44,473 nt of DNA from Alphaproteobacteria bacterium (GTDB taxonomy: Bacteria; Pseudomonadota; Alphaproteobacteria; SHVZ01): positions 1 through 44,473 of the forward strand of contig VGEH01000019.1 of NCBI GenBank assembly GCA_016869375.1, written 5' to 3'. The position numbers were made by a program, and so were the translations under genes. Numbering within the stretch: the first letter of the stretch is position 1; every line of letters begins with the position of its first letter. Positions 1-44,473 of the stretch are shown here, piece after piece. The notes beneath the pieces were generated by a model that worked only from the letters and a program-made list of their open reading frames with translations, was not told the origin of the DNA and did not search any database.

Positions 1-63
1 TAAGACATCGGCTTGTCGGAGTTTCGAAACGATCTCTTCAGGCTTGTGCCTCTTCTTCGGCAT
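1..63 (-). CDS. IS3-family OrfA transposase, N-terminal fragment
   Basis: The minus strand from 63 encodes 21 residues starting MPKKRHKPEEIV and continuing SKLRQADVL before the window ends. This is the familiar start of the helix-turn-helix OrfA protein of IS3-family elements, which binds the terminal repeats and is normally joined to the integrase-domain OrfB by a -1 frameshift. The start is well supported by an AAGGAGGA Shine-Dalgarno sequence a few bases upstream. Only the fragment is visible, so whether the element is intact is unknown. Confidence 0.8.
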   Translation of the reverse strand, partial: MPKKRHKPEEIVSKLRQADVL

Positions 64-126
64 TGCAGTCCTCCTTCTTGTCAAAAGACATAGTTCAGGG
101 TGGACCACTTTTCAGGGGGAGGACCA
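1..126 (-). mobile_element. IS3-family-like insertion sequence, 5' end only
   Basis: The left edge holds the upstream end of an insertion sequence read on the minus strand: a terminal segment of roughly 60 bases, a strong ribosome-binding site (AAGGAGGA on the minus strand, about 68-76) and the first codons of an OrfA transposase. The zinc-transporter reading frame runs into it and stops within a few codons (TGG TCC TCC CCC TGA), which puts the junction near 121-126. The exact terminal inverted repeat and target duplication cannot be fixed because the other end is outside the window. Confidence 0.75.
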
Positions 127-1032
127 GAAGGGAATGCCCTCCAGGTTCATGCCGTAAAAGCCGGCAATCAGCGTCGGCGGCAGCGCCATCGCCGTGATCG
201 CGGTCAGGCGTGCCGCGGTGGTGCTGATCCGCTCGCTGACCATCGCAGTCAGGTCCTCGTGCAGGATCATCGTGCGGTCGCGGATGGCGTCCAGGTCCTC
301 GAGGAACCTGAGCGTGCGGTCGGTGACCTCGCGGACCCGGACCTTGTCGCGCTTGGTGAGCCAGGTCGCGTCCTCAAGCTGGAGGCGATAGAGCGCTTCG
401 CGCTGCGGCGCCAGGTACCGGCGCAGCTGGATCGCGTGGCTGCGATACTCGGCGAGCCGGTCGCGCACGATCGTGGTGTCGATCTGCTCGATAGTCTCCT
501 CGAGCTGGTCGACCTGGTCCTCGAGTTCGGCCACCACCGGCTCGACATGGCGCATGATGCGGTCGGCGATGCGAGCGAAAAGCTCGCCCGGGCCGATCGG
601 CCCGCGCCCCTTGATCAGTGCCTCGCGAATCTCGCGCAGCGCCATCATGTAATGTTCCTTGTCGCGGAGCGAGATCACGCGCGACCGGTCGATCCAGAGC
701 CGCACCGGCACCAGATCCTCGGGATTCTCCGGATCATGGCGATTGACGCCCCGGAGCACGATCAGGAGCGCGTCGTCGTAATCCTCGACCCTGGGCCGCG
801 CCTCCTCGGCCATCAGCGCGTCGACGATCACCGGATCGATGCCGCTTTCCTCGCGCAGCCAGCGCTGCGCCTCCGGGTGGTCGCGCTCGAGATGAAGCCA
901 GATGACGCCGTCTTCCGGGCGCCAGACCTTGATGTCCGGCCAGCCGAGATCCCGGCAGGCTCCGCGTCCGTCGAGGAGGCTGGCGAATCTGAGCCCGGGA
1001 TGGATTCCGTATTGCAGTTCGGAATTGGGCAT
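112..1032 (-). pseudogene. zntB: ZntB/CorA-family metal transporter, C-terminus lost to IS insertion
   Basis: This is a CorA/MIT-superfamily protein of the ZntB branch, inner-membrane pentameric channels or transporters for Zn2+ or Mg2+. The long cytoplasmic N-terminal domain is complete and ends in extended acidic helices (residues about 165-260), followed by the first membrane segment and the GMN signature (FYGMN, about residue 296). After GMN only EGIPFW is native. The insertion sequence then supplies SSP and a stop, so the second transmembrane helix and the C-terminal tail are missing. Intact family members are about 320-330 residues, so the protein is probably non-functional. It is divergent from cysK across about 95 bases. 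I see no clear Shine-Dalgarno before the start, and a slightly different start is possible. Confidence 0.85.
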
Positions 1033-1127
1033 GCGCCACGCCGCAGCGGGTTTCGTATCGAGCCGACACTGCCTAGAATGCGGCGCCCCTGTCTACCGCG
1101 AAATGCCTCTCCCCAGCGGAGTTTCAA

Positions 1128-2141
1128 ATGGACGTGCGTGACGGCTTCCTCGGCTCGATCGGCAAAACCCCGCTGATCCGGCTCAAGCGCGCTTCGGAAG
1201 TGACCGGCTGCGAGATCCTCGGCAAGGCCGAGTTCCTGAACCCCGGCGGCTCGGTCAAGGACCGGGCCGCGCTTGCGATTGTCATGGATGCGGTCAAGCG
1301 CGGCGCGCTCAAGCCGGGAGGCACCATCGTCGAGGGTACCGCCGGCAATACCGGCATCGGGCTTGCGCTCGTCGGCAACGCCCTCGGATACAAAACCGTC
1401 ATCGTCATGCCCGACACCCAGAGCCAGGAGAAGCAGGACTTCCTCAGGCTCTGCGGCGCGGACCTCCGGCTGGTGAAGGCGGTCCCCTATTCCGACCCCG
1501 ACAATTATGTCCGCTACTCCGAAAGGCTAGCGAAGGAGCTCGCGGCGAACCTGCCCAACGGCGACGTCTGGGCCAACCAGTTCGACAATGTCGCCAACCG
1601 CGAAGGCCATCGCCAGACCACCGGGCCAGAGATCTTCGAGCAGACCTTCGGCAAGATCGACGCATTCACCTGCTCGGTCGGCTCCGGCGGCACGCTCGGC
1701 GGCGTTTCGCTCGCGCTCAAGGAACGCAACCCCAAGATCAAGATCGTGCTCGCCGACCCGATGGGTGCGGCGCTCTACAACTACTACGCCCATGGCGAGC
1801 TCAAATCGCATGGCAGCTCGATCACCGAGGGCATCGGCCAGGGGCGCATCACCAAGAACCTCGAAGGCATCGTCGTCGACGACCAGGAGCAGATTCCGGA
1901 CGATGAGGCGCTACCGGTGATCTTCGATCTGGTGATGAACGAGGGGCTGGTGCTCGGCGGCTCGTCCGGAATCAATATCGCCGCGGCGATTCGGGTGGCG
2001 AAGAAGCTCGGTCCGGGCCATACGGTCGTCACCATCCTCGCCGATGGCGGAGCACGCTATCAGTCGAAGCTGTTCAACCCGGCCTTTCTCGACCAGAAGG
2101 GCCTTCCCATTCCCCGCTGGCTGGAAAGGCGGAGCCGCTAA
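1128..2141 (+). CDS. cysK: Cysteine synthase (O-acetylserine sulfhydrylase)
   Basis: The 337-residue protein is a fold-type II PLP enzyme. It condenses O-acetyl-L-serine with sulfide to give L-cysteine, in the cytoplasm. The cofactor lysine is K44 in NPGGSVKDR, followed by the substrate-loop EGTAGNTGIGLA (about residues 68-79) and a glycine-rich phosphate-binding loop SVGSGGTLGG (about 184-193). The sequence resembles the alphaproteobacterial CysK-like group, which carries a longer C-terminus than E. coli CysK. A GGAG ribosome-binding site precedes the ATG. The stop overlaps the next start by one base (TAATG), so it is translationally coupled to the sulfurtransferase. A cystathionine beta-synthase-like activity cannot be excluded from sequence alone. 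Confidence 0.93.
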   Translation: MDVRDGFLGSIGKTPLIRLKRASEVTGCEILGKAEFLNPGGSVKDRAALAIVMDAVKRGALKPGGTIVEGTAGNTGIGLALVGNALGYKTVIVMPDTQSQEKQDFLRLCGADLRLVKAVPYSDPDNYVRYSERLAKELAANLPNGDVWANQFDNVANREGHRQTTGPEIFEQTFGKIDAFTCSVGSGGTLGGVSLALKERNPKIKIVLADPMGAALYNYYAHGELKSHGSSITEGIGQGRITKNLEGIVVDDQEQIPDDEALPVIFDLVMNEGLVLGGSSGINIAAAIRVAKKLGPGHTVVTILADGGARYQSKLFNPAFLDQKGLPIPRWLERRSR

Positions 2142-2998
2142 TGCCCTATGCCAAGCCCGATGGCATCGTTTCGACCGAGTGGCTCGGAAAGCATCTCGAC
2201 GACCCGAAGGTCAGGGTGATCGACGTCACCTACTTCCACCATTCGATGAAGCGCAATGCCAAGGCCGAGCACGACGCGAAGCACATTCCGGGCGCCGTTC
2301 ATTTCGACATCGACGACATCAAGATGGCAGGCGATCCGCGCCCGCACATGCTGCCGACGCCCGAGGTCTTCGCCGCGAAGGTCGGCGCGCTCGGCATCTC
2401 GAACGGCGACAAGGTCGTCTGCTACGACATGACGGGACTGCAGACCGCGGCGCGCGGCTGGTGGATGTTCCGCATCTTCGGCCATGACAATGTCGCGGTG
2501 CTCGATGGCGGTCTGCCGAAATGGATCTCCGAGAGCCGCCCGGTCTCCGACAAACCGACGCAGGCTAGGCCTGCGAGCTTCAAGGCGAGCTTCCGCCCGA
2601 ACCTCGTGCGCTCGCTCGACCAGGTTAGGTCGGTGCTCGACACCAAGGAGGAGCAGGTCGTCGACGCGCGCGCCGCCGGGCGCTTCCAGGGTGTCGAGAA
2701 GGAGCTGTGGCCCGGCCGTCCCGGCCACATGCCGGGCGCGCGCAACCTCCCCTTCCCCGACCTGCTCGATCCCAAGGACAAGACTTTCCTTCCGTCCGAG
2801 CAGATCCAGGCGAGATTCGCCGCCTCCGGCCTCGATCTCGGCAAGCCGGTCGTCGCCAGCTGCGGCTCCGGCGTCACCGCCTGCGTCGTGGCGCTCGGCG
2901 CCTATCTCGTCGGCAAGGACGAGGTCGCGATCTATGACGGCTCATGGTCCGAATGGGGCTTGAGGGAAGACGTGCCGGTGGCCACGGGGCCGGCATGA
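2141..2998 (+). CDS. sseA: 3-mercaptopyruvate sulfurtransferase (tandem rhodanese)
   Basis: The 285-residue protein has two rhodanese domains: an inactive N-terminal one (about 8-135) and a catalytic one (about 160-280). The active-site loop is CGSGVTA with the persulfide-forming cysteine at C241. The CG[S/T]G[V/T]T loop is the form associated with mercaptopyruvate rather than thiosulfate as sulfur donor. The enzyme moves sulfur from 3-mercaptopyruvate to thiols or thioredoxin, releasing pyruvate. It sits between cysK and an acetyltransferase with one-base and four-base overlaps, so the operon pairs cysteine synthesis with persulfide chemistry. Length and domain order are typical of SseA. Confidence 0.92.
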   Translation: MPYAKPDGIVSTEWLGKHLDDPKVRVIDVTYFHHSMKRNAKAEHDAKHIPGAVHFDIDDIKMAGDPRPHMLPTPEVFAAKVGALGISNGDKVVCYDMTGLQTAARGWWMFRIFGHDNVAVLDGGLPKWISESRPVSDKPTQARPASFKASFRPNLVRSLDQVRSVLDTKEEQVVDARAAGRFQGVEKELWPGRPGHMPGARNLPFPDLLDPKDKTFLPSEQIQARFAASGLDLGKPVVASCGSGVTACVVALGAYLVGKDEVAIYDGSWSEWGLREDVPVATGPA

Positions 2999-3987
2999 GC
3001 GACGCGATAATGGAGATCCGGCCGATCGCCGACGGCGAGGAAGAAGCCGTCGCTGCGCTATGGCGGGCGTGCAACCTCGTCGTCCGTTACAACGATCCCC
3101 TCGCCGACATCGCGCGTTGCCGGCGCAGTCCCGCCTCCGAGCTGTTCGTCGGCGTCAAGGATGGCCGCATCGTCGCCACTGTGATGGTCGGCGAGGAAGG
3201 CCATCGCGGCTGGCTCTACTATGTCGCCGTCGATCCTGGCGAGCGCATGCACAGCCATGGCCGCATGATGATCCGCCATGCCGAGACCTGGCTGCTCGGC
3301 CGGGGCATGCCCAAGGCCATGTTGCTGATCCGCGAGACCAATACCGCGGTCCGCGACGTCTATGAGCGCCTCGGCTATATCTGCGAGCCGCGCCTGGTGA
3401 TGTCGCGATGGCTCGAGGGCGGGCCCGAGGCGCCGGCGCTCGTACAGACCGTGACCTCGCTCGAGATGTTCCAGCGGCCGAGCAAGCCGCCGGCGCCGAC
3501 CCCGGCGATGAAGCTGGCGCTGATCCGCCTCGATCCGCCGACGATCGATTTCTACCGCTATCTCTTCAATACGGTCGGCGGTCCCTGGACCTGGATCAGC
3601 CGGCGCTTCCTCGACGATGCCGCGCTCGGGCGCATCATCCTCGATCCCAAGGTCGAGATCACCGTCGCCTTTGTCGGCGGCGTGCCCGCCGGCTATTTCG
3701 AGCTCGACCGGCGCATCGATGGCGAGTGCGAGCTCGCCTTCTTCGGCCTGGTGCCGGACTTCATCGGCCGCGGCCTCGGGCGCTGGCTGCTCGACAAGGC
3801 GATCAAGACGGCGTGGAGCGCGCCCGATATCGGACGCGTCTGGGTGCATACCTGCAACCTCGACCATCCCCGCGCGCTCGGCGTCTACCAGAAGGCGGGC
3901 TTCAGGCCCTACAAGCAGTTCGAGGAGCCGATGCGCGACCCGCGCCTCGTCGGTCTCCCCTGGCCGCCGCCGCCGAAGGCCGGCTGA
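2995..3987 (+). CDS. Double-domain GNAT acetyltransferase
   Basis: The 330-residue protein is two GNAT domains in tandem. The first half (about 5-145) resembles the YpeA type: IRPIADGEEEAVAALWRACNL, then GWLYYVAVDP and a C-terminal ERLGY motif. Its acetyl-CoA loop reads ERMHSHGRMM, a departure from the usual Q/R-x-x-G-x-G/A. The second half (about 170-325) has a canonical loop GRGLGRWLLDKA and an NLDHPRALGVYQKAGF motif. GNAT proteins transfer acetyl groups from acetyl-CoA to amines; the substrates here are unknown. I chose ATG 2995 because it overlaps the sseA stop (ATGA); an in-frame ATG at 2944 lies inside sseA. The degenerate first loop suggests that only the C-terminal domain may be catalytic. 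Confidence 0.85.
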   Translation: MSDAIMEIRPIADGEEEAVAALWRACNLVVRYNDPLADIARCRRSPASELFVGVKDGRIVATVMVGEEGHRGWLYYVAVDPGERMHSHGRMMIRHAETWLLGRGMPKAMLLIRETNTAVRDVYERLGYICEPRLVMSRWLEGGPEAPALVQTVTSLEMFQRPSKPPAPTPAMKLALIRLDPPTIDFYRYLFNTVGGPWTWISRRFLDDAALGRIILDPKVEITVAFVGGVPAGYFELDRRIDGECELAFFGLVPDFIGRGLGRWLLDKAIKTAWSAPDIGRVWVHTCNLDHPRALGVYQKAGFRPYKQFEEPMRDPRLVGLPWPPPPKAG

Positions 3988-3990
3988 CGC

Positions 3991-5868
<1,878 letters not shown>

Positions 5869-5898
5869 GGCCGGCGCCCCTAATACACTCCCTCCCCG

Positions 5899-6411
5899 AT
5901 GGCCGCAAAGACCTACCCGAAAGCCGAAGTCGAAAAGCTGCTCAACGCCCTCGAGGTGCATGCCAACGAGGTCAGCGCCGTCGCCGACGAGGCGCAGTCC
6001 AAGGCGGAAAGGAACAGCTTCAAGTCCTACCAGGCCTTCCGCAACAAGGCGGGAGAGTTCGAAACCTTCTCGATCCTGATCGAAGGCCGGCTGGATCATC
6101 TCCAGGGCGGCGACGATCCCAGGCTCCGCGGCCATTTCGACGACCTGACCGCGCTCACCTACAAGCTCCTGATCAAGACGAGCATCCAGTTCCTCTGGGT
6201 GCTGGCGCAGCACAACGAGCTGCCCCTGGGCACCCGCGAGATCTTCGTACAGGAGCTCCGCACCCTGTACGAGACCAAGAAGAAGCTCGGCGAGCCCCGC
6301 TACCAGGACCGTCTCGACGAGGAGGCCAAGCGGAAGATCCACGTCGCCGAGGAGATCCTGACCGAGATCATCGACAAGGCGCCGAGCCTGCTGCAGTTCG
6401 GCACAAAGTGA
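5899..6411 (+). CDS. Conserved helical protein of unknown function
   Basis: I do not recognise this 170-residue protein. It is charged, glutamate- and lysine-rich and predicted by eye to be nearly all helical, without signal peptide or membrane segments. The stretch ALTYKLLIKTSIQFLWVLAQHNELPLG (residues about 95-121) is the only hydrophobic part and may form a helical core. It starts 30 bases from the divergent yheS start. Its stop overlaps the GTG start of the EamA gene (GTGA), so it heads a three-gene operon with an exporter and an SCP2 protein. Codon use looks like that of its neighbours. Confidence 0.75.
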   Translation: MAAKTYPKAEVEKLLNALEVHANEVSAVADEAQSKAERNSFKSYQAFRNKAGEFETFSILIEGRLDHLQGGDDPRLRGHFDDLTALTYKLLIKTSIQFLWVLAQHNELPLGTREIFVQELRTLYETKKKLGEPRYQDRLDEEAKRKIHVAEEILTEIIDKAPSLLQFGTK

Positions 6412-7313
6412 CCTCCCCGCGCGCCAAGGGCGTCATCCTCACGCTGGCCGCCGCCGTGGGCCTCAGCCTCGGCGGCGTGCTCGTCCGCCACGCCCATGCC
6501 TCGGCCTGGGAGATCGTGTTCTGGCGGTCGGTCACGATGAGCCTCGTGCTGGTCGCGTTCCTAGGCTTCCTGCACGGAAGGCGCATGATCGCCGAGATCG
6601 TCAGGACCGGCTGGGCCGGCGTGCTCTGCGGTACCTTCCTCGCCGGCACCTTCTTCGGCTTCGTCATGGCGGTGCAGTCGACCACCGTCGCCAACACCGT
6701 GGTCATCATGTCGACGACACCGTTCTTCGCCGCCCTCTTCGGCCGGATCGTGCTCGGCGAGGCCGTCGGCACACGAACCTGGATCGCGCTCGCCGTTGCC
6801 GCGATCGGGATCACCGTCATGTGCTGGGACGCGCTCGACACCGCGACCGGGCTGGTCGGCAATCTCTATGCGCTCGGTCTTGCGCTCTGCTACGCCGCGC
6901 ACCTGGTGACGATCCGCGCGGTCGGCGGCAAGGTCGACATGGTGCCCTCGGTGCTGATCGCCGGCGGCATCGCCATCGTCGTGGCCCTGCCCTTCGCATG
7001 GCCGCTGGACACCGATCGCGAGTCGATCACCGTCGCGGTGATCATGGGAACGGTGCAGGTCGGCCTGCCGCTGATCTTCGTCACCATGGCGGCTCGCTAT
7101 CTCGCCGCGGCCGAGGTGGCGCTGCTCGCCATGCTCGAGGTGATCCTCGGCCCGATCTGGGTCTGGCTCGTCCTCGACGAGCATCCGACGGCGTTGGCGC
7201 TCGCCGGCGGCACGCTCGTGATCGGCGCGCTGCTCGGCAACACGCTGGCGGCCTTCGGCTTGCGCGGGACCGCGGCGACACGCACAGTGCCGGAAAGGGG
7301 AGGCGCATCATGA
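6408..7313 (+). CDS. EamA/DMT-superfamily transporter
   Basis: The 301-residue protein is a drug/metabolite-transporter superfamily permease with two EamA repeats (about 5-140 and 150-285) and about ten hydrophobic helices. The first repeat opens with GVILTLAAAVGLSLGGVLVRHA, and the family's FWRS motif is present near residue 42 (EIVFWRSVTMS). Such proteins export amino acids, nucleosides or small metabolites across the inner membrane; the substrate cannot be read from sequence. The start is a GTG overlapping the previous stop, and the end overlaps the next start as ATGA, so all three genes are probably co-translated. Confidence 0.88.
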   Translation: MTSPRAKGVILTLAAAVGLSLGGVLVRHAHASAWEIVFWRSVTMSLVLVAFLGFLHGRRMIAEIVRTGWAGVLCGTFLAGTFFGFVMAVQSTTVANTVVIMSTTPFFAALFGRIVLGEAVGTRTWIALAVAAIGITVMCWDALDTATGLVGNLYALGLALCYAAHLVTIRAVGGKVDMVPSVLIAGGIAIVVALPFAWPLDTDRESITVAVIMGTVQVGLPLIFVTMAARYLAAAEVALLAMLEVILGPIWVWLVLDEHPTALALAGGTLVIGALLGNTLAAFGLRGTAATRTVPERGGAS

Positions 7314-7612
7314 GCCTTGAATCGGTGACCGAAGACCTGCGCCAGCGCGCCGGCCGCGCCGCGAGCCTCGGCTACAAGGTCAAGTTCGACGTCGGCGACG
7401 GCGAGTTCGTCCATTGGGACGGCACCGGCGCGACGCCAGTCATCTCCAACGCCGACGCCGAAGCCGATACCACCATCAGCATCACCCGCGACAATCTCGA
7501 AAAGCTGCTCTCGGGCGATCTCGACCCGACCTTCGCCTATGCTACCGGCAAGATCAAAGTCGAGGGCTCGGTCGGCGTCGCCCTCAAGATGGCATCGCTG
7601 CTCGGCGACTGA
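7310..7612 (+). CDS. SCP2 sterol-binding-domain protein
   Basis: This 100-residue protein consists of a single SCP2-type fold, a hydrophobic-tunnel domain that binds lipids or acyl-CoA. The typical C-terminal half is clear: DTTISITRDNLEKLLSGDLDP then FAYATGKIKVEGSVG and VALKMASLLGD. The ATG overlaps the EamA stop (ATGA), giving translational coupling with a membrane exporter. Its last 29 bases overlap the 3' end of the convergent glycosyltransferase gene. In other bacteria stand-alone SCP2 proteins of this size are usually of unknown ligand, so only the fold is assigned. Confidence 0.87.
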   Translation: MSLESVTEDLRQRAGRAASLGYKVKFDVGDGEFVHWDGTGATPVISNADAEADTTISITRDNLEKLLSGDLDPTFAYATGKIKVEGSVGVALKMASLLGD

Positions 7613-9581
7613 CCCGCGCGGCGACAAGATCCTCGAAAGCACGAACCGACTCGACCGTGCCCCGAAGCCGAGGCGAGCGCTCGGCGATACGCGCCTTCGC
7701 CTCGTTTCGATAACCCGAATCGGTCCCGAGCCGCACCGCCTTCGCGACATAGTCGTCGAGCGAGGTCGCGACCAGGTCGTCGAGCCCCATGCGCCGATAG
7801 AAGCCGTAGGTCAGGCGGCCGCGCAGATAGCGTGACGGCATTGCCACCACCGGCTGGCCGACGGCGAAGGCTTCCAGGCTGGTCTTGCCGCCGGAAAAGC
7901 CCGGCGTGTCGAGCACGACATCGGCGAAAGCCTGGGCGCGGATGAAATCGGCGCCGGAGAGACGCGGCAGGAAGCGAATTCGCTCGGCGGCGCCGGGCAG
8001 ATGCCGCTCCAGCCGCTCGCCGATGCGCCGGCACCAGGACCGGCGATGGCCCTCGACGAAATGAAGGATCGCGTCCTTGTCCCGGTGCAGGATCTCGGCC
8101 AACGCCGCATCGAAGCGCGGATGCAGCTTGAACAGGCTCTGGGCGCAGAAATAGGCGCGCCCGTCGCCGCTCATGCCGAGTTTCCTGCGGTCGGCGCCGA
8201 CATCGATCGTCTCCGGCTGCCAGTCGAGCAGCAGAAACGGAAGACGGGCAAGGCCCTCCGAATAATCCGCTTCCGCGCCGTCGCGATCGAAACCCTCGGC
8301 CGAGACGAACAGATCCACCGTGTCGATGCCGGTCGTGACCGGATGCCCCCAGGCCACCATCTGCAGCGGCGCGAGCCGCGCATGCGCCAGGTAATAGGTG
8401 AAGGGGTCCATGCCGATATCGGTGTAGAGCAGTGCATCGAGCCGCGCGGCAGCGAGCTTCTGCTGCGCCTGGGACAGGTTCTCCGGCAGCGTGACGATCT
8501 CGTCGGCCGAGGCGGCGATCGCATCCGCCACCTTGTCCGTCGCGCTACCGGCCCGGATGAGAACGACGCGGAAACGATTGCGATCGATGCCGGCGACCAC
8601 GTGTTTGAACAGATGGCCGATCGTGTGGTCGCGGAAATAGGCCGAGACGAAGCCGAGGCGCGGGCGTCCGTCATGTCCGCGCAGATCGGTACGTGCCAGC
8701 GCCGGCGTCGCATGCCTCCAGAGCTGAGCGACCGCCTGCTGCAGCGGCCTGTCGTCCTCGTCGTGATAGGCGAGATGAAAATTCGTCCAATGCCCGTCCG
8801 CGAGCGGGTCGTCGACACGCAGCGCGGACTTCTTCAATGCTTCGACGCGCCCCAGGAAGCGTTCACGCCACGCCGCGATCTCTTCGGCGCTCGCCGGGAT
8901 CGGCGGCAGCAGCGTCGCCTCGCGCAGCTTCCACGCATCACGCGCCTCGACCGCGAGCGCCGCGCGGACGAGCAGCGCTGCCCGGTCGATGTCGCCGGAG
9001 ACATGAAAGGCATTGGCGAGGTTGTACAACGTGATCGCATCGCCGGGAGCGCTCGCCGCTGCCTGCGCCAGCAGGCGAAGCGCCTCATCCAGCTTAGGGC
9101 CGTCGCGCCAGAGATTGGCGAGATTGACCAGCGCGCCGCTGTGCCGTTGATCGCGCGCGAGCGCGCGTCGGTAGCGTATCTCCGCCTTGTCGCCGCGATT
9201 GCCGAGGGCGAAATGCGCGGGCGCGAGACCAGGATCGAGCGCAATCGCCCGCCGGAAGCGCTCGGACGCGCTGCCCATAGCCAGCTTGGCCTCGACGATG
9301 CCGAGGTCGATCATCGTGTCGGCACGTGTCTCGCGCGCAAGCTCCGCTTTCAGGATGGCCCGGGCACGTGTCGCGTCTCCGGTATTGAAGGCGGCCTGGG
9401 CGTAGCTCCGCGCGACTTCCGAGGAGCCGCCCGCTGCCGTATGGGCGCGTGCGAGAAGCTTCAGCGCCTCGTCCTTGGCGACGAGCTTGGCGAGCGCGAG
9501 GTAGGCCGGCGCCGAGGCCGGCGCCCGAACGATCGCATGCCGCCATGCCCGGTGCACGAGACCGGCGCGACTGTCGCTCAC
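7584..9581 (-). CDS. TPR-containing GT41 glycosyltransferase (OGT/SPINDLY-like)
   Basis: The 665-residue protein has a TPR-rich N-terminal half (about 10-240) followed by a two-lobed GT41 catalytic region. Recognisable parts are GRPRLGFVSAYFRDHTIGHL (about 305-325), FCAQSLFKLHPRFDAALAEI and the donor-binding segment DTPGFSGGKTSLEAFAVGQPVV. Family members add sugars (GlcNAc, fucose or others) to Ser/Thr of proteins in the cytoplasm; bacterial ones modify flagellin, adhesins or unknown targets. No flagellar or adhesin gene is nearby. The start is GTG 9581, overlapping the stop of the upstream amidohydrolase (GTGA). The 3' end overlaps the convergent SCP2 gene by 29 bases. Confidence 0.88.
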   Translation of the reverse strand: MSDSRAGLVHRAWRHAIVRAPASAPAYLALAKLVAKDEALKLLARAHTAAGGSSEVARSYAQAAFNTGDATRARAILKAELARETRADTMIDLGIVEAKLAMGSASERFRRAIALDPGLAPAHFALGNRGDKAEIRYRRALARDQRHSGALVNLANLWRDGPKLDEALRLLAQAAASAPGDAITLYNLANAFHVSGDIDRAALLVRAALAVEARDAWKLREATLLPPIPASAEEIAAWRERFLGRVEALKKSALRVDDPLADGHWTNFHLAYHDEDDRPLQQAVAQLWRHATPALARTDLRGHDGRPRLGFVSAYFRDHTIGHLFKHVVAGIDRNRFRVVLIRAGSATDKVADAIAASADEIVTLPENLSQAQQKLAAARLDALLYTDIGMDPFTYYLAHARLAPLQMVAWGHPVTTGIDTVDLFVSAEGFDRDGAEADYSEGLARLPFLLLDWQPETIDVGADRRKLGMSGDGRAYFCAQSLFKLHPRFDAALAEILHRDKDAILHFVEGHRRSWCRRIGERLERHLPGAAERIRFLPRLSGADFIRAQAFADVVLDTPGFSGGKTSLEAFAVGQPVVAMPSRYLRGRLTYGFYRRMGLDDLVATSLDDYVAKAVRLGTDSGYRNEAKARIAERSPRLRGTVESVRAFEDLVAARVSRRAAMPS

Positions 9582-10453
9582 AGCGCGGAAAACCCGAAGA
9601 GCCGCGCCGGATTGTCGACCAGGATCCGCTTCCGCGCCGTCGCATCCGGCACCGCCTCGGCGAGCCAGTCGATGAGATCGCCATCATCAGGCATCGGCTC
9701 GGCCTGGGGATGCGGAAAGTTGGAACCCCACAGGCATCGCTCCGGTGCCGCGCTCGCGAACCGCTTCGCCAGTATCGCGGCCTTCGGAAAGCGAGGACCG
9801 ACCGGCTCGCCGACATAAGGTCCGGAGAGCTTGGCCCAGCCGCGCCCGCTGTCGAGCAATCGCAGGACCGCTGCGATCCCCGGATGGTTATCGCCATGCT
9901 CAGGCCGGATCAGCGACAGATGGTCGATCGCGACGTCGATCGGCAGCGCGAGAAGCTGGCCGACGACCTCCGCCAGGGTTTCGGGCTTCGTCTGGACTTC
10001 CAGATGCCAGCCGCGCGCGGCAAGGCGCGGTGCCAACATCGGCAGATGCTCCAGCTTGAGCGCCCCCGGCAGCACGAGATTGATCCGGACGGCGCGGAAG
10101 CCGAGCCGGTGCAGGCGGTCGAGTTCCGACTCCGCGACGTCGGGGCGAACCAGGGCAACGCCGCGAAAACGGTCGGGATAGACAGCAAGCGCTTCCTCGG
10201 TCGCACGCAGATCCTCGGCATAGACGTTGGAGGCAACCAGCACGGCACGGCTCACGCCGATCGCCTGATGCATGCGGATCAGGCGGCCCGGATGCATGCC
10301 CGGGGCGGGCGTGTAGGGACGTCCCGGATTGAAGGGAAAGCGCCCCGGCGGCGCGAAGACATGCACATGGCAGTCGGTGGCCCCCGCCGGAACCGGATGG
10401 ACGGGCCGGCGCGGCGTATCGAGGGGTGGCAGGACCGAGGCAGGGACCGTCAT
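9578..10453 (-). CDS. Amidohydrolase-2 family hydrolase (LigI-like)
   Basis: The 291-residue protein is a TIM-barrel metal-dependent hydrolase of the amidohydrolase-2 type. The strand-1 motif DCHVHVF (about residues 27-33) and the C-terminal WGSNFPHPQ motif with its catalytic aspartate region are present. The closest characterised group I can name is 2-pyrone-4,6-dicarboxylate lactonase and related lactonases or decarboxylases, but no other aromatic-degradation gene is nearby, so the substrate is open. The stop is shared with the start of the glycosyltransferase downstream (GTGA), an odd partner. It is divergent from the LysE gene across about 60 bases. Confidence 0.83.
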   Translation of the reverse strand: MTVPASVLPPLDTPRRPVHPVPAGATDCHVHVFAPPGRFPFNPGRPYTPAPGMHPGRLIRMHQAIGVSRAVLVASNVYAEDLRATEEALAVYPDRFRGVALVRPDVAESELDRLHRLGFRAVRINLVLPGALKLEHLPMLAPRLAARGWHLEVQTKPETLAEVVGQLLALPIDVAIDHLSLIRPEHGDNHPGIAAVLRLLDSGRGWAKLSGPYVGEPVGPRFPKAAILAKRFASAAPERCLWGSNFPHPQAEPMPDDGDLIDWLAEAVPDATARKRILVDNPARLFGFSAL

Positions 10454-10516
10454 CGCGCCGACTGTACCAGAGTCCGGTCGACGCCGCGGACGCCCGGCGC
10501 TATGTCTGCCTTCCGA

Positions 10517-11137
10517 ATGACCGACAATCCCGTCCTCTTCCTCAAAGGCCTCCTGCTCGGCCTCTCGATCGCAGCCCCGGTCGGACCTATCGGCATACTT
10601 TGCATCCGCCGCTCGCTCGAAGCGGGGTTCTGGCCCGGTGTCGCCGGCGGGCTCGGCACCGCCGTCGCCGATGCCGTCTATGCCGCCATCGCCGCCTTTG
10701 GCCTCACTGCCGTCTCGAGCCTGCTGGTGCAGGCGCAGGGCGTGCTCTCCGTGGTCGGCGGCGCCGCGCTGACATGGCTCGGCTGGGTCGCGATGTCGGG
10801 AAAGCCGCCCGAGGCCGCGGCCGACGCGCCGATCACGCGATCGCTGTGGCCGACCTTCGCCAGCACCTTCCTGCTGACCATGGCCAATCCGGCGACGATC
10901 CTGACCTTCGCCGCGATCTTCGCCGGGCTCGGCCTCGCTGCCGCCGATACCTCCGCCGGCGCCACCGTCCTGGTGATCGGCGTGCTACTGGGATCGCTGC
11001 TGTGGTGGGCGATCCTTTCTGGCGCGGTCAGCGTGCTGCGCCAACGCATCTCGGCCACGGTGATCCTCTGGATCAACCGCGCGTCCGGTGCCCTGCTCGC
11101 CGGCTTCGGCGTCGTGCTCGTGATCGGGCTATTGTGA
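10517..11137 (+). CDS. LysE/RhtB-family exporter
   Basis: The 206-residue membrane protein has about six hydrophobic segments and the LysE-family opening: GLLLGLSIAAPVGPIGILC followed by IRRSLEAGFWPGVAGGLGTA. The AxPGP-like turn (here APVGPIG) in helix 1 is characteristic. Members export amino acids or related cations from the cytoplasm; the substrate is unknown. The ATG at 10517 gives the usual short pre-helix N-terminus, while ATG 10502, five codons earlier, is also possible. Neither has a convincing Shine-Dalgarno. The methyltransferase gene follows after seven bases, suggesting one transcript. Confidence 0.87.
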   Translation: MTDNPVLFLKGLLLGLSIAAPVGPIGILCIRRSLEAGFWPGVAGGLGTAVADAVYAAIAAFGLTAVSSLLVQAQGVLSVVGGAALTWLGWVAMSGKPPEAAADAPITRSLWPTFASTFLLTMANPATILTFAAIFAGLGLAAADTSAGATVLVIGVLLGSLLWWAILSGAVSVLRQRISATVILWINRASGALLAGFGVVLVIGLL

Positions 11138-11144
11138 CCCTGGC

Positions 11145-12050
11145 GTGACCCAGGAGACAGGCTATCTCGCCGCCGAAGGCTTCGAAGCCCAGCTCGCCGA
11201 AGAGCTGGGCAGCGATGCCGTCGCCCATGGCCGGCTCTTCCTCGCGCCGGGACCGGCGCGGTCGGCCGCCTGGGCGATCAACACCTGGTTCGAGCCTAAG
11301 CGCCTTCCGATCGCCTCGATCGCCGACGGCGCCAAGGCGCTCCGCGCCATTCAGCGCAATTGGGCGCTCTACGCCTTCGCCAAGCACGGCCGCGCCAGAC
11401 TGATCCAGGAACGGCTGCCGAGCGTCTCGGCGAAGCCTATGGTCTTTCCCGCCGAAGCGCCGACAGCGCCGCTCGGCTCCTGGACGCTGCTCGACGAAGG
11501 GACCTTGCTGGCAGCCGCGCGCTGCTCCAATCCCTTTCCCAACGGCGAAGTCCGCTTCGTCGAGGACAAGGCCGGACCGCCCAACCGTGCGTACCTAAAA
11601 CTCTGGGAGGCGCTGACCCTGGCGCGGCGGTGGCCCAAGCCCGGCGAACGCTGCCTCGACCTCGGCGCCAGCCCCGGCGGCTGGACCTGGGTGCTGGCCA
11701 AGCTCGGCGCACCGGTCGTCGCCGTCGACAAGGCGCCGCTCTATCCGGCGATCGCCGCCATGCCCGGCGTCGAGGCGCAACAGGTGAGCGCCTTCGCCCT
11801 AGAGCCCGGGGAGGCCGGCCTAGTCGACTGGCTCTTCTCCGACATCGTCTGCTATCCCGAGCGGCTCTATCGCCTGGTCGAGCGCTGGCTCGCCGCCGGT
11901 CGCGTGCGCAACTTCGTCTGCACGATCAAGTTCCAGGGCGAGACCGACCACGCCACCGCGCGACGCTTTGCCGAGATCCCCGGCTCGCGCGTGATGCACT
12001 TGCACCACAACAAGCATGAGCTAACGTGGCTTAAACTCGAGGAGCCCTGA
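11145..12050 (+). CDS. RlmM-like / FtsJ-fold 2'-O-methyltransferase
   Basis: The 301-residue protein has an N-terminal region (about 1-110) and a C-terminal Rossmann methyltransferase with the SAM motif LDLGASPGGWTW (about 171-182). The RNA 2'-O-ribose methyltransferase tetrad K-D-K-E is complete: K152 in AYLKLWEA, D233 in LFSDIV, K262 in CTIKFQGE and E292 in NKHELTWL. This argues for an RNA ribose methyltransferase in the RlmM/RrmJ superfamily; E. coli RlmM, which modifies C2498 of 23S rRNA, is about 65 residues longer. The start is GTG 11145. The stop overlaps the next gene by one base (TGATG). Confidence 0.87.
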   Translation: MTQETGYLAAEGFEAQLAEELGSDAVAHGRLFLAPGPARSAAWAINTWFEPKRLPIASIADGAKALRAIQRNWALYAFAKHGRARLIQERLPSVSAKPMVFPAEAPTAPLGSWTLLDEGTLLAAARCSNPFPNGEVRFVEDKAGPPNRAYLKLWEALTLARRWPKPGERCLDLGASPGGWTWVLAKLGAPVVAVDKAPLYPAIAAMPGVEAQQVSAFALEPGEAGLVDWLFSDIVCYPERLYRLVERWLAAGRVRNFVCTIKFQGETDHATARRFAEIPGSRVMHLHHNKHELTWLKLEEP

Positions 12051-12865
12051 TGCGCCTGTTCCTTCGCCTGCTGCTCGGCCTCCTGCTCGGTTCCGTGCTG
12101 CAGCCGGCGGTGGCCGCCGACCGGCCTCTGCTTTTCTCCTACGAAGCGACGTCGAGCCAGCTCGGACTTTCCAAGCTGCGCGACGCGCAATACGCCGACC
12201 GCGCCGCCTTCACCGCGAAGGTCAAGGACGAGATTCTGCCCGACATCCTCCGCGCCGTCGGCGTCGATCCGGCCAAGGTCCGAACCGAGCTCACGCCGGG
12301 CGGCTACCTGCTGCGCACGAACGCCTCGCTGCAGTCGCGCGTCGTCGTCGACGACCGCCAGGCGGACCGCCTTGCCGCGGCGCTGGGATTTGTCTTCCGC
12401 CAGTCGAGCGTGCTGGTCTCCGATCTCGCCGACGCCAATGGCGGGACCGGCTTCGTCGTCGTCCGTTTCCAGAAGGGCACGCTGACCGCGGCGAAGGCGC
12501 AGGACTTCTTCGTGCACGCCGCCGATGTGCACAAGGGACTTGGCGGCGGCTACACCGCCTTCGGCGACGACATGATTTTCCTCAACGTCCGCGACGGCGC
12601 CGGCAAGCCGTATAGCGAGCTCAGCGACCGCGACTTCGCGCGCGGCCTGAGGCCTGCGGCGATGAGCTACAAGGGCGGCAAGGCCAAAATCGCCCGCGTC
12701 GGTCAGGCGAAGGCAAAATTTGTCAGCAATTCCTGGCGCCAGAAGCCGAACGGCGAAGACTACGCGGCCATCCTCGGCCAGCCGCTGGTCTCGCGCCTCA
12801 GGCCGCTGCAGGAGCGCCACACCGCGATGATCATGGACGCCGCCGAGCGCTGGGGATGGAAATGA
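12050..12865 (+). CDS. Secreted protein of unknown function
   Basis: I do not recognise this 271-residue protein. It begins with a clear signal peptide: a charged MRLFLR, a leucine-rich core and a cleavage site after AVA (VAADRPL, about residue 23). The mature part is soluble and mixed alpha/beta, with VVVDDRQADRLAAALGFVFRQSS and GFVVVRFQKGTLTAAKAQDFF as its most regular segments; it has no cysteine pair or metal motif that I can see. It overlaps the methyltransferase by one base and the BMP-type binding protein by a few bases, so it is probably made with the latter and may share its periplasmic location. Confidence 0.75.
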   Translation: MRLFLRLLLGLLLGSVLQPAVAADRPLLFSYEATSSQLGLSKLRDAQYADRAAFTAKVKDEILPDILRAVGVDPAKVRTELTPGGYLLRTNASLQSRVVVDDRQADRLAAALGFVFRQSSVLVSDLADANGGTGFVVVRFQKGTLTAAKAQDFFVHAADVHKGLGGGYTAFGDDMIFLNVRDGAGKPYSELSDRDFARGLRPAAMSYKGGKAKIARVGQAKAKFVSNSWRQKPNGEDYAAILGQPLVSRLRPLQERHTAMIMDAAERWGWK

Positions 12866-13839
12866 TGCGCCGCTTCGCCCTCCTCGCTTTCGCCTTGCTG
12901 CTGGCGCTGCCGGCGGCTGCCGCCGAGATCAAGCCGGCCGTGCTCTACGCGGTCGGCCAGAAGTTCGACAAGAGCTTCAACGAAGGCGCCTATGAAGGCG
13001 CGATGCGCTTCAAGGCCGCAGCTGGCGGCGAGGTGCTGGAGTTCGAGCCGACCAGCCCGGCGCAGTTCGAGCAAGGCGTCGCCGCGCTGGTCCGTCGCGG
13101 CGCCACCGATATCGTCGCGGTCGGCTTCTATTACGCGGCGCCGATGGTTCAGGTGGCGCCTCGCCATCCAGATGTCCGGTTCACCTTGATCGACGCGGAG
13201 AGCAACCAGCCGAATGTCCGCTCGGTCGTGTTCAAGGAGCATGAGGGGGCGTTTCTCGCCGGCATGCTCGCCGGCCTCGCCGCGCCCTCCGGCCGCATCG
13301 GCTTCGTCGGCGCCATGGACATCCCGCTGATCCGCAAATTCGCGGTCGGCTACGAGGAAGGCGCCAAGCATGTGCGCCCCGACGTGCTGGTGCTGACCAA
13401 CTTCATCGGTAATACGCCGGCCGCCTTCTCCGATCCGTCGGGCGGCAAGGAGCTGGCGCGCAGCCAGATCGAGCGCGGCGCCCAGGTGATCTTCGCCGGC
13501 GCCGGTACCTCGAATTTCGGCGTCTTCCAGGCGGCAGCCGAGATGCAGCGCCTAGCCATCGGCGTCGACTCCAACCAGAACGGCCTACATCCGGGAACCA
13601 TCCTGACCTCGCAGCTGAAGCGCGTCGACCTCGCGGTCGAGCGCAGCTTCCAGGCGGCGCGCGACGGCTCATGGAAGCCGGGCAGGGTCGAGCTCGGCCT
13701 CGCCGAGGAGGGCGTCGGCCTCGCCTTCGATGCCCACAACGCGCCGCTGGTGAAGCCGGAATGGCGGCGCCAGATCGACGCCGCGCGCGCCGACATCATC
13801 GCCGGCAAGATCAAGGTCACCGATTTCACCAAGCGCTGA
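12862..13839 (+). CDS. BMP/PnrA-family substrate-binding protein
   Basis: The 325-residue exported protein has a signal peptide (RRFALLAFALLLALPAAAAEI) and the fold of basic-membrane-protein (PnrA/TmpC) receptors. Family hallmarks are KSFNEGAYEGAMRF near the N-terminus, EHEGAFLAGMLAGLAAPSG and IGFVGAMDIPLIRKFAVGYEEG, then GAGTSNFGVFQAA and IGVDSNQN in the C-terminal lobe. Characterised members bind purine nucleosides for ABC importers in the periplasm. No permease or ATPase gene is adjacent, so it is an orphan receptor here. I chose the ATG that overlaps the previous stop (ATGA); ATG at 12856 and 12865 are in the same frame. Confidence 0.88.
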   Translation: MMRRFALLAFALLLALPAAAAEIKPAVLYAVGQKFDKSFNEGAYEGAMRFKAAAGGEVLEFEPTSPAQFEQGVAALVRRGATDIVAVGFYYAAPMVQVAPRHPDVRFTLIDAESNQPNVRSVVFKEHEGAFLAGMLAGLAAPSGRIGFVGAMDIPLIRKFAVGYEEGAKHVRPDVLVLTNFIGNTPAAFSDPSGGKELARSQIERGAQVIFAGAGTSNFGVFQAAAEMQRLAIGVDSNQNGLHPGTILTSQLKRVDLAVERSFQAARDGSWKPGRVELGLAEEGVGLAFDAHNAPLVKPEWRRQIDAARADIIAGKIKVTDFTKR

Positions 13840-13846
13840 GCCGGCC

Positions 13847-14386
13847 ATGCTGATCGTCTTCGGCGGACTTCCCGGCACCGGCAAGACGACGCTCTCGCGC
13901 GAGGTCGCCAAGGAGCGCGGCGCCGTCTATCTCCGCATCGACACAATCGAGCAGGCGCTCCGCGCCTCCGACTGCCTCGCCGGCGATGTCGGGCCGGCCG
14001 GCTACTTCGTCGCTTATGAGCTGGCGCGGGCCAACCTGCTTCTCGGCGGCACCGTCGTCGCCGACTCGGTCAACCCCATTGCGATCACGCGCGATGCCTG
14101 GCGCGACATCGCCATCCGGGCGTCAGCCGCCGTGGTCGAGATCGAAGTGATCTGCTCCGATCCGGCCGAGCACCGGGCCCGCGTCGAGACGCGCGAGGTC
14201 GATGTGCCGGGACTGATCAAGCCGACCTGGAAGGAAGTGGTCGAGCGCGAGTACGAGCCGTGGCCGCGGCCGAGGATCCTCGTCGATACGGCGGGAAGGA
14301 CGGTCGCCGAGGCGCTCGGCGACCTGAAGGCTCAGATGCAGACGGTCTTGAGCGGCGGAAAGCCGTTGAAGCCGACCGAGGAGTAG
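13847..14386 (+). CDS. P-loop kinase (AAA_33 type)
   Basis: The 179-residue protein begins almost directly with a Walker A motif, GGLPGTGKTTLSREVA (residues 6-21), as in small-molecule kinases of the AAA_33/zeta-like group. RIDTIEQALR follows the second strand, and a lid-like segment ETREVDVPGLIKPTWKEV lies near 120-137. It probably phosphorylates a small metabolite in the cytoplasm, but the substrate is unknown; a shikimate-kinase or gluconate-kinase identity is not supported because their specific motifs are absent. It follows the BMP receptor by seven bases. The 3' end overlaps the convergent ornithine decarboxylase gene by 55 bases. Confidence 0.83.
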   Translation: MLIVFGGLPGTGKTTLSREVAKERGAVYLRIDTIEQALRASDCLAGDVGPAGYFVAYELARANLLLGGTVVADSVNPIAITRDAWRDIAIRASAAVVEIEVICSDPAEHRARVETREVDVPGLIKPTWKEVVEREYEPWPRPRILVDTAGRTVAEALGDLKAQMQTVLSGGKPLKPTEE

Positions 14387-15594
14387 GCCGAGGTATAGGC
14401 ACCGGTCGACAGGATCAGCACCTTGTCGCCGGCGGTGAGCGCCAGCGGCAGCTTGAGATCCGTCTTCTCGTAGAGCGTATCGACGGAATCGCAGCTCGGG
14501 CCGGCAAGCACGACCGGACCGGCCGGACCGCCGTCATGCGGCGTCTTGATCCGGTACTTGATCGCCTCGTCGATGGTTTCGGCGAGGCCCGAGAACTTGC
14601 CGATGTCGAGATAGACCCAGCGCTTCTCGTCGCCGATGTCCTTCTCGGAGACCAGCACGACCTCGGCCTGGATCACGCCGGCATCGCCGACGACCTGGCG
14701 GCCCGGCTCGACGATGATCTCCGGCATGCGGCCGGCGAAGTGGCGGTTCATGGAGGCCATGATCGCCTTGCCATAGGCCTCGAGCGCCGGGACTTCCGTG
14801 CGGTAGCGCGAGGGGAAGCCGCCGCCGATGTTCAGGAGGCGCACCTCGATGCCGCGCTCGGCGAGCGTCTTGGACATCTCGGCCGCGGTCGCGATCGCCG
14901 GCTCCCAGCGTGACGGATCGGTCTGCTGCGAGCCGACATGGAAGGAGATGCCGACCGGATCGAGTCCCAGGTCGCGGGCGCGGGTCAGAAGCTCGATGGC
15001 AAGCCGCGGCGTGCAGCCGAATTTCTTGGAGAGCGGCCAGTCGGCGCCGGCGCAGTCGACCAGGACGCGGCAGAAGACCTGCGAGCCCGGCGCCAGCTCG
15101 GCCAGCTTCTCGAGCTCGGCCTGGCTGTCGAAGGCGAAGAGGCGGACACCCTTGGCGAAGGCATGCGCGATCTCGCTGCGCTTCTTGATGGTGTTGCCGT
15201 ATCCGATGCGGTCCGGCGCGACACCGAGCGAGAGGCAGAGATCGATCTCGCCCTGGCTCGCCGTATCGAAGTAGCAGCCCAGCGGAGCAAGGCGCTGGAT
15301 CACCTCCGGCGCCGGGTTGGCCTTGATCGCGTAGTAGATCTTGGTCAGCGGCAGCGCGCGGCGCAGCGACAGGTAGGCATGCTCGACCACGTCGAGGTCG
15401 ATCACCAGCGTCGGCGCGTTCAGCGGCGTGTCGGCGAGGTAGCGCGCGATCTTGGCCGTGACCTCGCCCTGCGCGACGGCCTGCGGCTGCGGCGGGACCA
15501 GCGCGATGGCGCGGCGGCGTGCCTGCTGTACGCGATCGCCGACGACCTGCTTCTTTGCTCTAGCGGACCGCACTGCGGCCCTCGGCTGCTGCAA
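14332..15594 (-). CDS. Ornithine decarboxylase, type III PLP fold
   Basis: The protein is an alanine-racemase-fold decarboxylase of the eukaryotic/alphaproteobacterial ornithine (or lysine/ornithine) decarboxylase group, making putrescine. Signatures, counted from the TTG start, are YYAIKANP with PLP lysine K91, SFHVGSQQ, IGGGFPSRY, EPGRQVV and the C-terminal GPSCDSVDTL active-site cysteine loop. The 420-residue form carries about 45 extra N-terminal residues compared with usual homologues, which begin near TAKIARYLAD. There is no in-frame ATG in that extension: only TTG 15594, nine bases after a GGAGG, or internal GTG codons. A better placed ATG (15598) lies in another frame and closes after 12 codons. 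Lysine decarboxylase is the main alternative activity. Confidence 0.9.
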   Translation of the reverse strand: MQQPRAAVRSARAKKQVVGDRVQQARRRAIALVPPQPQAVAQGEVTAKIARYLADTPLNAPTLVIDLDVVEHAYLSLRRALPLTKIYYAIKANPAPEVIQRLAPLGCYFDTASQGEIDLCLSLGVAPDRIGYGNTIKKRSEIAHAFAKGVRLFAFDSQAELEKLAELAPGSQVFCRVLVDCAGADWPLSKKFGCTPRLAIELLTRARDLGLDPVGISFHVGSQQTDPSRWEPAIATAAEMSKTLAERGIEVRLLNIGGGFPSRYRTEVPALEAYGKAIMASMNRHFAGRMPEIIVEPGRQVVGDAGVIQAEVVLVSEKDIGDEKRWVYLDIGKFSGLAETIDEAIKYRIKTPHDGGPAGPVVLAGPSCDSVDTLYEKTDLKLPLALTAGDKVLILSTGAYTSAYSSVGFNGFPPLKTVCI

Positions 15595-15598
15595 TCAT
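15560..15598 (-). other. Possible upstream leader peptide of ornithine decarboxylase
   Basis: An ATG at 15598 lies five bases after a GGAGG and opens a 12-codon frame, MIAAAEGRSAVR, ending in TAG at 15560-15562. It overlaps the start of the decarboxylase frame. Its ribosome-binding site is better spaced than that of the decarboxylase TTG. It could be a regulatory leader peptide, the true start followed by a sequencing frameshift, or chance. Confidence 0.35.
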
Positions 15599-15717
15599 AG
15601 TCACCTCCCTCTCGGTTCCGGCCTCGAAGCCAGCCCGGTTCCGCACCGGGTTTCCAAAAAGGACGCGTACCGTCGTTGCATAACCTCGAAGGGCCATAGG
15701 CACGTGCGAGTGCGTCT
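15595..15717 (-). ncRNA. Structured 5' leader of ornithine decarboxylase (speF-type RNA candidate)
   Basis: About 120 bases separate a plausible promoter from the decarboxylase start. The transcript contains a perfect 6-bp hairpin CCCGGT-loop-ACCGGG (15634-15650), a run of five U residues (15656-15660) and two copies of CGGAACCG, one of which overlaps the hairpin. Established knowledge: a conserved RNA motif named speF (Rfam RF00518) lies in front of ornithine decarboxylase genes in Alphaproteobacteria. Assignment to that family is from position and general appearance only. Confidence 0.45.
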
Positions 15718-15724
15718 GCGGCGG

Positions 15725-15752
15725 AATTTAGTCGGAACGCCCCCCGACACAA
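15725..15752 (-). promoter_or_regulatory. Candidate promoter of ornithine decarboxylase
   Basis: On the minus strand TTGTGT (15752-15747) and TAAATT (15730-15725) are separated by 16 bases, an acceptable sigma-70 arrangement. This would start transcription near 15717. The match is moderate and untested. The rest of the gap (15753-15860) holds an A7 run at 15774-15780, which reads as T7 on the minus strand and may end the upstream beta-propeller transcript. Confidence 0.35.
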
Positions 15753-15860
15753 GACCAAATTTCGGGCCATCGTAAAAAAACCGTCATCCGGCCGATTCCG
15801 GCGGCGACTCGCCGCGCCTCAAAGTCTGCGTCGGATCGGGAGACCGCGCTCAGGCGCGGA

Positions 15861-15893
15861 ATCGGCTGCCCCGGCATCGCCGGGACAGCCGAT
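15861..15893 (-). terminator. Stem-loop after the beta-propeller gene
   Basis: ATCGGCTG (15861-15868) pairs with CAGCCGAT (15886-15893) and the inner CCCGGC with GCCGGG, leaving a small ATC loop and one mismatch. It lies ten bases past the stop of the large minus-strand gene. No T run follows directly; the nearest is the T7 at 15774-15780. It may act as an mRNA 3' stabiliser or a terminator. Confidence 0.55.
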
Positions 15894-15903
15894 CCGGAAG
15901 CGC

Positions 15904-18900
15904 TCAGTCGGCGGCCGTCAGCGCGCCGAGAACCTCGATCCCAGCCGAGCGGGTCGAAGCGTTGTGCGAGCCGACCTCGCCTTTGATCAGCTCGCCGAGC
16001 TTCGTGAGCTGGACATCGACTCTGGCCATGACCTCCTGCGCGACCTGCTTGGCCTGCAGGGTCGGCGCCGAGTCGGCGATGGCGACGACGTTGATCGCAT
16101 CGACCAGCGTGTCGTTGAGGCCGGCCGGGTTGCGGAGTACGTCGCGCGGCGTCTCGCGCTTGATGTCGACGAGGACGCCCTCGATCGCCTCCAGCTTGGC
16201 GATGATCGCCTTGCCCTGCTCGCGCAGGTCCTTGCCATCCTCGCCCAGCCGCTTGTCGAGGTCGCCGATCTGGCGCTTGACCCGCCGGATACGGTTAACG
16301 CCCTCGTTCAACGCGCCCAGCTTGCCATAGAGCTTTTCCAGCAGCTCGAACTGCTCGATGAAGGCAGCCTGGCTGGTGTCGACGCGCGGATCCTTGGCCA
16401 CCTCGAATTTGGCCGTCTGGGTCTCGCCGCCGACGTCGAGCGTGACGTTGTAGATTCCCGGCACGACCGCCGGGCCGCTGGACTCGTCGCTCTCGCTCGC
16501 CAGCGGCTTGTACTTCCGGACTACCAGCGACTGATCGAGCTTGATCGGACCTTGGTGGCGCTGGTCCCAGACGAAGCGGTTGAGCCCGGCCTTGGTGCCG
16601 GGACGCTTGCCGTGCGGGGCGTCCTTGTTGTCGGATGAGAAGCTGACGATGGTCTTGCCCAGCGCATCCTGGAAAGTGAGCTTGACCGGCTTGTCGGAGT
16701 CCTTCGGCAGCCAATAGTAGATGATGGCCCCGTTCGGCGGGTTCTCGCCGACATCGAGGTATTGGCGGAAGCGGCTTCCGTCGACATTCTCGACACCCTC
16801 GGTCGAGGCGCCGATGCCGAAGGCCGGGCTGTAGCTGATGCCCGTGCGCGCAAAGCTCATGCCCGCGCTCCAGGTCAACTTGGTGCGGATCGCCGGGCGC
16901 GGCGTGACGAGCTGGACCTTGTTCTGGTCCGCCGAAAGCTGGCGCAGCGGCGAGACGTCGTCGAGGATCCAGAACGAGCGGCCATGGGTGCCGGCGACGA
17001 GGTCGCTGTCCTTGACCTTGAGGTCGTAGACAGGAACGACCGGGAAGCCGCCGGCCATCCGCGTCCAGGTCTTGCCGTCGTCGAGGGTGAAGAAGATGCC
17101 CGTCTCCGTACCGACATAGAGGAGGCCGGGACGGACCGGATCGGCACGCACGACGCGCGTGATCTCGCCCTTCGGGAAGTTGCCGTTGATCGACTCCCAG
17201 GTCTTGCCGCCGTCCTTGGTGCGGAAGAGATAGGGATCGTAGTCGGCGAGCTTGAAGCGCGTGGCCGCGACATAGACCGTGTCGGCGTTGTGGGCCGAGA
17301 TCTCGACGCAGCCGACATAGGCAAGCTCGGGCATGCCCTTCGGCGTCACGTTGGTCCACGAGCCGCCGTCGTTGCGCGTGACGTGCACGAGGCCGTCATC
17401 GGTCGAACCCCAGATCTCGCCCTTGCGATGCGGCGACTCGACGACCGAGGCCAGGGTCGCATGCACCTCGGCGCCGGCGGTGTCGTGGGTCAGATCGCCG
17501 CCCGACGGCCCCTGCCGGCTGACGTCGTTGAGGCTGAGATCGGGAGAGATCACCTCCCAGCTCATGCCTTCGTTCCGGGTACGGAAGAGGTGGTTGCCGC
17601 CGGCGTAGATGACGTCGCTGTCATGCGGCGAGAAGACGATCGGAAAGGTCCAGGCGAAGCGGTACTTGAGGTCCTTCGGCGCGATGCCGGTCGATTCCTC
17701 CGGCCATACATTCACCAGCTGCATCTGCCGCGTGCGGTGGTCGTAGCGCTGCAGCGCCCCCGCGCCGCCGGGGCTGGAGCCGACCGCGCCGCAATAGACG
17801 ATGTTCGGGTCCTTCGGATGCACGGCGATGAAGCCGCTCTCGCCGGTACCCGGATAGGTGCAGTCGCTGAGCGTGATCACGCTCCATTCGGACGCGCTCG
17901 GCGTCGAGATCGAGGTGTTGTCCTGCTGCGTCGCGTAGACGCGGTAGGGATGCTGGTTGTCGACGTCGATGCGATAGAACTGCGCCGTCTTCTGATTGTA
18001 GATCGACGACCAGGTGCGACCGCCGTTGAAGGAGATGCAGGCGCCGCCGTCATTGCCCTCGATCATCCGCTTCGGATTGGCGGGATCGATCCAGATGTCG
18101 TGGTTGTCGCCGTGCGGCGTCGTCACCTCGAAGAAGTTCGCGCCGCCATCGGTCGACTTCCACATCTGATAATTGGTGACGTAGCAAGTATCGGCGTGGC
18201 CGGGATCGGCGAAGATGTGGGTGTAGTACCAGGGCCGGTGCATCAGGTCGCGGTTCTGCGAGGCCTGGACCCATTTGTTGCCGTAGTCGTCGGTGCGGTA
18301 GAGGCCGGTCTTCTCGCCTTCCGTCTCGATCAGGCAGTAGACGCGGCCGGCCTGCGCCGCCGAGGCCGAGACGCCGAGCTTGCCGAGCGGCTGGCCGGGA
18401 AGGCCGTTCTTGCCGGTGAGCTCCTCCCAGGTGTCGCCGCCGTCCTTCGAGCGGAAAAGGCCGCTGCCGGGCCCGCCGCTGTTCAGGTGCCAGAAGCTTC
18501 GGCGCGTCTGCCAGCAGGCGGCGAAGAGGATGCGCGGGTTGTTCGGATCCATCGCCATGTCGACGCAGCCGGCGTCTGGACCGCGGTCGAGAATCTTCTG
18601 CCACGTCTTGCCGCCGTCCTTCGAGCGGAAGACGCCGCGCTCGGGGTTCGGCCCGAAAGCATCGCCGAGCGCCGCGACATAGACGAGGTCGGGATTCTCC
18701 GGATGGATGCAGATGCGCCCGATATGGCGCGTCTCCTTCAGGCCGATATGGGTCCAGCTGTGCCCGGCATCGGTCGACTTGTACATGCCGTCGCCATAGG
18801 AGACGTCGATGCGGATCGTGGTCTCGCCGGTGCCGGCATAGATGACGTTGGAATCCGACTTGGCGACCGCGATGGCGCCGATCGTGGCGCTGGTGAGGTA

Positions 18901-19101
18901 GCCGTCCGAGACGTTGCGCCAGTAGACACCGCCATCGACGGTCTTCCAGATGCCGCCGGCGCAAGCGCCGAAGTAGAAGGTGACCGGATCCTTGTAGTCG
19001 CCGGCGACGGCGACTACGCGGCCCCCGCGGGGTGGGCCGATGCATCGCCACTTGAGCGCGTCGAGACGACCCGATTCCGTCAGGGGCGATACAGTCGACA
19101 T
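15904..19101 (-). CDS. Large BNR/sortilin-type beta-propeller protein
   Basis: The 1065-residue protein is built mainly of BNR/Asp-box repeats, recognisable as KSTDAGHSW, RSKDGGKTW, RSKDGGDTW, RTKDGGKTW and LDDGKTW units. These form beta-propellers like the VPS10/sortilin and 'glycosyl hydrolase BNR repeat' proteins. The opening GPPRGGRVVAVAGDYKDPVTFYFGACAGGIWKT matches a widespread family from Acidobacteria and other phyla. The last 150 residues are a charged helical region (EQFELLEKLYGKLGALNEG onward) after an Ig-like segment. ATG 19101 has an AGGA box; an earlier in-frame start at 19158 adds 19 residues. Neither start gives a signal peptide, although family members are normally exported. 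Function is unknown: a binding or hydrolytic role is family inference only. Confidence 0.87.
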   Translation of the reverse strand: MSTVSPLTESGRLDALKWRCIGPPRGGRVVAVAGDYKDPVTFYFGACAGGIWKTVDGGVYWRNVSDGYLTSATIGAIAVAKSDSNVIYAGTGETTIRIDVSYGDGMYKSTDAGHSWTHIGLKETRHIGRICIHPENPDLVYVAALGDAFGPNPERGVFRSKDGGKTWQKILDRGPDAGCVDMAMDPNNPRILFAACWQTRRSFWHLNSGGPGSGLFRSKDGGDTWEELTGKNGLPGQPLGKLGVSASAAQAGRVYCLIETEGEKTGLYRTDDYGNKWVQASQNRDLMHRPWYYTHIFADPGHADTCYVTNYQMWKSTDGGANFFEVTTPHGDNHDIWIDPANPKRMIEGNDGGACISFNGGRTWSSIYNQKTAQFYRIDVDNQHPYRVYATQQDNTSISTPSASEWSVITLSDCTYPGTGESGFIAVHPKDPNIVYCGAVGSSPGGAGALQRYDHRTRQMQLVNVWPEESTGIAPKDLKYRFAWTFPIVFSPHDSDVIYAGGNHLFRTRNEGMSWEVISPDLSLNDVSRQGPSGGDLTHDTAGAEVHATLASVVESPHRKGEIWGSTDDGLVHVTRNDGGSWTNVTPKGMPELAYVGCVEISAHNADTVYVAATRFKLADYDPYLFRTKDGGKTWESINGNFPKGEITRVVRADPVRPGLLYVGTETGIFFTLDDGKTWTRMAGGFPVVPVYDLKVKDSDLVAGTHGRSFWILDDVSPLRQLSADQNKVQLVTPRPAIRTKLTWSAGMSFARTGISYSPAFGIGASTEGVENVDGSRFRQYLDVGENPPNGAIIYYWLPKDSDKPVKLTFQDALGKTIVSFSSDNKDAPHGKRPGTKAGLNRFVWDQRHQGPIKLDQSLVVRKYKPLASESDESSGPAVVPGIYNVTLDVGGETQTAKFEVAKDPRVDTSQAAFIEQFELLEKLYGKLGALNEGVNRIRRVKRQIGDLDKRLGEDGKDLREQGKAIIAKLEAIEGVLVDIKRETPRDVLRNPAGLNDTLVDAINVVAIADSAPTLQAKQVAQEVMARVDVQLTKLGELIKGEVGSHNASTRSAGIEVLGALTAAD

Positions 19102-19252
19102 CTTGATCCTGCCGATGGTTGGGATTGAGGCGGGGAAGTTCGGCCGAAACGATGTCACGGCCGGCGGGGCAGCGACAAGGCCTCTCGGCCCGGACGTCGA
19201 TTTCGCCCGTTGCCGCCCTCCCCCCTTGCTGCTAAGTCATTGATCCGGCGCC

Positions 19253-19329
<77 letters not shown>

Positions 19330-19366
19330 GCGCCGACACCACGCCGACTGGAGTTCCGAGGCCGAT

Positions 19367-19672
19367 ATGCAGGTGCGCATCTACCAGCCCGCCAAGACCG
19401 CGATGCAGTCCGGCCGCGGCAAGGCCCGCGAGTGGATCGTCGAGTTCGAGCCGACCAGCCCGCGCGGGCCGGAGCCGCTGATGGGCTGGAGCGGCGGCGG
19501 CGACACCAAGGAGCAGGTGCGCCTGACCTTCCCGTCGCGCGAGGAAGCGGTCGCTTATGCCGACAAGCACGGCTACAGCTACACGCTGGTCGCCGCGCAC
19601 GACAGACGCTTCAAGCCCAAGGCTTACGCCGACAATTTCAAGTTCGACCGCTTCAAGCCCTGGACGCATTAG
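19367..19672 (+). CDS. NDUFS4-like complex I accessory subunit
   Basis: The 101-residue protein belongs to the 'ETC complex I subunit conserved region' family, homologous to mitochondrial NDUFS4 (18 kDa/AQDQ subunit). It runs from [19 protein letters not shown] through [19 protein letters not shown] to the C-terminal [14 protein letters not shown]4 binds the peripheral arm of NADH:ubiquinone oxidoreductase near the NADH and quinone modules and supports its assembly. Among bacteria it is mainly an alphaproteobacterial protein, which helps to place this window. It stands alone, away from any nuo operon, between two tRNA genes. Confidence 0.9.
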
Positions 19673-19691
19673 TGCGCCCAGGAGCGCATCC

Positions 19692-19768
19692 GGCCCCGTA
19701 GCTCAGCGGATTAGAGCAACAGCCTTCTAAGCTGTGGGTCGCTGGTTCAAGTCCAGCCGGGGTCGCCA
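19692..19768 (+). tRNA. tRNA-Arg (anticodon TCT)
   Basis: A complete 77-base cloverleaf. Acceptor GGCCCCG pairs with CGGGGTC including one G-T wobble, the anticodon stem ACAGC/GCTGT encloses CTTCTAA with anticodon TCT, and the T arm holds GGTTCAAGTCC. Discriminator G and CCA are encoded. No integrase or repeated tRNA 3' end follows. Confidence 0.95.
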
Positions 19769-19834
19769 CCCTCTTGACGGCACGCGGTTCGCCGTACCGG
19801 ACCGCGCCGAACCCGTGAAGCGGCTAAGAGCCCC

Positions 19835-20023
19835 ATGACCGACAAGTCTCTTGACCTTCTCGAAGAGGCCAAGCGCCATCGCCGGAAGGCGGCCGAGATG
19901 CGTGGCCAGGCCATGACCCAGCCGAAGATGGCGGACATTTTCGAGGATCTCGCCCGCGTCCATGACGCGGCCGCCGAGGAGATCGAGGACCGGTTGAGTC
20001 CGGGCCTGACGAAAAAGGACTAA
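19835..20023 (+). CDS. Small charged helical protein, unknown
   Basis: A 62-residue protein, highly charged and probably one or two long helices ([19 protein letters not shown] and [22 protein letters not shown]). There is no signal peptide, metal motif or membrane segment. Similar short proteins occur in many alphaproteobacteria without assigned function. Its TAA stop shares the tetranucleotide CTAA with the convergent monooxygenase stop. Codon use fits the host, so I regard it as real but with less certainty than the larger genes. Confidence 0.6.
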
Positions 20024-21018
20024 GCCGCCTTCGCCATCGTCTGGCGAACTTCTGCGATCAGCTCGAAGGAGCGCAGCCGCGCACGGTGGTCATAGATCTG
20101 GCCGGTGAAGATGATCTCGTCGACCTTCGTCACCTCCATGAAGGCGCGGATGCCGCTGCGCACGGATTCCGGCGAACCGACGACGGCCATGCGCATCCCG
20201 TGCTCGACGCGCGCCTTCTCGGCCGGCGACCAGAACCCGTCCATCGAGTCGACCGGCGGGAGCAGCGGGCCGGGCTGGCCGCGCCGGAGGTTGATCCAGC
20301 CTTGCTGCAGCGACGTGAACAGGCGATGCGCCTCGGCGTCGGTGTCGGCGGCGACGACGCTCAACCCCGCCATCGCATAAGGCTTCTGCAGCGTCTCCGA
20401 GGGCTTGAACTGCTGCCGGTAGATCTCCAGCGCTTCCATCAGATGGTCGGGCGCGAAATGCGAAGCGAAGCCGAAGGGCAGCCCGAGCGCAGCGGCCAGC
20501 TGCGCGCCGAACAGGCTGGACCCCAGGATCCAGATCGGGACATTGAGACCGGCGCCGGGAACCGCGCGCACCGCTTGACCCGGCTCGGCCGGCCGGAAGT
20601 AGGCCTGCAGTTCGAGCACGTCCTGCGGGAAGCTGTCGGCAGCCTCGAAATAGCGCCTCAGCGCCTGCGCCGTCCGCTGATCGGTTCCGGGCGCGCGGCC
20701 GAGGCCGAGATCGATACGTCCGGGGAACAGCGCCTCCAGCGTGCCGAACTGCTCGGCGATCACCAGCGGGGCATGGTTCGGCAGCATGATGCCGCCGGAG
20801 CCGACGCGGATCGTCTTGGTGCCGCCGGCGACGTGCGCAATCACGACCGAGGTCGCGGCGCTGGCGATGCCCGGCATGTTGTGGTGCTCGGCGAGCCAGT
20901 AGCGGTGATAGCCCCAGCGCTCCGCGTGCTGAGCCAGATCGAGCGAGTTGCGGAAGGCGAGCGAGGCGTCGCCACCCGCGATGATCGGAGAGAGATCGAG
21001 GACCGAGAACGGGATCAC
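20020..21018 (-). CDS. LLM-class flavin-dependent monooxygenase (luciferase-like)
   Basis: The 332-residue protein has the bacterial luciferase-like TIM barrel that uses reduced FMN. The start [12 protein letters not shown], the segment [20 protein letters not shown] and the stretch [39 protein letters not shown] are typical of the MsnO8/YhbW-like branch. It probably oxidises a small organic compound; the substrate is unknown. I chose GTG 21018 because homologues begin at this motif, whereas the longer frame (to 21231) extends under the divergent deacylase gene. The spacer to that gene contains a 12-bp perfect palindrome. Confidence 0.86.
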
Positions 21019-21129
21019 GGGACCGCCTGAGGCTGGGAGGAGGTTGGCAGCATATGGGCGTTCGTCCCGAAGACTCCAATGCTTCGTTCCGCTGGCCGAG
21101 TTCCGCGCTTGGCCACCCCCGTCGGGCGT

Positions 21130-21153
21130 GCTTAATTCCGATCGGAAAACAGC
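21130..21153. promoter_or_regulatory. Palindromic candidate operator
   Basis: TTCCGATCGGAA (21136-21147) is a perfect 12-bp palindrome, and the symmetry resumes three bases outward with GCT/AGC. It lies in the 154-base spacer between the divergent monooxygenase and deacylase genes, about 26 bases before the deacylase ATG. No T run follows, so a terminator is unlikely. The binding protein is unknown, and no regulator gene is adjacent. Confidence 0.45.
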
Positions 21154-21172
21154 CCCGCGGAAGCTCCCCCCC

Positions 21173-22189
21173 ATGATCCGATCCGGTACGTCGTCGGTCT
21201 GGACCGACCTCGACTTCAACAAGAGCGGCAAGCAGGTCGGACGCCTGCACCTGCCCTACTCGGTCACGCGCTCGGCCTACGGCCATATCGACATCCCGCT
21301 TGCGATCATCAAGAACGGCAGCGGCCCGACCGTGCTGCTCATGGCCGGGAACCACGGCGACGAGTACGAGGGCCAGGTGACGATGATCCGGCTGATCCAG
21401 GATCTCGAGCCTTCGGACATCAAGGGCCGGGTCATCATCATGCCGGCGGCCAACCTGCCGGCGGCGATGGCGGGCGCGCGCGTCTCGCCGCTCGATGCCG
21501 GCAACCTGAACCGCGCCTTCCCGGGCAATCCGAACGGCACGCCGACCTGGCAGATCGCGCATTACATCGACGACATCCTGGTGCCGGAATGCGATGCGTG
21601 GCTCGATCTCCATTCCGGCGGCGGCTCGCTCGACTACCTGCCCTTCGCCGCCTTCTACCAGACCGGCGAGGACAAGAAGCTCGACGACAAGGCCGAGGGC
21701 ATCATGAACGCCTTCGGCGCGCCCCGGAGCTGCCGCGTCACCGCGGCGCCGGACGGGCGCCTCGCCGCCTCCTCCGGCCATCGCCGGAAGATCCCCTATC
21801 TCGGCGGCGAGTATGGCGGCACCGCCTCGGTCAATCCCGACGGCGTCGACATCACGCGCCACGGTACGTTGCGCGTGCTCGCCCATCTCGGCGTGCTGAA
21901 GACGATCAAGCGCTTCAAGGTGCCGGCACCGAAGAAGACGCGGCTCATGGAGCTCGGCGGCCACGACTACTACATGCACGCGCCCGAGACCGGATTGTTC
22001 GAGCCGGCGACCCGCCTCGGCGACGAGGTGAAGAAGGGCCAGCTCTGCGGCACCGTCCACTTCATCGACAATCCCGAGCGCAAGGGCGTGCCCGTCTTCT
22101 TCAAGCGCGAAGGCATCGTCGTCTGCAAGCGGCACTATGGCCGCGTCGAACCCGGCGACTGCGTCGCCCATCTCGCCACGGATATCTGA
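21173..22189 (+). CDS. Aspartoacylase / succinylglutamate-desuccinylase-family deacylase
   Basis: The 338-residue protein is a zinc carboxypeptidase-like deacylase. The metal ligands are H61 and E64 in GNHGDEYEG and H147 in DLHSGG. A glutamate in GGEYGG later in the chain is a candidate catalytic residue. The C-terminal 90 residues form a small biotinyl-like beta domain ([21 protein letters not shown]). Family members release acyl groups from N-acyl amino acids, for example N-acetyl-diaminobutyrate (DoeB) or N-succinylglutamate. It lies two bases before the D-threonine-aldolase-like gene, so the two probably form a pathway pair: deacylation followed by C-C cleavage or elimination. Confidence 0.87.
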
Positions 22190-22191
22190 CC

Positions 22192-23316
22192 ATGGATGAC
22201 ATCAGCGCTTTCGCCCCTGTCGCCATCGGCACCATCGGCCAGCCCAAGACGGCGCTCGATACGCCGTCGCTGCTGGTCGACCTCGACGTCATGGAAGCCA
22301 ACACCGCCAAAATGGCGAAGACCTTCCGCGACAACGGCGTCAACTGGCGCCCCCACACCAAGGGCATGAAGATCCCCGCGCTGGCGCATAGGCTGATCAA
22401 GGCCGGCGCGATCGGCGTCACCTGCGCCAAGCTCGGCGAGGCCGAGGTCATGGCCGCGGGCGGCATCGGCGACATCCTGGTCGCCAACCAGATCGTCGGC
22501 CCGGTCAAGATCCAGCGCCTGGTCAATCTGCAGCGCCATTCCGACGTCATGGTCGCCGTCGACAACTGGGACAACATCCGCGAGATCGATGCGGCGGCGA
22601 TCGCCGCCGGCGTGCGCGTGCGCGTGCTGGTCGAGGTCAACACCGGCATGAACCGCGCCGGCACCAAGCCCGGCGAGGCGACGGTCGAGCTGGCGAAGAA
22701 GGCCGCCGGCCTGAAGGGCGTGAAGCTCGCCGGCCTGATGACCTGGGAAGCGCATACGCTCCGCATCACCGACGCAGCCGAGAAGAAGAAGGCGATCGAG
22801 GGTGCGATCGCGACATTCCTAGGCACCGTGAAGGCCTGCCGCGATGCCGGCGTCGAGATCGGCATCGTCAGCTGCGGCGGGACCGGCACCTACTGGATCA
22901 CCGCGACGCAGAAGGGCATCACCGAGGTGCAGGCCGGCGGCGGCATTTTCGGCGACGTGCTCTACCGCAAGAGCTTCGGCGTCGATCATCCCTATGCGAT
23001 GACCGTGCTCGCCACCGTGACCAGCCGGCCCGAGCCGACGCGCATCATCTGCGATGCCGGCAAGAAGACGATGACCGGCGACGCGGCGATGCCCGAGCCG
23101 ATCGGCCTCGGCGCGCTCGCCGGCATGGCGCTCTCGGCCGAGCACACCATCGTCAACCTCGCCGAGCCGAACGATAAGCTCCGCGTCGGCGACAAGCTCG
23201 AGTTCGTCGTCGGCTACACTGACACCACGCTCAACCTGCATGACGAGCTGGTCGGCACCCGCAAGGGCAAGGTCGAGGTGATCTGGTCGATCCTCGGCCG
23301 CGGCAAGCTGAAGTAA
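22192..23316 (+). CDS. D-threonine aldolase / D-serine dehydratase-like (DSD1 family)
   Basis: The 374-residue protein has the alanine-racemase N-terminal PLP barrel plus the metal-dependent D-serine dehydratase-like C-terminal domain. The cofactor lysine is K57 in NWRPHTKGMK, at the position of the RPHxKTHK lysine of D-threonine aldolases. Later come LVEVNTGMNRAGTKPG, SCGGTGTYW and the C-terminal metal site region TTLNLHDELVG. Members cleave D-3-hydroxy amino acids to glycine plus aldehyde, or dehydrate D-serine; beta-hydroxyaspartate aldolase (BhcC) is a relative. It follows the deacylase in the same operon. Its stop directly abuts the convergent amidotransferase stop. Confidence 0.87.
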   Translation: MDDISAFAPVAIGTIGQPKTALDTPSLLVDLDVMEANTAKMAKTFRDNGVNWRPHTKGMKIPALAHRLIKAGAIGVTCAKLGEAEVMAAGGIGDILVANQIVGPVKIQRLVNLQRHSDVMVAVDNWDNIREIDAAAIAAGVRVRVLVEVNTGMNRAGTKPGEATVELAKKAAGLKGVKLAGLMTWEAHTLRITDAAEKKKAIEGAIATFLGTVKACRDAGVEIGIVSCGGTGTYWITATQKGITEVQAGGGIFGDVLYRKSFGVDHPYAMTVLATVTSRPEPTRIICDAGKKTMTGDAAMPEPIGLGALAGMALSAEHTIVNLAEPNDKLRVGDKLEFVVGYTDTTLNLHDELVGTRKGKVEVIWSILGRGKLK

Positions 23317-24084
23317 CTACAACAGCGCCTCCACCCGAGGCGCGACTCCCGCTGACGCAATCAACAGGCGCTCCGGCGGCACCTCGTTCCAATGGGCGAG
23401 GTGTCCGTCGAGCGGCTCCGAGACCACGGTCAGCGCCGTGGTCGGGCCGCCCCAGAACATGGTCGGCGGCTTGTCGTCGCTGGAGTGCCGGATCGCATAG
23501 ACGCGGATGCCGTCGCTGAGCGCGGCCGTCATGCGGAAGGGATCGGTCGCTCCGGCCTCGGAAGCGAAATCCTCGACGATGCGGATGGTCTTGCGGATCG
23601 CCGTGGCCGGGTCCTCCTCGAGCCCGTGCACGAAGAGCAGCAGGAAGAACAGCTCGGAGTCGGTGGTGCCGTGGCGGTGGCGATAGAGATCGTCGGGCAG
23701 CAGCGCCTCGAGTCGGCGGCGCACCTTGTCGTAGCCGCCGATCTGCCCGTTATGCATGAACAGCCAGCGGCCGAGCCCGAAGGGATGGCAGTTGGCGCGG
23801 CTGGTCGCGGTGCCGGTCGAGGCCCGCACATGGGCGAAGAACAGGCAGGCCTCGACTTGGTGCGCCAGGCTCTTCAGGTTCGGGTCGTTCCAGGCCGGCA
23901 GGATGTCGCGATAGATCCCCGGCACGTTGCGGCCGCCATACCACCCGACACCGAAGCCGTCGCCATTGGTGGTGACGGTGGCTTTCCTGGCGTGCAGGCT
24001 CTGCTGTATCAGCGAGTTCTCGGGCTCGAAGATCAGTGAATCGAGATAGATCGGCTGTCCGGCATAGGTGAGCCAGCGGCACAT
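23317..24084 (-). CDS. Class II glutamine amidotransferase (EgtC/YafJ-like)
   Basis: The 255-residue protein is a stand-alone Ntn-type glutaminase domain. The chain starts MCRWLTYAGQPI, so Cys2 becomes the N-terminal nucleophile after methionine removal. Supporting motifs are TTNGDGFGVGWYG, AHVRASTGTATSRANCHPF and FMHNGQIGGYDKVRR. Related proteins include YafJ and EgtC, which hydrolyses the gamma-glutamyl bond during ergothioneine synthesis. No egtB or egtD is present nearby, so the substrate is open. It is divergent from the L-threonine-aldolase-like gene across 68 bases. Confidence 0.88.
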   Translation of the reverse strand: MCRWLTYAGQPIYLDSLIFEPENSLIQQSLHARKATVTTNGDGFGVGWYGGRNVPGIYRDILPAWNDPNLKSLAHQVEACLFFAHVRASTGTATSRANCHPFGLGRWLFMHNGQIGGYDKVRRRLEALLPDDLYRHRHGTTDSELFFLLLFVHGLEEDPATAIRKTIRIVEDFASEAGATDPFRMTAALSDGIRVYAIRHSSDDKPPTMFWGGPTTALTVVSEPLDGHLAHWNEVPPERLLIASAGVAPRVEALL

Positions 24085-24152
24085 CGGCGTTCTCCCTCGA
24101 CATCTCCAATCCGGCAATGATACGCGAGGGCAGTTAACGGGGGATTTCCTGA

Positions 24153-25211
24153 ATGGCATTGCCGCGCGTCAACCTGGCTGGCGACGGGCCGGACCTCTCG
24201 CCTCGCGCCTATGCACGGCTGCTTGCCGAGCTCACGGAAAAGCTCGATGTCGGCGCCGACTCCTACGGGCTGGGCGGCTTCGTCGCCGAGTTCGAGAAGA
24301 AGATGGCGGCCGCGTTCGGCAAGGAGCGTGCGATCGTCATGCCGACCGGCACGCTCGCCAACAACTTCGCGCTGGAGCTGCTCTCGGACCGCCACCGCCG
24401 CCGCGTGCTGGTGCAGAGCGACGGGCACATCCAGAACGACACCGGCGACTCCGCCCAGCGCCTCGGCGGCGTCGTTCTGGTGCCGATCCAGGACAAGCAA
24501 GCCGCCTACACACCAGCCGCGATGAAGACCGAGATCGAGCGTGCCGCCGGCGCGCGCGTGTCCATCCCGTTCTCCTCGATGGTGATCGAGACGCCGGTCC
24601 GCCGCCGCTTCGCCCAGATGTTCCCGCTCGCCGACATGGATGCGGCGGTGAGCTACGCGAAAGAAGCTGGGCTCAAGTGTCATCTCGACGGCGCCCGCGT
24701 CTATCTCGCTTCCGCCTGGACCGGGCGCGGGGTGAAGGATTTCTGCCGGCCCTTCGATACGGTCTACTGCTCGCTCTACAAGTATTTCGGCACGCCCTTC
24801 GGGGCCGTGCTCGCAGGCCCCGCCGAGCTGATCGACGGGCTCTATCATGATCGGCGCCGTCATGGCGGCGGCTTGGCCCAGATGTGGCAGGTCGCGCTGG
24901 TCGCCGATCACTTCCTCGACGGCATGGAGGAACGCTGGAAGAAAGCGGCGAAAATGGGCGAGCCCGCCTACAAGCGGCTCGAAGCCTCCGGCCGCTTCAC
25001 CGTCGAGCGCATTCCCGACGGCAGCAACATCGTGAAGCTCAGGCTAACCAAGGGCGATGCCGAGGCCCTCAAAGCCTTCCGTGGACGCGCCGAGGCGGCC
25101 GGGCTCAAAATGCCGGAGATCGGCGGCGACATGCTGCCGATCCGGGTCAACGAGACCTGGCTTGCGTCGAGCGGAGAGGAGATCGCCGACCGGCTGATCG
25201 CATCCGCGTAA
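24153..25211 (+). CDS. L-threonine aldolase-like PLP lyase
   Basis: The 352-residue protein is a fold-type I PLP enzyme of the beta-eliminating lyase/threonine aldolase group. The cofactor lysine is K210 in YCSLYKYFG, and the PLP-binding aspartate is D179 in CHLDGAR. The N-terminal PTGTLANNFAL matches the family's SGTMAN loop. The segment QSDGHIQNDTGDSAQRLGG differs from standard threonine aldolases, which have an EGAH motif here, so this is a divergent subfamily. The expected reaction is reversible cleavage of an L-3-hydroxy amino acid to glycine plus aldehyde. The amidase gene follows after nine bases. Confidence 0.83.
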   Translation: MALPRVNLAGDGPDLSPRAYARLLAELTEKLDVGADSYGLGGFVAEFEKKMAAAFGKERAIVMPTGTLANNFALELLSDRHRRRVLVQSDGHIQNDTGDSAQRLGGVVLVPIQDKQAAYTPAAMKTEIERAAGARVSIPFSSMVIETPVRRRFAQMFPLADMDAAVSYAKEAGLKCHLDGARVYLASAWTGRGVKDFCRPFDTVYCSLYKYFGTPFGAVLAGPAELIDGLYHDRRRHGGGLAQMWQVALVADHFLDGMEERWKKAAKMGEPAYKRLEASGRFTVERIPDGSNIVKLRLTKGDAEALKAFRGRAEAAGLKMPEIGGDMLPIRVNETWLASSGEEIADRLIASA

Positions 25212-25220
25212 GGGGGAACC

Positions 25221-26789
25221 ATGAAGGTCGAGAATGCGTCGCTCGAAGACCTGCTCGAGGGGCTGACCTCGGGCGAGATCGCCGCGACCGAGCTGACCAA
25301 GGCCTATATCGCGCGCATCAAGGCCTATGACCAGGGCGGGCCGAAGATCAATTCGGTGCGCGAGGTGAACCCCGACGCGCTCTCGATCGCCGCGAAGCTC
25401 GACGGCGTGAAGCCCACCAAGAGCAAGCCCCTCGCCGGCCTGCCGATCCTGATCAAGGACAACATCGCCAGCGGCGACCGGCAGCACACGACCGCGGGCT
25501 CGCTCGCGCTCGCCGATGCCTATGCGAAGAAGGACGCGACCGTGACGGCGCGGCTCAGGAAGGCCGGCGCGATCATCCTCGGCAAGGCGAACCTGACCGA
25601 ATTCGCCAACATCCTCGCCGTCGGCATGCCCGCCGGATACAGCTCGCTCGGCGGCCAGGTGAAGAACGCCTTCGCGCCCGATCAGGACGAGAACCGCATT
25701 CCCATCGTCCACCCCGGCGGTTCCAGCGCCGGCTCCGGAGTCGCAGTGGCCATCGGGGCGGCGGCCGCAACCATCGGCACCGAGACCTCGGGTTCGCTGC
25801 TCTCGCCGGCGACCCAGAGCGGCGTGGTCACGGTGAAGCCGACGGTCGGGTTGATCAGCCGCGCCGGCATCCTGCCGATCTCGCATAGCCAGGACACCGC
25901 CGGGCCGATGACGCGCACGGTGCGCGACTCCGCCCTGCTGCTCAACGTGCTCGCCACCGTCGATCCGCTCGACAAGGCGACGGCGCGGCAGAAGCGGCCG
26001 AAGGACTATCTCGATCACCTCGACAAGGACGGGCTCAAGGGAGCGCGCATCGGCGTGCCGAGCGATCCGTCCGATCCCGGCAACGACGTCTACTACAGCC
26101 CGCTCTCGCCGCGCGCGAAGGAGGTCATGAGCCGGACCATCGAGGCCCTGCAGGATCTCGGCGCGACCATCATCCGCGCCAATATTCCGACGGCAGGCTG
26201 GATCGGCGGCGCCGGCACCGAGATCGCGGTTCTCAACCGCAACCACTTCAGCCCCACCTACAACCAGGTCCAGCGCGCGCCGATCGTCTTCGTCTACGAG
26301 CTCAAGAACGGGCTCGAGGCCTATCTGAAGAAATGGGCGAAGGGCACGGCGATGAAGACGATCGACGACATCATCGCCTTCAACCGCGAGCGGCCGGTCG
26401 AAGCGCTGCGCTTCGGCCAGGACCTGTTCCTCGCCGCCGCCGAGACCAGGGGCGATCTCAGTGAGCCGGAGTACAAATCGGCAAGGCGCATGGACTTGAA
26501 GCATGCGAAGACGCTCGGCCTGGACGCTTACATGGATATGCACAAGCTCGACGCCGTGCTGTTCCCGGCCAATGCCGGTGCCGGCATCGCCGCCAAGCCC
26601 GGCTATCCGAGCGTGCAGGTACCCGCGGGCTTCATCGCCGGAATGGGCGGCAAGGACACGCCGGACTATCCGCTCGGCGCCACCTTCGCCGGCCGCGCCT
26701 GGAGCGAGGCCAAGCTGCTCCGCTTCGCCTACGCCTTCGAGCAGGCCACGCATGCGCGCCGCATGCCGCCGGGCGTGCCGGCGCTCTAA
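25221..26789 (+). CDS. Amidase-signature-family amidase
   Basis: The 522-residue protein has the Ser-cisSer-Lys triad of the amidase signature family: K79 in LIKDNI, cis-Ser S168 in GGSSAGSG and nucleophile S192 in GTETSGS. It hydrolyses amides to acid plus ammonia or amine in the cytoplasm. There is no signal peptide and no neighbouring gatB/gatC, so a tRNA-amidotransferase role is unlikely. An aGGGGG ribosome-binding site precedes the ATG. It lies nine bases after the threonine-aldolase-like gene, and its stop overlaps the convergent TetR stop (CTAA). Confidence 0.9.
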   Translation: MKVENASLEDLLEGLTSGEIAATELTKAYIARIKAYDQGGPKINSVREVNPDALSIAAKLDGVKPTKSKPLAGLPILIKDNIASGDRQHTTAGSLALADAYAKKDATVTARLRKAGAIILGKANLTEFANILAVGMPAGYSSLGGQVKNAFAPDQDENRIPIVHPGGSSAGSGVAVAIGAAAATIGTETSGSLLSPATQSGVVTVKPTVGLISRAGILPISHSQDTAGPMTRTVRDSALLLNVLATVDPLDKATARQKRPKDYLDHLDKDGLKGARIGVPSDPSDPGNDVYYSPLSPRAKEVMSRTIEALQDLGATIIRANIPTAGWIGGAGTEIAVLNRNHFSPTYNQVQRAPIVFVYELKNGLEAYLKKWAKGTAMKTIDDIIAFNRERPVEALRFGQDLFLAAAETRGDLSEPEYKSARRMDLKHAKTLGLDAYMDMHKLDAVLFPANAGAGIAAKPGYPSVQVPAGFIAGMGGKDTPDYPLGATFAGRAWSEAKLLRFAYAFEQATHARRMPPGVPAL

Positions 26790-27445
26790 GCCGGCTTGGC
26801 AAGTCCCGCCGCCAGCAGATCGAGCGCCTTCTCGGCCATCGCCTGGGCTTCGTGCTCGGCGACGCCCCAGCGCGGCATGTGGCCGTCGACCTGCATGCGC
26901 GCGAGGCCGTAGACGAGTCCGCGGCCGGTCAGGTGGAGCAGGCGGACGTCATCGGAGCGAAGCCGGTCCTTCGCGATCGCGGCTTTCACAGCCTCCTCCA
27001 TCGCCAGGCGGATCTCCTGGTCCTGGCGGCGCAGCTCAGTCGCGCCCTCGAAGTCGAAGAGCGTGCGGTCCGAGAGCACCTGGAAATGCGTCGGGTTGCG
27101 GAAGGCCCAGCGCAGATAGGCGATGCCGATGGCGCGGAAGCGAGCGAGCGGATCGTCGGTCGGCGCCTTCTCCAGTGCCTCGACGAATTCTCGGTGAAAG
27201 CGCCGCATCGCCTCCTCGGCGATCGCCGTCATAAGGGCGATGCGGCTGGGGAAATGGCGGAAGGGCGCGGCCGAGGAGACGCCGGCACGGCGCGCCACCT
27301 CGCGGACGCTGAGGGCCTCCGCCCCCTCCGCCTCGATCAGGGCGAGACCCGCGGTCACCAGCGCCTGCCGCAGATCGCCATGGTGGTAACCCCGGACAGG
27401 CGAGGCGCGAACCTTGGACGTGCGAGAGCGGCGGGCGGTCGGCAT
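26786..27445 (-). CDS. TetR/AcrR-family transcriptional regulator
   Basis: The 219-residue protein has an N-terminal TetR helix-turn-helix: YHHGDLRQALVTAGLALIEAEG, then LSVREVARRAGVSSAAPFRHFPSRIALM (about residues 20-75). The YHHGDLR start and a WHG-like ligand domain resemble one common TetR subgroup. ATG 27445 begins MPTARRSRTSK; an in-frame upstream start at 27505 would lie over the operator repeats and is less likely. It is divergent from a ferric-reductase-like gene, and the spacer carries two inverted copies of a 22-base element, so it probably represses both itself and that gene. Confidence 0.9.
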   Translation of the reverse strand: MPTARRSRTSKVRASPVRGYHHGDLRQALVTAGLALIEAEGAEALSVREVARRAGVSSAAPFRHFPSRIALMTAIAEEAMRRFHREFVEALEKAPTDDPLARFRAIGIAYLRWAFRNPTHFQVLSDRTLFDFEGATELRRQDQEIRLAMEEAVKAAIAKDRLRSDDVRLLHLTGRGLVYGLARMQVDGHMPRWGVAEHEAQAMAEKALDLLAAGLAKPA

Positions 27446-27474
27446 GATAAGGACGGTATCAGCACGGCTTCGTG

Positions 27475-27537
27475 AATGTAAGCAGCGAAAACATTCCTTG
27501 ACCACCCACGACAGCGGAATGTTATCGTCGCTTACAT
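27475..27537. promoter_or_regulatory. Paired TetR operators overlapping a promoter
   Basis: Bases 27476-27497 and the reverse complement of 27516-27537 agree at 19 of 22 positions (both ATGTAAGC...AACATTCC). Each copy is itself a partial palindrome of AATGT and ACAT(T) ends separated by 11 bases. A TTGACC box (27498-27503) lies between the copies, with its -10 region inside copy 2, so a bound repressor would block the rightward promoter. A GGAGG ribosome-binding site (27545) then precedes ATG 27553. Confidence 0.75.
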
Positions 27538-27552
27538 AAAATCGGAGGATCG

Positions 27553-28161
27553 ATGAGCGAGCGCAGCCTGATCGAAGGATGGCCTCTCCTGGCCACGCTC
27601 ACCGCGGCGCTCGCGGCGATCGTGCTCGGCGACGCCGCGGCGCACGGCTTCGAGGCGGAGTCGACGCGCGCGGCGATCCGGGTGACGGCCCGCACCTCCT
27701 TCGTGCTTTTCTGCCTCGCCTACTCGGCCGCTGCGCTGGTGCGCTTCTGGCCCAACACCTGGACGCGCTGGCAGCGGCGCAACCGCCGGCAGCTCGGCCT
27801 CGCTTTCGCCGTTTCGCATCTGATGCATGCTGCTGCGATCGGCGCCTTCGCGCTCGCCCTGCCGGAAACCTTCCGACAGGAAACCAGCCTCGGCATGTTC
27901 GTCGCCGGCGGCCTCGGCTACCTGTTCATCCTGGCCATGGCGGCGACATCCTTCGACCGCACGGCCGCCGCGATCGGCCCACGCGCCTGGCGCTGGCTGC
28001 ACGGCTTCGGCGCCTTCTACATCTGGGTCGGATTTGTGAACGGCTTCGGCAGCCGCGCCATGGCGAAGCCCGGCTATTGGGTCTTCGTCGCGATCCTGCT
28101 CGCCGTCATGGCGCTTCGCCTCGCGGCGATGCGAAAGAAGAAAGTCGCCGCTCACGCCTAG
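27553..28161 (+). CDS. Ferric-reductase-like transmembrane protein
   Basis: The 202-residue protein has about five or six membrane helices and resembles the ferric reductase-like transmembrane domain (MsrQ/YedZ type). Likely haem-ligand histidines occur in RRQLGLAFAVSHLMHAAA and RWLHGFGAFYIWVGF. Such proteins bind b-type haem and pass electrons across the inner membrane, for example to MsrP. No msrP or FAD/NAD reductase partner is adjacent. Its position behind the TetR operators suggests it is the main regulated target, induced by an unknown ligand or stress. Confidence 0.8.
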   Translation: MSERSLIEGWPLLATLTAALAAIVLGDAAAHGFEAESTRAAIRVTARTSFVLFCLAYSAAALVRFWPNTWTRWQRRNRRQLGLAFAVSHLMHAAAIGAFALALPETFRQETSLGMFVAGGLGYLFILAMAATSFDRTAAAIGPRAWRWLHGFGAFYIWVGFVNGFGSRAMAKPGYWVFVAILLAVMALRLAAMRKKKVAAHA

Positions 28162-28270
28162 AGGACGCGGCGCTGCACCACTGACAGCGCCGACCGGCGG
28201 CTCCGTCAACCGGCTTTTCCGCCGCCTGGTTCGGTGGCAGGCTCGCGCCACCCCGATACAGGAAGCCCCG

Positions 28271-28933
28271 ATGTCCCGACGCACGCTCGAAATGACCGAA
28301 CAGCTCTACGACTATCTGCTGAAGACCTCGCTGCGCGACACGCCGCTGCAGAAGAAGCTCCGGCAGGTGACGGCGAAGATGAAGTGGGGCGGCATGCAGA
28401 TCTCGCCCGAGCAGGGCCAGTTCATGGCGCTGCTGGTCGAGCTGATCGGGGCCAGGAAGGCGATCGAGATCGGCACCTTCACCGGCTATTCCGGCCTCTC
28501 GGTCGCCGCCGCGCTGCCGGCCAATGGCCATCTCTGGTGCTGCGACGTCAGCGAGGAGTTCACCGCGACCGCGCGCAAGTTCTGGAAGCTGGCGAAGCTC
28601 GACAAGAAGATCACGCTGACCCTGGCGCCGGCGACCGAGACCATCGCCAAGCTGCTCAAGGCCAGGCATGGCGGCACCTTCGACTTCGCCTTCATCGACG
28701 CCGACAAGGCGAACTACGATGCCTATTACGAAGGTGTGCTGAAGCTGCTGCGCAAGGGCGGGCTCATCGCCATCGACAACGTGCTGTGGGGCGGCCGCGT
28801 CGCCGATCCGGCGCGGAAGGACCCGGACACCACCGCGATCCGCAAGCTCAACGCCAAGATCCTCAAGGACAAGCGCGTGACCGCGAGCTTGCTGCCTATT
28901 GGCGATGGGCTGACCTTGGCAAGGAAGCGCTAA
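28271..28933 (+). CDS. Class I SAM-dependent O-methyltransferase (CCoAOMT-like)
   Basis: The 220-residue protein has the caffeoyl-CoA O-methyltransferase-type fold. The SAM motif is AIEIGTFTGYSGLSVA (about 64-79), then FAFIDADKANYDAYYE supplies metal and substrate contacts, and IAIDNVLWGGRVADP is the family's most conserved segment. Bacterial members methylate catechols or other small hydroxylated compounds in the presence of a divalent cation. The substrate is unknown. A short spacer (28162-28270) separates it from the upstream membrane protein, with an AGGA box before the ATG. Its stop overlaps the convergent DUF192 stop (CTAA). Confidence 0.9.
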   Translation: MSRRTLEMTEQLYDYLLKTSLRDTPLQKKLRQVTAKMKWGGMQISPEQGQFMALLVELIGARKAIEIGTFTGYSGLSVAAALPANGHLWCCDVSEEFTATARKFWKLAKLDKKITLTLAPATETIAKLLKARHGGTFDFAFIDADKANYDAYYEGVLKLLRKGGLIAIDNVLWGGRVADPARKDPDTTAIRKLNAKILKDKRVTASLLPIGDGLTLARKR

Positions 28934-29376
28934 GGCAGCGAGGAATGCCGCACCCTGTCCCCCGGCTTGATCCCGAGGCGTGATGAGGTACCCCCGTTCA
29001 CTTCCAGCACCGCCCGCGTCGGACCCGTTGCCGGGACCGGTGTCTCCGTCAGCGGGATAGTGCGCTCGGCGATGTTCAGGATGCGGCCGTCCGGGCCGAT
29101 GAAGATCATGTCGAGCGGGATGTAGGTGTTCTTCATCCAGAAGGTCGCCGGGTCCGGCCGCTCGAAGATGAACAGCATCCCGGCATCGGCCGCCATCTGC
29201 CGGCGGAACATGAGCCCCTGCGCGATCTGCGCCGGCGAGGTGGCGAGCTCGACGTTGAAGCGATGCTTCGCCCCGGACGCCGTCTCGATGGTCACCGTGT
29301 CCTTGGGATAGGTGACGGGCTGCGCCGCGAGCGGGCCTGCGAACAAGACCAGGAGGAGGGCAAGAACGCGTCTCAC
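28930..29376 (-). CDS. Exported DUF192-family protein
   Basis: The 148-residue protein has a signal peptide (RRVLALLLVLFAGPLAAQP) and a DUF192 domain. The core is VELATSPAQIAQGLMFRRQMAADAGMLFIF, followed by FWMKNTYIPLDMIFIGPDGRI, the segment that defines the family. DUF192 proteins are small exported or periplasmic proteins of unknown biochemical role. GTG 29376 is chosen because it overlaps the stop of the upstream deacetylase gene (GTGA) and gives an ideal signal peptide length. Longer in-frame extensions run under that gene. Confidence 0.88.
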   Translation of the reverse strand: MRRVLALLLVLFAGPLAAQPVTYPKDTVTIETASGAKHRFNVELATSPAQIAQGLMFRRQMAADAGMLFIFERPDPATFWMKNTYIPLDMIFIGPDGRILNIAERTIPLTETPVPATGPTRAVLEVNGGTSSRLGIKPGDRVRHSSLP

Positions 29377-30476
29377 GGCAGCATCACCTCTTCGATCATC
29401 TCGCCGATCTCCGGCCGCACCGGCCCGGGATTGGGCGGATCGGCGAGCGTGCTGAACCAGCGCTCCGGCGCGTTGCGCGCCCGGCTGTGGTTCCAGCTGA
29501 GGCCACGCAACACCGTCTCGGCCTCCGGGGTCAAGGGCGAGGCCGGGTCGCGGCCGTCGAGCACGGCCCAGATGCCGGCCCAGCACCGCGCCACCGACCA
29601 CGGATTGTAGCCGCCGCCGCCGAGCACGAGCGCGCGCGGCGCCAGCGGAACGAGGGCCGCCACCGCCGACCACAGGGCGCCGTTGGAGAGCGCGAGCCCG
29701 CTCTGCGGGTCGTCGGCGAGACCATCGGCGCCACATTGGAGCACGATTGCGGCAGGCTCGAGGGCGCGCCCGAGCGGCAGGAGCGCCTCCTCGACGATGG
29801 TTGCCAGCTCCGAGTCGTTGAAGCCTCGAGGCACCGGCAGGTTGCGCGCATTGCCGCCGCCGCGCTCGCCGCGAATGCCGGTGTGCGGCCAGCGTCCCGC
29901 TTCATGCACGGAAACCGTGAGCACGCGGGCATCGCCGCGAAAGGCGTCCTCGACGCCGTCGCCGTGATGCGCGTCGAGATCGACGTAGTAGACCGGCGCG
30001 ATACCGGCATCGAGGAAAGCGAGGATGCCGAGGACGGGATCGTTGAAGTAGCAGAAGCCGCTGGCGCGGTCGGGCCGGCCGTGATGCGTGCCGCCGGCCG
30101 GGCTGTGGACGATGCCGGACTCGCGCAGCAGCTCGACAGCCTTCAGCGTCGAGCCGCAGGCGGTCGCCGGACGGCGGAAGATCTCGGCGAAGACCGGGTT
30201 GCCGTTGCGGCCGATATTGTGGCGGTCGCGGATCTCCTCGGAGACATGACGCGTCGCCTCGGCTTCCTGCACGGCGCGCACATAGGCCGGATCGTGGAAG
30301 CGCGCGAGCTGCTCCGGTGTCGCCTGCGGTCCGTCGACATAGCGCGCCGGATCGTGCCAGCCCATGGCGCGGATCAGGTCGAGCGCGGTCGAGACGCGCG
30401 GGATCGAAAGCGGGTGCTTCGCCCCGTAGATCGAGTGCCGGTAGATCTCGCTGCCGATGAGGATCGGAGGACGCAT
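29373..30476 (-). CDS. Histone-deacetylase-family (AcuC/HDAC-like) deacetylase
   Basis: The 367-residue protein is an arginase/deacetylase-fold zinc hydrolase. The catalytic pair is H131-H132 in GGTHHGRPD, the zinc ligands are D168 and H170 in YVDLDAHHGDG, and the third aspartate is in QCGADGLADDP. A GGGGYN loop near the C-terminus lacks the catalytic tyrosine offset, as in other class I-like members (GGYN). Bacterial relatives deacetylate acetyl-CoA synthetase lysines (AcuC), acetylpolyamines or other N-acetyl compounds. An acetylpolyamine role would fit the ornithine decarboxylase 14 kb away, but that is inference. Translation of the DUF192 gene is coupled to its end. Confidence 0.88.
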   Translation of the reverse strand: MRPPILIGSEIYRHSIYGAKHPLSIPRVSTALDLIRAMGWHDPARYVDGPQATPEQLARFHDPAYVRAVQEAEATRHVSEEIRDRHNIGRNGNPVFAEIFRRPATACGSTLKAVELLRESGIVHSPAGGTHHGRPDRASGFCYFNDPVLGILAFLDAGIAPVYYVDLDAHHGDGVEDAFRGDARVLTVSVHEAGRWPHTGIRGERGGGNARNLPVPRGFNDSELATIVEEALLPLGRALEPAAIVLQCGADGLADDPQSGLALSNGALWSAVAALVPLAPRALVLGGGGYNPWSVARCWAGIWAVLDGRDPASPLTPEAETVLRGLSWNHSRARNAPERWFSTLADPPNPGPVRPEIGEMIEEVMLP

Positions 30477-30632
30477 CCGCAGAGGATAGCGCCAAGGCCC
30501 TTGGCCGCGACAGCCACCGGCTGTGGCGGACGGAACATCTGCGTCCCTTGAACGGAGTAACCCGTCTGGAGGATGTGGGGTTTTCCCCGCGAGACGACGA
30601 TCCCGCGCATCACGGATCTCACGGGGGTCGAC

Positions 30633-33600
30633 ATGTCGCTCCGCATTCTTTCTGTCCTCCTGATCGCCATCGGGCTGCTGAGCGGCCCCGGCGGCCGGAC
30701 GGCTGACGCTGCCATCACGACCGATTGGTCACGGATCTACGGAACCGCCTCCTCGGGCACCAGCTTCGGTACGGTCGCGATCGACAGCAGCGGCAACAGC
30801 TACGTCGTCGGCAGTTTCGGGGGCGCGACGCTGACCTTCGGCGGCACCACCTTGACACGCATCGGGACCACTGACGGATTCGTCGTCAAGCTGGACTCCT
30901 CGGGAACGGTGCTCTGGGCCAAAAACTACGGCGGAGCCGGCGCCAGGACCCACATCGCATGGGCAGCCGTCGACGGGTCCGGAAACGTCCATCTCACCGG
31001 CACGGTCAGCGCGGCCAGCCTCACCACGCCGGCGCTGACCCTGGCGGGAACACAGGACGTGTTCGCCCTGAAGCTCGACAACGCCGGCACGACCACCTGG
31101 TCGCGGATCTACGGCGAGGCCAGCGCCTCGCTGCAGGCCGGCGCCGTCGCCGTGGACGGATCCGGTAACGTCTACCTCTCGGGGACTTTCAGCGGGGCCA
31201 CCTTGACCACGCCGTCCCTGACACTGATCGGCAGCCAGGATGCCTTCCTGCTCAAGCTCGATTCGAGCGGTACGGTCACGTGGGCGCGCAACTATGGCGG
31301 CGCAGGAGGAGTCCTCAGCAGCAACCGCGTCAGCACCGACGGCTCGGGAAACGTCTACCTGACCGGGACCTTCAACGACGCCAGCATGACCACGCCGGCG
31401 GTGACGCTCATCGGCACCATCGACGTGTACATGCTCAAGATCGACTCTTCCGGCACGACGAACTTGGCAAGAGGCATCGGCGGCACCTCGGGTCGTCTCA
31501 TTTCAGGAACGATCGCGGTCGACAGCTCGCAGAATATCCATGTCGTCGGCGTTTTCGACGCCGACCTGACAAGCCCGGCGCTGGCCAAGATCGGCGGTAG
31601 CGACATCTTCCTGATCAAGTACGACACGAGCGGAACGGTCGTCCTGACCAAGAACTTCGGTGGCACCGGCGCGCTATCGGACTACCCTCGCGTCGGACTC
31701 GACAGCTCCGGCAACATCTATGTCGGCGGCGCCTTCAACGCCGACCTGACCACGCCGGCGCTGACGAAGATCGGCGCCGGCGACGCCTTCGTCGTCAAGA
31801 TGACGTCGGCGGGCTCGATCACGGACGCGCAGAACTACGGCGGGGCTTCCGCCGACATGCGGCGCCACGGCACCGCCTTGGCCGTCGATTCGAATGGCGT
31901 CATCATCGTCGGCGGCGCGACGGATAATAGCCTGACGACACCGGCGCTGACAAAGACCGGCAACGTCGACGTCTTCATCATCCGGGCCGGCGGTCCGACC
32001 GAGACGCTGACGGTCACGCGCTCGGGCGCGGGCAGCGGCACGGTGACCTCCTCGCCCTCCGGCATCTCCTGCGGCTCGACCTGCTCGGCCAGCTTCGCGC
32101 AGGGCGCATCGGTCACGCTGACGGCGGCCGCTGCCAGCGGCTCGACGTTCTCCGGCTGGTCGGGCAACTGCAGCGGCACGAGCACGGCGGCCAGCGTGAC
32201 AATGAGCGCCGCCCGCTCCTGCACGGCAACCTTCGCCCAGACGGTCACCTCCGGCAGCGGACCGACGCCGACCTGGCTCGGCTCGAGCGGCAGCGGTCAG
32301 CTCAGCTTCTCCAGCGTCGAGGTCACTCTCGACTCCAGCGGAAATCTCAGCGCCACCATTCCCGCCGGCAACTTCAACGCCGCCGACCTGACCTTCTCCG
32401 CGACGCTGGCCGATGGTTCTTCCCTGCCGTCCTGGCTCATTTTCGATCCCGTCACGCTGACCTTCAGCGGCACACCCGCCGCGTCGCTGCTCGCTGCCGC
32501 CGGGCGCCTGGCACGTGCGGCGGACACGCAGAATGCCGATGGCCGCTGGCTGGCGACGCCGCCGACCAAGGTCGCGACCCGGCTCTCGATCACGCTCCAG
32601 GTACGGGACCGCTCCGGGCAGACGGCGACCGTGACCTTCCCGCTCGTCGTCTACGCGCAGCGGACCGCGACCGCTGTCGTCGCGGCCTCGGTGACCGATG
32701 CCGGCGTCTCGGGCAACGGCGCCGCGGCAGGACCGGCGCTCTCCGATGACGGCGCGGCCGTCGTCTTCCAGACGGCGGCGACCAACCTGTTCGGCGCCGA
32801 TACCAACACAGCACCGGACATCGTCCGCTACGATGTCGCCTCCGGCCGCCTCGCGCGGTTCTCGACGGGCAACTTCACCGGGTCCATCGCCGGACCGGCG
32901 GATGGCTGGTCGGGCGCGGCGGCGATCTCGGCGGACGCCTCGACCATCGCCTTCTCCTCCGACGCCACGAATATCGGGCTCCCCTGGGGCAACGGCCTGC
33001 GCCAGGTCTGGGCCGCCGATGCGACGCGCTCGCGGGTCAGCACGGTGACGCCGTCACCGACGGCGGTCAGCGCCGCCGCCGACGGGACGCTCGCCGACGG
33101 TCTTTCCGACAACCCGGCGCTTTCCGAGGACGGACGCTACGTCGCCTTCGAGTCGGTCGCGACCAACCTGGTCTCTGGCGCCTCCGATGGCACGCGACGC
33201 GTCTACCGCAAGGACCGCACGACCGGCGCCATCCTCCTGGTCGGCACCGGCCGCCGCGCGGCCATCTCGTCCGACGGCCGCTACGTCGCCTTCGACGATG
33301 GCGAGCGTCTCTACCGCGCCGATCTCACCGGCGGTACGACCCTCACGGTCACCACCGGCACGGTCGCGCGGATGAGCCGCGACGGACGCTACATCGCCTA
33401 CCAGACGGCGGGCCGTGTGATGCGCGCCGATGTGGCGCTCGGCACGACCGAGACGGTCGCAGCCGACGGCTCGTCGCCGTCGATCTCCGGCGACGGCCGC
33501 TTCGTTGTCTATGTCGCGCAAGGACAGGTCCAGGTCCGCGACATGGTCGCCGGCACCACCGCTCTGGTGTCGACGACCACGAGCGGCAGCGGCGGCAATG

Positions 33601-34415
33601 CCGCCTCTGCCGACCCGACGATCTCGGGCAATGGCCGCTACATCGCCTTCTCCAGCCTGGCGACCGACCTCGTCTCCGGCCAGAGCGCGGGTCAGCTCTA
33701 TGTTGCGGGCAATCCGCTGGTGCCGCCCCTGGCCTCTGGCTGGTGGTGGAGCTCGACCGAGCCGGGTACCGGCTTCGCCATCGAGACTGCCGGCGACCGG
33801 CTGATGATGGGCGCCTTCCTCTACACCGCCGAGGGCGCGCCGATCTGGCACCTGGCGCAGGGCACGCTCGGGACGACGAGCTGGTCGGGGGCGCTCGCGC
33901 TCTACCAGGGCGGCCAGACGCTCACGAGCGCCTACCGCGCACCAAGCCCGGTGGGCACCGTCGGCAATGCCGCGCTGGCGATCTCCTCACATACCGCGGC
34001 AGCGATGTCCGGGGCGCACTCGGCGTCGCTCGAGCGCTACAACTTCGTCTCCGGCGGCGTCGCCGCCGGGGCGCAGCTCGGCGCGCCCGAGTCGGGCTGG
34101 TGGTGGAACGCGGACGAGCCGGGAACCGGCTGGTTCCTCGAGATCCAGTCGAGCTCGCTCTATCTCGCCGGCTTCCTCTACGACGATAGCGGCCAGGCGA
34201 TCTGGGTCACGAGCTCGGGAGCGATGAGCTCGACGCGCGCCTTCTCCGGCACGCTGTCGTGCTGCAGCGGCGGCCAGCCGCTCGGAGGCGCGTACCGTTC
34301 GCCGAGCTGCTCGGGCGACCTCGGAACGCTGACGCTCGCGTTCAGCTCGCCCCTGGCCGCGACGCTGACCCTGCCGTCGGGGCGACAGGTCGCGATCAAG
34401 CGCTACCGGTTCTGA
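30633..34415 (+). CDS. Very large secreted beta-propeller/Ig repeat protein
   Basis: The 1260-residue protein starts with a signal peptide (RILSVLLIAIGLLSGPGGRTADA). Seven SBBP-type repeats of about 60 residues follow (about 30-455), each with a VDGSGNVYLTGTF, LTTPALT and DxFxxKxDSSGT pattern, as expected for one seven-bladed propeller. Next come a bacterial glycine/serine-rich repeat domain with four cysteines (about 458-535), a putative-Ig domain (about 545-690) and a TolB/PD40-like second propeller with ALSxDGxxVxF motifs (about 700-1025). Two C-terminal copies of a SGWWW...EPGTGxxxE domain (about 1035-1260) end the chain. It is exported, probably surface-bound or released; its ligand is unknown. 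ATG 30633 is chosen because an upstream start would spoil the signal peptide. Confidence 0.88.
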   Translation: MSLRILSVLLIAIGLLSGPGGRTADAAITTDWSRIYGTASSGTSFGTVAIDSSGNSYVVGSFGGATLTFGGTTLTRIGTTDGFVVKLDSSGTVLWAKNYGGAGARTHIAWAAVDGSGNVHLTGTVSAASLTTPALTLAGTQDVFALKLDNAGTTTWSRIYGEASASLQAGAVAVDGSGNVYLSGTFSGATLTTPSLTLIGSQDAFLLKLDSSGTVTWARNYGGAGGVLSSNRVSTDGSGNVYLTGTFNDASMTTPAVTLIGTIDVYMLKIDSSGTTNLARGIGGTSGRLISGTIAVDSSQNIHVVGVFDADLTSPALAKIGGSDIFLIKYDTSGTVVLTKNFGGTGALSDYPRVGLDSSGNIYVGGAFNADLTTPALTKIGAGDAFVVKMTSAGSITDAQNYGGASADMRRHGTALAVDSNGVIIVGGATDNSLTTPALTKTGNVDVFIIRAGGPTETLTVTRSGAGSGTVTSSPSGISCGSTCSASFAQGASVTLTAAAASGSTFSGWSGNCSGTSTAASVTMSAARSCTATFAQTVTSGSGPTPTWLGSSGSGQLSFSSVEVTLDSSGNLSATIPAGNFNAADLTFSATLADGSSLPSWLIFDPVTLTFSGTPAASLLAAAGRLARAADTQNADGRWLATPPTKVATRLSITLQVRDRSGQTATVTFPLVVYAQRTATAVVAASVTDAGVSGNGAAAGPALSDDGAAVVFQTAATNLFGADTNTAPDIVRYDVASGRLARFSTGNFTGSIAGPADGWSGAAAISADASTIAFSSDATNIGLPWGNGLRQVWAADATRSRVSTVTPSPTAVSAAADGTLADGLSDNPALSEDGRYVAFESVATNLVSGASDGTRRVYRKDRTTGAILLVGTGRRAAISSDGRYVAFDDGERLYRADLTGGTTLTVTTGTVARMSRDGRYIAYQTAGRVMRADVALGTTETVAADGSSPSISGDGRFVVYVAQGQVQVRDMVAGTTALVSTTTSGSGGNAASADPTISGNGRYIAFSSLATDLVSGQSAGQLYVAGNPLVPPLASGWWWSSTEPGTGFAIETAGDRLMMGAFLYTAEGAPIWHLAQGTLGTTSWSGALALYQGGQTLTSAYRAPSPVGTVGNAALAISSHTAAAMSGAHSASLERYNFVSGGVAAGAQLGAPESGWWWNADEPGTGWFLEIQSSSLYLAGFLYDDSGQAIWVTSSGAMSSTRAFSGTLSCCSGGQPLGGAYRSPSCSGDLGTLTLAFSSPLAATLTLPSGRQVAIKRYRF
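30700..32010 (+). repeat. Seven tandem ~180-base coding repeats (SBBP units)
   Basis: The 5' third of the large secreted gene consists of seven diverged copies of a roughly 174-190 base unit, visible in the DNA through recurring GGAAACGTCTACCT-like and CACGCCGGCGCTGAC-like strings. They encode the blades of one propeller. The copies have diverged enough at third positions that recent expansion is unlikely, except between units 2 and 3, which look closest. Confidence 0.75.
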
Positions 34416-34419
34416 CGGG

Positions 34420-34464
34420 ACCGGAGGACCCTTCTCCCAGAGCCTCGGGGAAGGGTCCTCCGGT
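34420..34464. terminator. Bidirectional terminator between convergent genes
   Basis: ACCGGAGGACCCTTC (34420-34434) is perfectly complementary to 34450-34464, a 15-bp stem extended inward by TCCC/GGG pairing around a short loop. It occupies nearly all of the 57-base gap between the stops of the secreted repeat protein and the solute-binding protein. There is no strong T run on either side, so mRNA protection is an alternative. Confidence 0.75.
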
Positions 34465-34472
34465 ATCGAAAG

Positions 34473-36047
34473 CTACTTCTTCTCGATGTTCCAGAGCACC
34501 AGCTCGGTCGCCGCCGGCACGCCGACCAGGTTGTTGCGCCAAGCCACCGGCTTCAGGAACTGTCCGGTGTTCAGGTAAGGCACCTGATCGTAGTAGCGGG
34601 CCTGCAGCTTCTCGATCACCGCCATCTGCGCCTTCTGGTCAGGAGCGGCGAGGAAGTCGGCGCGCAGCTTCTCGATCTCGGGATCGGTGTACCAGCCGAA
34701 CCAGCCGCCATCGCCGGCGAGCGGCAGGTTGGAGATCGGGCTCGACATCGGGATCCCCGTCCACCAGGTCGGGAAGATGTGCCAGCCCTGCGATCCGGTT
34801 CCGGGCGCGGCCTTGTTGGTGCGCCGGGAGGTCAGCGTCGACCAGTCCATCGCCTGCAGATCGACGTTGAAGCCGGCCTTCTTCAGCGACTCGGCGCCGA
34901 CGATCGCGATGTGATGGATGATCTGCTGGTCGGTCGGATCCATGAGCACGATCGGCTCGTTCTTGTATCCCGCCTCGGCCAGGAGCGCCTTGGCCTTGGC
35001 GTAGTCGGGCTTCATGTAGGGCTCGGCCGCGGCCTTGGTCTCGTAGGGCGAGCCGCAGACGAAGACGGCGAAGCACTCGCGCTCGTATTCGGGATTGCCG
35101 ATCATCGCCGCGAGGAACGCCTTCTGGTCGATCGCCAGGAGAGCGGCCTTGCGCACGCGCGCGTCGTTGAACGGCGGATGCAGATGGTTGAAGCGGAGAT
35201 GGCCTATAGAGCCGAAATTGTCGAGCACCTTGACCGTGATGTTCGGGTCGCGCTTCAGCATCGGCAGCAGGTCGATCGGCGGGATCTCGTAGGCGTCGAC
35301 CTCGCCCTTCAGCAGCGCCTGGGTGGCGATCGCCGTGTCGGGAATGTAGAGCCACTCGACGCGATCGACCTTGGCGACCTTGCCGCCCGAATAGCCGTCG
35401 GACGGCTCGCTGCGCGGCACGTATTTCGGATTCTTCCTGTAGACGACCTTGTTGCCGGGAACCCATTCGTCCTTGGCGAAGATAAAGGGTCCGGAGCCGA
35501 TCGGCTCCTTCACCTGCTCGTCAGGACTGGTCTTGGCGTCCGCCTCGCGCATGATGAAGCAAGGCAGCACCGGGTTGCCCAGGGTCTGGATGACGAGGCC
35601 GAACTTCTTCGCCATCGTCATCTCGAAGGTGAGATCGTCCTTGGCCTCGAGCGAGGCAACATGCGCCATCATGACCTTGCCGTCGCCGGACTTGACCGCC
35701 CAGCGCTTGATCGAGGCAACGGCATCCTTGGCGGTCACCGGCGTGCCGTCGTGCCAGGTCATGCCCTTGCGCAGCGTGAAGCTGTACTTCATGCCGTCCG
35801 GCGCCGCGGTGAACGTGTCCACCATCTGGGGCTTGTAGTTGAACTTGCTGTCCGGAGCGAACAGCACGTCATAGACCATGTAGCCGTGGTTACGGGTGAT
35901 CGCCGCGGTGGTCCAGATCGGGTCGATGTTCTTGAGGTCGGCCTGCGGCACCAGCTTCAAGGTCGACTGCGCCAGCGCCGGCGCCGCCAGCAGCATCGCC
36001 GCGGTAACGATCAGGACCGAGCGCCCGATCAGAGTCGTGAGTTTCAT
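34473..36047 (-). CDS. Family 5 (peptide/opine-type) ABC substrate-binding protein
   Basis: The 524-residue exported protein has a signal peptide ending ALAQS (LIVTAAMLLAAPALAQ) and the SBP_bac_5 layout. Marker segments are LVPQADLKNIDPIWTTAAITRNHGYMVYDVLF, YSFTLRKGMTWHDGTPVTAKDAVASIKRW and IGSGPFIF. Such receptors deliver peptides, nickel, opines or other solutes to an inner-membrane ABC importer. No permease or ATPase genes adjoin it, so it must use components encoded elsewhere. The ATG has a GGGAG box that appears to be enclosed by a hairpin in the leader. It is divergent from an aminotransferase gene. Confidence 0.92.
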   Translation of the reverse strand: MKLTTLIGRSVLIVTAAMLLAAPALAQSTLKLVPQADLKNIDPIWTTAAITRNHGYMVYDVLFAPDSKFNYKPQMVDTFTAAPDGMKYSFTLRKGMTWHDGTPVTAKDAVASIKRWAVKSGDGKVMMAHVASLEAKDDLTFEMTMAKKFGLVIQTLGNPVLPCFIMREADAKTSPDEQVKEPIGSGPFIFAKDEWVPGNKVVYRKNPKYVPRSEPSDGYSGGKVAKVDRVEWLYIPDTAIATQALLKGEVDAYEIPPIDLLPMLKRDPNITVKVLDNFGSIGHLRFNHLHPPFNDARVRKAALLAIDQKAFLAAMIGNPEYERECFAVFVCGSPYETKAAAEPYMKPDYAKAKALLAEAGYKNEPIVLMDPTDQQIIHHIAIVGAESLKKAGFNVDLQAMDWSTLTSRRTNKAAPGTGSQGWHIFPTWWTGIPMSSPISNLPLAGDGGWFGWYTDPEIEKLRADFLAAPDQKAQMAVIEKLQARYYDQVPYLNTGQFLKPVAWRNNLVGVPAATELVLWNIEKK

Positions 36048-36090
36048 CGGTAGCTCCCTGTTTTCTTCGTTGCGACAAGGGGACGCTACC
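36048..36090 (-). promoter_or_regulatory. Leader hairpin covering the ribosome-binding site
   Basis: In the minus-strand transcript GGTAGC-G-TCCC (36090-36080) can pair with GGGAGCTACC (36058-36049), leaving one bulged G and a loop of about 21 bases. The GGGAG Shine-Dalgarno of the solute-binding protein is entirely within the 3' arm, one base before ATG. This would limit initiation unless the stem is opened. Chance pairing cannot be excluded. Confidence 0.45.
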
Positions 36091-36177
36091 ACCATGCCTC
36101 CGGCGCGTAAACTCCGCCCTTCCCGCGGCCCCTCCGGACCGCCATAATCCGCGCATCCGCCCCTCAGGAGTCCGCCC

Positions 36178-37503
36178 ATGACCGCGCAGGCGCTGCCGAA
36201 CGACCTCGAACCCTTCTGGATGCCGTTCACGGCGAACCGCCACTTCAAGAAGGCGCCGCGTCTCCTCGCCGAGGCGAAGGACATGCACTACTCCACGCCC
36301 GAGGGCCGCAAGATCCTGGACGCCACCGCCGGTCTCTGGTGCGTGAATGCCGGCCATGGGCGTGAGAAGATCGTCAAGGCCGTCCAGGCGCAGGTCGCCA
36401 AGCTCGACTTCGCGCCGTCCTTCAACGTCGGCCACCCGATCGCCTTCGAGCTGGCGGCGCGGCTCACCTCGATGGTGCCGGGCTACAGCCAGGTCTTCTA
36501 TACGAACTCAGGATCCGAGTCGGTCGACACTGCGCTCAAGATCGCCCTCGCCTATCAGCGCGCCATCGGCCAGGGCACGCGCACGCGCCTGATCGGCCGC
36601 GAGCGGGGATATCACGGCGTCGGCTTCGGCGGCATGTCGGTCGGCGGCATGGTCGCCAACCGCAAGATCTGGGGACCGTCGATGCTGAACGGCGTCGACC
36701 ACATCCGACACACCCACGAGCCCGAGAAGAACGCCTTCTCGAAGGGCCAGCCCGAATGGGGCGCGCATCTCGCCGACGATCTCGAGCGGCTGGTAGCGCT
36801 GCATGACGCGTCCACCATCGCCGCCGTCATCGTCGAGCCGGTCGCCGGATCGACGGGCGTGCTGGTGCCGCCGAAGGGCTACCTGCAGCGCCTGCGGCAG
36901 ATCTGCGACAAGCACGGCATCCTGCTGATCTTCGACGAGGTCATCACCGGCTTCGGTCGCCTGGGATCCAGCTTCGCCACCGAGCATTTCGGCGTGAAGC
37001 CCGACCTCTTCACCACCGCCAAGGGCATCAGCAACGCGACCATCCCGATGGGCGCCGTGTTCTGCCGCAAGGGCATCTACGACGCCTTCATGAACGGTCC
37101 GGAAGGCATGATCGAGGTATTCCACGGCTACACCTACTCCGCTCATCCGGTCGCCTGCGCGGCGGCGCTCGCCACCCTCGACATCTACCGCGAGGAGGGC
37201 CTGTTCGAGCGCGCCGCCGAGCTCTCGCCCTACTGGCAGGAGGCGGTCCACAGCATGAAGGGCCTGCCGAACGTCATCGACATCCGCAACTGCGGGCTCA
37301 CCGCCGGCGTCGAGCTGGCGCCGCGTCCGAACGCGCCGCCCACCTCGCGCGGCATGGATGCGCATCTGAAGGCGTTCGAGAAGGGCGTGATGGTCCGCTT
37401 CTCCGGCGAGACCATCTGCATGTCGCCGCCGCTGATCATCTCGAAGGGGCAGATCGACCAGATCGTCGACACCGTCACCGACGTCATCAAGACCATCCAC
37501 TAG
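36178..37503 (+). CDS. Beta-alanine:pyruvate-type omega aminotransferase
   Basis: The 441-residue protein is a class III PLP aminotransferase. The cofactor lysine is K282 in TTAKGISNA, with D253 in IFDEVITGFGR. The start LEPFWMPFTANRHFKKAPRLL and the segment ATAGLWCVNAGHGREKIVKAV are characteristic of omega-amino-acid:pyruvate aminotransferases, which convert beta-alanine or other terminal amines to semialdehydes while making alanine. The gene has a CAGGAG ribosome-binding site and is divergent from the solute-binding protein, which may import an amine or peptide it helps to break down. A strong terminator follows the stop. Confidence 0.92.
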   Translation: MTAQALPNDLEPFWMPFTANRHFKKAPRLLAEAKDMHYSTPEGRKILDATAGLWCVNAGHGREKIVKAVQAQVAKLDFAPSFNVGHPIAFELAARLTSMVPGYSQVFYTNSGSESVDTALKIALAYQRAIGQGTRTRLIGRERGYHGVGFGGMSVGGMVANRKIWGPSMLNGVDHIRHTHEPEKNAFSKGQPEWGAHLADDLERLVALHDASTIAAVIVEPVAGSTGVLVPPKGYLQRLRQICDKHGILLIFDEVITGFGRLGSSFATEHFGVKPDLFTTAKGISNATIPMGAVFCRKGIYDAFMNGPEGMIEVFHGYTYSAHPVACAAALATLDIYREEGLFERAAELSPYWQEAVHSMKGLPNVIDIRNCGLTAGVELAPRPNAPPTSRGMDAHLKAFEKGVMVRFSGETICMSPPLIISKGQIDQIVDTVTDVIKTIH

Positions 37504-37518
37504 CCTTGACGTGGACGA

Positions 37519-37553
37519 GGCCCTCTCCCCCCGGGGAGAGGGCCTTTTCTTTT
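37519..37553 (+). terminator. Rho-independent terminator of the aminotransferase gene
   Basis: GGCCCTCTCCCC (37519-37530) pairs perfectly with GGGGAGAGGGCC (37533-37544) and is followed by TTTTCTTTT. The stem is 12 bp with a two-base spacer that would open to a normal loop. It also lies just past the convergent phosphodiesterase stop. Confidence 0.9.
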
Positions 37554-37555
37554 GC

Positions 37556-38362
37556 TCAGTTCTTCTTCGGGGGAAAGGGCTGCGCCGGCGCGCGCGGATC
37601 GACCTGGGTCAGGTGGCTGACGATGCCGCCATCCTGCCAGAGATAGAACCCGACGAAGGGCGGCGTCTCCGCCCAGCCCCAGATGCCGCCATGGTTGATG
37701 TTGAGCAGGATCTCCGGCGCCGTCGCCGGATTCGTGCTCACCACCGTGCCGTTCCAGCGCCGCGTCGTGGCACGATGCAGATGGCCGCAGACGACGCGCT
37801 CGACCTGCGGATGCTTCCTGACGATCTCGCCCATCGCCTCGCCGCCGACGCAGCCGTAATTGTCCATCTGAACGATGCCGACCGAATAAGGCGGGTGATG
37901 CATGAAGACGAGCGTCGGCGTGTCCTTGTCCTCGCTCAGGCGCGCATCGAGCCAGGCGAGGCGCTCCGGGCACATGAGACCGGTGACCTTGCCCGGATCC
38001 AGCGTGTCGAGCCCGATGAGGCGCACCGGATGCCCCTCGACGACATAGTGGAGGAATCCCGATTTCGGCAGGTAGGCGTGGTCGCCATAGACAGCGCGCA
38101 GATTATCGCGGTGATCGTGATTCCCCGGGATCAGGTAGACCGGGATCTCGAGCCGGTCGAGGACGCGGCGGAGGTTGCGGTATTCCTCCGCCTTGCCGAA
38201 ATCGACGAGGTCGCCGGTCGCCAGCACCATGTCCGGGCGCGGCCTGAAGTCGTTCAGGAACGCGACCGTCCGCTCCAGCCGCTCCGCGGTATCGATCTTG
38301 TCCATGAAGGCGAGCTCGCCCTCGGTGCGGAGATGGAGGTCGGTGATATGCGCGATCAACAT
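37556..38362 (-). CDS. cpdA: CpdA-like metallophosphoesterase
   Basis: The 268-residue protein is a calcineurin-type dinuclear metal phosphodiesterase with every family motif: TDLHL (about 7-11), GDLVDFG, GNHDHRD, MHHPPY and GHLHR. This set in a stand-alone cytoplasmic protein of this length is typical of 3',5'-cyclic AMP phosphodiesterase CpdA, which would lower cAMP. Other cyclic or phospho-diester substrates are possible. It is convergent with the aminotransferase and divergent from the lipoprotein gene across about 98 bases. Confidence 0.85.
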   Translation of the reverse strand: MLIAHITDLHLRTEGELAFMDKIDTAERLERTVAFLNDFRPRPDMVLATGDLVDFGKAEEYRNLRRVLDRLEIPVYLIPGNHDHRDNLRAVYGDHAYLPKSGFLHYVVEGHPVRLIGLDTLDPGKVTGLMCPERLAWLDARLSEDKDTPTLVFMHHPPYSVGIVQMDNYGCVGGEAMGEIVRKHPQVERVVCGHLHRATTRRWNGTVVSTNPATAPEILLNINHGGIWGWAETPPFVGFYLWQDGGIVSHLTQVDPRAPAQPFPPKKN

Positions 38363-38460
38363 GAGGCTGGCCCGGCCCTTGCAGTTGAAAGGGAGAAATC
38401 TCGACCGGCACTATATCAAGCGTGTGCCGGACGTCCCAGGCTTGCCCGGAGCGACCGCCG

Positions 38461-38850
38461 ATGACGCCCTTCCTGCGCCCTGTCCTTCTGGTCGTGCCGC
38501 TGCTCGCGCTCGCCGGCTGCTACGGCAACCCGGTCTCCCGCCATTTCGAATGGCAGAGGCACCAGGAGACGGTGGAGTTCGCGCCGGAGCCGCTCTACTG
38601 CTACAAGACGCTGGCCCAGGTCGACTGCTACGCCCAGCCGCTCGACCGCCGCGAAACCAACCGCATCGCCAATTACTACGGCCCTGCCCCGGGCCGCGCC
38701 GTGATGGTCGTGCCGCCGCCGATGCCTCAGGAAAAGGTCGGCAACGTCGTCGATCACCCGCCGCTGATGGTGCCGCGCGAGAAGGTCGAGTCCGAGCCGC
38801 TGCAGCTCGTCCCGAAGCCGAAGGCGCCGACCGAGAACGGCAACGACTGA
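38461..38850 (+). CDS. Small predicted lipoprotein
   Basis: The 129-residue protein has a lipoprotein signal peptide with lipobox LALAGC (Cys20), so it should be lipid-anchored. The mature part is rich in proline and charged residues, with a conserved-looking EPLYCYKTLAQVDCYAQPL segment containing two cysteines, then a disordered C-terminus. I do not recognise a function; similar small lipoproteins are common in alphaproteobacteria. The aspartate after Cys is absent, so sorting to the outer membrane is expected. ATG 38461 is preferred because it gives a standard signal peptide. Confidence 0.8.
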   Translation: MTPFLRPVLLVVPLLALAGCYGNPVSRHFEWQRHQETVEFAPEPLYCYKTLAQVDCYAQPLDRRETNRIANYYGPAPGRAVMVVPPPMPQEKVGNVVDHPPLMVPREKVESEPLQLVPKPKAPTENGND

Positions 38851-38891
38851 ACTTCTGGCGCCGCCGCCTTCCGGTCGGCTATGACCGGCAC

Positions 38892-39479
38892 ATGAACACC
38901 GGGACGAATTTGCCGGGCGGCACGGCATTTCTTGCCGGCCCGGTCCGCCGTGTCCTGTCGCGACACCCGTCCGGGTTGGCGACGCGCGCCGGCGTCTTCC
39001 TCGATCGCGACGGCGTGCTCAACCGCGATCTCAACTACGTCCATTCGCACGATCGCTTCGTGCCCGTGCCCGGCTCCGCCGAGGCGATCGCGTGGCTCAA
39101 CGCGCAGGGACGCAAGGTCGTCTTCGTCACCAACCAGGCGGGCATCGGGCGTGGCTACTACTCCGAAGAGCAGTTCGCCGCCTTCACCCGCTGGATCGAG
39201 GACTGGCTGGCCGAGCGCGGCGCGCATATCGAAGCGACGTTCTACTGCCCGCACCATCCGACCGCCGGCCGGGGCGCCTATCTCGGCAGCTGCGGCTGCC
39301 GCAAGCCCGAGCCGGGCATGATCCGCGCCGGGCTCGCCGAGTTCGATCTCGATCCCGGGCAATGCTTCCTGGTCGGCGATCAGAAGACCGACATCGGCGC
39401 GGCGGAAGCCGCCGGCATTCCCGGCCATCTCTTCGACGGCGGCAACCTGCTCGGCTTCGTCCAGTCGCTGATGCGCTGA
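38892..39479 (+). CDS. gmhB: D-glycero-D-manno-heptose-1,7-bisphosphate 7-phosphatase
   Basis: The 195-residue protein is a HAD phosphatase of the GmhB/histidinol-phosphatase type. The nucleophile motif is FLDRDGVLN, followed by FVTNQAGIGRG, the substrate loop with zinc ligands FYCPHHP and SCGCRKP, and acid motif VGDQKTDIGAA. The zinc site with cysteines and histidine separates GmhB and HisB-N from other HADs. It removes the 7-phosphate in heptose synthesis for LPS core. The nearby heptosyltransferase on the opposite strand supports this over histidine synthesis. About 30 residues precede the core, so a later start is possible. Confidence 0.9.
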   Translation: MNTGTNLPGGTAFLAGPVRRVLSRHPSGLATRAGVFLDRDGVLNRDLNYVHSHDRFVPVPGSAEAIAWLNAQGRKVVFVTNQAGIGRGYYSEEQFAAFTRWIEDWLAERGAHIEATFYCPHHPTAGRGAYLGSCGCRKPEPGMIRAGLAEFDLDPGQCFLVGDQKTDIGAAEAAGIPGHLFDGGNLLGFVQSLMR

Positions 39480-40523
39480 TCAGGCGGCCTTGCGGCGCTC
39501 CGCCAGCATCCGCTCGAACAGCGCCTTGTAGCTTGCGACGACGGCGCGCTCGGTGAATTCGGCTTCGTAGCGCAGCCGCCCATTGGCGACGATGCGGGCG
39601 CGCAGGTCGCCGTCATCGAGGACGCGGCGGATCGCGGTCGCGAGCGCCGCCACATCGTCGATCGGCACCAAAAGGCCGTCCTCGCCGTCGCGGATCAGCG
39701 CGCCGGGACCGGCGGAGCGCGTCGCCACCAGCGGCACGCGTGCGGCCCACGCCTCGATCGAGACGATGCCGAAGGGCTCGTAGCGCGAGGGGAAGACGCA
39801 GAGATCGGCGGTCGCCATCAGGTCGAGGCGATCGTTGCGCCAGCCAAGCAGCTTTACACGGTCCGAGAGGCGAAGGCGCCCGATCTGCGCTTCGAGCGGA
39901 GCGCGAAGCTCCCCCTCGCCCGCGATCCAGAGCTGCGCGTCGGGGATCTGCACCATGGCATCGATCAGCACGTCGAAGGCCTTGGCCTCATGCAAGCGGC
40001 CGAGCGCCAGCAACAACGGCGCGCCGTCGCGGCTGCCGAGCGCCGTGCGGTCGAGGCGGTACCCCTTCCCGTCCGGCGCATAGGCGCGAAGGATGTGCGC
40101 ACGCTCCGGCGCCCAGCCTTCCTTGACGATATGCTGGCGCATGTCGGCGCTCATGCCGGCGAGGTGATCGCAATGCCGGTAGTATTTGAGATCGTAAAAG
40201 CCGCCGAGCCAGCCGAGATTCACATGCGGGCCGCGCTTGAGGAAGCTCGCAGCGCGCCGCATCCAGCCCATGACGATGTCGGGGCGAAAATCGGCAACGG
40301 CGCTGCCGAGCCCCATCCTGGTGCGGAAGTCGATCCAGCGCGCGCCGAAAGGAAGCTCGATCGGATCGACGCCGGCGCCCCTCAGCAAGGCCGCGCGCGC
40401 CGCGTCGCGGCGTATAACCACGCGCTGCTCGATGCCGGCGCGATGCAGACCCAGCACGGTGTCGACGAAGCAGGTCTCGGCGCCGCCATGAGGCGCGCCG
40501 GCCATCACCTGCAGGACACGCAT
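39480..40523 (-). CDS. GT4-family glycosyltransferase
   Basis: The 347-residue protein is a GT-B glycosyltransferase. The N-terminus MRVLQVMAGAPHGGAETCF contains the family's glycine-rich acceptor loop; LLLALGRLHEAKAFDVLIDA and WIAGEGELRAPLE lead into the donor domain, and the E-x7-E motif is within FPSRYEPFGIVSIEAWAA. It probably transfers a sugar during LPS core or exopolysaccharide assembly. ATG 40523 overlaps the stop of the upstream glycosyltransferase by one base (TGATG). A much longer in-frame extension is only antisense readthrough of that gene. Confidence 0.9.
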   Translation of the reverse strand: MRVLQVMAGAPHGGAETCFVDTVLGLHRAGIEQRVVIRRDAARAALLRGAGVDPIELPFGARWIDFRTRMGLGSAVADFRPDIVMGWMRRAASFLKRGPHVNLGWLGGFYDLKYYRHCDHLAGMSADMRQHIVKEGWAPERAHILRAYAPDGKGYRLDRTALGSRDGAPLLLALGRLHEAKAFDVLIDAMVQIPDAQLWIAGEGELRAPLEAQIGRLRLSDRVKLLGWRNDRLDLMATADLCVFPSRYEPFGIVSIEAWAARVPLVATRSAGPGALIRDGEDGLLVPIDDVAALATAIRRVLDDGDLRARIVANGRLRYEAEFTERAVVASYKALFERMLAERRKAA

Positions 40524-41554
40524 CAGATCAGCTTCTCGAAAGCCGTCGCGGCCTCGTCCCAGCCCCATGCGCGCTGGCGCACCAGGGCGTTCATGCTCAT
40601 CTGCCGCCAGAGGCGGTCGTCGGTGAGCAATGCCAGCGTCTTGTCGGCGAACAGACGCTCGTCGCCTTCGACGAAGCCGGTCTCGCCGTCGGCGACCCGC
40701 TCGGCCATGCAGCCGAAGGGACCGACCACGGCGGGAAGCCCCGTCGCCTGCGCCTCGGCCACGGCGAAGCAGAAAGTCTCTTCCTTGTCGCCGCGATAGA
40801 CCAGCACGCGCGCCGCCCGCATCTCGTCGGCCAGCACGGATTTCGACACCGGCGCGCGCAGCACGATGCCTCGATCGGCGAGCTGGCGCGCATATTCGAG
40901 GATCGGCTCCATCTCCTTCGCCTTGGCCGCGCCATAGGCGCCGTAGGTCGACGGGCCAGAGAAGACGTGAAGCTCGGCTGTCGGCAGGCGCGGATGGATA
41001 TGGCGCGCCCATAGCGTCATCAGCCAGTCGAGCCCGCGCATCGGATTGGAGATGAACAGCGCCCGCGGCGGTGGCGGCTCGTCCGTCGTCTCGTTCTCGA
41101 GAAAGCTCGAGGAGACGCCGAGCGGAATGACGACGCGGCCGCCATCCGGCGCCCAGGCCGGATAGGTGCCCGCGTGATAGAGCGAGGTGAAAACCACGAC
41201 CGGCTTGAGCCGGAACAGCTTCGAGAGATAGCGCCACTTGAGCAGATAGCGCGCCGGGTTCTGGATCCAGAACAGGCGGCGCCGCGCCCGCGGCACCATC
41301 GGCAGCAGATTATGCGCGCGATAGGCGATGTAGAGATCGGCCGATTGCGGCACGCCGGCATCGAGCGAGTCCCAGTCGACGCCTTCCTCGCGCACCGGCT
41401 CGGTGCAACGGTTGCGCACGGTGACGTCATGGCCGCGGCGCGCCAGCGCATAGGCAAGATGCGTGAACGCGGTCTCGGAACCGCCGAGCGGACCTTGGCT
41501 GACGCTCCGCGCATTGAAGCGGACGCCGTCGTCGGTCATGACGATATGGGCCAT
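40523..41554 (-). CDS. Glycosyltransferase (GT4-like)
   Basis: The 343-residue protein has a GT-B fold: an N-terminal lobe starting MAHIVMTDDGVRFNARSVSQGPLGGSETAF, with the GGSE acceptor loop, and a C-terminal lobe with ALFISNPMRGLDWLM, ELHVFSGPSTYG and an E-x7-E-type segment EETFCFAVAEAQATGLPAVVG. The substrate sugar is unknown. It is joined by TGATG overlaps to a heptosyltransferase before it and another GT4 gene after it, so all three are probably made together. Confidence 0.87.
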   Translation of the reverse strand: MAHIVMTDDGVRFNARSVSQGPLGGSETAFTHLAYALARRGHDVTVRNRCTEPVREEGVDWDSLDAGVPQSADLYIAYRAHNLLPMVPRARRRLFWIQNPARYLLKWRYLSKLFRLKPVVVFTSLYHAGTYPAWAPDGGRVVIPLGVSSSFLENETTDEPPPPRALFISNPMRGLDWLMTLWARHIHPRLPTAELHVFSGPSTYGAYGAAKAKEMEPILEYARQLADRGIVLRAPVSKSVLADEMRAARVLVYRGDKEETFCFAVAEAQATGLPAVVGPFGCMAERVADGETGFVEGDERLFADKTLALLTDDRLWRQMSMNALVRQRAWGWDEAATAFEKLI

Positions 41555-42513
41555 CAGGCCCCTACCCTGTTCATCAGCTCCCTCGTCACCCGCTCGACCT
41601 CATCCACCGACAGGCTGTCCATCAGGGTATCAGATGTCCGATGATCCCAGCCCGGAGCCGCCATCAGTTGCTCCGGCATCTCCGGGGTACGCGCCACCGC
41701 CGTCCACCGCCCCCAGGGACGATAGTGCTCGACCGGGCTCGGACCGAAAAGGCCGACGGTCGGGACTCCGACGGCGGCCGACATATGCATGAGACCCGAA
41801 TCATTGCCGACGAACAAGCGGCAGCGTTCGAGGCAGGCAGCCACCTCCAGCGGATCGAGCTTTCCGACCAGATCGATGCGGCGACCGGCCGGAAGCGCCT
41901 CCAGCACATGCCCGACCGCAGCCTCCTCTCCAGGCGCGCCGAAGATCGCGACACGCGCGTTAACCAAAGGCGCCGCGCCGGTCAGCCGGAGCGCGAGCTG
42001 GGCGAAGCGCTCGGCCCGCCAGGTCTTGGCGCGCCAGTTCGCCGCAGGGCCCAAGGCGAGAACCGGCCCGCCATCGGGGATCAGCGACGCCGCCTTGGCG
42101 CGCTCGGCCGAACCGAGCCACAGCCGCGGCGCCGGCGGCGGCGCCTCCGGTGCGATCAGCCGTCCCAGCTCCTCGACGCGATGCTCGCGCCGGCGCCCCT
42201 TGCCGAGCACCAGTCGCCGCGAGGCGAGCACGAGATAGGCCATCGCCGAACCGCGGAGATCGACGACGAGATCCCAGCGGCGCATGACGCTTTGCGCCCA
42301 GAGGCCAAGCCAATGCGCGCCCGCCGGCTGCTTCACCAGGATATGCACGCGCTCGATCCCGGGTACGTGGCGGAACACCGGCGCGGCGACCGGCCCGGTC
42401 GCGACAATGACCCGCGCCTCGGGAAGCTGCTCCAGGCATCGCGAGAGAACGCCGGTCGACAGCACGGCATCGCCAAGCCGCGTCGAGGTGATGAACAGGA
42501 GAGAGGCCGGCAT
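41554..42513 (-). CDS. GT9-family heptosyltransferase
   Basis: The 319-residue protein is an ADP-heptose:LPS heptosyltransferase-like GT9 enzyme. Evidence is the start LLFITSTRLGDAVLSTGVL, GPAANWRAKTWRAERFAQLA and the donor-binding motif FVGNDSGLMHMSAAVGVPTVGLFGPS. It would add heptose to the inner core on the cytoplasmic face of the inner membrane. It heads the three-gene glycosyltransferase operon. With gmhB convergent on the other side, it forms an LPS-core region. I chose ATG 42513; an in-frame upstream codon at 42549 adds twelve residues without motif support. The exact WaaC/WaaF-type position is not assigned. Confidence 0.9.
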   Translation of the reverse strand: MPASLLFITSTRLGDAVLSTGVLSRCLEQLPEARVIVATGPVAAPVFRHVPGIERVHILVKQPAGAHWLGLWAQSVMRRWDLVVDLRGSAMAYLVLASRRLVLGKGRRREHRVEELGRLIAPEAPPPAPRLWLGSAERAKAASLIPDGGPVLALGPAANWRAKTWRAERFAQLALRLTGAAPLVNARVAIFGAPGEEAAVGHVLEALPAGRRIDLVGKLDPLEVAACLERCRLFVGNDSGLMHMSAAVGVPTVGLFGPSPVEHYRPWGRWTAVARTPEMPEQLMAAPGWDHRTSDTLMDSLSVDEVERVTRELMNRVGA

Positions 42514-42598
42514 CGGGCGGCTTATAGGGCGACCCGGCGACGCTTGCAAAGGAACCCGCGGCAGGCCATGTCATTAGGCGTCGGCAGGAGGGTTTCCG

Positions 42599-43489
42599 AT
42601 GGATCGCTACGTCTTGCTCGAGGACCGCGGCATCGTCACCGTGGCGGGCGAGGATCGCGTCAGCTTCCTCCAGGGGCTGGTTTCCAACGACGTCGCCAAG
42701 GTCTCGCCCGGGCGCACTGCCTATGCCGCCTTCCTGACCGCCCAGGGCAAGTTCCTCCACGACTTCTTCGTCATCGACATGGGCGAGATGCTGGCGCTCG
42801 ATTGCGAGCGCAGCCGCGCCGACGACCTGAGGAAGCGGCTCTCGCTCTACAAGCTCCGCTCCAAGGTCGTGCTCGCCAATGTCAGCGAGGAGTATCGCGT
42901 CTTCGCCGCCTTCGGCCCGACCGTCGCCGAGAAGCTTGAGCTGAAGGAGCCGGGCCAGGCGAAGGAGTATGCCGGCGGCATCGCCTATCTCGATCCGCGC
43001 CTCAAGGAGATGGGCGTGCGCATCCTGCTGCATGGCGGCCTCGGCGAGGATCCGCTGGTGGCGCTCGGCTGCGTGCGTGCCGAGCTTCCCGAGTATCACG
43101 CCGCCCGCATCGCCAACGGCCTTCCCGACGGCAGCCAGGATATGCCGGTCGAGAAGGCGATCCTGCTCGAGAACGGCTTCGACGAGCTGCACGGCATCGA
43201 CTGGGACAAGGGCTGCTATGTCGGCCAGGAGCTGACGGCGCGCACCAAGTATCGCGGCCTCGTGCGCAAGCGCCTGATGCCGGTCGAGGTCGAGGGGCCG
43301 CTTCCTGCCTATGGCACCGAGATCGCCTTCGACGGCAAGGAAGCCGGCGAAATGCGCTCCGGGCAAGGCGATCGCGCGCTCGCTCTCCTGCGTCTCGAAA
43401 TGGTCGAGAAGGCGCTTGCCGAGGGCAAGCCGCTCACCGCCGGCGAAACCAAGCTGAAGCCCGTGAAGCCGGGCTGGGCGACCTTCTAG
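42599..43489 (+). CDS. ygfZ: Folate-binding Fe-S repair protein YgfZ
   Basis: The 296-residue protein belongs to the GcvT-like YgfZ/CAF17 family. The diagnostic motif is KGCYVGQELTAR (about residues 203-214) with its conserved cysteine. Earlier segments FLQGLVSNDVAKV and FLTAQGKFLHDFFV are typical of the N-terminal domain. YgfZ uses folate to support assembly or repair of some Fe-S proteins such as MiaB. An AGGAGG ribosome-binding site precedes ATG 42599. It is divergent from the glycosyltransferase operon. Confidence 0.92.
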   Translation: MDRYVLLEDRGIVTVAGEDRVSFLQGLVSNDVAKVSPGRTAYAAFLTAQGKFLHDFFVIDMGEMLALDCERSRADDLRKRLSLYKLRSKVVLANVSEEYRVFAAFGPTVAEKLELKEPGQAKEYAGGIAYLDPRLKEMGVRILLHGGLGEDPLVALGCVRAELPEYHAARIANGLPDGSQDMPVEKAILLENGFDELHGIDWDKGCYVGQELTARTKYRGLVRKRLMPVEVEGPLPAYGTEIAFDGKEAGEMRSGQGDRALALLRLEMVEKALAEGKPLTAGETKLKPVKPGWATF

Positions 43490-43491
43490 GC

Positions 43492-44350
43492 TTAAGCCGC
43501 CGTCAGCAGCCTTACCGTCTCAGGCGCGATCGAGAACGTCGCCGGCAAGGTGCCGACAATGTCGCCATCGGCCTGGACCGGCTCGTCGCGCGGCCCGTCG
43601 ATCGAGAACGCCGGCACCATCCGGTGGCTCACACCGGGAGCCCATACGATCCGTCCGATGCCGAGCGCCAGCGCCGCCGCGAGGATCTGGCCGCGGCTCG
43701 ACGAGCCGATCAGGCAGAGCGCGAGGTCGGGTCGCCGGAGATCGGCTTCCGGGCAGGCAACGAACCCGCCGGCGTAGTAGCGGCCATTGGCGATCACGAC
43801 CGAACCGACGTCGAGCGCCGTCCCGTTCGTCGTGAGGCGATACTGGGCAGGCTGTCCCCGGGCCCAGACCGTGGCCGTCGCCGCCGCATAGGCAAGGCGT
43901 CCGAAGCGATGCTTCGCCTCCGGCCGCACATGGGCGACGACGCGCGCATCGAAGCCGACGCCCGCCATCATCACGAAGCGCCTGCCGTTGACGAGGCCGA
44001 GATGGACCGGCCGCACGCGGCCATGGGCGAGCACGCGCGCCGCCGCGGCCGGATCGAGCGGCAGACCCAGCTCGCGCGCAAGCACATTGGCGGTGCCCAG
44101 AGGCAGAACGCCGACCGCCGGCGCGCGCGGCAGGCCGGCAAGCCCGTTGATCACCTCGTTGACAGTGCCGTCGCCGCCGGCCGCGAGCACGAGCGTGACG
44201 CCGGAGGCAGCGGCCTCGCGCGCCAGGCGCTCGGCGTCGCCACGCCGCGTCGTCTCGGCCACGGCCGTGGTCCTGCCTGTCGCTGTCCACGCCGCCATCG
44301 CGCGCGAGAAGCGCCGTCCGCGGCCCGCCGCCGGGTTCACGATGGTTAGC
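43492..44350 (-). pseudogene. Diacylglycerol-kinase-family lipid kinase, N-terminus lost to IS insertion
   Basis: The preserved 280 residues are a DAGK catalytic-domain lipid kinase of the YegS/LCB5 type. The reading frame enters from the insertion sequence as LLTIVNPAAGRGRR, the usual strand-1 motif, which in intact homologues lies only about ten residues from the start. The nucleotide-binding motif VLAAGGDGTVNEVINGL and the later PLGTANVLARELGLP are intact. Such enzymes phosphorylate diacylglycerol or similar lipids at the inner membrane. The normal start codon and promoter are gone. A GTG at 44340 could in principle start a short form, so residual activity is not excluded. Confidence 0.85.
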
Positions 44351-44473
44351 AGGCTGTTGAAGAAGTCTGTAGCGAATCGGGTTTGAAGGGTGATTCATTC
44401 TCCTTAGTTTGTCAGGAGGATGAGATGCGCGGATCTGACGATCGGTCTGGTTCACTGTTTTCGTATGTGGATC
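44351..44473 (+). mobile_element. IS5/IS1182-type insertion sequence, 5' end only
   Basis: The right edge holds the upstream end of another insertion sequence, starting near 44351-44353 with GGCTGTTGAAGAAGTCTG, a terminal-repeat sequence of the kind seen in this group. About 70 bases later an AGGAGGA box precedes a transposase start. The host gene frame loses homology at the same place. The other end and the target duplication lie outside the window. Confidence 0.7.
44425..44473 (+). CDS. IS5/IS1182-type transposase, N-terminal fragment
   Basis: ATG 44425, with AGGAGGA at 44414-44420, opens a frame reading MRGSDDRSGSLFSYVD up to the window end. This is the well-known start of DDE transposases of this group (MRGSDERSGSLFSYVDLE...). 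Only 16 codons are visible. Confidence 0.8.
   Translation, partial: MRGSDDRSGSLFSYVD

Follow-up and report, generated by a model that had tools for sequence, protein, structure and literature searches.

The 107-bp spacer (27446-27552) between the divergent genes for a TetR-family regulator and a ferric-reductase-like membrane protein in the window, by which we mean the whole 44,473-nucleotide stretch of alphaproteobacterial DNA analysed here, very probably carries two operators of the adjacent regulator. These predicted binding sites, O1 and O2, would work as a pair that represses both genes until a ligand brings about release. Their coordinates are collected with those of the other features in Table 1. 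The spacer had been singled out in a sequence-only reading for two near-identical inverted 22-mers, and this is borne out: the arms, separated by a gap of 18 nt, are complementary at 19 of 22 positions (86%). In 400 dinucleotide shuffles of the spacer the top 22-mer inverted match never exceeded 15, and among the remaining non-overlapping 107-bp pieces of the contig it was 18, so that a chance origin of the repeat is excluded. The partial AATGT/ACAT palindrome claimed for each copy is present as AATGT/ACATT, and the palindromic consensus common to O1 and O2 is AATGTAAnC-nnn-GnTTACATT. Two details of that reading need correction. The centres of the copies had been placed 40 bp apart because the 22-mers were cut asymmetrically and the distance was taken from the middle of one to that of the other; the dyad centres of the palindromes are 43 bp apart. 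Further, the TTGACC box, said to lie exactly midway, directly adjoins the left arm, whereas the pair has its midpoint at 27506-27507.

Table 1. Coordinates, strand and basis of the features discussed in the text
Feature	Coordinates	Strand	Basis or remark
TetR-family regulator, 219 aa, TetR_N + TetR_C_33	26786..27445	-	Pfam; start set by orthologues
O1, predicted operator, 21-bp imperfect palindrome AATGTAAGCAGCGAAAACATT	27475..27495	.	adjoins TetR gene
TACATT, tentative weak -10 of TetR gene, inside O1	27475..27480	-	inferred
Left arm of 22-base inverted repeat	27476..27497	+	19/22 complementary to right arm
TTGACC, probable -35 hexamer of membrane-protein gene	27498..27503	+	same place in orthologues
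TGGTCA, candidate -35 of TetR gene, overlaps TTGACC box	27499..27504	-	18 nt from TACATT; weak hexamer
Right arm of 22-base inverted repeat	27516..27537	+	19/22 complementary to left arm
O2, predicted operator, 21-bp imperfect palindrome AATGTTATCGTCGCTTACATA	27518..27538	.	adjoins membrane-protein gene
TGTTAT, tentative -10 of membrane-protein gene, inside O2	27520..27525	+	16-bp spacer to -35
GGAGG ribosome-binding site of membrane-protein gene	27544..27548	+	read from sequence
Ferric-reductase-like (YedZ/STEAP-type) membrane protein, 202 aa, predicted target	27553..28161	+	weak MsrQ match; model

Both a helix-turn-helix TetR_N domain and a TetR-type C-terminal domain are present in the regulator (Pfam matches PF00440 at 41.1 bits and PF13305 at 38.1 bits, both over the cut-off). 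Its predicted model (pLDDT 90.5) finds its best fold matches in solved TetR structures, the top one being 3on2, which comes from Rhodococcus and whose function is not known. A longer frame with a GTG start at 27505, which would overlap O1, was rejected since the orthologues begin at the position of the ATG at 27445. Where a TetR regulator and a divergent gene are separated by less than 200 bp, the regulator usually represses that gene (PMC3511530). The gap in the window contains a conserved palindrome and is well within this limit, which counts for local repression of the membrane-protein gene.

Related loci were collected with the membrane protein as query, and both palindromes are kept in several alphaproteobacterial families, at target-protein identities of about 47-88%. 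The nearest relative, a Rhodospirillaceae MAG (L008, the same contig as L006), has the full arrangement at 88% protein identity, and the arrangement is again complete at 47-59% identity in a genus of the Bradyrhizobium group (L009, L011, L027-L054) and in another family (L012, L056, L057, L059, L061). The motif was found, with at most two mismatches in 16 positions, in all 39 loci that possess a divergent TetR gene of the window subgroup, a count in which one contig was entered twice. In the 39 homologues of the membrane-protein gene that are not accompanied by such a regulator, the best score was 6 to 9 mismatches (one of these loci, L055, is cut by the contig end and is uninformative), and the two mismatch distributions do not overlap. 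Many of the loci belong to a single genus, that of the Bradyrhizobium group, and the counts are therefore not independent. At loci with the 43-bp spacing, the information content is 1.70 bits per column in O1 and 1.74 in O2, compared with an average of 0.67 between them, and the latter resides mostly in the sequence TTGAC (about 1.3-1.8 bits per column), most other columns of the gap having 0.1-0.5 bits. The alignment of orthologous spacers, which the sequence-only reading had proposed as a check in which non-conservation would count against operators, thus comes out strongly in their favour, with both copies conserved. Its proposal that the repeats are operators of the adjacent TetR appears very probable, in view of this conservation and of the strict co-occurrence with the TetR subgroup. 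In a genome of the same genus (G005), the recognisable sequence of the membrane protein is limited to its first part (L007:1501-1929), and beside this remnant O1 has decayed to five mismatches. We count this joint decay in favour of paired operators.

The arrangement of the likely promoter elements suggests how such operators might act. The most likely role of the TTGACC box is that of a -35 element for the membrane-protein gene. The -10 hexamer placed inside O2, TGTAAT in most orthologues and at a spacing of 17 from the -35 in most loci of the Bradyrhizobium group, must be regarded as tentative, since it has no A at position 2 and was not reported by a strict promoter scan, which returned no promoter. 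If the hexamers have been assigned correctly, the -35 elements of the two divergent promoters overlap, and there is one -10 beneath each operator. We infer a switch in which protein binding, repression and induction are to be read as predictions, as are the ligand, the precise -10 hexamers and the role of the membrane protein. One TetR dimer would bind O1 and a second O2; the first site overlaps the probable promoter of the TetR gene itself, the second the probable promoter of the divergent membrane-protein gene, and RNA polymerase would thus be kept off both start sites. A small-molecule ligand would then bind TetR and release it from the operators, so that both the membrane protein and further repressor would be made. 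In 34 of 37 loci O2 is the more symmetric of the two palindromes, a difference that would tend to place the target under tighter control than the regulator.

The distance between the operators bears on whether two dimers might interact. Among the 37 loci with two operators, a dyad spacing of 43 bp is seen in 32, of 42 bp in two, of 44 bp in two and of 31 bp in one (L059), and a further locus (L015) has a single copy of the motif. Judged by these last two loci, the operator pair is not obligatory. As a refinement of the paired-operator explanation and not an alternative to it, the two dimers, placed on one face of the helix, may bind cooperatively by contact with each other or by way of a short bend, to give a steep switch. 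The 43-bp spacing corresponds to about 4.1 turns and has been kept in most loci while the sequence between the operators diverged, and the 31-bp outlier likewise lies near a whole number of turns. In addition, the position of the -35 element with respect to O1 differs by one base among lineages, and the distance from O1 to O2 stays at 43. However, the geometry of overlapping -35 elements in divergent promoters would alone keep the operators about 43 bp apart, L015 has only one site, and the classic pair of tet operators, tetO1 and tetO2, shows no indication of cooperativity (PMC3037858). We therefore regard cooperative binding as possible but somewhat doubtful.

The specificity of the motif was assessed by scanning genomes, as the sequence-only reading had suggested, and it proved near-unique to this spacer. 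Of the 22 sites with two or fewer mismatches in ten genomes (about 72 Mb), 18 fall within the spacer between the TetR and membrane-protein genes, and the genome that contains the window (4.98 Mb) has two further matches at a threshold of three mismatches, both of them weak. A genome-wide regulon was rejected, given almost no extra sites in the ten genomes. Because the sites are essentially confined to the spacer, the operators would constitute a local switch, and we conclude that, as predicted from these scans, they are private to this pair of genes. Many families of regulators use AT-rich palindromic sites, and the sites might accordingly belong to a global regulator instead of the adjacent TetR. 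This is very improbable, in that they are almost absent elsewhere in the ten genomes and present only where a TetR of the window subgroup adjoins. Least credible of all is an RNA hairpin, an attenuator or leader structure, which the 22-nt arms, 18 nt apart and able to pair, might form: the presumed loop contains the conserved -35, which means that the left arm would be missing from a transcript of that promoter, each arm is a conserved palindrome by itself, and searches for a terminator-like site and for an Rfam match yielded none, so that hairpin, terminator and Rfam element were all rejected. The complementarity of the arms at variable positions (94 of 185, compared with a shuffled mean of 86 and reached in 3.8% of shuffles) is in slight excess, which shared ancestry may explain.

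The nature of the presumed target was examined by domain searches, structural modelling and alignment. A Pfam scan of the 202-aa protein gave no match, PF01794 (Ferric_reduct) included; PF01794 was found in 6 of 34 family members, with a best value of 5.3e-8, and the MsrQ model matched 23 of the 34. The model of the window protein (pLDDT 95.2) is all-helical and its best PDB matches are the transmembrane domains of STEAP proteins, with TM-scores of about 0.51-0.58 by query length and weak E-values (0.012 and above); a search by sequence among solved structures produced no useful match. The claim of a ferric-reductase-like target is upheld by the Ferric_reduct and MsrQ matches within the family and by the STEAP-like model. 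The protein is not MsrQ itself, an identity that was rejected because it scores 21.4 bits against the NCBIfam cut-off of 130 and a true MsrQ, with MsrP, is encoded elsewhere in the genome. As expected of the FRD superfamily, it has a multi-helix membrane domain with detectable family sequence similarity; the paired haem-ligand histidines of TM3 and TM5 (at least the outer pair, His-115/His-222 in NOX2) are incomplete. The invariant residues include R78, R79, H89, H92 and H150 (window numbering, initiator Met = 1). In an alignment to MsrQ, H92 corresponds to the outer TM3 histidine and H150 to the inner TM5 histidine, R78 replaces the inner TM3 histidine, and the outer TM5 ligand position (163) is occupied by N, V, A or another residue, so that this histidine is missing. 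H89 is an extra invariant histidine, absent from the MsrQ proteins aligned. Since neither canonical pair is complete, haem binding by the membrane protein is plausible at most.

Two families offer the nearest points of comparison for this protein. With MsrQ/YedZ, the haem-binding subunit of the methionine sulfoxide reductase MsrPQ, it shares distant sequence similarity, an Arg-Arg...Gly motif at the start of TM3 and the aligned TM3 and first TM5 histidines; it differs in having no second TM5 histidine and no msrP alongside. Arginine in place of the first canonical TM3 histidine is a mark of YedZ/STEAP proteins (PMC3591440), and in this respect, as in the fold match, the window protein resembles the STEAP metalloreductase transmembrane domain, whereas its set of histidines is different and it has no NADPH-binding domain. 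Among prokaryotic ferric-reductase-like proteins, only MsrQ has a clearly identified function (PMC11031084). No electron partner was found in the gene neighbourhood of the membrane protein in the sister genome or in Bradyrhizobium, and a search for a plasmid relative found none. In the sister genome (L008, 3600-6313), extra genes are present between the membrane-protein gene and an O-methyltransferase gene, two genes that are closely spaced in the window. The next gene in Bradyrhizobium is convergent and, judged from its translation, short-chain-dehydrogenase-like.

The operators of Tn10 tetR/tetA are more closely spaced than those of the window. The operator sequence in the window is also different, the regulator is of another subgroup (TetR_C_33) and, where Tn10 has an efflux pump, the target is a membrane protein of redox type. 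The two systems nevertheless have in common divergent genes for a repressor and a membrane protein, two palindromic operators that overlap the promoters, autoregulation, which would be expected here, and a better-formed operator on the target side than on the regulator side (PMC3037858, PMC3511530); in the tet system, tetO2 binds more tightly than tetO1 (PMC3037858). A short spacer and the rule of local repression are likewise found for SCO4099, SGR3979 and other Streptomyces TetR regulators that lie within 200 bp of a divergent gene (PMC3511530); the organisms, targets and operators are different. A literature search that covered few subscription journals found no paper that pairs a TetR of the window type with a ferric-reductase-like partner. 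The type of switch is already well known, and it is the function of the target and its pattern of histidines that form the interesting part. The trio of regulator, operators and target is conserved across several alphaproteobacterial families, and in the Bradyrhizobium-group genus the target is encoded in 83 of 118 sampled species. A ligand that releases the repressor would point directly to the substrate of the membrane protein.

More distant homologues of the membrane-protein gene (L019-L022 and L024) face a TetR-like gene of another subgroup; in L020, the one member of this set for which it was shown, the TetR-like protein is of the TetR_C_41 type. A different palindrome, ATACAGnnTGTAT, occurs two or three times in the spacers of these loci, and the spacing of the copies is 47 bp in L020 and L021. 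The combination of a different subgroup and a different palindrome suggests that dedicated TetR control may have arisen more than once. A broader conjecture, which we consider rather unlikely, is that a stand-alone STEAP/YedZ-like family with a non-canonical set of histidines (two in TM3, one in TM5) serves in alphaproteobacteria as an inducible one-gene module for redox reactions or detoxification, placed repeatedly under TetR repressors of unrelated subgroups, each with multiple operators of its own. In L023 and L025, the homologues are divergent to what appears, from its translation, to be an acyl-CoA dehydrogenase gene.
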